In this document: in pieces, positions 1 through 42,722 of the stretch
Layout of the letters: each line of letters begins with the position of its first letter
How positions within the stretch are numbered: the stretch's first letter is position 1
Source of the DNA: a virus
IMG/VR virus record: IMGVR_UViG_3300004806_000039
Location: 1 to 42,722 of that record
Strand: one strand, 5' to 3'
Length of the DNA: 42,722 nt
Notes under the pieces: model-generated
The model's database searches: none
Told to the model about the DNA's origin: nothing
Seen by the model: only the letters and a program-made list of their open reading frames with translations
Program-made: the position numbers and the translations under genes

Positions 1-111
1 AGTATCCTGATGCTGCCAACTTCGAGGAGTATCCTGATGCTGCCAACTTCGAGGAGTATCCTGATGCTGCCAACTGCGAGGAGTCGCCTGATGCTGCCAA
101 CTGCGAGGAGG
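1..111. repeat. 27-bp tandem repeat, left part
   Basis: About four copies of a 27-bp unit (TATCCTGATGCTGCCAACTT followed by CGAGGAG) lie at the very start of the window and match the array at the other end. Units differ mainly at TAT/TCG, at TTC/TGC and at GAG/TAG, which change residues 6, 7 and 9 of the encoded nonapeptide. Confidence 0.95.
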
Positions 112-565
112 GGTCGCTGCTGCTATGCGAATTTTCGTCCACTGCGGCCGTGGACGAAGTGGCTTTCTGAAGATCCGAGACCTCTTTTTTTATTTTCGCC
201 GCATTGCACAAAAATTCGCATAACAACGCAGCGATAGTCGCAACTCTTTTTACGATCCCAGACTGGAACTTAACTTTTCCGCCAAGCTCAATAAGTTGGG
301 AACGGTCGGTCTCAACGATCAGTGCCTTTGCGCTCACCGACCAATCAAGCAATCCCCAATCTCCTTGGCCTTCCAATAGGCCGTGAAGCCCATGGCCGCA
401 CTCGGGAGATGGATTAAAGTCTGGAGCCGATACAGGGCCTTCCTTTGGCCATTGAAATCCTTTGTAGGATTTCAGATCTTTATTGCACGTTCGGAGTATT
501 AGGACTGGATCTTTGAATTCGGGCTCTGGCAGCTTTTCTTCAATTTTTTTAGCAGGTTTTTTCAT
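1..565 (-). CDS. Nonapeptide-repeat phage protein, N-terminal part (gene continues across the window ends)
   Basis: ATG at 565; the reading frame runs off the window at base 1 and resumes at 42722, ending at 42260. Dropping two duplicated bases at the join gives an exact 342-codon frame (341 aa). The first ~70 residues (KSYKGFQWPKEGPVSAPDF, then CGHGLHGLLEG) look like a domain I recall on other phage proteins of this repeat type (DUF7666-like, from memory). Next comes an Ala/Lys-rich helix that may be a coiled coil, a Ser-rich linker, and then nine-residue repeats of the form LAASG[D/Y][S/Y]S[K/Q]. No enzymatic motif is visible and the function is unknown. It would be the gene just upstream of the ParB-domain gene, 34 bp away. 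Repeat number may be wrong because assemblers collapse such arrays. Confidence 0.8.
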   Translation of the reverse strand, partial: MKKPAKKIEEKLPEPEFKDPVLILRTCNKDLKSYKGFQWPKEGPVSAPDFNPSPECGHGLHGLLEGQGDWGLLDWSVSAKALIVETDRSQLIELGGKVKFQSGIVKRVATIAALLCEFLCNAAKIKKEVSDLQKATSSTAAVDENSHSSSDPSSQLAASGDSSQLAASGYSSKLAASGYSSKLAASGY

Positions 566-599
566 GGTGTTTTGGGTTTTTATGTTGAAACAAATGGCA

Positions 600-2606
600 T
601 CACTTTTTCTTTCCCTTCTTTGCGGGAGCAGGCCCTCCCATGGCATCCAGGAACTTCAGAATTTGTCCGGAATCAGCGGCGCGACCTCCATGGGCGGTGA
701 GATGCTTGAGAGCCGAGGTGAGAGAGGAGCGCACGGCCCCCGCTCGGGAGTCATAGGCTGTGGAGTTGACGTTCGGGAAATAACCTCCTCTTCCCTTGTT
801 AAAAATGCTCACATGGTAACCGGCGTGGAATCCCTTCGCGGAACGAGCCACAGAAACTTCAACTTCACACTTAGGAGATCCCTTGAAGATAAAGGTGGCC
901 CTGTCCGGATTGGTGCAGATTTGCTTTGAGTTCCACTCGAAGTCCTCTGGCGTTTCCTTTTTCCCTTCCCATTCGAGGCTTTCTCCGAGTTCGGCGGCTT
1001 CCTTAGTTGCCGCCAGTTCCCGATTAAATTCCTCTTCCACCTGTTTTCGAACCTTCTTGGGGTCAATTTTGAAAATTTTGTGGCAAGACGCCAGAAAGGC
1101 ATCTTTGGGATCTCCATCCCATTGAATGGCTAGAGCCAGCGTGGCATCCACCAGGAGCACAAAGGGGTCCGCATCTTTTGCAGGCTGCTGGGGATGAAGG
1201 TCGTTCATCTCCCCAAGCAGATCCCAAATAAGAGTGGTAGCAGCAGGGCTGAAACGCTTCGCCTCGATCTCAGGAGCCATGCGAAGGATCTCTGCTCGGC
1301 ACGCAATCTCCACCCTCTTTTGGATCTCAATTTCTAATATCCGAGCTTCATTGGCCTCTTCCTTTTTGTAGTTGGGAATAAAATCCTTGGAGGTGCTCCG
1401 TTGGGGTTTACGAAAAATCCTCTGATCCTCTGGCTTTTCCTTTTCAGCATCCCGGGCGGCTTCGAGTGCCAGATCCCGCTTCACCAGTTCGTGCACGGCG
1501 CCTGCTGCGTCCTTGGCCAAGATAACGGGGACGCGCCCTCCAATTAGCTTCTTCCATGGTTCGGCCTTCTTGACGCCCTGGCGAAGATCAGTTTCATCCG
1601 GAGAATCCCCAAGCTCCACGAATCCAGAGTTCCACTGCAATTTTCTGCCTGTGTAGTCGAAAACCTTTTTTGCATCGTCACGGGACATCGCCTCAATGCC
1701 GCGCTCTGGATCCGTAACGCTCTGGGACCAATGCTCGTGGGCCTTCTCCTTCTTCATCCGGAAACATTCTGGATTCAGGCAAACAGGATTTCGGTATGCA
1801 TCCTCCATGTCGGAGATGTTGAGAGAATTGTGCGGGCAGTCACCGCACTCTCCTCCACCGTTTCTTTCCCCGCTTACTTCATCAAAGAAAACTGGGACAA
1901 GGCTTTCATCTTCCCGGTCGAAATCGACTCCAGCCAGGGAGATCATGCATTCATCCCGGATGATCCTATCGAGGAGTCGATAAGGTAAAGGAGCCAAGCC
2001 GTCGATTGGTTTGAGCACCCGCTTGGTCAAATCGTCGCGAACAATCCTGGAGGGGATTTTTGCAAGAAGTCTGGCATGAGAAAACGAGATCTCTCCATTC
2101 TCAAGAGCAACCCCTGCAGGGGTGCCAAGGAGATTGAGAATAGAGATCCGTTGGCGGATAAACTCCTCGGTCCTTCCGATCCTGAGACCTAGGGCAGCGA
2201 GTGGTTTCTTTTCAGTCTCACCTAAAATCTTGATGAGTTGTTTCATTCCCTCTGCTTCCTCAAGCGGGGAAAGGTCCGATCTCTGGAGATTCTCAATAAG
2301 CTGCATCTCCAGAACCTCCCGTTCGGAGAGATCGTCACGGATGAGAACGGGAACTTCAGTGAGTCCTGAGAGAGAAGCTGCGCGAAGGCGGCACTCACCT
2401 GAAATCAGTTCGTAGGCGATTCCAGCCGCAATCCTTCCCGGGTCAACGGAGGCCCTCACCAGGAGAGGGTTTAGGATTCCATGAGCACTGATCGAGGCCG
2501 AGAGTTCGGAAAGGTACTCATCCCTAAAAATCTTTCTGGGATTCGTCTTGGAGGGGGCGATCTGGTTGACAGGGATGAATGAGAGATTAATCGGTTTTGA
2601 TGTCAT
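600..2606 (-). CDS. ParB-domain protein (large, 668 aa)
   Basis: The N-terminal ~200 residues are a ParB/Spo0J-type nuclease-like domain with a helix-turn-helix. Visible are NPRKIF (22-27), the CTP-binding motif in the form GECRLRAA (70-77, usual consensus GERRxRA) and IENLQRSDLSPLEEA (104-118). A Cys/His cluster follows near residues 250-285 (CGDCPHNS, then CLNPECF), probably a zinc site, as in ParB-like proteins of plasmids and phages. The C-terminal half is charged and unassigned. At 668 aa it is about twice the usual ParB length. No ParA ATPase is encoded in the window, so a role as DNA-binding regulator or CTP-dependent clamp is as likely as partition. Its start overlaps the upstream gene by 20 bp; no Shine-Dalgarno is visible. 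Confidence 0.85.
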   Translation of the reverse strand: MTSKPINLSFIPVNQIAPSKTNPRKIFRDEYLSELSASISAHGILNPLLVRASVDPGRIAAGIAYELISGECRLRAASLSGLTEVPVLIRDDLSEREVLEMQLIENLQRSDLSPLEEAEGMKQLIKILGETEKKPLAALGLRIGRTEEFIRQRISILNLLGTPAGVALENGEISFSHARLLAKIPSRIVRDDLTKRVLKPIDGLAPLPYRLLDRIIRDECMISLAGVDFDREDESLVPVFFDEVSGERNGGGECGDCPHNSLNISDMEDAYRNPVCLNPECFRMKKEKAHEHWSQSVTDPERGIEAMSRDDAKKVFDYTGRKLQWNSGFVELGDSPDETDLRQGVKKAEPWKKLIGGRVPVILAKDAAGAVHELVKRDLALEAARDAEKEKPEDQRIFRKPQRSTSKDFIPNYKKEEANEARILEIEIQKRVEIACRAEILRMAPEIEAKRFSPAATTLIWDLLGEMNDLHPQQPAKDADPFVLLVDATLALAIQWDGDPKDAFLASCHKIFKIDPKKVRKQVEEEFNRELAATKEAAELGESLEWEGKKETPEDFEWNSKQICTNPDRATFIFKGSPKCEVEVSVARSAKGFHAGYHVSIFNKGRGGYFPNVNSTAYDSRAGAVRSSLTSALKHLTAHGGRAADSGQILKFLDAMGGPAPAKKGKKK

Positions 2607-3123
2607 GGTTTGAGGCTTTGGATCGTTTTAAAAATTTCTTGCCGCCCTTTCTGTTGCAGTTCCCTTTCCGGTGGCGGCGATAACTCTCTGATGCGGCTTG
2701 GGATTTCTGGCCCGGCAGCTTGCTGCCGGTCATTCCGGAAAGACTGATTTCGCGGGAGATCCCCTTGCAGCGCCATGAATGGGCTCCTGCGGTCTCTCCG
2801 TAGAAATAGCCCAGCTCGTGCATCGTCATCTTGTTCCAGGGCTCGATATGGCAGGCACGGCCACAGGCAGCCATCTGCTTGAGCATCTGGGCAGGATGGG
2901 GGCCGTGTGCTCCTAGAAACCGGAAGAATGCCTTAATCCCGGTAATCCGCTGATGAATGTCGTACTCGGTAGGAGCCGAATCCTCCCCATCACTTTCAGC
3001 TGCAATTATCTCATCAAAAGGGAGGTCAACATAGACCGGCTCCCAACCCGTACGGTTGTAAAAACGGGTCAAGGCTCTGTTTGCCTTTTCATCCAGTTCA
3101 CGGAATCCGGCCTTCGCGGTCAT
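2587..3123 (-). CDS. Hypothetical protein with sigma-like helix-turn-helix segment
   Basis: 178 aa, not recognised. Residues ~105-130 (TMHELGYFYGETAGAHSWR) have the spacing of a sigma-factor region-4 type helix-turn-helix (HELG, then GET, then a basic residue), so DNA binding is plausible. The C-terminus is strongly basic (repeated RK/KK) with Asn and Ser. It lies directly upstream of the ParB-domain gene and overlaps it by 20 bp, so the two are probably cotranscribed. The HTH reading is an inference from one short motif. Confidence 0.6.
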   Translation of the reverse strand: MTAKAGFRELDEKANRALTRFYNRTGWEPVYVDLPFDEIIAAESDGEDSAPTEYDIHQRITGIKAFFRFLGAHGPHPAQMLKQMAACGRACHIEPWNKMTMHELGYFYGETAGAHSWRCKGISREISLSGMTGSKLPGQKSQAASESYRRHRKGNCNRKGGKKFLKRSKASNHDIKTD

Positions 3124-3205
3124 GATTGAACCCTCCGAAGGCTGAATTTAGGATTTAGGATAGCTTCCAGAAGTAGGAGCGAGGGGATCGAATGAAAAGG
3201 GAGGT

Positions 3206-3265
3206 GGGAGGCACCGACAGCACACTTTGCCTTCTCCTTTCGGATACCGTGCAGCGATGCCTCCC
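3206..3265 (-). other. Long hairpin / candidate structured RNA in the 163-bp gap upstream of the ParB pair
   Basis: On the minus strand GGGAGGCATCG can pair with CGGTGCCTCCC (11 bp, one G-U) around a ~38-nt interior. The interior holds GCAC/GTGC and a TCC-GAAA-GGA tetraloop hairpin. The strand following the stem reads ACCTCCCTTTTCATT, a weak T-run. It could be an untranslated leader element of the 3123 gene, a small RNA, or a poor terminator after the 3287-3763 gene. I recognise no known RNA family. The rest of 3124-3286 holds no gene I can support. Confidence 0.45.
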
Positions 3266-3286
3266 GTTTCGGGTGGGAATTCCGTT

Positions 3287-3763
3287 TCATTTTGCCCTCC
3301 TTTGTCTCGCTCGGATTCGAGACATACCTGCTAACCGTTTAGCATGGGCGCGGCGGGTGATTTCATGATGGATGGAAAGCTTTAATTGGATCAAAGAATC
3401 CCAAGTGGCCTGAAGTGGAAATGGAGTTAAGGCAACCTCTGCGAGGTAGTCTGCCTCATGGGCAGAGATCTTCGGGAATTCTGAGAGAATCTCCCTCGCA
3501 AGAACTAATATCCTGATTGCGTTCGCCATTACTAAAGCGAAGGAAGCATGAGGGTTATCGTTTCGTATCCCCTCCCAAATCTTTTCATTGGTTCGAAGGG
3601 GTGGTAACATTTCTACTGGCCTACGCCCCTGTGTACGGCAGCGTGCTAGGCCAAGCTCGCACATGATAGCGCCTTCTGGCTTGCCTGTTGCCATGAGCTG
3701 CCGCTTGTAGGCAGCGTACTCTAGGGGGTTGGTGACCATGACAGGTATTAATGCTTTATTCAT
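3287..3763 (-). CDS. Hypothetical protein, 158 aa
   Basis: Not recognised. It is mostly helical by composition, with a central hydrophobic stretch (FALVMANAIRILVLAREIL, ~75-93) that is more likely a buried helix than a membrane span because charged residues flank it closely. The C-terminus is very basic (last 20 residues rich in Arg), suggesting nucleic-acid contact. It overlaps the upstream gene by 4 bp in the ATGA manner, so it belongs to the coupled run of small early genes. Confidence 0.65.
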   Translation of the reverse strand: MNKALIPVMVTNPLEYAAYKRQLMATGKPEGAIMCELGLARCRTQGRRPVEMLPPLRTNEKIWEGIRNDNPHASFALVMANAIRILVLAREILSEFPKISAHEADYLAEVALTPFPLQATWDSLIQLKLSIHHEITRRAHAKRLAGMSRIRARQRRAK

Positions 3764-3954
3764 CGAATCCCGATCGCCTCCTGCTTGATGTTCTCGAAGC
3801 GGATCCTGCGGCTCTCCTGAAGACGACGCCGGCGCCGAGCAGCTGAGGTCCTGCCGCCATGACTACCGAAAAACTTGCAGCACTCGGAATAGCTGCGACC
3901 TGTCTTGGCCATCATCTGGCTCAGTTTCTCGTGAAATGAAACGCGGCGGCTCAT
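3760..3954 (-). CDS. Small basic protein, 64 aa
   Basis: Start chosen at the ATG at 3954 (MSRRVSFHEKL) because it overlaps the stop of the upstream zinc-ribbon gene as ATGA; a longer in-frame start at 4017 would lie entirely inside that gene. The sequence contains GRSYSECCKFFGSHGG followed by a run of five Arg. An HTH-like helix pair followed by a basic tail would fit a small DNA- or RNA-binding protein, but the family is unknown. Confidence 0.65.
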   Translation of the reverse strand: MSRRVSFHEKLSQMMAKTGRSYSECCKFFGSHGGRTSAARRRRRLQESRRIRFENIKQEAIGIR

Positions 3955-4286
3955 CGCAGCACCTCCAGTCTCCAACAGGCCCGGCAGAACAACTTCGATG
4001 ATCGGCTTACATACCAATTATCTGCTACCTTTCCACATGTGTCGCAGACCTGATGATTGCAATTCTGACCGTGATTACAAAGATCACATACCAATCCAAT
4101 ATGAGAGGAAGTGAACTTCCGGTGAACGATTCCACAATGGGAGCATTCCCTAAGATCTTGATAAGGAGAGGCGCTGGATCCTGACTGCCAGCAGTCGAAG
4201 CACACGAGTTCATCTCCATCCCTGAGAAAATGCCTATCTTCTTCCCCACAGAGGCAGCACTGCCGAAGTTCAGCCAGAGTGCTCAT
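3951..4286 (-). CDS. Multi-zinc-ribbon protein, 111 aa
   Basis: Three Cys-pair knuckle sets are visible: CCLC (10-13) with CFDC (~29-32); CSHC (~48-51) with CDLC (~68-71); CDTCGK (~81-86) with CRAC (~101-104). That is enough for three zinc ribbons in 111 residues. Such proteins in phages often bind nucleic acid or host polymerase, but nothing here points to one partner. It overlaps its neighbours by 4 bp on both sides (ATGA), marking tight translational coupling. Confidence 0.75.
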   Translation of the reverse strand: MSTLAELRQCCLCGEEDRHFLRDGDELVCFDCWQSGSSASPYQDLRECSHCGIVHRKFTSSHIGLVCDLCNHGQNCNHQVCDTCGKVADNWYVSRSSKLFCRACWRLEVLR

Positions 4287-4690
4287 CGGATCACCTCCAC
4301 TTCCAATCTGAATATGGTGCGTATCCTCAGGAAGGATTTGATCCCTTGGAAAGAGCGAGGGGCAGATTTCTTGAAGCGCTTCTTTTTTTTGTCCCAGAAG
4401 GCTGAAAGAGGTTTGCCCTCAAATTCAGGACAGTAACCACTACGATCTTCGGGAATTAAATTTCCCTCTTCATCCAAAGATGCCGCAATAACTCCTACGT
4501 CATGAAGGGGTGTATGGAAGGCGGGATGTTCTTCAATGGATGATTCGGCACATCCTTTTGCTTCAAAGTTGAGACGAAGCTTTTCTAACTCATCCCAGTT
4601 GGTCTTATTGATGATGCGCTGAGAAAAACCGGCCCGTTTGCACATTGCGGTCCATGCCTGCTGGTGAAGAGTCAAGGGTTCCTTTTTCAT
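4283..4690 (-). CDS. Hypothetical protein, 135 aa
   Basis: Start set at the ATG at 4690 (MKKEPLTLHQQAW): it has a good GGGAGG Shine-Dalgarno just upstream and overlaps the preceding stop as ATGA. A start at 4711 is possible but would lie inside the previous gene. The N-terminal half is helical; the C-terminal third is rich in Lys/Arg/Phe. No family recognised. Confidence 0.7.
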   Translation of the reverse strand: MKKEPLTLHQQAWTAMCKRAGFSQRIINKTNWDELEKLRLNFEAKGCAESSIEEHPAFHTPLHDVGVIAASLDEEGNLIPEDRSGYCPEFEGKPLSAFWDKKKKRFKKSAPRSFQGIKSFLRIRTIFRLEVEVIR

Positions 4691-4968
4691 TCGGGCCTCC
4701 CTTCTGGGCATTTGATTTCCTCGAAAATCCGAGGATATTTCCCTCTCCTCCAGCTGGGTCTATAGGTACTAAGGAAAATCTTTTTCCATTTCCCATCGCG
4801 TTGTTGGAATGATCCCCAAATGGTAGTGACAGTCGGGAAATGCTTGGCCAACTGTCGCAGGAAGGGAGGCCAATCAATGAGAGGGGATTCCCCTTCATAA
4901 TCGCGTCCCGGAACGTGGAATCGTTTCAGGCCAATCCCTCCACGGATTTCTTCTAGTTGCTTATCCAT
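4687..4968 (-). CDS. Hypothetical protein, 93 aa
   Basis: Not recognised. A compact, probably globular alpha/beta protein, with several Trp and a pattern like DWPPFLRQLAKHFPTVTTIW (32-51), then GSFQQRDGKWKKIFLSTYR. The alternation resembles a small enzyme-like or binding fold with a beta hairpin, but no catalytic motif can be named. It overlaps both neighbours (8 bp upstream, 4 bp downstream) in the coupled early operon. Confidence 0.65.
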   Translation of the reverse strand: MDKQLEEIRGGIGLKRFHVPGRDYEGESPLIDWPPFLRQLAKHFPTVTTIWGSFQQRDGKWKKIFLSTYRPSWRRGKYPRIFEEIKCPEGRPE

Positions 4969-5140
4969 GGAGCACCCCCAGTTGATGTAGAATGATCTTT
5001 CCGAGAATGATGATGAGCGTCCAAAGCCCTAGGAAGAGGGCGATCACGAAAATCCACACGGCAAGAACCCCGACCCAATAAAGCAACGGCTGCTTCCCCT
5101 TTTTAGGGAATTGGATGATCTCTCCTGGAAGGCGATTCAT
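4961..5140 (-). CDS. Small membrane protein, 59 aa
   Basis: Start chosen at the ATG at 5140 (MNRLPGEIIQF), overlapping the upstream stop as ATGA. Residues ~21-47 form one long hydrophobic segment (LYWVGVLAVWIFVIALFLG, then LWTLIIILGKI), enough for a single span or a short hairpin. No motif beyond that. It sits in a row of four coupled membrane peptides (4961-5722) next to the integration region; role unknown. Confidence 0.6.
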   Translation of the reverse strand: MNRLPGEIIQFPKKGKQPLLYWVGVLAVWIFVIALFLGLWTLIIILGKIILHQLGVLHG

Positions 5141-5340
5141 CGGATTACCCTCCAAAGTTCGAAGAAAAAAATAATGAATGTGAAAACAGCCCAGATGCAG
5201 ATCAGGTGAAAATAGGCTCGCTTCATCATAAAGGCCTCTCTGGGCCATTTCTCATCAGGCCAGCCACAATTTGAGCAGTACTCATCGACGGGGCTTGGCT
5301 TAGCGAAGTCTTCTCCGCACTGGGGACAATGCGTGATCAC
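5137..5340 (-). CDS. Zinc-ribbon membrane peptide, 67 aa
   Basis: Start set at the GTG at 5340, giving a GTGA overlap with the 55-aa gene upstream; a longer start at 5430 would run through that gene. The N-terminus is a zinc ribbon (CPQCGEDF, then YCSNCGWPDE), the C-terminus one hydrophobic helix (FHLICIWAVFTFIIFFF). The ribbon is a clear paralogue of the N-terminus of the 37767-38078 protein (CPHCGEP, then YCEECGWPDE). The shared cassette on two different C-termini suggests one anchored and one soluble version. Confidence 0.7.
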   Translation of the reverse strand: MITHCPQCGEDFAKPSPVDEYCSNCGWPDEKWPREAFMMKRAYFHLICIWAVFTFIIFFFELWRVIR

Positions 5341-5504
5341 TTGATCACCTCCAAAAGATATAAGGTGTACTTTCCGAGAAGCAGGGAAAGCACCAGGAGA
5401 AATAAAAACGCTGTTATAACAGCAGCCCAAACCAGAATCCCAATCTGGATGCGCGTGAGGAGTGAGGGCGGGGAAATTTGCCCTGGCAAGAAAGAGCCGC
5501 TCAT
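5337..5504 (-). CDS. Small membrane peptide, 55 aa
   Basis: A short frame beginning ATGAGCGGCTC at 5504 and ending at the TGA at 5337. Residues ~20-44 are one strongly hydrophobic helix (IGILVWAAVITAFLFLLVLS). It is supported by overlaps on both sides: ATGA with the gene above, GTGA with the zinc-ribbon gene below. Function unknown. Confidence 0.6.
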   Translation of the reverse strand: MSGSFLPGQISPPSLLTRIQIGILVWAAVITAFLFLLVLSLLLGKYTLYLLEVIK

Positions 5505-5722
5505 TTGAGCACCCCCAATTTTGAGAGATCCCAGATCCAGATCGGGATACCGGCTAAAGTGATCGCAAGTGCGATCAGGAAGTTCTTTCTACGCTCTACA
5601 GAGAGGGAAGTCCTCTTTTTGTCCCACTTTTGTCCCCCTGCTTGCGTAACTCCCTTATAATCAAGGGAGCGGGTGAAGGGAATCGAACCCTCGTCACTGG
5701 CTCTTGTTTCAGAATGTTTCAT
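5501..5722 (-). CDS. Small membrane peptide overlapping attP (start uncertain)
   Basis: The C-terminal part is convincing: a basic stretch (KKRTSLSVERRK), one hydrophobic segment (NFLIALAITLAGIPIWIW) and a stop overlapping the next ATG as ATGA. The start is uncertain. The first in-frame ATG is at 5722, and the reading frame from there crosses the tRNA-like attP core, encoding EGSIPFTRS from it. If that start is used, integration would change the N-terminus or promoter of this gene. An alternative non-ATG start closer to the membrane segment cannot be excluded. Confidence 0.45.
   Translation of the reverse strand: MKHSETRASDEGSIPFTRSLDYKGVTQAGGQKWDKKRTSLSVERRKNFLIALAITLAGIPIWIWDLSKLGVLK
5618..5638. 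repeat. Candidate integrase arm-type sites, left pair
   Basis: TTTGTCCCAC (5618-5627) and TTTGTCCCCC (5629-5638) in direct orientation, 11 bp apart, on the left of the attP core. The same two 10-mers, with one mismatch and in reverse order, recur on the right (5767-5786). Paired arms on both sides of a core are typical of tyrosine-integrase attP sites. Confidence 0.5.
5665..5705 (-). other. attP core: 3' end of a tRNA-Gly gene
   Basis: On the minus strand this reads as the T-arm and acceptor 3' strand of a tRNA: T-stem GAGGG / loop TTCGATT / CCCTT, then CACCCGC and T73 followed by CC. U73 and an acceptor that would pair with GCGGGTG fit tRNA-Gly. The 5' half of a tRNA is absent, so it is not a functional tRNA gene. 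It lies ~100 bp upstream of the integrase start, the usual place for an attP matching the 3' end of a host tRNA gene. The gene identity is inferred from the acceptor stem only. Confidence 0.75.
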
Positions 5723-5724
5723 AA

Positions 5725-5756
5725 TGCTCTGGTTTGCTTCTGTTTGCTCTGGTTTG
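5725..5756. repeat. 12-bp direct repeat beside attP
   Basis: TGCTCTGGTTTG occurs at 5725-5736 and again at 5745-5756, a 20-bp period (about two helical turns). It lies between the tRNA-like core and the right arm-type sites and may bind integrase, an excision factor or a host factor. The repeat is seen; the role is inferred. Confidence 0.5.
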
Positions 5757-5766
5757 TTGTTTTTTA

Positions 5767-5786
5767 TTTGTCCCCCTTGTCCCACT
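5767..5786. repeat. Candidate integrase arm-type sites, right pair
   Basis: TTTGTCCCCC (5767-5776) followed directly by CTTGTCCCAC (5777-5786), same orientation as the left pair at 5618-5638. The pair ends 16 bp before the integrase ATG, so integrase binding here could also repress its own gene. Confidence 0.5.
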
Positions 5787-5802
5787 GTGCAAAATTGCTT
5801 CC

Positions 5803-6846
5803 ATGGCCTCCCTCTTGAAAAAGCCTTCCAGCCCTTTCTGGTATCTGCAATGGAAAGACGGGAAAAAATGGAAGAAATCGAGCACTGGCCTCCGATGGGA
5901 TAATCCAAATGATACGGCGGCCGCTAGAGAACTCCGTGCAAAGCACGAGGCTAAGGAGTACCGAAGCGCTGCAACTGTGACTATAGGTTGGGACTGGGTG
6001 CCCAAATACCTCAAAAATCAGGCTCTTTCCCCTCGCACCCTTGAGAGGTACACCGATGCCTGGAACTGGATGGGGCTCTACCTTACCACAACGGGAATTG
6101 ACGTGCCGAAGGTCACCTATTCTCTTGTTTCCAATTACATCGAATGGAGACTCACTCGGAAAAAGAAGAACGGGAAGCGAAGCGGCCGCAACACTGCCAT
6201 CCTCGAAGTCAAGTTGCTTGCTTCCCTTCTCAATGAGAGTGTCAGACGTGGCTATATTGCTGCTTCCCCTCTTGCCGTGCTCAAATTGCGACGGGATCCC
6301 CCGAAGGCAAAGAGGGAGTTTACTGATGAGGAAATTGAGAAGTGCCGAGAGGCACTCAAGGACGAACCAGCGTGGATGGGGACGGCCTTCGAGATCTCCT
6401 TGTGCACCGGCTGCAGACTTAGGGACACCAGAATTCCCCTCAATATGGTTGTGATAGATACCTCGTTCCCAACCATGACCTTCCCTTGCCCCAAGGGGGG
6501 AGAAAACAAATCGTTTTCCATCCCTGTTCCGAAGCAGCTGATACCAATGTTCCGCAGAATGAAGAGCGAGGGACGGATCCACACCATAGATGAATTCCCA
6601 TTCCAGCCTAGCAGGCGCTGGCAGCAATTTTTTCAGAAGGTCAAAATTGAGGGGGTTTGTTTTCATTCGTTGAGAGTCACAAAGGTTACGCGGCTGCGCC
6701 GTGAAGGAGTTCCTCGTGAGGCTGCAATGCGCTTGGTGAATCATTCCTCCGAGTTGATCCACATGCTTTACGATCGGCACCAGGTGCGCGACCTTGCCCA
6801 GTGGGCTGACATTGGGATCGCAGGGAACGCCGCCTCCACAGCTTGA
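5803..6846 (+). CDS. int: Tyrosine recombinase (phage integrase)
   Basis: 347 aa from the ATG at 5803 (MASLLKKPSSPFWYLQW); upstream in-frame starts would run through the right arm sites. An N-terminal arm-binding/SAM-like core-binding region (to ~residue 165) precedes the catalytic domain. The active-site set is complete: Arg in CTGCRLRD, Lys in the beta-hairpin CPKGGENKSF, HSLR box, His in RLVNHSS and the nucleophile Tyr in HMLYDRH. It integrates and, with a partner, excises the phage at the tRNA-Gly-type site just upstream. It is one of only three plus-strand genes I accept. No recognisable excisionase is adjacent; the divergent RHH proteins downstream are candidates. Confidence 0.95.
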   Translation: MASLLKKPSSPFWYLQWKDGKKWKKSSTGLRWDNPNDTAAARELRAKHEAKEYRSAATVTIGWDWVPKYLKNQALSPRTLERYTDAWNWMGLYLTTTGIDVPKVTYSLVSNYIEWRLTRKKKNGKRSGRNTAILEVKLLASLLNESVRRGYIAASPLAVLKLRRDPPKAKREFTDEEIEKCREALKDEPAWMGTAFEISLCTGCRLRDTRIPLNMVVIDTSFPTMTFPCPKGGENKSFSIPVPKQLIPMFRRMKSEGRIHTIDEFPFQPSRRWQQFFQKVKIEGVCFHSLRVTKVTRLRREGVPREAAMRLVNHSSELIHMLYDRHQVRDLAQWADIGIAGNAASTA

Positions 6847-6980
6847 AGTCGCTCAAGTAGATTCTTCCGGCAATGACGGGGAAGGAAGGGTCAGACCACA
6901 ACTCCGAGGCCTTTGCAAACGAGAGGCCAGCGGCTTTCATAAAACCGCGCTTTGAAAGTGGTTTTTCGATTGGCATGGAA

Positions 6981-7187
6981 TCAGGGGATCGGTTGGGTGG
7001 GATTTGGTGATTGGAGTTCCTGGAGTTTTGAAACAACAAGTGGAATTCCTGCCCGAATTGCCAAGGAAGCTATGCCTTTGATGGTGAGATTATTTGCTTT
7101 GGCTATTTGCTTCATAAGCTCGATCAGATCGATGGGAAGATCGATATTCTGAGGTTTTGTGGCAGGATTCTGATTTTCTGAGGTCAT
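6981..7187 (-). CDS. Ribbon-helix-helix type DNA-binding protein (divergent switch, left)
   Basis: 68 aa from the ATG at 7187 (MTSENQNPATK); the longer frame uses a TTG at 7205. Residues ~16-55 fit a ribbon-helix-helix fold: strand NIDLPIDL, helix IELMKQIAKANNL, turn TIKG, helix IASLAIRAGIPLVVSKL. Such proteins bind as dimers to short palindromes. It diverges from the RHH gene at 7295, with a perfect 10+10 bp palindrome over its own predicted promoter. Repressor of a lysis/lysogeny switch, or an excision/antirepressor factor, is an inference from position and fold. Confidence 0.7.
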   Translation of the reverse strand: MTSENQNPATKPQNIDLPIDLIELMKQIAKANNLTIKGIASLAIRAGIPLVVSKLQELQSPNPTQPIP

Positions 7188-7221
7188 GCTTACGCGCGGT
7201 GTCAAATAGGAATTAACGGCG

Positions 7222-7249
7222 AAAATAAAGGATTCCTTTATTTCGTCAA
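7222..7249 (-). promoter_or_regulatory. Predicted promoter of the leftward RHH gene
   Basis: On the minus strand TTGACG (7249-7244), a 16-bp spacer and TATTTT (7227-7222) form a reasonable sigma-70 type promoter, with the ATG 35 bp beyond the -10. The spacer and -10 are occupied by the 21-bp palindrome, so a bound dimer would block polymerase directly. Confidence 0.45.
7223..7243. promoter_or_regulatory. Operator palindrome of the RHH switch
   Basis: AAATAAAGGA - T - TCCTTTATTT: ten base pairs of perfect dyad around a single central base. It sits between two divergent RHH genes and overlaps the leftward promoter. Its 13-bp core AAAGGATTCCTTT recurs at 7303-7315. Confidence 0.7.
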
Positions 7250-7260
7250 ATCTTTTTTTG

Positions 7261-7288
7261 TTGGAAAACTATTTTTTTGCAGTATTGT
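7261..7288 (+). promoter_or_regulatory. Possible promoter of the rightward RHH gene (near-leaderless)
   Basis: TTGGAA (7261-7266), 16-bp spacer, TATTGT (7283-7288), with the ATG at 7295. A start site about 7 bp past the -10 would fall on the ATG, giving a leaderless transcript, as some phage repressors have. The -35 match is only partial. Confidence 0.35.
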
Positions 7289-7294
7289 TTCGCA

Positions 7295-7591
7295 ATGAAG
7301 AAAAAGGATTCCTTTCTCTCCATAAATATCGCAACTGACGTTAATATCGAACTTCAGGCTGCAGCCGATTTACTGAAGCTCAAGAAGAACACGTTGGCCC
7401 GATTGGCAATAGAGGCGACTGTTGAAAGTATTAAAGAGAAGGGCTACATCGTTCTTCCCTTAAAAATCACAGTTGACGGAATACCTGACGCAAAAAAAAA
7501 GAGTGCCGAAACGCTCGGAGGAGGCGGAATTGCTTCAACTGCTTCCTCCAATTTGAACCATCCACTCGCCCCGATGGAATCGTGTGGCTGA
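7295..7591 (+). CDS. Ribbon-helix-helix type DNA-binding protein (divergent switch, right)
   Basis: 98 aa from the ATG at 7295; a TTG at 7277 is the only longer start. The N-terminal ~50 residues again look like RHH: a strand in SFLSINIATDV, helix IELQAAADLLKL, turn KKN, helix TLARLAIEATVESI. The C-terminal half (Gly/Ser/Ala-rich) has no visible fold. The second operator core lies over codons 3-7, so protein bound there would stop its own transcription. Together with the divergent gene at 6981-7187 this looks like a two-protein phage switch; which one maintains lysogeny cannot be told. Confidence 0.7.
   Translation: MKKKDSFLSINIATDVNIELQAAADLLKLKKNTLARLAIEATVESIKEKGYIVLPLKITVDGIPDAKKKSAETLGGGGIASTASSNLNHPLAPMESCG
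7303..7315. promoter_or_regulatory. Second operator core inside the rightward RHH gene
   Basis: AAAGGATTCCTTT, identical to the centre of the 7223-7243 palindrome (7227-7239), 76 bp away start to start. The match is partly forced by the codons Lys-Asp-Ser-Phe, but an identical 13-mer in this position is unlikely by chance. Confidence 0.6.
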
Positions 7592-7611
7592 TGGATTATC
7601 TCTAATTCTCT

Positions 7612-8502
7612 ATGAGCGAAGTAACTTCTCAGCATTACTGCCGAACGTGCAAATCAATGAGGGCATTCACTAGGAATGGGCCGAATAACCTCTTTCACTT
7701 GATCCTATGCCTCGTGACAGTCGGTTTGTGGATTCCAATATGGCTCCTGTTTTGCTTTGCCAACGCATTTGTTCCTTCACGTTGCAAATTCTGTGGAGGT
7801 TCTAGAACTTTAAATATCCCCTTTGGAAAGGTATTTATTTTCATCATCATTGCATTTCTTGCTCTCGGCTACTTTGTGAATAAAAAAAATTATAAAGCTC
7901 CCGAGATTGCCAAGATCGTTCCTACGACATCACGCGCTTTTCCACCTCCAGAGTGCTGGCCAAAGAGTGTTCATATCTTACAAGCGATTGAGTTCTCAGG
8001 CGCTCCCTCGGGAGCCGGGAAAATCACTTCAAAACTACCTAAAGGAACAGAGGTGAAGGCTACTCTTACGGATGATCATTCTACTCTTTTTCTTAGATCC
8101 ATGGATCTAGAAGCTTCAGCACCAATAGGAATGACCGACTTTCTTGAAGAGGCTGAAAGAATAAGAGTAAAAATCATTGAATCGGAAAAATTGACTGAGC
8201 AAATCTCCAGGGAAAAATTGCGGCAAGAAAAAATTTTAGCTGATCAGGAAGCTGAAAAAAACAGGAAGGAAATGCTCCTGAAAAATTCTCGGACAATTTC
8301 CTTTAGAGTGCTCCAAGTATTAGCAGACGGATGTATGGTAGAACCGGACGGTTTCGATGGAAGAGTTTACCTTGAGGGGCTCTCAGGGGCTGCAGAAGGA
8401 GAGCATTTTTCTGCCCATGTTATCCGCTCAGGAACATTCAGTTACAAAACCGTTCTAGGAGCACCGTCCACGATAGAAAAATGGGTAATGATTGCTGATT
8501 AA
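7612..8502 (+). CDS. Zinc-ribbon membrane protein with coiled coil (possible lysogenic-conversion gene)
   Basis: 296 aa. N-terminal zinc ribbon split by a membrane segment: CRTC (10-13), hydrophobic LFHLILCLVTVGLWIPIWLL, then CKFCGG (~59-64); a second hydrophobic segment VFIFIIIAFLALGYFV (~73-88). A charged helix (~175-222, rich in Glu/Lys/Gln) looks like a coiled coil, followed by a small beta-rich C-terminal domain. It is on the plus strand with integrase and an RHH gene, convergent with the lysis genes (6 bp apart), so it may be expressed from the prophage. Superinfection exclusion or other host-modifying roles are guesses. Confidence 0.65.
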   Translation: MSEVTSQHYCRTCKSMRAFTRNGPNNLFHLILCLVTVGLWIPIWLLFCFANAFVPSRCKFCGGSRTLNIPFGKVFIFIIIAFLALGYFVNKKNYKAPEIAKIVPTTSRAFPPPECWPKSVHILQAIEFSGAPSGAGKITSKLPKGTEVKATLTDDHSTLFLRSMDLEASAPIGMTDFLEEAERIRVKIIESEKLTEQISREKLRQEKILADQEAEKNRKEMLLKNSRTISFRVLQVLADGCMVEPDGFDGRVYLEGLSGAAEGEHFSAHVIRSGTFSYKTVLGAPSTIEKWVMIAD

Positions 8503-8508
8503 TAAGCT

Positions 8509-9069
8509 TCAGGTCTGAAAGTTTTCTCCCGTTACCTGCAGTCCAGGATCTTCAGCCGGAGCAGGAGAAGAAGTGTCGGCAGCTGGAGGAGTCGGCAAAG
8601 CGAATAATATGACAGCGTTTGGAATCCTGACGCTGACGTGCATCTTGCCTTCCTTGAGAGCCGCTGGATTGTCTGGATTCAAGGCCTTGAACCACGGCTG
8701 AGTAAGGTCGATTGCCCCCTCGCCTTCCGGCGGCGCATCGGGTCCCAAGTCGATCAACTTGCCCGGCACCATGAGTCCGGCATCGTTGGTCACCCACACC
8801 GGCGCATACCAAGGAAACTTTGCCGCATAGTTAACGATCGCACTCCCCTTGCAGGGATTGTTCTTGGGCCGGTTTAGGTCGATCGGAAGAGCGCAGCCAA
8901 AGAAATTGGGGTTCTTGATCGTGTTGAGACCGCTGGCTGTCTCTCCCGAATCTTGCCCGCTATCGGCATCTGCTTGACCTCCGAACCATGTGGCGGGGCC
9001 GCTGAATACATAGTCAGCGCCATCTACTTCGATTTCCCAAGGGTAGCCGTTTGAGCCGGTGAGTTTCAT
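8509..9069 (-). CDS. Double-psi beta-barrel (RlpA-like) protein, candidate endolysin
   Basis: 186 aa. ATWFGGQADADSG, then GETASGLN, FFGCALPIDL and, after a gap, VWVTN, LIDLGPD, then AIDLTQPWFKAL. That order matches the RlpA/expansin-like barrel (YxG, D, TASG, ALP, VxVTN, DxGP, IDLS). Family members cleave peptidoglycan glycan strands. It has no signal peptide and would need the holin-like membrane proteins upstream. It is the last gene of the late operon, the best peptidoglycan-hydrolase candidate in the window, and ends 6 bp from the convergent 8502 gene. It could instead be a structural barrel protein. Confidence 0.55.
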   Translation of the reverse strand: MKLTGSNGYPWEIEVDGADYVFSGPATWFGGQADADSGQDSGETASGLNTIKNPNFFGCALPIDLNRPKNNPCKGSAIVNYAAKFPWYAPVWVTNDAGLMVPGKLIDLGPDAPPEGEGAIDLTQPWFKALNPDNPAALKEGKMHVSVRIPNAVILFALPTPPAADTSSPAPAEDPGLQVTGENFQT

Positions 9070-9085
9070 TTAGTTAATGTGGTGT

Positions 9086-9289
9086 TTAGATTTTTCTGGC
9101 AGTTGCCATCTCCAGAAGATGATGAACGTTATCGATCTGAAGAGTGTTTCCGTTATTGAGGATCTGTTCGGCGGATAACCAATCGGCCTGAGCATCTTTT
9201 TCAGCAAAGAGTTGCGGGTAGATCACACGGGCACGCCAGATCAGATAAGCCAGGGCACGGATCTCGGCATGTGCTGGAGAATTTTTCAT
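9086..9289 (-). CDS. DUF2934-like small protein, 67 aa
   Basis: AEIRALAYLIWRARV, then KDAQADWLSAEQIL resembles the small DUF2934 family (IRxRAYxxWxxAG, then DWxxAExEL); family named from memory. Members occur singly or in arrays in bacteria and phages with no known biochemical role. It overlaps the upstream membrane gene by 4 bp and lies between holin candidates and the hydrolase candidate, so a part in lysis timing is possible but unsupported by sequence. Confidence 0.6.
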   Translation of the reverse strand: MKNSPAHAEIRALAYLIWRARVIYPQLFAEKDAQADWLSAEQILNNGNTLQIDNVHHLLEMATARKI

Positions 9290-9624
9290 TGCGGGACAGG
9301 AGTAGGAGCGGGTGTTGGAACTGACGTTACGGCAGCAGGAATAAGAGAGGCAGGCGCTTTGGGAATGCGCCGCGCTTCCAGCTGATCGGCATAACCTTTG
9401 ATCACCGTCAATATTCCCAAGACGCCAGCGAGAAATCCGGCAGTCCCAACTGGAGTCTCTGGAACAGATCCGGTCTGAAGAAGTACAACCCTGATGGCAT
9501 CAACTACTCGCAGGATCTCGATCACCGTAATGAACATCAGGATCCGAATCACCGAGGGAATACCGGCGCCAGAACTGAAAACTCCTGCAACCCATTTGAA
9601 GAACTTCATCCGGGGCATTTTCAT
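9286..9624 (-). CDS. Membrane protein, holin candidate, 112 aa
   Basis: Basic N-terminus (MKMPRMKFFKWV), then two hydrophobic segments: IPSVIRILMFITVIEILRVV (~22-41) and TAGFLAGVLGILTVI (~61-75). The Ala/Pro-rich tail ends the protein. Two-span small proteins beside a muralytic enzyme are typical holins. The gene is in the late cassette, coupled to the DUF2934 gene. There are three other membrane-protein candidates nearby, so assignment of holin rests on position and topology only. Confidence 0.5.
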   Translation of the reverse strand: MKMPRMKFFKWVAGVFSSGAGIPSVIRILMFITVIEILRVVDAIRVVLLQTGSVPETPVGTAGFLAGVLGILTVIKGYADQLEARRIPKAPASLIPAAVTSVPTPAPTPVPQ

Positions 9625-9640
9625 AGATTTAAAAAACCGA

Positions 9641-9859
9641 CTAATCAGTTTCCCTCCACAATTTAGCTATCCAACAAAATCCACTGACGATCGGAGCGAG
9701 GATGAGAAGGAAAAGCAACCTCACTGCCCTGACATAAAAAGGAGTTGGGCGATAAGGTTTCCGCATTAACGGTCCACTGCCGGCAAGCCATAGATACAAC
9801 CCTGAAAGAAAAAGAACGCCGATGAAAAGCAGCGTGAGATATGGGGCGTAGAATTTCAC
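9641..9859 (-). CDS. Small membrane protein, 72 aa
   Basis: Two hydrophobic stretches, YLTLLFIGVLFLSGLYLWLA (~7-26) and VRLLFLLILAPIVSGFCWIA (~46-65), separated by a basic linker (RKPYRPTPFYVR). It overlaps the stop of the u-spanin-like gene by 4 bp. Holin, antiholin or pinholin are all possible; no family recognised. Confidence 0.55.
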   Translation of the reverse strand: MKFYAPYLTLLFIGVLFLSGLYLWLAGSGPLMRKPYRPTPFYVRAVRLLFLLILAPIVSGFCWIAKLWRETD

Positions 9860-10416
9860 GCCTTAACAGCAGTTCCCGCGATCTTTGCCAACCAGGGGCC
9901 ACCGAAGTATATGGCGACACCTAGAGCGATCAGCAGAAGGATTCCAGCTTCCCAAAGAGCCTTTGATCTCCACCAAGCCTCTCCAGCAAGAGCCTTATTC
10001 TTGTCCGTGATAGCGGTCTGGAGCTGCAAGACGGTATTAGTCAGCGTCGAGTAAGTATTCGTGTAATTCGTCTCATACCACAACAGCTTGCCAGTAGTCA
10101 CATTGAGGCCAGATACGACATTCGTGAGTTGACTCTGCGAGTCGGCAAGATCACTTCGGAGATCAACAACCTCCTGCCATATCACTTGATTCGTCGTTGC
10201 GTTGGTGACAGCGCTATAGAGTTTTGCGGCGGTGTCCTGAGCCCTCGCAACATCAGCCGAGGCATTCTGCGTGCCTGCCGAGACCGCCTTTAGGCCGTTG
10301 TCTATATCGGTGGAAGAAGCTATCGGTGGAACATACGGGGCAACCTGTTGATGAGCGCAGGATGAGAGGAACCCGATCGAAAAAACCGAGAGAATAAATG
10401 ATTGCAGTTTGTTCAT
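9856..10416 (-). CDS. u-spanin-like lipoprotein (lipobox plus C-terminal membrane helix)
   Basis: 186 aa from the ATG at 10416 (MNKLQSFIL); upstream in-frame codons belong to other genes. A signal peptide ends in lipobox LSSC (~17-20). The periplasmic part is a Thr/Asn/Ala-rich helical region with heptad-like spacing. A C-terminal span follows (LWEAGILLLIALGVAIYFGG, ~152-171). A protein tied to the outer membrane by lipid and to the inner membrane by a C-terminal helix has the topology of unimolecular spanins such as phage T1 gp11. Those are beta-rich whereas this looks coiled-coil, so homology is not claimed. It sits centrally in the lysis cassette and implies a Gram-negative host. Confidence 0.6.
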   Translation of the reverse strand: MNKLQSFILSVFSIGFLSSCAHQQVAPYVPPIASSTDIDNGLKAVSAGTQNASADVARAQDTAAKLYSAVTNATTNQVIWQEVVDLRSDLADSQSQLTNVVSGLNVTTGKLLWYETNYTNTYSTLTNTVLQLQTAITDKNKALAGEAWWRSKALWEAGILLLIALGVAIYFGGPWLAKIAGTAVKA

Positions 10417-10421
10417 TTTAG

Positions 10422-10532
10422 TTATGGGGTTGATGGGAGAAAAAGGCCGGTCCAATACATGCTTAAAACCTTCCAAACTCCGGTCATGGCAAACAGGATC
10501 AGGAGGATCAGAAGGGGGAAGGGGACTTTCAT
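10422..10532 (-). CDS. Tiny membrane peptide, 36 aa
   Basis: Short frame from the ATG at 10532 to TAA at 10422: MKVPFPLLILLILFAMTGVW, then KVLSMYWTGLFLPSTP. One hydrophobic segment with a single basic residue before it. Overlap with the upstream lipoprotein stop (ATGA) and close spacing to the spanin-like gene support it as real. May be a signal-arrest holin or regulator; unproved. Confidence 0.45.
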   Translation of the reverse strand: MKVPFPLLILLILFAMTGVWKVLSMYWTGLFLPSTP

Positions 10533-10621
10533 GGAAGTTTGAGGTAATCACCGGTTGGATGGCTGCACGCTGTGATAAAAAAGAGACAAGCCAAGAAGAG
10601 AAGAAAAGCAGCGAGCCTCAT
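10529..10621 (-). CDS. Tiny lipoprotein, 30 aa
   Basis: ATG at 10621, stop at 10529. MRLAAFLLFLACLFFITAC gives a hydrophobic signal and lipobox ITAC, leaving only about a dozen residues after the modified Cys. It overlaps the genes on both sides as ATGA. Size and placement recall Rz1-type outer-membrane lipoproteins, though it is shorter than those. Two separate lipoproteins in one cassette (with the 9856-10416 gene) would be unusual. Confidence 0.5.
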   Translation of the reverse strand: MRLAAFLLFLACLFFITACSHPTGDYLKLP

Positions 10622-10902
10622 GATTTTTTGAAATAGGTAATGAGCAAAGCCACGATGGCTGAAATGGTTGTGCAAATCCCAACAAGCATCCCTCTGTAGC
10701 CCTCCAGGGATCGAAGTCTGCTCTCCGTGTCTTGGTTCTTGTTCATCATATGTTTCTTGAAATCGTTCTGATTTCGAAGGATGAAACCGAGCTTGGCTTG
10801 GATCACTGCCAGTTGTGTTTGAAGCGACCCATGGGGAACGGGTTGGCCTATTTCAAAGGCATCATCTCCGTCTTCGAAGGTTTCTTCGTTTTCTCCATTC
10901 AT
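10618..10902 (-). CDS. XhlA-like membrane protein, 94 aa
   Basis: Acidic N-terminus, an amphipathic helical middle (LQTQLAVIQAKLGFILRNQ, then DTESRLRSLEGYRG) and one C-terminal span (MLVGICTTISAIVALLITYF) followed by KKS. This layout is that of the haemolysin XhlA family and similar phage lysis accessory proteins, which act at the inner membrane with a holin. First gene of the lysis cassette, directly after the tail-fibre-associated gene. Confidence 0.6.
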   Translation of the reverse strand: MNGENEETFEDGDDAFEIGQPVPHGSLQTQLAVIQAKLGFILRNQNDFKKHMMNKNQDTESRLRSLEGYRGMLVGICTTISAIVALLITYFKKS

Positions 10903-10904
10903 TG

Positions 10905-11516
10905 TTAAGGAATCGTGACTGCATTGACCTCTGCAACCGTTGTGGCGGCGGCGATGGCTGCTGCTGCCGTTGCGTAGGGAGTAAGAGTCGTCTGCATGTC
11001 TTCCAGACTGGAAATCATGGTGGACGGAACAAAAGGAGTAATTGTGGAAAGAATGGATTCAACCTGCGTCCAGTTCCCTTGTTGCGCAGCCGATAGCATT
11101 CCTTGTTCAACGGGAGCGAAAAACAACTGTGCACCCGGAGGGAGCGCCGTGAAAATTGCATACAAGGATGCTTTCGCTCTTGTAAAAAGTGTTCTGAGGG
11201 CTGCGCTTTGCTCTGGGAAATAACTTACCCAGCTTTTTGTCGCTTCATTCCAAACCCATATTCCACCACTTGATGGCGGCGTTGAAGGCGCGGCGACAGG
11301 AGCATTCCAAGTATAGGTGGTCTTATTAAAAACCCAGGACGGATAAGGAGAATTGCACTTGAATCCCTTTCCGTCCCACAAAGCTCCGATGTGAGCTTTG
11401 CCAAGTGTCCCAACAGGTACCCACGAGTGAGCGTCCTTTAGATTTGCGATGTGTAAGGCATCAGCATCAATAACATTAGATACTTTACCGTTCACGATTT
11501 GTGCGTATTGAGCCAT
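10905..11516 (-). CDS. Tail-fibre associated protein, 203 aa
   Basis: The N-terminal ~75 residues (YAQIVNGKVSNVIDAD, then IGALWDGKGF and SYPxW-type residues PYPSWVF) resemble short domains of phage tail-fibre accessory proteins with an xIxxGxVxNVIxAD start. A Pro/Ser linker leads to a helical C-terminal part (from ~110) rich in Ala and Thr. It lies between the glycine-rich fibre and the lysis genes. Likely a fibre tip component or fibre assembly protein; the exact role is not visible. Confidence 0.55.
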   Translation of the reverse strand: MAQYAQIVNGKVSNVIDADALHIANLKDAHSWVPVGTLGKAHIGALWDGKGFKCNSPYPSWVFNKTTYTWNAPVAAPSTPPSSGGIWVWNEATKSWVSYFPEQSAALRTLFTRAKASLYAIFTALPPGAQLFFAPVEQGMLSAAQQGNWTQVESILSTITPFVPSTMISSLEDMQTTLTPYATAAAAIAAATTVAEVNAVTIP

Positions 11517-11520
11517 GACT

Positions 11521-13503
11521 TTAGAAGGTATATGTGCCAGAGGCGTTGAAGGTTAGAATGGTGTTGCCGCCGCTTGTCGCAATCGTTGGAGACCCTGTGT
11601 AGGTATTTGAAAATCTAGCTGTAGGAATCGAAAGGATGCAGACTCCAGATCCACCTCCCTTTGGCGAATGGTCAGGGTCAGACTCTCCAGCCCCTCCTCC
11701 TCCTCCACCCGTGTTGGGAGTTCCGGCAGAAGCATCCCAGTTGAGCGCGTCGCCTCCTCCAGTTGTCCCTTCTCCGCCGCCACCCTGTCCTCCTGTAAAG
11801 TCTGAAGAGCCGCCGCCGTCGTAAGTTCCTCGGCCACCGCCTCCTCCATAATAAGTTGGTGCTCCGGTAATAGATGATACATAGCCATCTGAGGCGAGCG
11901 TAAAGCCGACTCCCCCATTTCCGCTTCCTCCACCACTGGCTCCTCCATTCCCTCCAGATTTACCGCCTGGGGCATCCAAACTTATACTTTCAGAAGAGTC
12001 TGTTACTGTCGTATCTCCTCCGTCCGCGTTAACGTCTCCACCAACTCCCACATTGATTGCGAGAACATCGCCAGGAACAGCAGTGAGTCCTTGATAAGTA
12101 GACCAGAGCGATTCGATGATTCCACCACCGCCTCCTCCATCTGGGTCACAGCCTCCTCCGCCGCCAGCAACAAGCAGAGCGTCTATTGTGTATGGTGAAG
12201 GAATAGCCAGCCCTGCACTTACTGAAGAAATAGTGGTTTCATCATAGGGCCATGCTGACTTTTGAAGCGAGATTGTGCAGCCAATATCAGAATCTTGGAT
12301 CGTATAAGGAGAGCTTGTTGCTCCATCAATCGGATTTCCGTTATTGAGCCACTGGATCTGCGTTCCAGTTGTGGGGGCGCTCCATGTGTCGCCTCCAGCA
12401 TCATCCAACAACTGACCAGATGCTAGCGCCCCCTCTTGGCTGATAGTGGGAATATGCGTATTGACGAAAGCCGTGATTGCGGCAGTTGGAGAAGAGTAAA
12501 TAGGAGAAGAGTTTCCAATGATATTAACTCCGATCTTTTTGAATCGAATGGTCTGACCAACATTGCCAGCTACAAGCATATAGCTTGAGTTTGTTGCTCC
12601 CTCGATGTCGATCCATCCAGATCCAGAATTACTCTGCCATTGGTAAAGGTATGAAGTCGCAGAATTTGTCCATGAATCGCCTCCGTCATCGGACAGCGTA
12701 TTTCCATTACTTGCGACCCCGTTTATTGAGAGTGTTCCAGAGCCAACCGGAACGAGAGAAACCCATGCTTCCGACTGACGGGCATAGATAAGACCGTTGT
12801 TCGGTGCATCTGGTATGCTAGGGGTTCCTCCAACCTGAACATAGGTAGAGCCAGTCCACCGATATAGAAATCCTGTATCCACCGCCAGATAGATGACCGT
12901 GGCAGATCCAGTACTAGGGAAGGCCGCTAAGTTGGCAAACTCAAGGGCATCTGGAAGAGCGAGGCTTCCGATGGCCTGCGCTGTTTTTAGAGGAGTCATC
13001 CATGAGGTGTCATCTGTTCCAGCTTCAGCCTGTTCAGTCGTGGCTTTTCCATCGGGAAGAGCGACAGGAGTGGATTCAGTTCCCGTGATGACGTTCGGAT
13101 AGATGGTGAAAGGAATCGAGGCACTGAAGTTAGAGAATCCACCCGCAACCCACTCAATCTCCATCAGAGCAGCAAGGGTTGTATTGGAACCAGTCAGTGC
13201 AGAAAAAGCGGCGGCAACGTTGGTTGTGTTGAGATTAAGAGAAAACTGATAACTCGAATTGAGACCACTTCCAACTTTGGTCCAAGATGAAGCGGTGGCC
13301 AGAAAGGGAGCGGGAGTTCCGCCGCCACCGGTAACCAGGGAGGCTAGTTTCACGCCGATGACCCCAGTAGCACCATCTCCTAGATCCTGAACAATCCCAT
13401 TCTGGATGAAGGTGCAAAGGACAGGGATATTGTCGCCAGGCTTCAGGATGGGCGCACCTATCACAGTGACCACGCCAGATAGTATATCGATGGAAAGCTG
13501 CAT
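11521..13503 (-). CDS. Tail fibre / receptor-binding protein with glycine-rich tip
   Basis: 660 aa from the ATG at 13503 (a GTG at 13506 is the alternative). The N-terminal ~145 residues are a beta domain of the type seen in its neighbours (KPGDNIPVLCTF, then IEWV). The middle has two Ig-like repeats (YLYQWQSNSGSGWIDIEGAT, then YMLVAGNVGQTI; and a second IQWLNNGNPIDGAT). The C-terminal ~215 residues are a Gly-rich domain (DALLVAGGGGG to the end, finishing GNTILTFNASGTYTF). Gly-rich polyglycine-helix domains form adhesin tips in some phages. This is the most likely host-recognition protein. Confidence 0.7.
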   Translation of the reverse strand: MQLSIDILSGVVTVIGAPILKPGDNIPVLCTFIQNGIVQDLGDGATGVIGVKLASLVTGGGGTPAPFLATASSWTKVGSGLNSSYQFSLNLNTTNVAAAFSALTGSNTTLAALMEIEWVAGGFSNFSASIPFTIYPNVITGTESTPVALPDGKATTEQAEAGTDDTSWMTPLKTAQAIGSLALPDALEFANLAAFPSTGSATVIYLAVDTGFLYRWTGSTYVQVGGTPSIPDAPNNGLIYARQSEAWVSLVPVGSGTLSINGVASNGNTLSDDGGDSWTNSATSYLYQWQSNSGSGWIDIEGATNSSYMLVAGNVGQTIRFKKIGVNIIGNSSPIYSSPTAAITAFVNTHIPTISQEGALASGQLLDDAGGDTWSAPTTGTQIQWLNNGNPIDGATSSPYTIQDSDIGCTISLQKSAWPYDETTISSVSAGLAIPSPYTIDALLVAGGGGGCDPDGGGGGGIIESLWSTYQGLTAVPGDVLAINVGVGGDVNADGGDTTVTDSSESISLDAPGGKSGGNGGASGGGSGNGGVGFTLASDGYVSSITGAPTYYGGGGGRGTYDGGGSSDFTGGQGGGGEGTTGGGDALNWDASAGTPNTGGGGGGAGESDPDHSPKGGGSGVCILSIPTARFSNTYTGSPTIATSGGNTILTFNASGTYTF

Positions 13504-13518
13504 CACTTGGCCCCGGTA

Positions 13519-13950
13519 TCAAATCGTCGAGTACGGCAGCGCGAAGTCAGCACTACGGACCGTTAGAGATGAGGGGCCAAAAAGCGACGTGTATGGATTG
13601 GCCATCGTCCACAGAAGCTCTCCGATAAGATTTGCAGATCCGTTGTCAGCTATTGCAGCAGCCAACTTGGTTCCGGAAAGGGAAAGATGTAAAAGGAACT
13701 GACCCGAAACGAGGGACCATGCGTCTGAGGTAACCAGTATTTCACTTGAATCAACTTCCTTGATCGCCAAGGAAAGGTCAGTGAGAGTCGGGGAAATTGC
13801 GGCATTAGCTCCACTGTCGTTAAGGCTCGTGAAATTCACTGCTACTATGAGATCTCCTGAAGTGGGAATAAGGAGAGCAGGAGTCCCTTCAGCTGGGGTG
13901 ACTTGACGGCTTAGAAAATCGCAAACTAGGGAGATGGATCCAAAGTTCAT
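13519..13950 (-). CDS. Small tail-fibre/baseplate domain protein, 143 aa
   Basis: Almost the whole protein is one copy of the beta domain also found at the C-terminus of the 13947-15311 product and at the N-terminus of the 11521-13503 product: PTSGDLIVAVNF, then LSLAIKEVDSSEILVTSDAW, then LIGELLWTM. The pattern (G-D, two strands, W, then AEL-W) recalls upper-baseplate BppU-type N-terminal domains. Its start overlaps the upstream stop by 4 bp. Probably a baseplate or fibre-attachment subunit. Confidence 0.55.
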   Translation of the reverse strand: MNFGSISLVCDFLSRQVTPAEGTPALLIPTSGDLIVAVNFTSLNDSGANAAISPTLTDLSLAIKEVDSSEILVTSDAWSLVSGQFLLHLSLSGTKLAAAIADNGSANLIGELLWTMANPYTSLFGPSSLTVRSADFALPYSTI

Positions 13951-15311
13951 TGCAAGTTATTCCCGATTGAGATGTTGAAGACGGGAGATGCCTGGGCGAG
14001 AAGTGAAGGCCCTACCCCAGTAGTATTAGTGGCATTCCAAAGCAGTTGCCCAAAAAGCGGCGCAATACTCCCGGTGGCAGCATAATTATCCAGAATAGAA
14101 TCAAGAAGGCCCTCACTGGAGGCCGGCATGTGCACGAGGTAAAACGGCTGGGAGGCGGTATCTACTCCAAAAATCCATGAATCACTTTGCAATATCACTT
14201 CCCCATTGGGAGTTGAGCGCACCTGAAGTTGCAAACCCGATGCCGCTGCAGCGATATGATCAGTCGGCGTAGAGCCTAAGAGCACATTATTGAACTGAAC
14301 AGCGATGAAAATATCATCCCCTTTTTTAAAGAAGAGTGGGGCAGGAGATGGATTTACAGTGAAGGTATCGAGATTCACCAGCAGAAGGCCGCAGGGAATC
14401 ACAAAGGGAGATCCTGTCAGCTGATCCAAGATGGTGAGTGTTCCGGAAGCCGTGATCCCTGAGGGAGCAGATGAATCAGTGATGGTCGCCACCACTGCAT
14501 AGGTTCCAATCGCAGTTGGAATAGTGGCGCTTCCATTGTATGTAACGGCAACCAAAAGCCCCGGGGGAGTCGTTGCCACCGAAGCGGACAATGCTGCGCC
14601 GGTATACGGCTGCGAAAGGTTTGATAGAGTCGCGCTGGCCGTCACTGCGTTGAAGCTCGTGGTGACCTGCGCGGCGGCGGAGTAGGTGCCATTACCAGCT
14701 TGATTTGCAGCGACCACGACCGTTCCTATGCCAGTCACTGTAATTGTGCTGCCGCTGATCGTCGCAGGCCCACTGAGAATTGAGAGAACAGGCGTCAGGC
14801 CACTGGAAGCGGTCGGAGCAGTGATTGAGAAAGTATTACCCGAAAAACCAACTGCGTAGCACTTGGTGGGGATACCAGCCAGAGGGGTTATCGTTTGAGA
14901 CTGGAGGGATACCGTCCAAGGGATTCCAACCCAGGAGATCCCCGCTCCTGTTCCAACGCTCAGCGATCCATATATCTGAGATGGAGGCGTTGCGCCATTG
15001 CCAGTTCCTCCCGACCATGTTCCTGATGTTGGAACTCCACTAGGAATGCTGGTAAAAAAGGTGTAGTAGATCCCTGCTGATGTTGGAGTTCCTGAAATCA
15101 ACCCCGTGCTTGGATTAAGCGTAAGTCCAGGAGGAAGCGTCGAACCTCCAGAAAAACCATAAGTTCCAGGACCTCCTCCAATATAGGGAGCGGCAAAGGT
15201 AGAATCATACAGTGTATCGCCAGAGCTAAAGCTTAATCCGTAGATGCCGCCGAACTGAGTTCCAGCGTAGAAGGAAACTGGAACTCCTACCTGAAGTGCA
15301 GGAATTACCAT
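13947..15311 (-). CDS. Tail fibre protein with Ig-like and MBG-like domains
   Basis: 454 aa from the ATG at 15311 (MVIPALQVGVPVSFYAG), one base after the upstream stop. Around residues 40-75 is a putative-Ig/cadherin-like motif (LPPGLTLNPSTGLISGTPTS). Further on, an MBG-like repeat (residues ~220-295) shows QPYTGAALSASVATTPPGL, then YNGSATIPTAIGTYAVVATI. The C-terminal ~130 residues are the same beta domain as the 13519-13950 protein. Such surface domains bind carbohydrates or pack in fibres. Low charge and abundant Thr/Ser/Gly fit a fibre. Confidence 0.65.
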   Translation of the reverse strand: MVIPALQVGVPVSFYAGTQFGGIYGLSFSSGDTLYDSTFAAPYIGGGPGTYGFSGGSTLPPGLTLNPSTGLISGTPTSAGIYYTFFTSIPSGVPTSGTWSGGTGNGATPPSQIYGSLSVGTGAGISWVGIPWTVSLQSQTITPLAGIPTKCYAVGFSGNTFSITAPTASSGLTPVLSILSGPATISGSTITVTGIGTVVVAANQAGNGTYSAAAQVTTSFNAVTASATLSNLSQPYTGAALSASVATTPPGLLVAVTYNGSATIPTAIGTYAVVATITDSSAPSGITASGTLTILDQLTGSPFVIPCGLLLVNLDTFTVNPSPAPLFFKKGDDIFIAVQFNNVLLGSTPTDHIAAAASGLQLQVRSTPNGEVILQSDSWIFGVDTASQPFYLVHMPASSEGLLDSILDNYAATGSIAPLFGQLLWNATNTTGVGPSLLAQASPVFNISIGNNLQ

Positions 15312-15312
15312 C

Positions 15313-17508
15313 TTAGACGGTGGCCGCAATCACGGCCTGTGCAACGCTGACGCCACTTGCGGCCGTCAGGCTCGGGACAACCGCGAAGGAAATCCATCCG
15401 CGTGGATCAGCTTCGTCCTCCGTTTCAAGACCGATTAACCGACAGCGGATGGCAAAATTGGCATTAGCAGGAGCAGCGCTATTGTTGGCTATTGCAATCC
15501 CATAAATTTGCTGAGTCAGCAGGATTGTATCGGCTTCAGAGACAATCCCGCGTGGAAGATTGAGACCGAAGGAATGAACAGTGAGTTCCTCAGTGAGCAC
15601 CACTGGCTGAACAAAGACCGGCGTTTCAGTATTCCAAGTAATTGCAAGATAGCTACCACTGTTCGTATAGGTTCCGATCTCAACAACGATCTTGAACTGA
15701 ACCCCACAATTAGCCCGGAGGATTTGTAGGGAAACTCCCCAATCACACTGCAACTCACGGCCCAACGCGAGCATGTCCGTATTGACGGCAACTTTCCAAA
15801 GCTCCCGATTGAAATTCGCAGAAGTAAGAAGGGAGGGAGGAAGATGAGGGAGCTGGGAAGAAGCGAAACCGGTATTGTTTGCTCCAGGCGTAAGAGCCGC
15901 TCCCTTGTAGTCAATGATTTCCGCTTTTGGAGTGAATGGAATTACAAGGCCACTGGAGCTTGTTGGGATTCCAACTCCTCCCGAGATAGATGGAAGGAGC
16001 GTCTGGAGCGTGGAGATCGCGCTTCCATAACCAGAAAGTAAAGAGGAAAGGCCGGTAACCTGCGACATGGTGACTGTGAGGCCACTGATGAATGCGCTCG
16101 CCGGACCGACTCCCAGAACCAGAATGTCGTACTGTCCACTTGTGGGAATGGTTGCGAATCCAGAAATCGTCAGGCTGTTACTGCTGTTAAAAATAACTGT
16201 GTACTCTGAATCAGCAAGCAGCCTTCCTCCAGAAACAGATTCGCGCACCAAAACTGAGACAAGATTGCAGCCGAGGTTGTGATCGATAACAAAGCTTGTA
16301 TCGATGCCATTTCCAATCGTGTCTGGATATGCCTGCTGCTGACCTTGAAGAACAGTCGCAGGTGAATAAGCATTGTAGCTGACGGGCGAAGGAGGCCTCT
16401 CCCAATTAATCTCTGGAACTGTGGCGAGATCTGGCCAGAGAAGCGGAGCGGCAACCGTTACAGTTGTCTGAACGAGCTTGATTGTCTGAGTGCCTGCCGT
16501 GTGATCATCCGGATTGATGTAGATATCGGCCTCGATCTCGAGTGGAACGTTCTGGAGAGTGTTGCTATTCTGAAGGGCATCGAAGAGAGAGGCTGTGGCC
16601 AGATCCAGAACCGTTGTCCAGTTTCCGGGGGGAGCATCCCCGGGATTAACCGTGAGGGCAGAGCAGGAATAACCAGCAGGGGAGAACTCGATTAAGAAAT
16701 AGCCATCCCCGGGATTGGTGACTGAAACACTGACCTGAACACCATTGTAAAGAACGCCAGTCAGGGCTGTATTCAGCGCGGCCTCAATGGTGGCTGCTGT
16801 ATCGGCCTGGGAGAAAAGAGTTGTTGTGGCATAGCCAAGCTGCAGAGAAAAGGTGCCGTTGAATGTGGCCGGCATGTCGAGCCGCTGGATCTCCGTCCAA
16901 GTAAAGACTCCTGATCCATCAGCTCCTCCAGATCTAATGACGGTAATGAATGGGGCGGGAGGAAGAATGGCACTCCCTGAATCCGCAAAGGAGAGGGGAG
17001 CCTGCATGAAGCGAAGCTCCGTGCGCCAGGCACCGGCGATCTCAGTAGAAAAAACCCTCCCGAAACTTACGGGCAGCAGCTTATTGTTGACCAGTGAGAG
17101 AACAATCTCCGCCCCATCGGAACGCCAGAGATAGAAGCCAGAAGCTCCCTGATGGACCGTGATGGTATATCCGGAAACAACTGAAAGGGCATTGAGAGCG
17201 GTCTGAATGGTAGCTGCGCTGACATTGAAATTCAGGGGTGCGGTTGTATTGGCACTTGTAGATCCCCCAGTCCCCAACTGAATGCAGGTTGTTCCCCCGA
17301 CAGGCGCGGCCTCAATATTGCCAAGACCCATTCGGAGAGCGGCAATGGAAGGATATTCTTGAACTGTTGCGCCTGAAACATTATCGAAAAATGCAAACGC
17401 CAGAGGGTATTTTTGCCCCGCTACCAGTATAGGAAATTGATAGGCACTTCCTCCAAGCGAACTGGAAAGAATACGGTTATCGAGATCAATGTAGAGAAGC
17501 TGGCTCAT
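15313..17508 (-). CDS. Large tail / baseplate protein, 731 aa
   Basis: Contains two copies of a beta repeat, near residues 65-120 and 215-275 (TAPLNFNVSAATIQTALNAL; FSQADTAATIEAALNTAL), of the type that appears in many phage tail proteins. N-terminal VAGQKYPLAFAFFDN matches the shared fibre domain. Near residue 400 is a VIDHNLGCNLVSVLVRE motif, common in tail fibre and spike proteins. The last ~150 residues are beta-rich and unassigned. The gene has a CTCCCTCGGG leader but no clean Shine-Dalgarno; a TTTGATACC motif lies 16 bp upstream. Confidence 0.65.
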   Translation of the reverse strand: MSQLLYIDLDNRILSSSLGGSAYQFPILVAGQKYPLAFAFFDNVSGATVQEYPSIAALRMGLGNIEAAPVGGTTCIQLGTGGSTSANTTAPLNFNVSAATIQTALNALSVVSGYTITVHQGASGFYLWRSDGAEIVLSLVNNKLLPVSFGRVFSTEIAGAWRTELRFMQAPLSFADSGSAILPPAPFITVIRSGGADGSGVFTWTEIQRLDMPATFNGTFSLQLGYATTTLFSQADTAATIEAALNTALTGVLYNGVQVSVSVTNPGDGYFLIEFSPAGYSCSALTVNPGDAPPGNWTTVLDLATASLFDALQNSNTLQNVPLEIEADIYINPDDHTAGTQTIKLVQTTVTVAAPLLWPDLATVPEINWERPPSPVSYNAYSPATVLQGQQQAYPDTIGNGIDTSFVIDHNLGCNLVSVLVRESVSGGRLLADSEYTVIFNSSNSLTISGFATIPTSGQYDILVLGVGPASAFISGLTVTMSQVTGLSSLLSGYGSAISTLQTLLPSISGGVGIPTSSSGLVIPFTPKAEIIDYKGAALTPGANNTGFASSQLPHLPPSLLTSANFNRELWKVAVNTDMLALGRELQCDWGVSLQILRANCGVQFKIVVEIGTYTNSGSYLAITWNTETPVFVQPVVLTEELTVHSFGLNLPRGIVSEADTILLTQQIYGIAIANNSAAPANANFAIRCRLIGLETEDEADPRGWISFAVVPSLTAASGVSVAQAVIAATV

Positions 17509-17531
17509 CCCGAGGGAGTGCCGGTATCAAA

Positions 17532-17735
17532 TCAAGGTGTTGGAGGAGGAGGGGCTACAGAGGCAGTGGCACCAAAGAATCTCCTGTCGAAGCCATCTAC
17601 ATTATAGGGAAAATCAGGTTCAAGCGTCGGGGCGTTCACAACGGCCTGTTGTGCATCGATAAGACGCTGCAGGAGGAGGCGTGTACTCTTGTCGGATCCT
17701 GCGAGGGCGGCAAGTTGCTGCTGTAGAAAGTTCAT
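17532..17735 (-). CDS. Hypothetical small tail-region protein, 67 aa
   Basis: Helical N-terminal part (LQQQLAALAG, then TRLLLQRLIDAQQAV) followed by an aromatic segment (DFPYNVDGFDRRFFG) and a Pro-rich end. It fills the space between two tail proteins with a single-base gap upstream. A fibre chaperone or trimerisation peptide is possible; there is no family match I know. Confidence 0.55.
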   Translation of the reverse strand: MNFLQQQLAALAGSDKSTRLLLQRLIDAQQAVVNAPTLEPDFPYNVDGFDRRFFGATASVAPPPPTP

Positions 17736-17736
17736 C

Positions 17737-18747
17737 TCAGGTACTCCAGAATTTCCCCGCGTTGGTTGTGGTATTCAGAACAGCCTCTAGGGTTGACTGC
17801 ATCTCGGCATTCATTGCTCCCAACGTTGCAGTTGGAGCAAGGGTGTACTGCCCCAATAGAACCATCAGCGTGCCGTCAAGACCCTGCTGCTGAACATTGA
17901 CGGGCATAGTGTTCTTAGAGGCATGGCAGAGGTTCCAGAAGGTTCCCTGCGTGGTGCCATAGCCCTTATGACAAACAAAGGGGGTCCAGGAGCCATCAGG
18001 ATTGCTGTTTGTGGGATTGGGAGGCGAAAGGAAGTAGATAGTGCAGATGAGTTTGCGATCCTCTCCATCATCTCCATCAACCCCCATAAATTGATCAGAA
18101 AGTGTTGGAGTGACTGTCGGAGGCATTATTGCACCCACTGAAATGAAAGGATGCGTCCCCTTCTTCACAAGGGCCGATGTTTCATAGCCTACAGAGTAGT
18201 TCACCAGCTGGCCTGTGAGGTAATTTCCGGTGATCGTTGTGGAGAGAGAATAGGTGGCCCTGGCTACAGAAATATAGAGGTCGCAGGCCATCAGGAGTTG
18301 AACGATGGCAGGAGTGGAACCATCAGTGGAAAGAGAGGAAACAACCCCAACTGCCCCAGTATTTTGATTGATAGAAACGCCTGATGCTGCAGCTGAACCG
18401 ATGCCCAAAAACTTAAAGAATTCAGGTGTCGGATCTCCACTTCCGCCAGGGTTGCGAAAAGAAGTCAGTGGAATAATCGGAGTATCCAAAAGAGAGATTG
18501 TTCCATAGGTCGGCGGCACGCCGTTGACGAATCCGGGAAGGACTGTGGCAGTCCATTTTTTTCCGTCCCAGTTGGGAGTAGTGCTCCATGGATGACGCCA
18601 CCCGGTAGAGTCATCGAAACAAAGGCAGCTACCCTTTGGAGTTGTAATGAGAAGTGTATGCGCACCTTGAAGAGGGCGGATCTTGGTGGCCCTGTTACCT
18701 AGAATCTCATCATTCCAGGAACGGGCTGGAAGCCATTCAAAATTCAT
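17737..18747 (-). CDS. Tail protein, 336 aa
   Basis: Starts MNFEWLPARSWNDEILG. Mostly beta by composition, with repeated Gly/Pro/Trp. Near residue 45: DSTGWRHPWSTTPNWDGKKW. No transmembrane or enzymatic motif. Its place between the distal tail genes and the fibres suggests a baseplate hub or fibre-attachment component. I do not recognise the family. Confidence 0.6.
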   Translation of the reverse strand: MNFEWLPARSWNDEILGNRATKIRPLQGAHTLLITTPKGSCLCFDDSTGWRHPWSTTPNWDGKKWTATVLPGFVNGVPPTYGTISLLDTPIIPLTSFRNPGGSGDPTPEFFKFLGIGSAAASGVSINQNTGAVGVVSSLSTDGSTPAIVQLLMACDLYISVARATYSLSTTITGNYLTGQLVNYSVGYETSALVKKGTHPFISVGAIMPPTVTPTLSDQFMGVDGDDGEDRKLICTIYFLSPPNPTNSNPDGSWTPFVCHKGYGTTQGTFWNLCHASKNTMPVNVQQQGLDGTLMVLLGQYTLAPTATLGAMNAEMQSTLEAVLNTTTNAGKFWST

Positions 18748-18750
18748 TGC

Positions 18751-19062
18751 TCAATCCCATTGATGAGGAGGCAATGGAACTGTCTGCCCCTTCAGTTTGT
18801 GCCAGCAATCCCCCAAAAACTGAATATGCCCGTTCTTTACAAATGAATGACACCGACTCTTTGGATCCTGAGGATTACAAAGCAAGGAAGGCGTGAATGT
18901 TGGCTTTTGCATGTCGCCATTAAACCCCCAAAAACGTGGGGTCCACTGGCAATCGTGAGCTACATTAAATGAGTGATGCGTCTTGCAGCCAGGGCAGAAA
19001 AACACATAGGCCGTGTATTCATCATCAGAAGAACCAATCGGCCTGAGAATGGCTTCGTTCAT
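18751..19062 (-). CDS. DUF6527-like Cys/His protein, 103 aa
   Basis: CPGCKTHHSF, GFNGDMQKPTFTPSLL, RCHSFVKNGHIQFLGDCWH and GQTVPLPPHQWD are the hallmark segments of a small family common beside phage morphogenesis genes (DUF6527, from memory). Conserved Cys and His residues suggest a metal site (CPGC, then C, H and DCWH). The molecular role is unknown. It overlaps the upstream gene by 4 bp. Confidence 0.7.
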   Translation of the reverse strand: MNEAILRPIGSSDDEYTAYVFFCPGCKTHHSFNVAHDCQWTPRFWGFNGDMQKPTFTPSLLCNPQDPKSRCHSFVKNGHIQFLGDCWHKLKGQTVPLPPHQWD

Positions 19063-19679
19063 AAACTGTCGAAGTAATGGACAAGCGGTCCACTGGGCTG
19101 GGAACGTGAGACGGAATGCTCAAGGTCGAAGTAAACAATCTGATGCTTTGAGATATTTCCGGAAGCATCCAGACGAAGCAGGGCCAAAGGGTAATAATAC
19201 ACAGAGGCTTTAGGCGTTGTGGTTGGAGTCTGAACTATAGTGAGCCCCAGTGGCTTCGCTGGATGAACAGCGGAATTCGTAATGGACCCGGTGGACGGAT
19301 TGAAAACGGCCGCTAGGGCTATATAGGAGATTCCGTTGGCAAATCCGGCCGCACCAATAGCAAGTTGGGGAGGTTGTGCCCCATCTCCAGAGATAGGAAC
19401 TCCGTTGATCGTTGGCTCGAAGTTGTTTCCCATTCCGTCAGCGACAATCCCAAGGGCAACCTGAACTCTGTTGGTGCCGAGCAGCGATACATAGAAGGCC
19501 CCTTTGAATCCTATAACCCACGCCCTGGCATTCACGATCATGCCTTGGGAAGTTTGAGTTAGAAGCGTTCCCTTACCACTTAGAATACGCCATGCAAGGA
19601 GGTATTCAAGGAACTTGTTGAAGATAGGCCGCACCAGTTGGCCCGGATTAACAATAAGGTCTGAGGGATCCCAGGCCAT
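19059..19679 (-). CDS. Tail protein, 206 aa
   Basis: Not recognised. Residues 1-60 include WDPSDLIVNPGQLVRPIFNK; the rest is beta-rich with Ala/Gly and a late KASVYYYPLALLRLD, which looks like a repeated strand in phage tail/fibre connectors. It lies between a distal-tail-like protein and the fibre cluster; a baseplate function is inferred from position only. Confidence 0.55.
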   Translation of the reverse strand: MAWDPSDLIVNPGQLVRPIFNKFLEYLLAWRILSGKGTLLTQTSQGMIVNARAWVIGFKGAFYVSLLGTNRVQVALGIVADGMGNNFEPTINGVPISGDGAQPPQLAIGAAGFANGISYIALAAVFNPSTGSITNSAVHPAKPLGLTIVQTPTTTPKASVYYYPLALLRLDASGNISKHQIVYFDLEHSVSRSQPSGPLVHYFDSL

Positions 19680-19684
19680 GAAGA

Positions 19685-20467
19685 TTAAGCAGGAACAGCA
19701 GGAGCACTTAGGCTCCCGGCAGTCATCAGAGCCCCCATCGAGGATCCAGAGTTGGAAGTACCAGAAGCACCCGTGCCAGCCGAGTAGAGAAGCGGGGGCG
19801 AATTGGCCTCAAGGAGTTGGTATTCCTCTGTGATTATAAAGATATTGCCACGCTGCTGTCCCTGAGGAGGCATCACAAGCCACTGGCTACGATTTGGAAG
19901 GCTCGGTGGGTTGCCCGGGGGAGATCCGATGATCTGCCCCACATTAGAAAGGATATTTGCCTGGACGTTGCTGGCGGCATACATCCTCTGCCAATTCACC
20001 ATCAGGACCATGAATTTTTCTACACCAAAAAATGGATTCTTGGTTTGAGTTGCCTGATTTCCTCTGGAGCCGAATGAGGCAAATTTATCCGCACTTGCTG
20101 GAAGATAGAGCGGAAAGAGATATCGACCATCCCCCTGAAGCTGGCCACCATACTGTGCTGCAATCTTGAGAATATCGGGATGCGCTTCGAGCGGTTCCTC
20201 TTTGAAGCTGGTTTTGAGTGCGTACTGATATTTAGGAGCGAACTTTGAGGGATCTTCTACCCCTTCGTAGGTAATTGTAACGGTGATCGTTCCGCTTGGA
20301 TCGATCGCCATCTCCCGGGAGAGTTCTGGAATCCCATTTACAGTGAGTCCCTGCGCTACACTGCCCACAGTTGTCAGGTCTGCAGCTGTGTAATTAAGAT
20401 GATGCTGTTGGATACCATATCGATCGATGGAACCCGTGTAGCCATAGATGGGAGTTGCTTGAGCCAT
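19685..20467 (-). CDS. Distal tail / baseplate protein candidate, 260 aa
   Basis: Directly follows the tape measure in transcription order, the usual place of the distal tail protein. N-terminal GYTGSIDRYGIQQHHLNYTA, central ITVTITYEGVEDPSKF and a low-complexity Gly/Ser/Ala C-terminus (~225-260). No motif allows a firm assignment, and no Dit family signature is visible by eye. Confidence 0.5.
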   Translation of the reverse strand: MAQATPIYGYTGSIDRYGIQQHHLNYTAADLTTVGSVAQGLTVNGIPELSREMAIDPSGTITVTITYEGVEDPSKFAPKYQYALKTSFKEEPLEAHPDILKIAAQYGGQLQGDGRYLFPLYLPASADKFASFGSRGNQATQTKNPFFGVEKFMVLMVNWQRMYAASNVQANILSNVGQIIGSPPGNPPSLPNRSQWLVMPPQGQQRGNIFIITEEYQLLEANSPPLLYSAGTGASGTSNSGSSMGALMTAGSLSAPAVPA

Positions 20468-20469
20468 GA

Positions 20470-22137
20470 TCAGTATCCGAAGCGTTCCCGATCGGGAGTC
20501 GTCTTCTGAGTGGGCTTGTTAGGGGTTGTATTGGCTACAATTTTGCCCAGAAGGCTGATTTGTTGATCTGCGCGAGAGATCATCGGATCCTTCGCAAGCA
20601 CGTTTTTTTCGAAGAGCCCAAAGCCTCCGATATTTGCGAACTGGTAGCTTTTTTCTCCCTGCTGGGGAGCAAGATAGTCGCCTTCATCCTTTGTTTTACG
20701 ACCTGCCTTGATGCGCCGAGCTTCCTCCTCCTTGGTCATCGATCCGCTTTTGTTGTAAAGAGCCGAAATCTTGGCATTCATTTTATCCGACATGCCTTGA
20801 GTTGAGATGAACTGCCCTGCCTGATACCCCTTACCTCCTGCTTCCATCACATCGTGCCAGCCCTTGATTCGGGAGCCTTCAATCTTAGTGTTTAGAGGAG
20901 ACGCCAATTTATCAGCGGCCGCTGAATGCTGATCGGCGGCTTTGCCGGAGGAATCAGCGGCACCGTGAAGCCACTTAGACATTGATTCGCCAACTCCACC
21001 CATCCCGACTTTTGAAAGCAGAGGCTTAAGCAGATCAGCAATACCTGCAAAAATGTTATAGAATAGCTGCGCAAACCGATCCACCCAGGCAAGCATCTCG
21101 TGCCCCATGGCAGACCAGAACCCTGGAGTTCCGAGCACTTCGAAAACGGCAACAGCAATATGAAATGCCGAAACGAGGCTCTGAGCCATACCGATTGCAA
21201 CTCCAATGAGTGCGCCAGTAAAGAAGTTGGCTACGTTAGCTAGGGCAATCTTGCCGCTTTCCGCGTAGATCTCCCAAATGGAGCCATCCAAGATGCCCGT
21301 GATGCCAGTTCTAATTTCCTGCCCAAACGCCTGACCAGCAGCTGCAAAGTCTGTGTTCTGAAAAAGTTCGATTAGCGGCTCGATCAGCGGAGCCAGTGAA
21401 TCGGCCATTCCTACGAAGAATCCTTGAAGCTTGATTCCCGTAGAGTTTAAGGCCGATGTGATGTCGCTGAATAGCCCTGCATCCTGTTGGAGAAGCATGG
21501 CTTGCATACCGACCTGTCGAGCTGCCGTGTCCATTGCTCCCGAGTTTCGGAAGATGGCCAGCATCTTACCGCCTTCCTTGCCAAAGAAAGCCATAGCTGC
21601 CGCGCTGCGCTCGGTGGGGTCGGAGAGAGATGAGATTGCCGAGCCAATGTCCTTGATCTGATCGCTCGGTGACTCCTTCTTAAGAGTTCGGAGATTGAGT
21701 CCCAATCGCCCCGCCATGGTATTCACATCGATCCCCTCATCAGAAAATCCCTGAAGGCTGTGCTGCAATTTGTTGACCATCGGCCCAACCTCTTCCACGG
21801 CCATCCCAGCATTCTTGAAGGCCTGCTCCAAAACGACAGCCTGAGCGACCGGAAGGCCGGTTCGGAAATTTAGAGAGGCAAGACGGTCTCCAGCTTCAAA
21901 AGCGCGGCGCATCCCTTCGGCAAGTAATCCAGCGGCTGAGGCTCCAAGGAGAATCGCGGGGGCAAATCCTCCAAGCAAACTTCCGATAGGGGCAAAGGAA
22001 TTCTGCAATTTTTTTCCTGCCCTCTCGAACTGGGACAGAGGAGCAAGCGTCTGCCGAATACGCGAGGCAAGCGCATTGACGGCAGCAGTAGAACTGCCAA
22101 CTTTTACGTTTAGTTCCGCTGTAAGTTTCGCTCCCAC
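20470..22137 (-). CDS. Tape measure protein
   Basis: 555 aa from the GTG at 22137 (no ATG nearby). Helical, with ATAVNALASRIRQTLAPL-like N-terminus, the recurrent tape-measure motif LSDPTERSAAAMAFFGKEGG (~167-186) and long hydrophobic stretches (~300-350: FFTGALIGVAIGMAQSLVSA). It sits just after the chaperone pair and a tail protein. At about 1.5 angstrom per residue the tail would be near 80 nm, consistent with a siphovirus (rule of thumb, not measured). A hairpin lies 27 bp upstream. Confidence 0.8.
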   Translation of the reverse strand: MGAKLTAELNVKVGSSTAAVNALASRIRQTLAPLSQFERAGKKLQNSFAPIGSLLGGFAPAILLGASAAGLLAEGMRRAFEAGDRLASLNFRTGLPVAQAVVLEQAFKNAGMAVEEVGPMVNKLQHSLQGFSDEGIDVNTMAGRLGLNLRTLKKESPSDQIKDIGSAISSLSDPTERSAAAMAFFGKEGGKMLAIFRNSGAMDTAARQVGMQAMLLQQDAGLFSDITSALNSTGIKLQGFFVGMADSLAPLIEPLIELFQNTDFAAAGQAFGQEIRTGITGILDGSIWEIYAESGKIALANVANFFTGALIGVAIGMAQSLVSAFHIAVAVFEVLGTPGFWSAMGHEMLAWVDRFAQLFYNIFAGIADLLKPLLSKVGMGGVGESMSKWLHGAADSSGKAADQHSAAADKLASPLNTKIEGSRIKGWHDVMEAGGKGYQAGQFISTQGMSDKMNAKISALYNKSGSMTKEEEARRIKAGRKTKDEGDYLAPQQGEKSYQFANIGGFGLFEKNVLAKDPMISRADQQISLLGKIVANTTPNKPTQKTTPDRERFGY

Positions 22138-22163
22138 ACGGGAGGCGCGGTATCAAAAGGGAA

Positions 22164-22200
22164 GGGGCGCCTGAGAAAAACCATGAAACTCAGACGCCCC
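22164..22200 (-). terminator. Hairpin upstream of the tape measure gene (possible attenuator)
   Basis: GGGGCGCCTGAG (22164-22175) and CTCAGACGCCCC (22189-22200) form a 12-bp stem with one mismatch and a 13-nt loop. On the minus strand it is followed by TTCCCTTTT, a modest T-rich tail. It lies between two late genes, so it may only reduce, not end, transcription. Confidence 0.45.
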
Positions 22201-22233
22201 CCATGCCAGGAGCTAAGCGTAAATGTTATCGTG

Positions 22234-23031
22234 TCAAAGGCCGCACTTCTTGGCTGCTCTCGTCTGGGCGAAATTCTCCAACTGGTTGAACATCTTCGCG
22301 GCCCTTTTATCAAGGGCCCACTGACAGCGGCGCTGCAGATCTCGAACGTTGCCCACAAATGGAACTGCATTGGTCATCGTAATCTTCATGTCGGTTCCAG
22401 TGAATTCCATGGAAATTGCACCACGGGAGCTGCCATGGCGTGAGATCCACGCGGGGAGCCTCAAGCCCAGCCGGGCAGCGGCAGCATTCCAACCACTGGC
22501 AAGAATGCCTACCAGACGCAGCTGTTGTTTGAGATAACGGTTGAAATCACTCTCAGAAACAAATCCCTCCTCCAGCCCGGGAAGATCCATTTTGCGATGG
22601 CCTGTAGTCACATTTCTATCGACCTGTTTCACGCGGCCATCTGAAGGACGGCGCCGCTCTTTGTGCCACTGAGCCATTTCGGAGAAGGAAAGGACCTTCT
22701 TCTTCACCGTACCGATTGCAGCTGCCCCGGCATGGGCATAATTGTTAATGAATTCCTTAGGTCCAGGGCGAACCATAAGTCGCGCCATCTGAGCGTCATC
22801 TACCTTCCTGAAAATCCTGTTCAGGTCACTTGTCAGTGTTGCCTCACCCTGTTTTTTTGCATCCATTCCTACTGCCTTACGGCTCGCGGGAGGAGTAATG
22901 CTTACAACATCAAAAATGAATAATCGCCCTTGCTGGAGCATAATCTCAGAAGTCTCTTTTTTACTTTCAGCATCGAAGGCGGCGAGGGCACGACGGACTT
23001 CCCTGTCATCCAGCTTGATTGTCACGTCCAT
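22234..23031 (-). CDS. Minor tail protein, 265 aa (HK97 gp10-like start)
   Basis: Start set at the ATG at 23031 (MDVTIKLDDREVRRALAAFD), with GGAGG 7 nt upstream and just one base after the chaperone stop; a start at 23067 would lie inside that frame. The first 60 residues have the look of the HK97 gp10/neck family. A central basic part (KERRRPSDGRVKQ) and a C-terminal AVPFVGNVRDLQRRCQW follow. It occupies the slot between the tail-assembly chaperones and the tape measure, unusual for a gp10-type protein, so the family is tentative. Confidence 0.55.
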   Translation of the reverse strand: MDVTIKLDDREVRRALAAFDAESKKETSEIMLQQGRLFIFDVVSITPPASRKAVGMDAKKQGEATLTSDLNRIFRKVDDAQMARLMVRPGPKEFINNYAHAGAAAIGTVKKKVLSFSEMAQWHKERRRPSDGRVKQVDRNVTTGHRKMDLPGLEEGFVSESDFNRYLKQQLRLVGILASGWNAAAARLGLRLPAWISRHGSSRGAISMEFTGTDMKITMTNAVPFVGNVRDLQRRCQWALDKRAAKMFNQLENFAQTRAAKKCGL

Positions 23032-23032
23032 A

Positions 23033-23634
23033 TCAGTCCTCCATGTCAAGGATAGCCAGCTGATCATCCACAGAGTCCCCTGGGATCTTTGTCATGAATC
23101 CACTCTGCCTGATGGCAGCATGCTGGTAGAGCCGGAGTCGTGCCAACGGGAGAATATCCCGGATATAATCTTCGCTCCAGTGAGTTTCTCTAGCCAAGCC
23201 GACCACTGCCGCCGCCAGCGGGTCGGCCTCTAAAAATTTTCCGGCTTCTTTTTACCCCCTTCGGAAACTACGTCAAAATCCGCTGCTTCGATCGCTTTCT
23301 TGTCATGCTCCAGGAGGGATACAAATTTCTCCAACTCCTCCTTGGGAATGGGGTTTGGAAGCTTCTCAATCCATTCATCCAGCCCCTCTTCGAAGAATGC
23401 AAAATCACGGCAGCGAGCAGGAACCTCCTCCATCGGCAAGGCGTAGAGGTAAGCCAGGGCGAAAGGGATCTCTGATGGGGAGGCTCCTATGGCTCCCAGA
23501 CGGTATAGGATGCGTTGGCAGTACTTCTGCCGACGCATGGAGAGAGTGCCGAGTTTGAGGCCACAGAAGACACGCTCGGGACCTGCATCGAGCATGGTTT
23601 CTTCGTTCAGTAATTCGCGTTCTTCAGGAGACAT
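23033..23634 (-). CDS. Tail assembly chaperone, frameshifted long form (G-T type), 200 aa
   Basis: The 134-codon frame starting at 23634 ends at a TAG immediately after a perfect slippery heptamer A AAT TTT (23239-23233). A -1 slip there enters a 66-codon extension (LEADPLAAAVVGLARETHW, then SEDYIRDILPLARLRLYQHA) that has no start codon of its own before residue 47 and stops at 23033. The extension is amphipathic, Trp/Tyr-containing and ends one base before the next gene. This is the lambda G/GT arrangement, in which both products bind the tape measure during tail assembly. Shift efficiency cannot be judged from sequence. Confidence 0.8.
23230..23634 (-). CDS. Tail assembly chaperone, short form (G type), 134 aa
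   Basis: Begins MSPEERELLNEETM; helical, with a segment RVFCGLKLGTLSMRRQKYC, and a DVVSEGGKKKPENF tail encoded over the slippery site. It is made when the ribosome does not shift. It lies between the tail tube-region gene and the tape measure, as in lambda-like phages. The start has no Shine-Dalgarno (AAAAATTATG). Confidence 0.75.
   Translation of the reverse strand: MSPEERELLNEETMLDAGPERVFCGLKLGTLSMRRQKYCQRILYRLGAIGASPSEIPFALAYLYALPMEEVPARCRDFAFFEEGLDEWIEKLPNPIPKEELEKFVSLLEHDKKAIEAADFDVVSEGGKKKPENF
23233..23239 (-). promoter_or_regulatory. -1 programmed ribosomal frameshift site A AAT TTT
   Basis: X XXY YYZ heptamer in the zero frame, followed at once by the TAG of the short frame. A stop in the next codon can raise shifting by pausing. 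No strong stem-loop is visible just downstream, although GC-rich CCGCTGGCGGCGG lies ~14 nt after it. Confidence 0.8.
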
Positions 23635-23639
23635 AATTT

Positions 23640-24095
23640 TTAATCTTGTTTTTGGAGTACCTCAAGGGCTCTGTGCCTTTCAGCTGCAGAGATCCCTCGA
23701 GGAAGGAATAGGTAACGTTCAGGACCGGAAATCATCACTTTCGGTGCAACCTTCAAAATAAACTCATCAGCTCCAAGAAGATTGAGCCACATCTGCCGAG
23801 CCACAGTAAGAGGATGCTCTGGATTAGCAGAACGCCAGGCTTCGTCGTTCCACCAAATCCAAAGATCCCGGACATGATACTTCTTATCACGAGTAATAGG
23901 CTCAAAAAACCAAAAGACTTCGCGGATCTTTTTGCCGTTTTCAGCATAAGCCCTATCCATGTAGGACTCACGGGGGCGAAGCACAGCACCGAGAGTGCAA
24001 GCTGCCATGGCAAATGCCTTGAGTTTTTCACGCTCTTCGTAAGGAGCGCGCCGGTAATAACAACCGTCTTTGGGGGAGGGGGAAACTTCAGCCAT
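23640..24095 (-). CDS. Hypothetical tail-region protein, 151 aa
   Basis: Not recognised. Helical, Trp-rich (FWFF, RDLWIWWNDEAWR), with a C-terminal LFLPRGISAAERHRALEVL. It lies between the putative tail tube gene and the chaperone G frame, a slot where phages often have a tail terminator or accessory chaperone. The assignment rests on position only. Confidence 0.55.
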   Translation of the reverse strand: MAEVSPSPKDGCYYRRAPYEEREKLKAFAMAACTLGAVLRPRESYMDRAYAENGKKIREVFWFFEPITRDKKYHVRDLWIWWNDEAWRSANPEHPLTVARQMWLNLLGADEFILKVAPKVMISGPERYLFLPRGISAAERHRALEVLQKQD

Positions 24096-24101
24096 GGCTT
24101 A

Positions 24102-24446
24102 TCAGGTGCCGGGAGCCATCACGGTACCGTTTGGATGCACGACCCCTTCGTGGACCTGCTGGGCGTTGCCATCAGCTTTGAACTGGCGCTTTACGCTGTC
24201 CAGAGAGGTATAGCCGCCCTCTGGGAGTCCTGGAATGCCGAGGGTGGATCCATCGCCTGGAACAATAGTGCTGTCGATGGCCTCCACGGTCATGGAAAAG
24301 CTGGTGGTCGGATTAAAAGGGATAATGACGGAGTCAACCCCTTTGAAATTCTTGATGATGTGCTTCTCTTTTTTTGAATCCGTTTCAAGAGCGGATGCGA
24401 GGGTAGGAACGCCATCTGGGAGTCCGAATTGAGCTTCAAAGGCCAT
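24102..24446 (-). CDS. Putative tail tube / major tail protein, 114 aa
   Basis: A small beta-rich protein (SVIIPFNPTTSFSMTVEAID, then EGGYTSLDSVKRQFKADG). Its place, after head-tail connectors and before the chaperone, is that of the tail tube subunit, but 114 aa is short compared with lambda V (246 aa), so the call is uncertain. The 59-bp stretch before it has no gene. Confidence 0.45.
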   Translation of the reverse strand: MAFEAQFGLPDGVPTLASALETDSKKEKHIIKNFKGVDSVIIPFNPTTSFSMTVEAIDSTIVPGDGSTLGIPGLPEGGYTSLDSVKRQFKADGNAQQVHEGVVHPNGTVMAPGT

Positions 24447-24505
24447 AGTGTTTCAGGAGTTGGATTTGTAAGGGGCTATCTCATGGGGAATGTCAAATAG
24501 GCGAC

Positions 24506-25003
24506 TCACTGAAAGCTCCATATAATCCCAACCTTCAAAAGGGTGCGCAGATCGAGGCCCTCAATATCGTTCTCAATCGGAGACTGAACGGGTCCGTAAT
24601 CCTGAATGATCACTTTGCCACGGGAGGCAATGGCCGTCTTGATGGCCGTCTTCGCAGCAGATCGGCTGGCACTTGCAGTCATATCCCCACCCTTCGGATT
24701 GCCTAGCAGGGCGATAAAGAGGGCATCGAATTGTTGCTGGTGGAGCAACTGACCGTTGCCATCGTCACCGGCGCGAGACTTTAACTCAAAGTGAAGGACG
24801 GCACGGCGCGTATTCGGGCCGAAGTGATCCATCGGATCGTGATAGATCGTCAGAAGCGGCCGACCGGTATTAACCGAACTCTGGGCAGCATCGATATAGG
24901 GAATCAAGAGAGCCAGCTTGTAGGCTCCTGTGGGATCCTTCAGAACTGCTGCAATCTCCTCACAGATAAGGAGGTCACTACGGGAAGCGTAGGGCGCTGG
25001 CAT
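24506..25003 (-). CDS. Head-tail connector or tail terminator candidate, 165 aa
   Basis: PYASRSDLLICEEIAAVL, then an internal FNTRRAVLHFELKS-like strand and VIIQDYGPVQSPIENDIEG near the C-terminus. Order (after two small connectors, before the tail tube candidate) matches tail terminator or head-closure proteins. No sequence signature is decisive. Confidence 0.5.
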   Translation of the reverse strand: MPAPYASRSDLLICEEIAAVLKDPTGAYKLALLIPYIDAAQSSVNTGRPLLTIYHDPMDHFGPNTRRAVLHFELKSRAGDDGNGQLLHQQQFDALFIALLGNPKGGDMTASASRSAAKTAIKTAIASRGKVIIQDYGPVQSPIENDIEGLDLRTLLKVGIIWSFQ

Positions 25004-25006
25004 GGC

Positions 25007-25333
25007 TCAAATGGCGCGGCAGGCTAGGACAAGTGCAGGATCACCGTTGGAATCGAAGATCTCATCCACGCGATATTCTTTCCCCTGCTCTGTGAGCGTC
25101 GTGCGCTGCGGCGTAATGGTGATATTTTTTTCAACAAGCACTTGCCGTCGAACACGCAACGTTAGGTTGGCTGTAGGAAGAAGGCCTGCAAGCTCGTTAT
25201 CGGTGCCGCTGGATGCCTTGAAGCGAGCGGCGGCCAGATTGATACCATTGATCGTGATCTCGGTTTCAAAGTAAGCCTCAATCGTTCTAGCTGCCTTTTC
25301 CCGCAGGTTTCGCAACTGCTCCGGGCTCATCAC
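25007..25333 (-). CDS. Head-tail joining protein candidate, 108 aa
   Basis: Helical N-terminus (SPEQLRNLREKAARTIEAYF) followed by beta strands ending LVLACRAI. Size and place fit the lambda FII/head-tail adaptor slot. The start is either GTG at 25333 or ATG at 25330; both overlap the upstream stop. Confidence 0.5.
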   Translation of the reverse strand: MMSPEQLRNLREKAARTIEAYFETEITINGINLAAARFKASSGTDNELAGLLPTANLTLRVRRQVLVEKNITITPQRTTLTEQGKEYRVDEIFDSNGDPALVLACRAI

Positions 25334-25662
25334 CGGGTTTTCTTGTGCCGAGAGGGTCCACCGAGGGTCGGGCCGTCTTCGGAAGGTAAAAGGGAGGCCT
25401 CACCGGTTGAAACCTCGGGCACAGCCTTTCCCCCCAGATCGGCTGCAACTGGGTTCTTCACCGATGAGGGCTTTTGCGCAAAAGTTTTCCGTTTAATTCT
25501 TCCATAGCCTGAGTCCCAGATCTGGATCTCCTCGTATTCTCCAGGGGAGCCAAGGAGGGACTTGTAATCACTATTAATCGCGTGCGGAATGCCGGGACCG
25601 GCTATTACTGAAAGAGATTCTCCTTGGCCGTGTTTGCGACCAAGGAGGATTGATTGTCTCAT
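25330..25662 (-). CDS. Hypothetical head protein, 110 aa
   Basis: Low-complexity, Gly/Pro/Ser-rich, with a basic C-terminus (GGPSRHKKTR) and SDYKSLLGSPGEYEEIQIWD in the middle. It is the first gene after the major capsid protein, the slot of lambda FI. It may be a head-completion or packaging accessory protein; no family match. Confidence 0.5.
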   Translation of the reverse strand: MRQSILLGRKHGQGESLSVIAGPGIPHAINSDYKSLLGSPGEYEEIQIWDSGYGRIKRKTFAQKPSSVKNPVAADLGGKAVPEVSTGEASLLPSEDGPTLGGPSRHKKTR

Positions 25663-25686
25663 AGGGGGCTGTCGTGAAGATCAGGC

Positions 25687-27015
25687 TTAAGCCGAGACCA
25701 GGCGTTTGATGGCCATTTGCTCACCAATCGCAAAGCCGTAATTGGCTTCGATGGTGTGCTTCTCGGTGTCGGAGTCGGGATCTCCCCAGACGCGGTATTC
25801 CAGGCTGATGCCTGTTTCCTTGTCGGTGACGATCTCGTACTGCGTCATGCGAGCACGCACGGCGGGAGGAGGCTCGATCGGGCTGAATGCCACCAGAATT
25901 CCGCTCATGTAGGTGACCAGGCCGACCAGATTGCTGATGTTCGGCAGTGCCGCCGTTTCGGCATAGTCGAACCCGTACACATTGGGCAGGAGGCCTGTGA
26001 TGATCGTGCGCTCCTGGGCGAGTGTGAGATCGCGCCTGAAGGAGTTGTCCTTCAGAAGGGCACCATCGTAGTCGGAGTCCAAAATGAGACCGCGACCATT
26101 CTTGGGCCAAGGGATGATTGGACGAACCATGTTGATAGTCACTCCAGTGGCTGTGGCTGTGGCCTCTTGGCTCAGGATAATTCCTGTGCCAGGGGTGCCC
26201 ATGAGAGTTTCGATGTCAACAATACCATCGATAAATGTGCCGTCTGGGATTCCAGCGCCAGAAATCGCGGAACCGATGTCGCTTGGAATGAATCCAGCTG
26301 TTGCACTGGTGAGAGTAGTGGAACCCGTGGTTGTCACCGCATCAGCAACTGATGCAACTCCCGTGGTGTTCTTGTTGCAGGCCGTGCGGATGTCCACAAC
26401 GTTGTCAGCATCAAATGAACTGGGTGCACCAGTGAAGGCAACGGAAGGGAAGTTTGTGGGGGTGACAATGGATAGGATGTCCTGGATGATGTCGCTGGCC
26501 AGTGCCTCGCCTTTCAGACGCCCCATGCGGACCGCATCAAACATTGGAATACGAGCCAGGGTGTAGCCGGTGATTTCAAGGGGCTGATATTTCCTCTTGG
26601 TGACGGGGATCTGGCGAACATCAGTCATGCTTCCACCGCCAGCCTTCGTATTGTAGCGGCCGTTGAAGTCCTTACTTTTAATGCCCTGCAAAGGATAGTA
26701 TCGCACTTCTGCCATATCGTTGCCTCGGAGTGGCACGTTTCGGAAGGTTGTGGCAAATACCGTCAGCGGCAGGATTGCACGTTTGAATGACTCAAGGGCG
26801 CTATCCAAGATTTCACTCAGGTTCAGAGCACTCGCGACATCGTTTGAGTCGGGAGCCGCACCTAGCTTCCATGCCCTGTGAGGGGCGATGATGGCAGTGG
26901 CGGCGAAGAGAATGATCGCGCAAGGTGCAATCGCCTCGGGGCCGTGGACGGCCATGAGTTGAACGCAAACAATGAGCGTGAGGACTGCGAGGAGGCGTTT
27001 GATCAGGAGTTTCAT
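25687..27015 (-). CDS. Major capsid protein with hydrophobic N-terminus and inserted domain
   Basis: 442 aa. The core (RNVPLRGNDMAEVRYYPLQG, ~92-111; TDVRQIPVTKRKYQPLEITG; LKGEALASDIIQD; SDTEKHTIEANYGFAIGEQ near the end) and place after protease and scaffold identify the HK97-fold shell protein. Two features are unusual. Residues 4-45 are strongly hydrophobic (AVLTLIVCVQL, AIILFAATAII), like a double membrane segment, and may be a pro-region for the S49 protease. Residues ~216-297 (TTTGSTTLTSATAGFIPSDI, then GAGIPDGTFIDGI) look like an inserted beta domain of a type seen in tail and surface proteins. No Shine-Dalgarno before the ATG. Confidence 0.8.
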   Translation of the reverse strand: MKLLIKRLLAVLTLIVCVQLMAVHGPEAIAPCAIILFAATAIIAPHRAWKLGAAPDSNDVASALNLSEILDSALESFKRAILPLTVFATTFRNVPLRGNDMAEVRYYPLQGIKSKDFNGRYNTKAGGGSMTDVRQIPVTKRKYQPLEITGYTLARIPMFDAVRMGRLKGEALASDIIQDILSIVTPTNFPSVAFTGAPSSFDADNVVDIRTACNKNTTGVASVADAVTTTGSTTLTSATAGFIPSDIGSAISGAGIPDGTFIDGIVDIETLMGTPGTGIILSQEATATATGVTINMVRPIIPWPKNGRGLILDSDYDGALLKDNSFRRDLTLAQERTIITGLLPNVYGFDYAETAALPNISNLVGLVTYMSGILVAFSPIEPPPAVRARMTQYEIVTDKETGISLEYRVWGDPDSDTEKHTIEANYGFAIGEQMAIKRLVSA

Positions 27016-27074
27016 TTGGTGTGTCAGTGAGATGTGATGTGTCGCTTGAGTGCTTGAGGTGTCGGTGTGTCAAA

Positions 27075-27614
27075 TCAGCGACTTGCTGCTTCGCGTTTCG
27101 CGGCCTCCGCTCTGATTTCCTTTTTGTGCTCCTGGAAAATCGCGTGCTTCGCGCTGCCAGTGGCGTTCATCCAGCGGTCATAAGCGCTGCCGCTGTTACC
27201 GGGCTCCTTGGTCTCTGGAACCGATGCGTTGGGGTCGATACCCTTGACTCCACACAGTGCAGTGAGGCGCGAGACGCTCTCTTCTGCCTTCGTGAGCTTG
27301 CCGCTCACTTCCGTATGATCGGCAGTCGCTTTGGTAAGTTTGCCTTCCAGCTCAGTCACCTTTGCCTTGCTGTCGGTGGCCTCTTTTGAAAGGGACTCGA
27401 ACTGGCCTTTCAGGGTCGCAGTCTCATTGCGTGCATCATCACGCTCCTTGGTAAGAGTGGAGATCGTGGCGTCACGCTCGGTGACGGTGGCGTTCAGTGA
27501 GGAAACCTGCTCTTCGAGAGTTCCCTTGTTTGTGTTTCCGCCGCCGTTTCCTTCGTCGCCTTTGTGGGCGGCAAGCAGGAAGACTACGGTAGAGAGAAGT
27601 TTGTGTTTATTCAT
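27075..27614 (-). CDS. Scaffold-like coiled-coil protein, 179 aa
   Basis: Short hydrophobic start (MNKHKLLSTVVFLLAAHKG), then a Gly/Asn linker and a long coiled coil (~30-130: LEEQVSSLNATVTERDATIS, KLTKATADHTEVSGKLTKAEE) and a charged C-terminus (KKEIRAEAAKREAASR). Its place between the S49 protease and the capsid protein is that of a scaffold. A TTTGACA motif is found 17 bp upstream, and no Shine-Dalgarno. Confidence 0.65.
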   Translation of the reverse strand: MNKHKLLSTVVFLLAAHKGDEGNGGGNTNKGTLEEQVSSLNATVTERDATISTLTKERDDARNETATLKGQFESLSKEATDSKAKVTELEGKLTKATADHTEVSGKLTKAEESVSRLTALCGVKGIDPNASVPETKEPGNSGSAYDRWMNATGSAKHAIFQEHKKEIRAEAAKREAASR

Positions 27615-27649
27615 GACACTCGGCAGCGCGTGTCAAATTTCCCTGTGGT

Positions 27650-27682
27650 TAAAAATAGAAGAGCCGCCATTTCTGGCGGCTC
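27650..27682 (-). terminator. Rho-independent terminator
   Basis: On the minus strand GAGCCGCC-AGAAAT-GGCGGCTC (8-bp perfect stem, 6-nt loop, 27682-27661) followed by TTCTATTTTT. It lies between the protease and scaffold genes, inside the late operon, so it may set the relative amount of capsid and packaging products. Confidence 0.75.
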
Positions 27683-27713
27683 AAGTAGGTCAGGTTTTTC
27701 GTCTTAAAGGCCG

Positions 27714-27844
27714 TTCCAACCAGCGATCAAATCCACCAAACGCGCGTTTGGTGAAATTCCAAACCAGCAATCAAATCCACCAAACACGTGTTTGGTGAAA
27801 TTCCCAACCAGCGATCAAATCCACCGGACACGTGTCTGGTGAAA
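27714..27844. repeat. Three tandem ~44-bp repeats, each with a 20-bp palindrome
   Basis: Units at 27714-27756, 27757-27800 and 27801-27844 share TTCC(A/C)AACCAGC(G/A)ATCAAATC. Each then contains a palindrome: 27734-27753 (CACCAAACGC/GCGTTTGGTG, perfect), 27778-27797 (CACCAAACAC/GTGTTTGGTG, perfect) and 27822-27841 (CACCGGACAC/GTGTCTGGTG, one mismatch). It lies between the protease gene and the terminator. No gene is visible in 27615-27856. It may be a set of REP-like units, protein-binding sites, or mRNA hairpins. Confidence 0.9.
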
Positions 27845-27856
27845 TTTATTTAGGGC

Positions 27857-28675
27857 TCAGATCATCCTTCTGAACTTCGCAATAGCAGTACTGAGATCAG
27901 GGGATGTCCCAGCGCTGAATCCGCGTTTCGCAGCTTCAGAACCTGTGAAATATTGGCCCTGCATATCTTCAGGATCGATCAAGGTGCGATATTTGGAGAC
28001 GTTTTTTCGAAAGGTTGCACCGGCCTGATCAACTGTTGATTGAAGGAATGCACGTTGTTGTTCTGAAAATCCATCAATGCCCATGCCCTTGAATTCACCA
28101 GAACGGAAAACCTCCCAGGAGACACCCATCATCTTCCAATATTCAGTGACATCAAGAACGGCCAGATAACTTCCTATGCAACCCACGGCCAGGGAGTAAG
28201 GCCCGGTAAGGATTGCCTGGGAAGGCGCAGCGCATTCATAGGCGCTTGAGCAGCAGTCCGCGCCATCGGCGCACCAACCCAGTACTGGCTTGATCTTATT
28301 GGCGGCTTCAACCAAATCGAAAAGCTTGTCTCCCGCAGCGGACCAGCCGCCAGGGCTGTCAATATTGAGCACGATCAAAGAAACAGCAGGGTTATTCAAA
28401 GCGGAGGTGATTTCCTCCCCGATGTCGTTGGCATCGGTCACATTGAGCCCGTATTCCTTGAACCAATCAGGAACATTCACCATGAGAGTTCCTACTACGG
28501 GGATCACAGCAACGTCCCCCACTATTGTCATAGTAGGCAGAGGGTTGCCGAACACATCCTCATCCGGACGCTCTCCCCGCAGACGCTGGATCATCGTGCC
28601 GATGATGGTGCGAGCACGCGAGGGGTGCATGTGCCAGGGCTGGGAAAGGAGCTTGTCGATGATTTGTGTTTTCAT
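27857..28675 (-). CDS. S49 (SppA/ClpP-fold) prohead protease
   Basis: 272 aa. IVGDVAVIPVVGTL (51-64), LIVLNIDSPGG (100-110), CCSSAYECAAP with the nucleophile Ser at ~143 (aligning S-S-A-Y to the S-A-A-Y box of lambda C), GCIGSYLAV (~165-173) and RSGEFKGMG with the catalytic Lys ~196. These are the hallmarks of S49 peptidases that mature phage capsids. It is followed by the tandem repeats and terminator, then the scaffold and capsid genes, as in lambda C-Nu3-D-E order. Residues fit the family's length for a phage protease without a fused scaffold. Confidence 0.85.
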   Translation of the reverse strand: MKTQIIDKLLSQPWHMHPSRARTIIGTMIQRLRGERPDEDVFGNPLPTMTIVGDVAVIPVVGTLMVNVPDWFKEYGLNVTDANDIGEEITSALNNPAVSLIVLNIDSPGGWSAAGDKLFDLVEAANKIKPVLGWCADGADCCSSAYECAAPSQAILTGPYSLAVGCIGSYLAVLDVTEYWKMMGVSWEVFRSGEFKGMGIDGFSEQQRAFLQSTVDQAGATFRKNVSKYRTLIDPEDMQGQYFTGSEAAKRGFSAGTSPDLSTAIAKFRRMI

Positions 28676-28689
28676 GGAGGATGTATCCG

Positions 28690-30282
28690 CTAGGTTTTTT
28701 CCTTCTTTTTCTTTTTTGGTGGATCCTCAGGATCTTCTTCCTGTTCGGTCAGTGTGGTATTTGGGTTGTCTTGAGTGCCGATTGGCGGACGGAAAATCTC
28801 ATCAATAGGAAGGGGATCAACTCCCAATTCCTTGGCAATTTCCTGATTGCGCTGGCGGCGGCGGTAGGCGTCTCGGATGATATGATCGTCAAATTCTTCG
28901 TCATCCTCTCCGTAGAGCATTCCGACATAGAGCCCGGTAGGCATCTTGCCTGTGGCCACCCGGTCATCGTAGAGACGGCCTTCCCGACCCATATCCACCG
29001 TCATATCCTTCGGCCGAACCACGAGATATGGCCACCACACTTTCGGTATTCCACCGCGCACATTGTCGAAGGTTCCCATCTGGATGTTTTGCCAGAGCCA
29101 GAAAGGCCACCATTCTTCGAGGAGTTGCTGGATTAACTGAAAATCACGCACCGTATTGACCACTCGTTGAACCTTGGCTTGAGTCATGCGCACAAGCGTT
29201 CCTTGGGTCAGATCCAGAAGGCTGAAAATGTAGGCGGGAGGGTATTTCGTGGTGTAAGCGATCGCCGCCATTAGTTCCTTTGACCAGTTGGAGGATTCGC
29301 TGCTCTTTTCGGACTCAATGACAGTGAGTTTTTTTCCTGCAGGAAGTTCCGCCACATCCACTTCTTCTCCGTCACGGGAAACGATACGCTGAACGAAGAG
29401 TTTGGATCCATCCGGTTGATCCACTACCTCGTGATCAACGGCACCAGGGAGAAGGGTTGGAGGCATTCCATCGGTTCCATCTGAGCGCTCAATCGCGTAG
29501 GCCATCCGAGCCCTGAGAAGTACACCGTTAGTCTCAGCTCTCAGAATGTCATCCAGGTTGAACATCTGACGGCAAACGGGAGCCAGCTCGCTCATTCCGC
29601 GCTTTTGGCGAATCAAAAATGGATCATGGAAGTGAATGATGTCGGAGGCCGACATATCCTTCCATTGCGTTCTTTGATCATTGGTAATGAAGCGGAACTG
29701 CTGAGCCCGTCCTCTTGCATTATCCATGCGGCCGTCATTCCACTGGCTTTGATCCAGTTGCGTTTGAGCATTGTCGCACTGCCAGCCAGGGAGAAATTGC
29801 ATGGATGGGCATGCCGAAGCTTCTCCTGGGCGGAGCTTGGCTCCGAAACAATCTCCCCGCAGCCGGATCTCACGCCGGATCAGCATCTGGGCTGAATAAA
29901 AATTGTGCTCAGCATCTGCGCTGAAGGCCTTGTGGAATCCGCACTGCTGTTGCCATGCAGCCTTGACGGCTGCATTGAAGGCAACGGATGTTGTCATGGG
30001 CTTGGGCCAGAGCCCGGTATCCACTTCGTCCATGGCGAGCCCGTCAATCACCGTTCGGATTGCCCCTATATTGTTGTACGCCCAATTTATTTTTCTAGCC
30101 GTCTCGGTGCGGCTCCAGGTCGTGATCTGTGCACTCGGATCGAGGTTCGGAAACCAGAACCAGCCGCGATAGCCTGTCTGACGGGCAGAGTCGAAAGCCC
30201 AATCCAGGGCTCCCCCATATCCCTGAGTTCTAACGGGGCGACTGGCAGCGGATGGACTAAGAGGTGAGTCAAACGGATTCAT
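28690..30282 (-). CDS. Portal protein (lambda B type)
   Basis: 530 aa. Visible family features include WSRTETARKINWAYNNIGAI (~55-74), MLIRREIRLRGDCF, DIIHFHDPFLIRQKRGMSEL and ELMAAIAYTTKYPPAYIFSL. The charged C-terminus (EEDPEDPPKKKKKEKT) is common in portals. It forms the dodecameric DNA entry ring and follows the large terminase and gpW-slot genes; the start shares one base with the upstream stop. Confidence 0.85.
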   Translation of the reverse strand: MNPFDSPLSPSAASRPVRTQGYGGALDWAFDSARQTGYRGWFWFPNLDPSAQITTWSRTETARKINWAYNNIGAIRTVIDGLAMDEVDTGLWPKPMTTSVAFNAAVKAAWQQQCGFHKAFSADAEHNFYSAQMLIRREIRLRGDCFGAKLRPGEASACPSMQFLPGWQCDNAQTQLDQSQWNDGRMDNARGRAQQFRFITNDQRTQWKDMSASDIIHFHDPFLIRQKRGMSELAPVCRQMFNLDDILRAETNGVLLRARMAYAIERSDGTDGMPPTLLPGAVDHEVVDQPDGSKLFVQRIVSRDGEEVDVAELPAGKKLTVIESEKSSESSNWSKELMAAIAYTTKYPPAYIFSLLDLTQGTLVRMTQAKVQRVVNTVRDFQLIQQLLEEWWPFWLWQNIQMGTFDNVRGGIPKVWWPYLVVRPKDMTVDMGREGRLYDDRVATGKMPTGLYVGMLYGEDDEEFDDHIIRDAYRRRQRNQEIAKELGVDPLPIDEIFRPPIGTQDNPNTTLTEQEEDPEDPPKKKKKEKT

Positions 30283-30632
30283 TATCTTCCACGGTAGTAA
30301 TCAAGACCCATTCGGACTTGGAACCCGGCACGAACTGGCTTCATGGGATCCTTGACTGGTGTTTCGTAAGGATTCGCGTATGCGGAATCCAACTCAGAAC
30401 GACGGGCGTGAAGGGCTCGAATTTTGTAAGACTGTCTGAAATTCAGAAGGCTTGTATAATAGCTGCCTTCCAGTGCCACATGCGTCCCAAGCGTTGCATC
30501 AAATGCCTCTGGTGCAACCTTTTGGAATTCCTTCCACCACTTGGAAGGCGGCGTCCCGTCCCCAAGGGATTCAAGGTCAGGAAAAACGGTGCGATAATAT
30601 GCAATCGCATCAATGTAGGCGGCATCAACCAT
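30282..30632 (-). CDS. Head connector candidate in the gpW position, 116 aa
   Basis: VDAAYIDAIAYYRTVFPDLE, then WWKEFQKVAPEAF and ALHARRSELDSAYANPY. In lambda-like genomes gpW, a small head-tail joining protein, sits between terminase and portal; this gene has that place but is longer than gpW (68 aa) and no clear match is visible. It overlaps the terminase end by 8 bp. TTTGACA lies 16 bp upstream of the start. Confidence 0.5.
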   Translation of the reverse strand: MVDAAYIDAIAYYRTVFPDLESLGDGTPPSKWWKEFQKVAPEAFDATLGTHVALEGSYYTSLLNFRQSYKIRALHARRSELDSAYANPYETPVKDPMKPVRAGFQVRMGLDYYRGR

Positions 30633-32802
30633 TGTCGCGTGGCTGTGATGTCAAAGAAGCCGAGGCGGGAGTTGACGGCGGGACAGGTAGAGCGTCAGGC
30701 GGCTTCACGTTTCGCGTCATGAAGTCCAACCCTATTGTTGCCTCCTTTAGGCCATCGCCGTAGTGGTTCGGCCGGGTTATTTCCTCATCCCAGATCCACT
30801 GGCCCCTACGATTCTGCTTTTGGCGTTCCGCGCACAGTTCCTCAATGAAAGTAGGATCTTCCTCAACATCCACTGGAACCCAGAGACGGCGGCGCATCCT
30901 CTTGAATCGATCCAAATAGAGCGCATCCTTTGCGCGCTGATCGTTGTAATGGAGTTCGTAAAAATTGGGATGATAACTGGGAACATGGACGTAGGCCCAA
31001 AGCTTCACGTTAATTGCGGCCGCTCCACCCAGTCCCTTTGTGGGAATCATGAGGCCGCGGCTTCCAAGGCATGCCTTGTACACATCTCCCGGGCGCCATC
31101 GGGCATCGATCCATGCTGAAACTACGCGGCACTTTTCCCCCGTACCCCTGATTGTCCAGGTCTTGTCGAAAGCAACTGCTCGGATTGAATCTGGATCCAA
31201 CTCCTCACCCCAATCGATCACGGCACAATCACGAAGATTTGTATGAACTCCTATGACAACCCATCGGGCGTAGTTGCCTCCAACGTCACTTCCAAGAATT
31301 AGTGTTCCGGGTGCTTTTGGATGAGCCTTGTAAAGCTGGAATGGGATCGTGCCGCGCTGATAGGCCGGGCAGGCAGAATGAATGACGGGAGTTTCCAATC
31401 CGCGCGCCAAATTGGCGGCTGAAAGACGATCGGCACTCGGCTGATCGTGATAGATATTGCGCACGATCTGCCCGGATGTGTTCGGAGCGTCCACGAACCA
31501 AATGGAACGGCCGGAAATATTGGCGATGATCGTGGATGGCTCAGTAGTATTGGCTTCCTCCTTCCATGGCCGTCCCAGCCGGTGATTGTAGAATGCCTGA
31601 AGCGCATCATGGCTCTCTTCACGAGCGTCCAGATATTCCTGAACGATCAGTCCCCAGCTCGATAATTCATCTTCACTATAAAGATCGGAGATATGCTGAG
31701 AAACAACGCCTGGAGAACAATCAACTTCCATCGGGCGCCACTCGGCACGGTCAAGCATCCAGCGTTTCGATCCTTCGTCAATGGCTCCCTTGCAATCCGC
31801 GCATTCGTAATAGGTTTCATTCAAGATCCGCATCCTGTCCCACTTCCCAAGCAGATTTTTGCAGTGCTCATAGACGATGCGGCCCGTCTTGATCTTTCTT
31901 TTTTCTCCCAGGGGAAGCGGACGCGGTAGTCGTGCAACTACTTTTCCCGTTTGCTCATCCTTGATCTCATCGATCACATCACTGAAGGGGATATCGATCT
32001 CTTCCGGGAAGAAGGTAAGGAACTGCATGTGGCCGCAGTGAGGGCACGGCACAAAGTATTCCTCCTGGTTGCCGCGCTTGAACGCTAGATTGATTGGTCC
32101 ACCTTCGATCTTTGGCTTCGAAAGGTTTACCTGAAGCCCTCCAGTGCTGGTTTTTTTACGGCTGGAGAGATCGCGTAGGATGAACTTTCCATGCTCATCC
32201 ACCTCATCGCTGATTAGGAGCGGCGCCTGTTTATTGGCAAATTTTCCAGTTGAAAAGGATCCGTAGAAGAGAAGTTCCATTCCACGGAGTTGGAATTCGA
32301 GGGTTTTTATGTCATCGGGATCCCCGGTGAAAATTGTCTGATCTAAAAACTTGAAGGAGCGAAGAAGACGACGGGCAATTTTTTTGGCTTCCTCGGCACT
32401 ATCAATCGCATAGATGACGTTGCAGGGCCTGAAAACGGCTTTCCATCGGATGCCATTAAGGCATCCCTCACTGAATCCTGATTGACTGGATTTCTGGACG
32501 TTGAATTCGTTGACCGGAACTCGGATCCACTCTTGTGCGTTGAAATCCCAACACCAAGTGAAGGGATTCCGTATTACTTCCTGCAGCCTGCGTACCCATG
32601 GGGTTTTACTGCTGCGATATTCACCAGGCTCAGCCGCATCTTCGTTTTGAAGAAGGACGGTTTCATCGGCCCACTCCCAAATTTCTCCGTCTGGGGGTGG
32701 AGTAAATGCCCTTCCAAGGGCCCGGGCCACAAGCGAGCGCGACCAATCATGCTCCCTGATCAGGTTGGAACGATCAGGCGGCAAGCTCGCGCAATAAATC
32801 AT
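30625..32802 (-). CDS. terL: Terminase large subunit (lambda gpA type)
   Basis: 725 aa. The ATPase Walker A variant is SSQSGFSEG (105-113), Walker B LLISDEVDE (195-203). A zinc ribbon follows (CPHCG 253-257 with CADC ~332-336). The nuclease domain begins near GSDVGGNYARWVVIG (~500). The family is GpA-like, used by phages that cut at specific cos or related sites. It packages concatemeric DNA into proheads with the small subunit encoded 29 bp overlapping upstream. Confidence 0.9.
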   Translation of the reverse strand: MIYCASLPPDRSNLIREHDWSRSLVARALGRAFTPPPDGEIWEWADETVLLQNEDAAEPGEYRSSKTPWVRRLQEVIRNPFTWCWDFNAQEWIRVPVNEFNVQKSSQSGFSEGCLNGIRWKAVFRPCNVIYAIDSAEEAKKIARRLLRSFKFLDQTIFTGDPDDIKTLEFQLRGMELLFYGSFSTGKFANKQAPLLISDEVDEHGKFILRDLSSRKKTSTGGLQVNLSKPKIEGGPINLAFKRGNQEEYFVPCPHCGHMQFLTFFPEEIDIPFSDVIDEIKDEQTGKVVARLPRPLPLGEKRKIKTGRIVYEHCKNLLGKWDRMRILNETYYECADCKGAIDEGSKRWMLDRAEWRPMEVDCSPGVVSQHISDLYSEDELSSWGLIVQEYLDAREESHDALQAFYNHRLGRPWKEEANTTEPSTIIANISGRSIWFVDAPNTSGQIVRNIYHDQPSADRLSAANLARGLETPVIHSACPAYQRGTIPFQLYKAHPKAPGTLILGSDVGGNYARWVVIGVHTNLRDCAVIDWGEELDPDSIRAVAFDKTWTIRGTGEKCRVVSAWIDARWRPGDVYKACLGSRGLMIPTKGLGGAAAINVKLWAYVHVPSYHPNFYELHYNDQRAKDALYLDRFKRMRRRLWVPVDVEEDPTFIEELCAERQKQNRRGQWIWDEEITRPNHYGDGLKEATIGLDFMTRNVKPPDALPVPPSTPASASLTSQPRDNG

Positions 32803-33715
32803 CCTGTTTCAGGGTTGGCAGGTGAGAGAGGATCCTTTCCTCGGATCTGCGCGTACGTGCGATCGCGGCCGTCACCTCTTGCCGCTGCTCAGCATTCAGC
32901 GATGGACAAAGTTCCAGAACGCGCCGTTCCATCGATGTCTGGGTTTGCCTGAGTAGCTCGGCAGCAGCTGCCAAGTCTCTTTCAACCGCATCCCTAAGGA
33001 TGAAGAGACCACGTTTTTTCAGGCGTTCGGTTACTCTGGACTCAATTTTATCGATGGTTTCACTGAGTTTGAGGTATTTTTGCTCCGCAAGAGTGCAATC
33101 CTCACCGGCTTTAAGTGCTTCGCGAAGTTGATGGAATTTGGCTGCTTGGATCTGTTTCAGTTCCTTGAGCCGGTCTCCTTCCTCCGGATCGTAACTCTCC
33201 AGGTCGATTGGTTTTAATGTGGCGGCGGGAGGCGCGACTTTCGATGGGTCGGGGGTGATTTTTTTTTCCTCTGCGGTAGCTCCTATTTCGGCGGATTCCT
33301 CTTGTGAGATCTCTAAGGCGTGCCCGGTTGTTACTTTTAATGCTGCTTCCTCGATTGCTGCCGGCAGATGCCAGGTGAAGTGCCGAGGCCACCAGTTCAT
33401 GAGTGCCCTGGGATCATGGAGAGGACAGGGATCACCAGCGGCCTCTCCTCTTTCCACCCAACGGCGAAGAGATCTCCAACCTTTTTTGTAAAGAGCAGCG
33501 TAACGCGCCTGATCTTCCATCGTGAGCTTTACAAATTTCGCTCCTTCCGAGTTATCGGATGCAGATGTAGCTTTTTGCCCACTCTTATCCTGTGAATCAA
33601 ACTCAGGGTAAGCGGCTCGGATCTCGGCAATCTGGGATGAGGATAGATTCTGCCCAGCCTCGTACTTCTTCAGTAAGGCGGAAACACGCTTTTGGGATGC
33701 ACTTTCCGGCTGCAT
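32774..33715 (-). CDS. Terminase small subunit / packaging protein, 313 aa
   Basis: N-terminal helical region, then YAALYKKGWRSLRRWVERGE, then CPLHDPRALMNWWPRHF (~90-115), which fits a winged-helix DNA-binding domain of Nu1 type; the C-terminal half is a long helical domain. The position directly upstream of terL with 29 bp overlap supports a small-subunit role. Its 313 aa is longer than Nu1 (181 aa). First gene of the late operon, preceded by the motif-rich gap. Confidence 0.7.
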   Translation of the reverse strand: MQPESASQKRVSALLKKYEAGQNLSSSQIAEIRAAYPEFDSQDKSGQKATSASDNSEGAKFVKLTMEDQARYAALYKKGWRSLRRWVERGEAAGDPCPLHDPRALMNWWPRHFTWHLPAAIEEAALKVTTGHALEISQEESAEIGATAEEKKITPDPSKVAPPAATLKPIDLESYDPEEGDRLKELKQIQAAKFHQLREALKAGEDCTLAEQKYLKLSETIDKIESRVTERLKKRGLFILRDAVERDLAAAAELLRQTQTSMERRVLELCPSLNAEQRQEVTAAIARTRRSEERILSHLPTLKQDDLLRELAA

Positions 33716-34131
33716 ACACCGTTGCGGTTGTCAAATTGTCAGAAAAAAATCAGCCCTTTGTCAGAAAAGAGAGTGAAGAGACGGCACAACCGGCGTGACC
33801 ATCCAGTGTAGGAAAAGATTCCTTACCCCCTACCCCTTAAACAACCTGTCATAATGACGGATATGACAACGCTAGAATTGTCAAAGCGTCACCCTTAATT
33901 GTCTAATCATACGCCACTTATTTAGATAGTGACGCTTTGTATATATATATACGTGTTCTCATAAGAGTATATATAGAGCAGTAGCAGCAGTACCACAGCC
34001 AACGCGCACTACGAAAAACAACCTCAAACCGTCACTAGCCATATAACTCGTTGATACATCAACCCTTAAGGGTGACGGATACCACAACAACAACAAAACA
34101 ACCCCGTCACCGCGCAGGACGCGCTACAGTG
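33716..34131. other. 416-bp gene-free region: candidate origin or late control region
   Basis: No supported gene. It holds five CGTCAC/GTGACG copies, an 11-bp inverted repeat (CAAAGCGTCAC 33882-33892 with GTGACGCTTTG 33929-33939), a 12-bp palindrome ACCCTTAAGGGT (34062-34073), a TATATATATATA stretch (~33940-33952), ATTGTCA repeats near 33730-33760, and CAACAACAACAA near 34084-34096. It separates replication genes from the packaging operon. I infer a replication origin, a regulator-binding region, or both; cos could also lie here. Confidence 0.6.
33887..34110. repeat. Five CGTCAC motifs in alternating orientation
   Basis: Forward CGTCAC at 33887, 34030 and 34105; reverse GTGACG at 33929 and 34072. 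Two forward-reverse pairs (33887/33929 and 34030/34072) both have an offset of exactly 42 bp. CGTCACCCTTAA and its complement also occur at 33887-33898 and 34066-34077. Confidence 0.7.
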
Positions 34132-35613
34132 TTAGGCTGGACGAGCAATGATCCAACGCCGCTCAGTATTCAACCGATGATGAGCGACGCGCTCAGGTTG
34201 ATCTTCCTTCAGACGAGCCATTAAACGATCAAGCTTGTTGTGCAAGACTACTTTTTTCATCTCCCTGCAAACCGTACTGGCAATCGAAGTCTCACCCAAC
34301 AGCAGGCGTTCTAGCTCGATTGCAGTCCCTTCCCACAGTTTACCTAAGTGCTTCGACGCACTGGGCAATTCCCAAAGCTTCACATTATCAGGGCCAAGCA
34401 CGGCGGAATCAATAATGGATAGCAGTTCGGCCGCAGGCGTGTCATCGAAGAGTTCCATCGACAATACGGGATGATGCCATTCCTTGACTCCAAAACGAAC
34501 GCTCTGCAGTTCGTCCTTGATCACGAACTTGTTCAGCAACCACCAGGCATACGCTGGAAGTTGTTCGGCAATCACACGCCGAAACTCCGATCGTTCAGAG
34601 AGTGTATTGGTTGGCATCGGTAGAGGACTGGCTGAAATTAAGAATAAACTCACCTTGTCTTTCATGTCCGGTGTCAATAATGGCAACACGCGCATCTTAT
34701 CAGGATCGTCATTTATAGAGATCGTAGTGCGGAAAAATGGAGACACTACCATTGCGTCTTCTCTCTTTCGGTGAAGTCTTTGCGTATCATTTACAACAAG
34801 CTGCTTTAGCATCTCACCAAAGAAAACACGGTCCACTGTTTTGGTTGAACTAGCCGGATCTTCCATCATCAAATGTTCCGCCGAAAACATCTCCCCATTA
34901 AAATCGGTTCTACCGAAGAGATAAGGGCCCGGATCCGCGCTACGTCCACCAAGCAAGCCGGTAATGATATGATGCTGAATTCGCGACTTTGCCGAATCCC
35001 TAGGACCTGCAAAAATGCAACATTGACCAGGCCGGAAGTTACCAGGTCCACCGAGATACAGACCTTCGATCGCCGTCTTTAGCCAGCCGTGAAAATAGGG
35101 TGTCTGATCGTGCCCTCCTCCATTGGCAGTGAGATTCATCTTTGAATTGATGATCTCTTCCACCATCGACCAATCACCTTCCTTTGGTTCAACCAACTTG
35201 GGCGAATGGCGCACAACAATGCGTTCGCCAGAAACGAGGTGATAAATTCCCGATCGATACCCCGGTAATGCCGGCAGAATCTCCTCAATCATCCTGTGTT
35301 CACGGATATGAAGAAGGAGGCGTTCCTGATCAGCAAGAAATTCACCTTCGCGTTTATGTTTTTTGATGAATTTCTGAGTCATCAAGCTCTGAACCGCGCT
35401 GGACGGCCATTTGGCCCAACCGCTTTTATTGCCCAACCAAAACGATTCCCCACCGCCATTTTCCCACCAAATATTCAGCCCTTCGGAAATCTCGGCAGGA
35501 TCAAACTTCTTTGGAATTGCAGCGCCGCCTGGCTGAAACTCAGCAGCTTCACCCTTTTCGGGCTTCACTGCCTTTCCACGGCGTTTTTTGGGAGGTTGTT
35601 GGGGAGCAGTCAT
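34132..35613 (-). CDS. SF3-type replicative helicase (primase-helicase C-terminal type)
   Basis: 493 aa. Basic, disordered N-terminus, then a domain before the ATPase core. Walker A is GPRDSAKS (203-210), with Ala in place of the usual Gly before Lys. Later segments match phage superfamily-3 helicases: MFSAEHLMMEDPASS, then FFRTTISINDDPDKMRVLPL, then MKDKVSLFLISASPL. It unwinds DNA at the replication fork with the primase encoded next to it (overlap of 1 bp). Last gene before the motif-rich gap. Confidence 0.8.
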   Translation of the reverse strand: MTAPQQPPKKRRGKAVKPEKGEAAEFQPGGAAIPKKFDPAEISEGLNIWWENGGGESFWLGNKSGWAKWPSSAVQSLMTQKFIKKHKREGEFLADQERLLLHIREHRMIEEILPALPGYRSGIYHLVSGERIVVRHSPKLVEPKEGDWSMVEEIINSKMNLTANGGGHDQTPYFHGWLKTAIEGLYLGGPGNFRPGQCCIFAGPRDSAKSRIQHHIITGLLGGRSADPGPYLFGRTDFNGEMFSAEHLMMEDPASSTKTVDRVFFGEMLKQLVVNDTQRLHRKREDAMVVSPFFRTTISINDDPDKMRVLPLLTPDMKDKVSLFLISASPLPMPTNTLSERSEFRRVIAEQLPAYAWWLLNKFVIKDELQSVRFGVKEWHHPVLSMELFDDTPAAELLSIIDSAVLGPDNVKLWELPSASKHLGKLWEGTAIELERLLLGETSIASTVCREMKKVVLHNKLDRLMARLKEDQPERVAHHRLNTERRWIIARPA

Positions 35614-36743
35614 TAAAAATCAAAGTCCATGAAGGCTTGTTTCAGTTCGGGATCCCGCCATGCGGAATCATCGATAAAAACCAGATCGTTAAGATCCTTC
35701 ACCGGCTGACCATCGGCTCGTGTCAACCCGGCAAGCGAAAACGACTCTACGGCCGCACCAGCAGCACAGAGCTGCACGGTCCAGCGCGCTGCTGCTTCAC
35801 GGCCCGGATAGATGGGAGGTTTTTCTGGATGATTTGGAACAGGCTTGGGTGAATCCTCATCCATCATGATCCTGACACGCTTCTGACGGAAAAACGACAA
35901 TGCCTCATCACAGATCGAGCAGGAGGCTCCGAGCATTGAGCAAACGGCAACCACGTCCTGACGGCCGTAGCGCAACAGGAAATGCCATGCGGCCAACATG
36001 TCAGCACCGCCCTCAACAAGGAGCACACAGCCACGCTCACCGATCTCAGCAGCCCCCAGCGGCCATGTTGGAGACCCCTTTGTCCAGCACTTGATGGATC
36101 CACCGTCTTTTGTGGTGAAATTAGCACCATCAAGACGACGAAATTGCGCCACATAGCGCATATGGTCGCTTACTACCCAGCAGGGTGAGGCATCATTGGC
36201 CAAAAACCACTCTTCTGAATTACGCGAGTACTGGGGCCACATGCACATACCCACACGACGCACGGCCGGACTTGCCGCGTAAGCCACTGCTTGCACATCG
36301 AGTTTGCGCAAATTCGCAAGTTGGCGAGATTCCTCCGCTGTCATCAGTCTCATTCTCGGGAGGGCGGCTGTTTTTTGTGGCTTTCGCGCCACTTCCGTCA
36401 TTCGCGGCATTTTTGCCGCCACTTTTTGTTTGAATTCCTCAGGCGGCAACGACGCGAGTGACGCTAAAAGCGCAACAGCATCAACAAAACCACCCCCGCG
36501 ACGGCTCTGGATGAAGGCGATGATGTCGCCATTCCATCCGCACCCAAAGCAGTGCGCATGATCCTCTCGCGAGTCCGGATACACGTAAACCGTGAAGGAG
36601 CAGGACTTCTCCTGGTGAAACGGGCAATGAGCGACCAGCAACGCACCAGATCGACGAAGAGGCACTCCTTCGATCGCCATCAGATCAGCAAATGGAAGCC
36701 GGCGCTTCAGCTCCTCCACGTCGTATCGATCCCGCTGTGCCAT
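35613..36743 (-). CDS. DNA primase (CHC2 zinc finger plus Toprim)
   Basis: 376 aa. Zinc site C40, H43, C65, C68 (HCPFH and CFGCGW). Toprim elements: LLVEGGADML (241-250) and MMDEDSPKP (293-301) with the acidic DxD pair, then GREAAARW. It makes RNA primers for replication and is stopped by the helicase gene's start. The central part is short compared with DnaG; there is no helicase-interaction domain. Confidence 0.88.
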   Translation of the reverse strand: MAQRDRYDVEELKRRLPFADLMAIEGVPLRRSGALLVAHCPFHQEKSCSFTVYVYPDSREDHAHCFGCGWNGDIIAFIQSRRGGGFVDAVALLASLASLPPEEFKQKVAAKMPRMTEVARKPQKTAALPRMRLMTAEESRQLANLRKLDVQAVAYAASPAVRRVGMCMWPQYSRNSEEWFLANDASPCWVVSDHMRYVAQFRRLDGANFTTKDGGSIKCWTKGSPTWPLGAAEIGERGCVLLVEGGADMLAAWHFLLRYGRQDVVAVCSMLGASCSICDEALSFFRQKRVRIMMDEDSPKPVPNHPEKPPIYPGREAAARWTVQLCAAGAAVESFSLAGLTRADGQPVKDLNDLVFIDDSAWRDPELKQAFMDFDF

Positions 36744-36746
36744 TGC

Positions 36747-37163
36747 TTAATGGGCTGGAAACTCGTTGTGAATGACGCCATCAAGGAGATTGCACTCAAA
36801 GAAACCCAATGATCCCTTGCATGGAAAAAACGTCAGCGGCCTCGGATCTCGCAGGACAAACCCGTACCGACCCATAAACCAAGGAGAATTACTGCGTTCG
36901 ACACAATCAACGATCTCCACAGATCCCACAATTCCACCACGGGGAATGGTATTAATATTTACCTGTTCGAAATGTCCACTCGGCTTTGCATCGATACTAT
37001 TTTTAAACAGTATGGCATCACACCACTCATCTTGAGTCATACCCTTGGAAGCATGGATCAGAATTCGTCCGCGAAAGTTTGTGTTCCAGGACCTGTTTTC
37101 AATATCTTTTCCAAAATAAAGGATCAGGTGCGCCCAGGGCTGGCGAATTGATAGAGCTTTCAT
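36747..37163 (-). CDS. ASCH-domain protein, 138 aa
   Basis: MKALSIRQPWAHLILYFGKD, IENRSW, RGRILIHASKG, GIVGSVEIVDCVE and GRYGFVL are the typical ASCH fold strands, with a basic cleft likely to bind RNA or nucleotides. Members in phages are small standalone proteins, sometimes with ribonuclease activity. It lies just upstream of the primase in the early operon. The catalytic status here is not determined. Confidence 0.8.
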   Translation of the reverse strand: MKALSIRQPWAHLILYFGKDIENRSWNTNFRGRILIHASKGMTQDEWCDAILFKNSIDAKPSGHFEQVNINTIPRGGIVGSVEIVDCVERSNSPWFMGRYGFVLRDPRPLTFFPCKGSLGFFECNLLDGVIHNEFPAH

Positions 37164-37166
37164 AAA

Positions 37167-37358
37167 TTAGTCTTCAAGCCGGTCGGGCAGTTCTGAGAGA
37201 ATTGCTTTCCAAGAATCCTCGATGTAGCCACGCACTCCCGGGTGCTGGCAGTTCTGATCCTTCAGCCACGCGAGATAACTAGCAGGCACGTCCTGCATCT
37301 TTTTCCCAATATGAATGCCAAAAGGCATTTTATCCTCGTCGGTCAGGTGAACGCTCAT
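37167..37358 (-). CDS. DUF3820-like protein, 63 aa
   Basis: KMPFGIHIGKKMQDVPASYL, then AWLKDQNC fits the DUF3820 pattern (MPFGKxKGxxLxDVPxxYLxWL), from memory also found as part of exonuclease and recombination proteins. Function is unknown. It overlaps the upstream zinc-finger gene by 4 bp. Confidence 0.75.
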   Translation of the reverse strand: MSVHLTDEDKMPFGIHIGKKMQDVPASYLAWLKDQNCQHPGVRGYIEDSWKAILSELPDRLED

Positions 37359-37567
37359 TGTTTTTTACTTTTATCAAGCCTCCGATGCAGAGCCGTCATG
37401 GCTCTAGGCTGATCCCGTTCCCAATAACGCTTTTCAGCGCATTTTCGTGAGCAATAAGGAAAGCACCCTTCTCGGGTTAACAAGTTTCTTAACCCTTTGC
37501 CTCGGGCAAATTTCTTTCCGCAAAGGCCGCATGGAATCCATTGGGGGCGTCGTTTATTAGTCTTCAT
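37355..37567 (-). CDS. Small zinc-finger protein, 70 aa
   Basis: Two CxxC-type pairs: CGLCGKKF (13-20) and YCSRKCAEK (~38-46), flanked by Lys/Arg-rich ends. It resembles an isolated treble-clef or ribbon and could bind nucleic acid. Overlaps of 4 bp on both sides mark coupling with its neighbours. Confidence 0.7.
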   Translation of the reverse strand: MKTNKRRPQWIPCGLCGKKFARGKGLRNLLTREGCFPYCSRKCAEKRYWERDQPRAMTALHRRLDKSKKQ

Positions 37568-37770
37568 AGGATGAATAATTTTTGGCTTATTTCTCGCAGT
37601 CGTTTTGCCGTTGAAAGGTGCTCTAGATATTCTCGTTTCCGCTGCCGTCCCTCTCTATCGGCGCCCCACTTACCGCCAAATATGGTGTAGCTGTTGGCGA
37701 TAGTCTGTGCGTGCTCTTCGAGCATATTAGCAGCGAGAGTTAGGATATTCTTTGATGTCCTGCTTTTCAT
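37564..37770 (-). CDS. Hypothetical helical protein, 68 aa
   Basis: Helical, basic and without Cys: ILTLAANMLEEHAQTIANSY, then GREGRQRKREYLEHLSTA-type charge pattern. No family recognised. It overlaps both neighbours by 4 bp. Confidence 0.6.
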   Translation of the reverse strand: MKSRTSKNILTLAANMLEEHAQTIANSYTIFGGKWGADREGRQRKREYLEHLSTAKRLREISQKLFIL

Positions 37771-38078
37771 GGATGTAAATAAAAGTGCGCTTGCTCCTGT
37801 GGCAGCTTTAAGGCGCTGAAAATCAAAGCTTCCGTTCGCAGTATCTTCCTGAGAGTTACGAAGTTTTTCTGTCCCTCATGCCAATAGTAGAGCCAGTAAT
37901 CACCGCTCTTGTTGGAGACAAAGAACGGCCTATTGCCTCTATCTATGAATACAAACTCATCCACACTCTCTGGAGCTGGAGGCCTATTCTCGTCAGGCCA
38001 ACCACATTCCTCACAGTACTCTGGAAGCCCGCGAGGTTGCACGGTTGGCTCTCCGCAGTGAGGGCAGTTGTCGATCAT
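37767..38078 (-). CDS. Zinc-ribbon protein, 103 aa (paralogue of 5137-5340)
   Basis: CPHCGEP and YCEECGWPDENRP at the N-terminus match the membrane-anchored ribbon at 5137-5340 (CPQCGED, YCSNCGWPDEKWP). After residue ~35 comes a separate aromatic domain (RGNRPFFVSNKSGDYWLYYW, then KNFVTLRKI). GGAGG precedes the ATG. Function unknown. Confidence 0.7.
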   Translation of the reverse strand: MIDNCPHCGEPTVQPRGLPEYCEECGWPDENRPPAPESVDEFVFIDRGNRPFFVSNKSGDYWLYYWHEGQKNFVTLRKILRTEALIFSALKLPQEQAHFYLHP

Positions 38079-38686
38079 AGTTGAACCCTCCTAAATTCGA
38101 TTACCCAAACCCACGGATTAAGATCCCAAGATCCTTTCCCATTTATCTTTTCCCAGAGTTCTCGGAAATGAGCGCAGCAAAAATCTGACGCAACCTGCAA
38201 CACTCCCTCCGAGTGTGCATCTTCTTCACTAATGTCATTCAGTCGCTCAATCCTAATATCGGCAATCTCCAACGTGATGCGAGATGCCCAGCGAGGCATG
38301 TAGATCGAAGGTAGGAGCTTCCAAAACCTGTTTTGTCTCAGGCTGGCGACATCGATTATATTACCTGTTTCAATTCCGTTCTTCGCTACAACAAACCCAT
38401 CGACAGCCATTACTGCTAAAGATTGGTCGCGCCTGTCCATCCAGTGAGCCTCACGTACCCATAGGCGGTCTCCTACGACACCGTATGGGCATTTGCAGGC
38501 CTCTTCATCAAAATACCAGAAATCCCCAACGGTCTCTTCCTTCAAGAGGTTCATAACTTCGAACGGGGAAGAAACCATGGTTGAAGATTGCAGGCGTCGA
38601 GCTGCGATCCTCCGAGTCTGAGTCTTGCGCCCCTCCAGGAGGGCTCGGACCATCGGAGCAGAGAAAAGGATATGACGCCATTTCAT
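38075..38686 (-). CDS. ASCH-like protein of the phage GRKTQTRR type, 203 aa
   Basis: ILFSAPMVRALLEGRKTQTR (6-25), then VVGDRLWVREAHW and the tail PWVWVIEF. These segments occur in a phage protein group related to ASCH domains, common beside small early genes. The role is unknown; RNA or modified-base binding is inferred from the fold. Overlaps both neighbours by 4 bp. Confidence 0.75.
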   Translation of the reverse strand: MKWRHILFSAPMVRALLEGRKTQTRRIAARRLQSSTMVSSPFEVMNLLKEETVGDFWYFDEEACKCPYGVVGDRLWVREAHWMDRRDQSLAVMAVDGFVVAKNGIETGNIIDVASLRQNRFWKLLPSIYMPRWASRITLEIADIRIERLNDISEEDAHSEGVLQVASDFCCAHFRELWEKINGKGSWDLNPWVWVIEFRRVQL

Positions 38687-38901
38687 CTCGGCGCCGTGTT
38701 TTGAGGGGAGGATTCCTTCTCATCAGTAACTTTCCAGGCCTTATCGCATTTGCAGCAAGATGGCCCCGGAATAAAAGTAAGTGTGGCTATTTGAGTGAAT
38801 CCGATGGATCTAGTTTTCATCACAAAGCGATTCGTCCCCGCTGCAGCCTTGCAGTCGCACTGCTTGACGTAGGTTATTGTTCCGAAATCAGTATTCATCA
38901 T
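38683..38901 (-). CDS. Cys-rich small protein, 72 aa
   Basis: Two Cys pairs, CDCK (15-18) and CCKC (~49-52), suggest one zinc site; the rest is polar. ATG at 38901 overlaps the upstream stop as ATGA. No family recognised. Confidence 0.6.
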   Translation of the reverse strand: MMNTDFGTITYVKQCDCKAAAGTNRFVMKTRSIGFTQIATLTFIPGPSCCKCDKAWKVTDEKESSPQNTAPR

Positions 38902-39302
38902 TCGCCCTTCGGTTCGGGCAGAGGTGCCCAGTGGGTGATTACGCTGTCAATAGGCTCATCCGTGTGAGCGTTCATCCACTTGCCGCCCTCATAGCAGGCG
39001 ATGAAGTGAGTCTCCTGATCCCATGACAGGACACAGAGGGGGCGAGCGGGAGGTTCAGAAGCTGGATACCATCGGATAGAAGAACGTGGACCATAGGAAT
39101 TAGCATCAATTTTGATTTCTCTTAAAATGGAGATTTCAACTAATGGCCTTGGGTCTACGGTTTCCTTGGTCCATGGGGTCTGAAGAGCAGTAACAATTCC
39201 CATTCCAAAATCCCCTGCTGGGATAAATTCATCGCTGGATGGAAACGGTTTGTCTAAAGGCCACCGAATCACTATCGAATTGTTTTCCACTAAATCTTTC
39301 AT
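38898..39302 (-). CDS. Hypothetical protein, 134 aa
   Basis: Contains RWYPASEPPARPLCVLSWDQ and GGKWMNAHTDEPIDSVITHW. The second resembles short DUF551-type phage domains (W.P..E.P, then YxDGxWxDx, then VTHWxPLPxPP), and it ends THWAPLPEPKGE, which supports that match (family from memory). The N-terminus is unrelated. Function unknown. Confidence 0.65.
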   Translation of the reverse strand: MKDLVENNSIVIRWPLDKPFPSSDEFIPAGDFGMGIVTALQTPWTKETVDPRPLVEISILREIKIDANSYGPRSSIRWYPASEPPARPLCVLSWDQETHFIACYEGGKWMNAHTDEPIDSVITHWAPLPEPKGE

Positions 39303-39508
39303 GATCTAGTCTCTGTGTTTGCCTGCCCTCGATCGGATCCGATCACGTTAAGGTGACGGTTTTTCGGCCATCCGGTCGCTTTTAATTCCTTAGTCAGCTC
39401 GGACACGTCCTTGAAGCGTCGTAATACAATTCCGCAGGGAAGGCAGTGGACCATATCGACTGACTGGGCTATGGGATCCCCGCAGCGGGCACAAAGAGGA
39501 GCGCTCAT
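39299..39508 (-). CDS. Zinc-ribbon protein, 69 aa
   Basis: CARCGDP (6-12) and CLPCG (~22-26) form one ribbon; the remainder is helical and basic. Coupled by 4-bp overlaps with neighbours. No function assigned. Confidence 0.65.
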   Translation of the reverse strand: MSAPLCARCGDPIAQSVDMVHCLPCGIVLRRFKDVSELTKELKATGWPKNRHLNVIGSDRGQANTETRS

Positions 39509-39744
39509 TTCCCCTCCTTCGCTTCCAAAAGTGCATTCACTCCGTCCACGGTGATCGGAAGGGGAATTCCCCTTTGAAGGAGGTGCTTTCTTACCTCGAT
39601 CAAAACATCCATCGACATTCCAAAAAGGGAGAAATCCGAGTTAATGAATTTAGAAATCTCAGATCCGTGAACTATTACGCTTTTCCCGTTGATATCTCTT
39701 AACTCAACGAGATCAGAAGACGGTGATGCAGATTTGTTTTTCAT
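39505..39744 (-). CDS. Hypothetical protein, 79 aa
   Basis: Polar N-terminus, then VELRDINGKSVIVHGSEISK and a C-terminal IPLPITVDGVNALLEAKEGK. It has a clear AGGAG 8 nt before the ATG, unlike many genes here, and begins a run of tightly coupled genes that reads to the primase. Not recognised. Confidence 0.6.
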   Translation of the reverse strand: MKNKSASPSSDLVELRDINGKSVIVHGSEISKFINSDFSLFGMSMDVLIEVRKHLLQRGIPLPITVDGVNALLEAKEGK

Positions 39745-39777
39745 GTTTTTGCTCCTGGTTGGGCGATCTGGGGGAAA

Positions 39778-39807
39778 GGGACTGCCGCTCGACCGAACGG
39801 CAGTCCC
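39778..39807 (-). terminator. Strong hairpin, probable terminator
   Basis: GGGACTGCCG (39778-39787) and CGGCAGTCCC (39798-39807), perfect 10-bp stem with a 10-nt loop. On the minus strand it is followed by TTTCCCCC. It lies 15 bp after the 39822 gene stop and 34 bp before the next gene, a natural operon break. Confidence 0.6.
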
Positions 39808-39821
39808 GGTGATTTGATTTG

Positions 39822-40094
39822 CTATGCGCTTGCGCTGCCGGTTCCTGTGGCACTAGGACCGGAAGCAGCAGGGCTTTTGCCTTCAGCCTTCAGGATGGCG
39901 TTGTGAAGCGTCTCTAGGGCCTTGTCTCCAAGACTGCGGGCCTTGTTGACAATATCAGTGACGATCGCGTTTGCTTCAGCCGGGACAGCTTCACCACGGC
40001 AGGCCAGTTCATTGGTCACCTTGTGGATATCTGCCAGGGCTGTAGTTTCGAGGGCGGAGAGCCGCTCTTTAATGTTAGTTAGTATTGGGTTCAT
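39822..40094 (-). CDS. Hypothetical helical protein, 90 aa
   Basis: Helical by composition (IKERLSALETTALADIHKVT, then VTDIVNKARSLGDKALETL), ending in a Ser/Ala/Gly tail. The start follows AACAACAACAAC with no Shine-Dalgarno. It may be abundantly made, given that it is alone between a hairpin and the HD gene. Function unknown. Confidence 0.6.
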   Translation of the reverse strand: MNPILTNIKERLSALETTALADIHKVTNELACRGEAVPAEANAIVTDIVNKARSLGDKALETLHNAILKAEGKSPAASGPSATGTGSASA

Positions 40095-40129
40095 GTTGTT
40101 GTTGTTATGGGTTGACTGCGGTGGGGTAT

Positions 40130-40648
40130 TTAGCGGGCGAGGTAATAATATCTCATCATAAAATGCTCAGCTGCTTCATCCGGAGGTAAGGGGTAGATAC
40201 GGTTCGGAAGAGGGGTGATTCCCTTTAGAATTGCCCATTCATCATCGTGAGCAGGCATTAGATCTCTCTGTTCAGTTGCTAAAAGAATCAGATCGGCTTG
40301 CTTTACGCAGATCGGGATTTCCTTAATTCCAAAACGATCAAAAACTGCCTTTTCGACTCTCTTTTCGATCGCTTTATATTCGGGAAGCAAATGCTTAAGA
40401 GGCCGTGTTACATCCCCTACAAAAGCTTCAGCTGCATCATGTAAAAGCCCCTCAAACGCAAACTTATCAGGGACGCACTGGCTCACATGAAGTGAATGCT
40501 GGGCAACTGAATAGAAAAATCGTGTATGACCAGCAAACCTGCATTGCTTCGCAAGACTGAATGCAACATCTTCAATGCTGAAAACGGACTTTTCAGGTTC
40601 GATAAAATCGAAGTAGTGACCTGATCGAGTGAGAATATCTGCGCGCAT
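40130..40648 (-). CDS. HD-domain phosphohydrolase (YfbR-like)
   Basis: 172 aa from the ATG at 40648, right after the glycosyltransferase stop; a longer start would lie within that gene. Metal ligands: H51 in [12 protein letters not shown]70-D71 in [10 protein letters not shown], and a later Asp in [10 protein letters not shown]. YfbR-type enzymes remove phosphate from deoxynucleoside monophosphates; phages may use them to shape dNTP pools or counter host dNTP-linked defence. Substrate not determined. Confidence 0.8.
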
Positions 40649-40649
40649 A

Positions 40650-41729
40650 TTAGGAGTCGATTGAGTCTTCGTTCCGTGAACGGAAATATGCCCGGATGTC
40701 ATCCCTGAGACGGACATGGCGATCAGAGCCGTCGTACCGCAACCGAAATAGCCCCTGGCTGTCCTTTCTCAGATCGGTGAGGGGATTGAAGGCGCAAGCC
40801 TTTAGGATGCTCTCACGCTCTCCGTAGCGGCGTTCCTTCATCTTTCCGTGCCAATAGTGGATAGCCCCTCCGTTTACTACTCCGATGTCCTTCCGGAAGG
40901 CTTTCTCAGCCCTGTTTCCCCAGGCGATCAGCTGCGCAGCAAATGGAGCTGAATAGGCAGCTGGAATTGCATCGGCCATGAATCCGGCCTTTCCTGCGGC
41001 CATGAACCAGTCAGCGGATCCCAGAATGCAGAAATCAATTAGCCCACCGACTTCATCGAGTGCCTCGCGGCGGTAAGCCCATGCTCCTCCTGGTGGCCCC
41101 CACTCCGAGGATGGCTTGGAGGCGACTATCTTCTCCCCCTCATCAACGTAATCGCCTGAGGCCACGAAACTATGCTTGCGTGGATGATGGAAGATGGGAT
41201 TCCTAACTACCCCTTTCTGAGTCTGGAATTCCTCCCCACGCAACCAACGCTCCGCGAATCCGACTCGAGTATTGATTGGCTCATTGACCGGATCCAGATA
41301 GGTCACCGAAGAGAACATCTGAACAACTGGATGATGTTGCAGCTGCTGAAGCGTCTCCTGTGCCCAGTCCGGACGTGTGAACAGGAAATCTGCATCCACT
41401 ACGGCGATGTATCGCGCATCTTCAGGGATCCTGCTGATTCCGATATTGAGAAGATTTTCCTTGTACCAAAGCTCATCGGAAGAGCGCACCTGAACATGCC
41501 ATGGATTGCCGGCAGTGGTGACCTCGAATGGACGGCCTCCGAAGGCAGCTTCTACGGTCCAAAGGGTGGCGCCGGAATCAGCAACCATCTTTTCAAATGC
41601 CCGGTAGAGCCGGTAACGCGAGAGGAAACGGGATGGATTGGCAATGGCCGTTACGACATGCAGTCGGTCCGGAAAAGCGTGGAGTCCTGGCACCGAGTGG
41701 GGTGCATGGGATGGGTGAACGATGTTCAT
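40650..41729 (-). CDS. Glycosyltransferase (GT2-like), 359 aa
   Basis: Start at the ATG at 41729 ([12 protein letters not shown]); no Shine-Dalgarno. [20 protein letters not shown], then [10 protein letters not shown] contains the DxD-type metal motif (DAD, 112-114). [20 protein letters not shown] and DWFMAAG follow, as in GT-A fold transferases. It may glycosylate phage DNA, a phage protein or host surface sugar (superinfection control); the sequence does not say which. Confidence 0.75.
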
Positions 41730-41757
41730 TTGTTGTTTTTTGAGGGTGAAAGGTGGA

Positions 41758-42024
41758 CTAACGCGTGGGATCTGAATGACGGGTGGGAATAGAAGGGCAC
41801 GGTCCGCCCGTGTCACGAGGGCCGCACTCCACTACCTCTTTCTTCACAACCTCAAGTTGAGGCTCATCGATATAGGGACTGTCTTGAGGAAGGCCGTCCT
41901 TTAGCACATCGGTTTGCACTGCAATCCTCGTGCAGCCATTCAGGAATTCTACGCGGGCAGTGGCGATCCCGGTAAATCCAGTTACTTTGTCTTTTACCTG
42001 ATCTCCCAAGTTTATTTTGCTCAT
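41758..42024 (-). CDS. Conserved small phage protein, 88 aa
   Basis: NLGDQVKDKVTGFTGIATAR, then EFLNGCTRIAVQ and DEPQLEVVKKEV. I recall this pattern (KVKDKVTGFxGIAxxxxxxLNGCxR) from many phages; no function is known to me. It is a beta-barrel-like (SH3-type) segment by composition. Lies between the 71-aa gene and the glycosyltransferase. Confidence 0.75.
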   Translation of the reverse strand: MSKINLGDQVKDKVTGFTGIATARVEFLNGCTRIAVQTDVLKDGLPQDSPYIDEPQLEVVKKEVVECGPRDTGGPCPSIPTRHSDPTR

Positions 42025-42044
42025 ATTTTTGTTTTTATTGGTGA

Positions 42045-42260
42045 TTACTGACGTTGTGAAAAAAGGGAGTGGAAGCTGCCTTCCTGTGAAAGTGGACGGT
42101 TGAACAAATGAGATGGAGACGGCCTGTCTATTTCCCGTTTCAGTTTCCCAAGGGACTGATCGTTGGGATTCTTGAAGAATGACTCCACGGATTTTCTAAT
42201 CCTTCTGATCTCTGCCAGAAGCGCATCGCGCTCATCGGTGATTTTCTTGAGGGAGATCAT
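42045..42260 (-). CDS. Hypothetical protein, 71 aa
   Basis: Helical N-terminal half (KKITDERDALLAEIRRIRKS), then polar. The ATG overlaps the stop of the repeat protein by one base, preceded by GAGG. Not recognised. Confidence 0.6.
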   Translation of the reverse strand: MISLKKITDERDALLAEIRRIRKSVESFFKNPNDQSLGKLKREIDRPSPSHLFNRPLSQEGSFHSLFSQRQ

Positions 42261-42722
42261 CAGACAACCTCCTCAAATTCACCCGCATCATTGAGCTTGT
42301 AATCGGTGTCGGCCTTGATGCCGTTTTCGCCGATATAGGCCACAGAAACCCTCCAGCGTTTTTCCTTATCAACCCACCGAGTTAGTACGAGAGTCCCACC
42401 ATCAGCAGCCCGGGCAACGCAACCATGGGAAGCTCCTATTACCAGCGAAGATCTACCTGATGCTGCCAACTTCGAGGAGTATCCTGATGCTGCCAACTTC
42501 GAGTAGTCGCCTGATGCTGCCAACTGCGAGTAGTCGCCTGATGCTGCCAACTTCGAGGAGTATCCTGATGCTGCCAACTTCGAGGAGTCGCCTGATGCTG
42601 CCAACTGCGAGTAGTCGCCTGATGCTGCCAACTTCGAGGAGTATCCTGATGCTGCCAACTTCGAGGAGTATCCTGATGCTGCCAACTTCGAGGAGTCGCC
42701 TGATGCTGCCAACTGCGAGGAG
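42260..42722 (-). CDS. Nonapeptide-repeat phage protein, C-terminal part (see 1-565)
   Basis: Continuation of the gene that starts at 565. It adds ten nonapeptide units (LAASG core) and a C-terminal ~60 residues (LVIGASHGCVARAADGGTLV, then TRWVDKEKRWRVSVAYIGEN). The frame here has no real start codon: the TTG at 42712 is just a Leu within a repeat. The unit-to-unit changes are confined to the same three positions, suggesting a repeated structural element such as a beta solenoid. Repeat proteins of this kind occur in several phages, function unknown to me. Confidence 0.8.
   Translation of the reverse strand, partial: SSQLAASGDSSKLAASGYSSKLAASGYSSKLAASGDYSQLAASGDSSKLAASGYSSKLAASGDYSQLAASGDYSKLAASGYSSKLAASGRSSLVIGASHGCVARAADGGTLVLTRWVDKEKRWRVSVAYIGENGIKADTDYKLNDAGEFEEVV
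42446..42722. repeat. 27-bp tandem repeat, right part
   Basis: About ten copies of the 27-bp unit, continuing at base 1. Units are mosaic combinations of TAT/TCG, TTC/TGC and GAG/TAG, as expected from repeated recombination or slippage between copies. Confidence 0.95.

Follow-up and report, generated by a model that had tools for sequence, protein, structure and literature searches.

A divergent pair of ribbon-helix-helix genes beside the integrase of an uncultured phage and its relatives

Two small ribbon-helix-helix (RHH) proteins, RHH-L and RHH-R, are encoded back to back beside the integrase gene of an uncultured virus. About a dozen other uncultured phages, distantly related, show this back-to-back layout as well, and comparison of the sequences therefore indicates that the divergent RHH pair is a real and conserved regulatory module. 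We regard it as fairly probable that the pair forms a small switch of the P22 arc/mnt kind, in which two repressors regulate their own expression and that of the two operons to which they belong. RHH repressors as such are already known from P22 immI and from the virus SSV1; the novelty lies in a divergent pair of them being retained next to the integrase in a whole set of uncultured phages. The literature searches brought up no account of such a pair next to a phage integrase.

The window analysed here is the whole IMG/VR record IMGVR_UViG_3300004806_000039, 42,722 bp in length, and its features are collected in Table 1.

The integrase-proximal locus

The divergent gene pair is bounded on one side by the integrase gene and on the other by the point at which the leftward-reading late genes end. 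Almost all of the lytic genes are encoded on the minus strand; they start to the left of the integrase gene and head away from the putative operator O1, which is located within the 107 bp that separate the two RHH genes (7188-7294). In searches against Pfam, the integrase matches PF00589 just under the cut-off (E 5.6e-6) and PF13102 above the cut-off.

Table 1. Features of the RHH locus and its surroundings in the window.
Feature	Position	Strand	Remarks
tRNA 3'-end-like fragment (T arm + acceptor, tRNA-Gly-like)	5665-5695	-	just upstream of int; GACGAGGGTTCGATTCCCTTCACCCGCTCCC read directly
Tyrosine recombinase / phage integrase	5803-6846	+	phrog_1, E 1.4e-33
96-aa ORF	6686-6976	-	antisense to int 3' end; in the place of the relatives' HTH (possible Xis) gene
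Left RHH protein (RHH-L), 68 aa	6981-7187	-	ATG 7187 preferred as the best start; relatives' profile E 1.2e-5
Possible left promoter, TTGACG-16-TATTTT	7222-7249	-	TTGACG 7249-7244, TATTTT 7227-7222
Operator O1 (putative), perfect 21-bp palindrome	7223-7243		AAATAAAGGA-T-TCCTTTATTT
Right RHH protein (RHH-R), 98 aa	7295-7591	+	relatives' profile E 6.7e-6
Operator O2 (putative), exact copy of 13-bp core AAAGGATTCCTTT	7303-7315		inside RHH-R
Zn-ribbon / membrane-type protein	7612-8502	+	21 bp behind RHH-R gene; cargo position

The tRNA-like fragment ahead of the integrase gene probably represents the attP core, judging by its resemblance to a tRNA 3' end. Stretches resembling tRNA likewise lie ahead of int in two related phages (G003 and L164, see below), and the window yielded neither a complete tRNA gene nor a match to any Rfam family. 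The integrase and the fragment before it suggest a temperate phage, and it is on these grounds that the phage is read as temperate here. A terminase search of genome contigs returned distant relatives only, mostly from Proteobacteria. Both ends of the record (1-120 and 42455-42722) carry the same 27-bp tandem repeat, which encodes LAASGxSSK-type repeats; the genome may therefore be circular, the record having been opened within this gene.

The 96-aa ORF on the minus strand (6976-6686), which had been missed in the initial annotation, starts 4 bp past the RHH-L stop codon. A role in recombination directionality would be attractive for it, given that relatives have an HTH-type gene in this place. 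On the other side, the Zn-ribbon protein encoded behind RHH-R has homologs in G003 (E 2e-8) and L221; its PHROGs matches are weak and are to families of unknown function. In the relatives that were examined, the gene behind RHH-R is small and variable and encodes differing membrane-type proteins, so that this position looks like a cargo slot.

RHH proteins and candidate operators

The RHH-like character that had been ascribed to the two small proteins is borne out by comparison with their relatives. Neither protein is recognised in a Pfam scan, and PHROGs gives a weak Arc-like match for the left protein alone (E 0.094). The decisive evidence came from a profile of 20 RHH proteins encoded at the corresponding place in related phages, with the window excluded: among 352 window ORFs it picked out exactly RHH-R and RHH-L (both at E ~1e-5; the next ORF at E 3.2), which confirms both, at the level of sequence similarity, as RHH proteins.

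AlphaFold models are consistent with this assignment. After an extended N-terminus, two helices are predicted in RHH-L (residues 19-32 and 36-59; mean pLDDT 67) and in RHH-R (residues 14-27 and 31-49; mean pLDDT 62, about 90 in the domain core); both models are single chains, and the N-terminal strand of the RHH fold needs a dimer. The RHH domain of RHH-R spans approximately residues 5-49 and is followed by a tail predicted at low confidence. Fold searches with both models listed mainly RHH proteins, including CopG, Arc, ORF56, CdbA and VapB, none of them individually significant, and the top Foldseek matches of RHH-R were to CopG, with every E above 0.7. A ten-member profile that includes the window's two proteins reaches CopG-family chains in the PDB (6iya, E 0.001), and Pfam RHH_1 matches six of the ten aligned members. 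CopG, a plasmid copy-control repressor that binds a short pseudosymmetric 13-bp element, is thus the best-known relative in structural terms, on profile and fold evidence, but, unlike the window pair, it comes as one gene within a plasmid replication operon.

RHH-L matches the right-hand RHH protein of G003 with a BLAST E of 4e-6 in a single comparison. Since it resembles the relatives' right-hand type most closely, the two genes may have swapped places or replaced each other. Alignment places an acidic residue, Asp16, on the presumed DNA-contacting strand of RHH-L.

The perfect 21-bp palindrome reported between the divergent genes is indeed present, and is symmetric without mismatch around one central base. 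The window contains three palindromes with 10-bp arms, this one included; in a shuffled sequence of the window's size, 0.2 perfect palindromes of this length with a gap no larger than 2 would be expected. Measured against AT-rich intergenic sequence alone, its length is modestly unusual (4/300; ~4% of shuffles; p about 0.01-0.04). The exact recurrence of AAAGGATTCCTTT is stronger evidence than the length of the palindrome: in 42.7 kb, O2 is the sole other exact copy, lies 76 bp from the first and sits in a 31-nt stretch that is 77% identical to the stretch at O1. As initially described, this copy spans codons 3-7 of the right gene, provided that translation starts at ATG 7295 and not at TTG 7277. 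No other contig in IMG/VR contains the full 21-bp palindrome in exact form.

A scan of the whole window with a matrix made from the two copies, which weak or diverged sites could escape, found no third operator above shuffle level, and none can be made out where the leftward genes presumably start (int to 5504). Since no third site rises above shuffle level, the visible target of the pair is its own region. Within the gap between int and the leftward genes, a palindromic operator-like site, AGAGAGGGAAGTCCTCTTTTT, was noted at 5600-5620; it scores 12.5 bits, within shuffle noise. The left promoter has the hexamers and position first assigned to it, but not the strength: the sigma70-like match of 9/12 to the consensus occurs at chance frequency (1 found, 0.9 expected), and promoters in the window are not convincing.

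Conservation in related phages

When the two RHH proteins and the integrase were used directly as queries, IMG/VR gave nothing useful, nor did annotated phages for the two RHH proteins; integrase matches in annotated phages reach 22-35% identity only. Relatives were reached via terminase, ParB and alignment (ParB, RHH, integrase) queries. The first syntenic relative, found via terminase, was 3300032286_001767 (G003, read as L160 and L161). Its genes are arranged in the order ParB, integrase (26% identical), minus-strand HTH-type gene, RHH, AT-rich spacer and divergent RHH, beyond which are encoded a secreted-type protein and, separately, a homolog of the window's Zn-ribbon protein. The 3' part of its HTH-type gene is antisense to the 3' end of the integrase gene, and its RHH gene matches PF01402 (RHH_1) above the cut-off.

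The order integrase, small gene antisense to its 3' end, RHH, intergenic region, divergent RHH and small membrane-type protein is conserved in at least nine IMG/VR contigs (G003/L160, L164, L165, L197, L199, L201, L202, L203 and L204). A more distant ParB phage, L171, also has a divergent RHH pair beside its integrase, and probable pairs were judged by eye in L198 and L200, so that the total with the conserved arrangement is probably eleven to twelve contigs. A right-hand RHH-like gene only was seen by eye in L219 and L221, and L205, L206 and the L209-L217 group have the integrase (and, where read, an HTH gene) without RHH genes. Because some related integrase loci are without the full pair, the RHH pair is conserved yet not universal.

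The HTH-type gene of the relatives either adjoins RHH-L or overlaps it, and runs antisense to the 3' end of int. It is matched better by phrog_57, a terminase-small-subunit family, than by an excisionase family. The 96-aa ORF of the window was considered as a homolog of this gene and rejected, as no homology was detectable.

Inverted repeats are also found in the intergenic regions of the relatives, including TTTGCA-N9-TGCAAA, which is identical in G003 and L164, TTGCAT-N5-ATGCAA in L197, and TTTGCATAC-N15-GTATGCAAA in L171. Summed over 13 intergenic regions, inverted repeats reach 81, compared with a mean of 67.3 and a maximum of 78 in 200 shuffles, whereas single intergenic palindromes are mostly within the shuffle range. 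The operator sequences are not conserved and differ from phage to phage, as would be expected if binding specificity has been diverging.

Two further elements are common to several relatives and absent from the window. The first, TTTTATCCTTTCCCGACGG-N5-CTTTGTA, stands right after the right RHH stop codon and before the variable cargo gene (L160:12022-12055); it is also present in L164, L165, L197, L199, L201, L202 and L204, and partly in L203 and L221, raising the question of whether it is a promoter or a border of cargo exchange. The second is a C-terminal tail of the YPLTEV..xRAAExPKK type, shared by the RHH-R proteins of G003, L165, L197, L201 and L203, whose RHH domains differ.

Regulatory role and known switches

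In the two-repressor switch that we favour, two paralogous RHH proteins would be transcribed divergently from the 107-bp region, and RHH dimers would bind O1 and probably also the weaker O2 inside the start of the right gene. Each side would repress its own and/or the other operon, in the manner of Arc and Mnt in P22. The left operon would comprise RHH-L and the ORF antisense to int, in a possible recombination-directionality position, and the right operon RHH-R and the membrane-type cargo gene. The balance between RHH-L and RHH-R would then set which of the two operons is on. In this scheme we infer DNA binding, the assignment of protein to site, mutual repression, the role of the ORF behind RHH-L and any effect on lysis and lysogeny. 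Speaking against the scheme are the unconvincing promoters, the failure to detect homology between the 96-aa ORF and the relatives' HTH-type gene, the better match of that gene to phrog_57, the differing operator sequences, most of whose palindromes singly fall within the shuffle range, and Asp16 on the presumed DNA-contacting strand of RHH-L.

The arc and mnt genes of P22 are transcribed divergently, and the Arc operator is 21 bp long. Mnt represses arc and ant, and Arc represses mnt and moderates ant (PMC11016777), the two proteins regulating each other within one immunity region (PMC11016777, PMC7549136). In P22 there is also the antirepressor Ant, the C2/Cro switch is a separate one, and immI is located in the late-operon region (PMC2629481). 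Like immI, the locus in the window and its relatives consists of two small divergent RHH repressor genes with one shared control region. Unlike immI, the window module lies beside the integrase, with a membrane-type gene behind one RHH gene and an int-antisense ORF behind the other. The protein-family and PHROGs scans found no ant-like or C2-like gene among the scanned proteins of the window and G003. Since the search for an antirepressor and a C2-type repressor was negative, the module is not classed as immI, although it would operate in a similar way. In Pseudomonas Pf prophages, an Arc/Mnt-domain protein is encoded near xis and repressor C (PMC7549136), but this is one, larger Arc-family protein, and no divergent RHH pair is reported there.

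The initial annotation had gone further and proposed that the RHH pair may run lysogeny, a proposal that the analysis does not support. We consider it unlikely that the pair is the whole lysis-lysogeny switch, with RHH proteins replacing CI/Cro and silencing the lytic operon directly. It is true that no CI/Cro-like HTH repressor is visible, as had been stated: no HTH_3, S24 or Cro-type protein was found among the best 25 families for 57 window and 32 G003 proteins, nor any CI/Cro/S24 repressor in PHROGs scans, and the integrase and the probable attP in the tRNA-like fragment suggest a temperate phage. There is also a precedent in the archaeal virus SSV1, in which the RHH protein F55 keeps lysogeny in a CI-like manner (PMC5569661). 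However, F55 is a single RHH protein with tandem ATAGATAG operators at several early promoters, whereas the window palindrome is found only in the region of the pair, and, unlike in a CI/Cro switch, no operator above chance is found at the presumed early lytic promoter, the 5600-5620 candidate included. Furthermore, related integrase loci without RHH genes exist, HTH proteins could have gone unrecognised (for example that at 2587-3123 beside ParB), and the nearest known parallel, P22 arc/mnt, has a local action and works alongside a C2 repressor distinct from it (PMC11016777). Rather unlikely, too, is the more general proposition that in a ParB-encoding lineage of temperate phages a divergent RHH pair, possibly acting as heterodimers, makes the entire lysis-lysogeny decision, with operators that diverge fast and with coupling to integrase-region genes and an exchangeable membrane-protein cargo slot.

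The gene at 2587-3123 (minus strand) encodes a 178-aa protein and has homologs in G003, L164, L165 and L167. The G003 copy contains an HTH-like stretch, MSCEEIGGMFGETKAAVSYRIKQL, and the protein is a possible unrecognised regulator.

RHH is a usual DNA-binding fold of antitoxins, and RHH-R (or RHH-L) might be a type II antitoxin-like repressor with a toxin or exclusion protein encoded downstream. VapB26 and other antitoxins are among the structural relatives, RHH-R of G003 matches RelB weakly (E 0.001, below the cut-off), and the small variable gene behind RHH-R would take the place of the toxin gene. This reading is nevertheless improbable: the downstream gene has no toxin family match in the window or G003, where the locus in this respect is unlike a type II toxin-antitoxin operon, the downstream genes of the L-series relatives, read by eye, encode unrelated membrane-type proteins, and to our knowledge a second divergent RHH gene is not typical of toxin-antitoxin modules. 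Very improbable is that the palindrome and repeat are due to chance or to another factor such as a host regulator, with the RHH pair acting elsewhere, since, for all that the palindrome is modestly unusual in AT-rich intergenic sequence and the second copy is coding sequence, the exact 13-bp recurrence is seen at this locus only, centred between the two divergent RHH genes, and operators of RHH proteins are as a rule short palindromes or repeats.

With the pair present in about a dozen phages and no CI/Cro that could be recognised in either of the two genomes examined, the two-repressor switch would make a second basic design of prophage switch testable. For annotators of environmental phages, the locus indicates where to seek a regulator when no CI-like protein is found; its position is useful because Pfam misses the RHH copies of the window.

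Finally, the phage encodes ParB at 600-2606, and the gap between minus-strand genes at 27615-27856 holds two near-identical perfect 20-bp palindromes, CACCAAACGCGCGTTTGGTG (27734-27753) and CACCAAACACGTGTTTGGTG (27778-27797), 44 bp apart. Their CACGTG-type centre, which we take to recall parS sites, suggests that they may be sites of the phage ParB.
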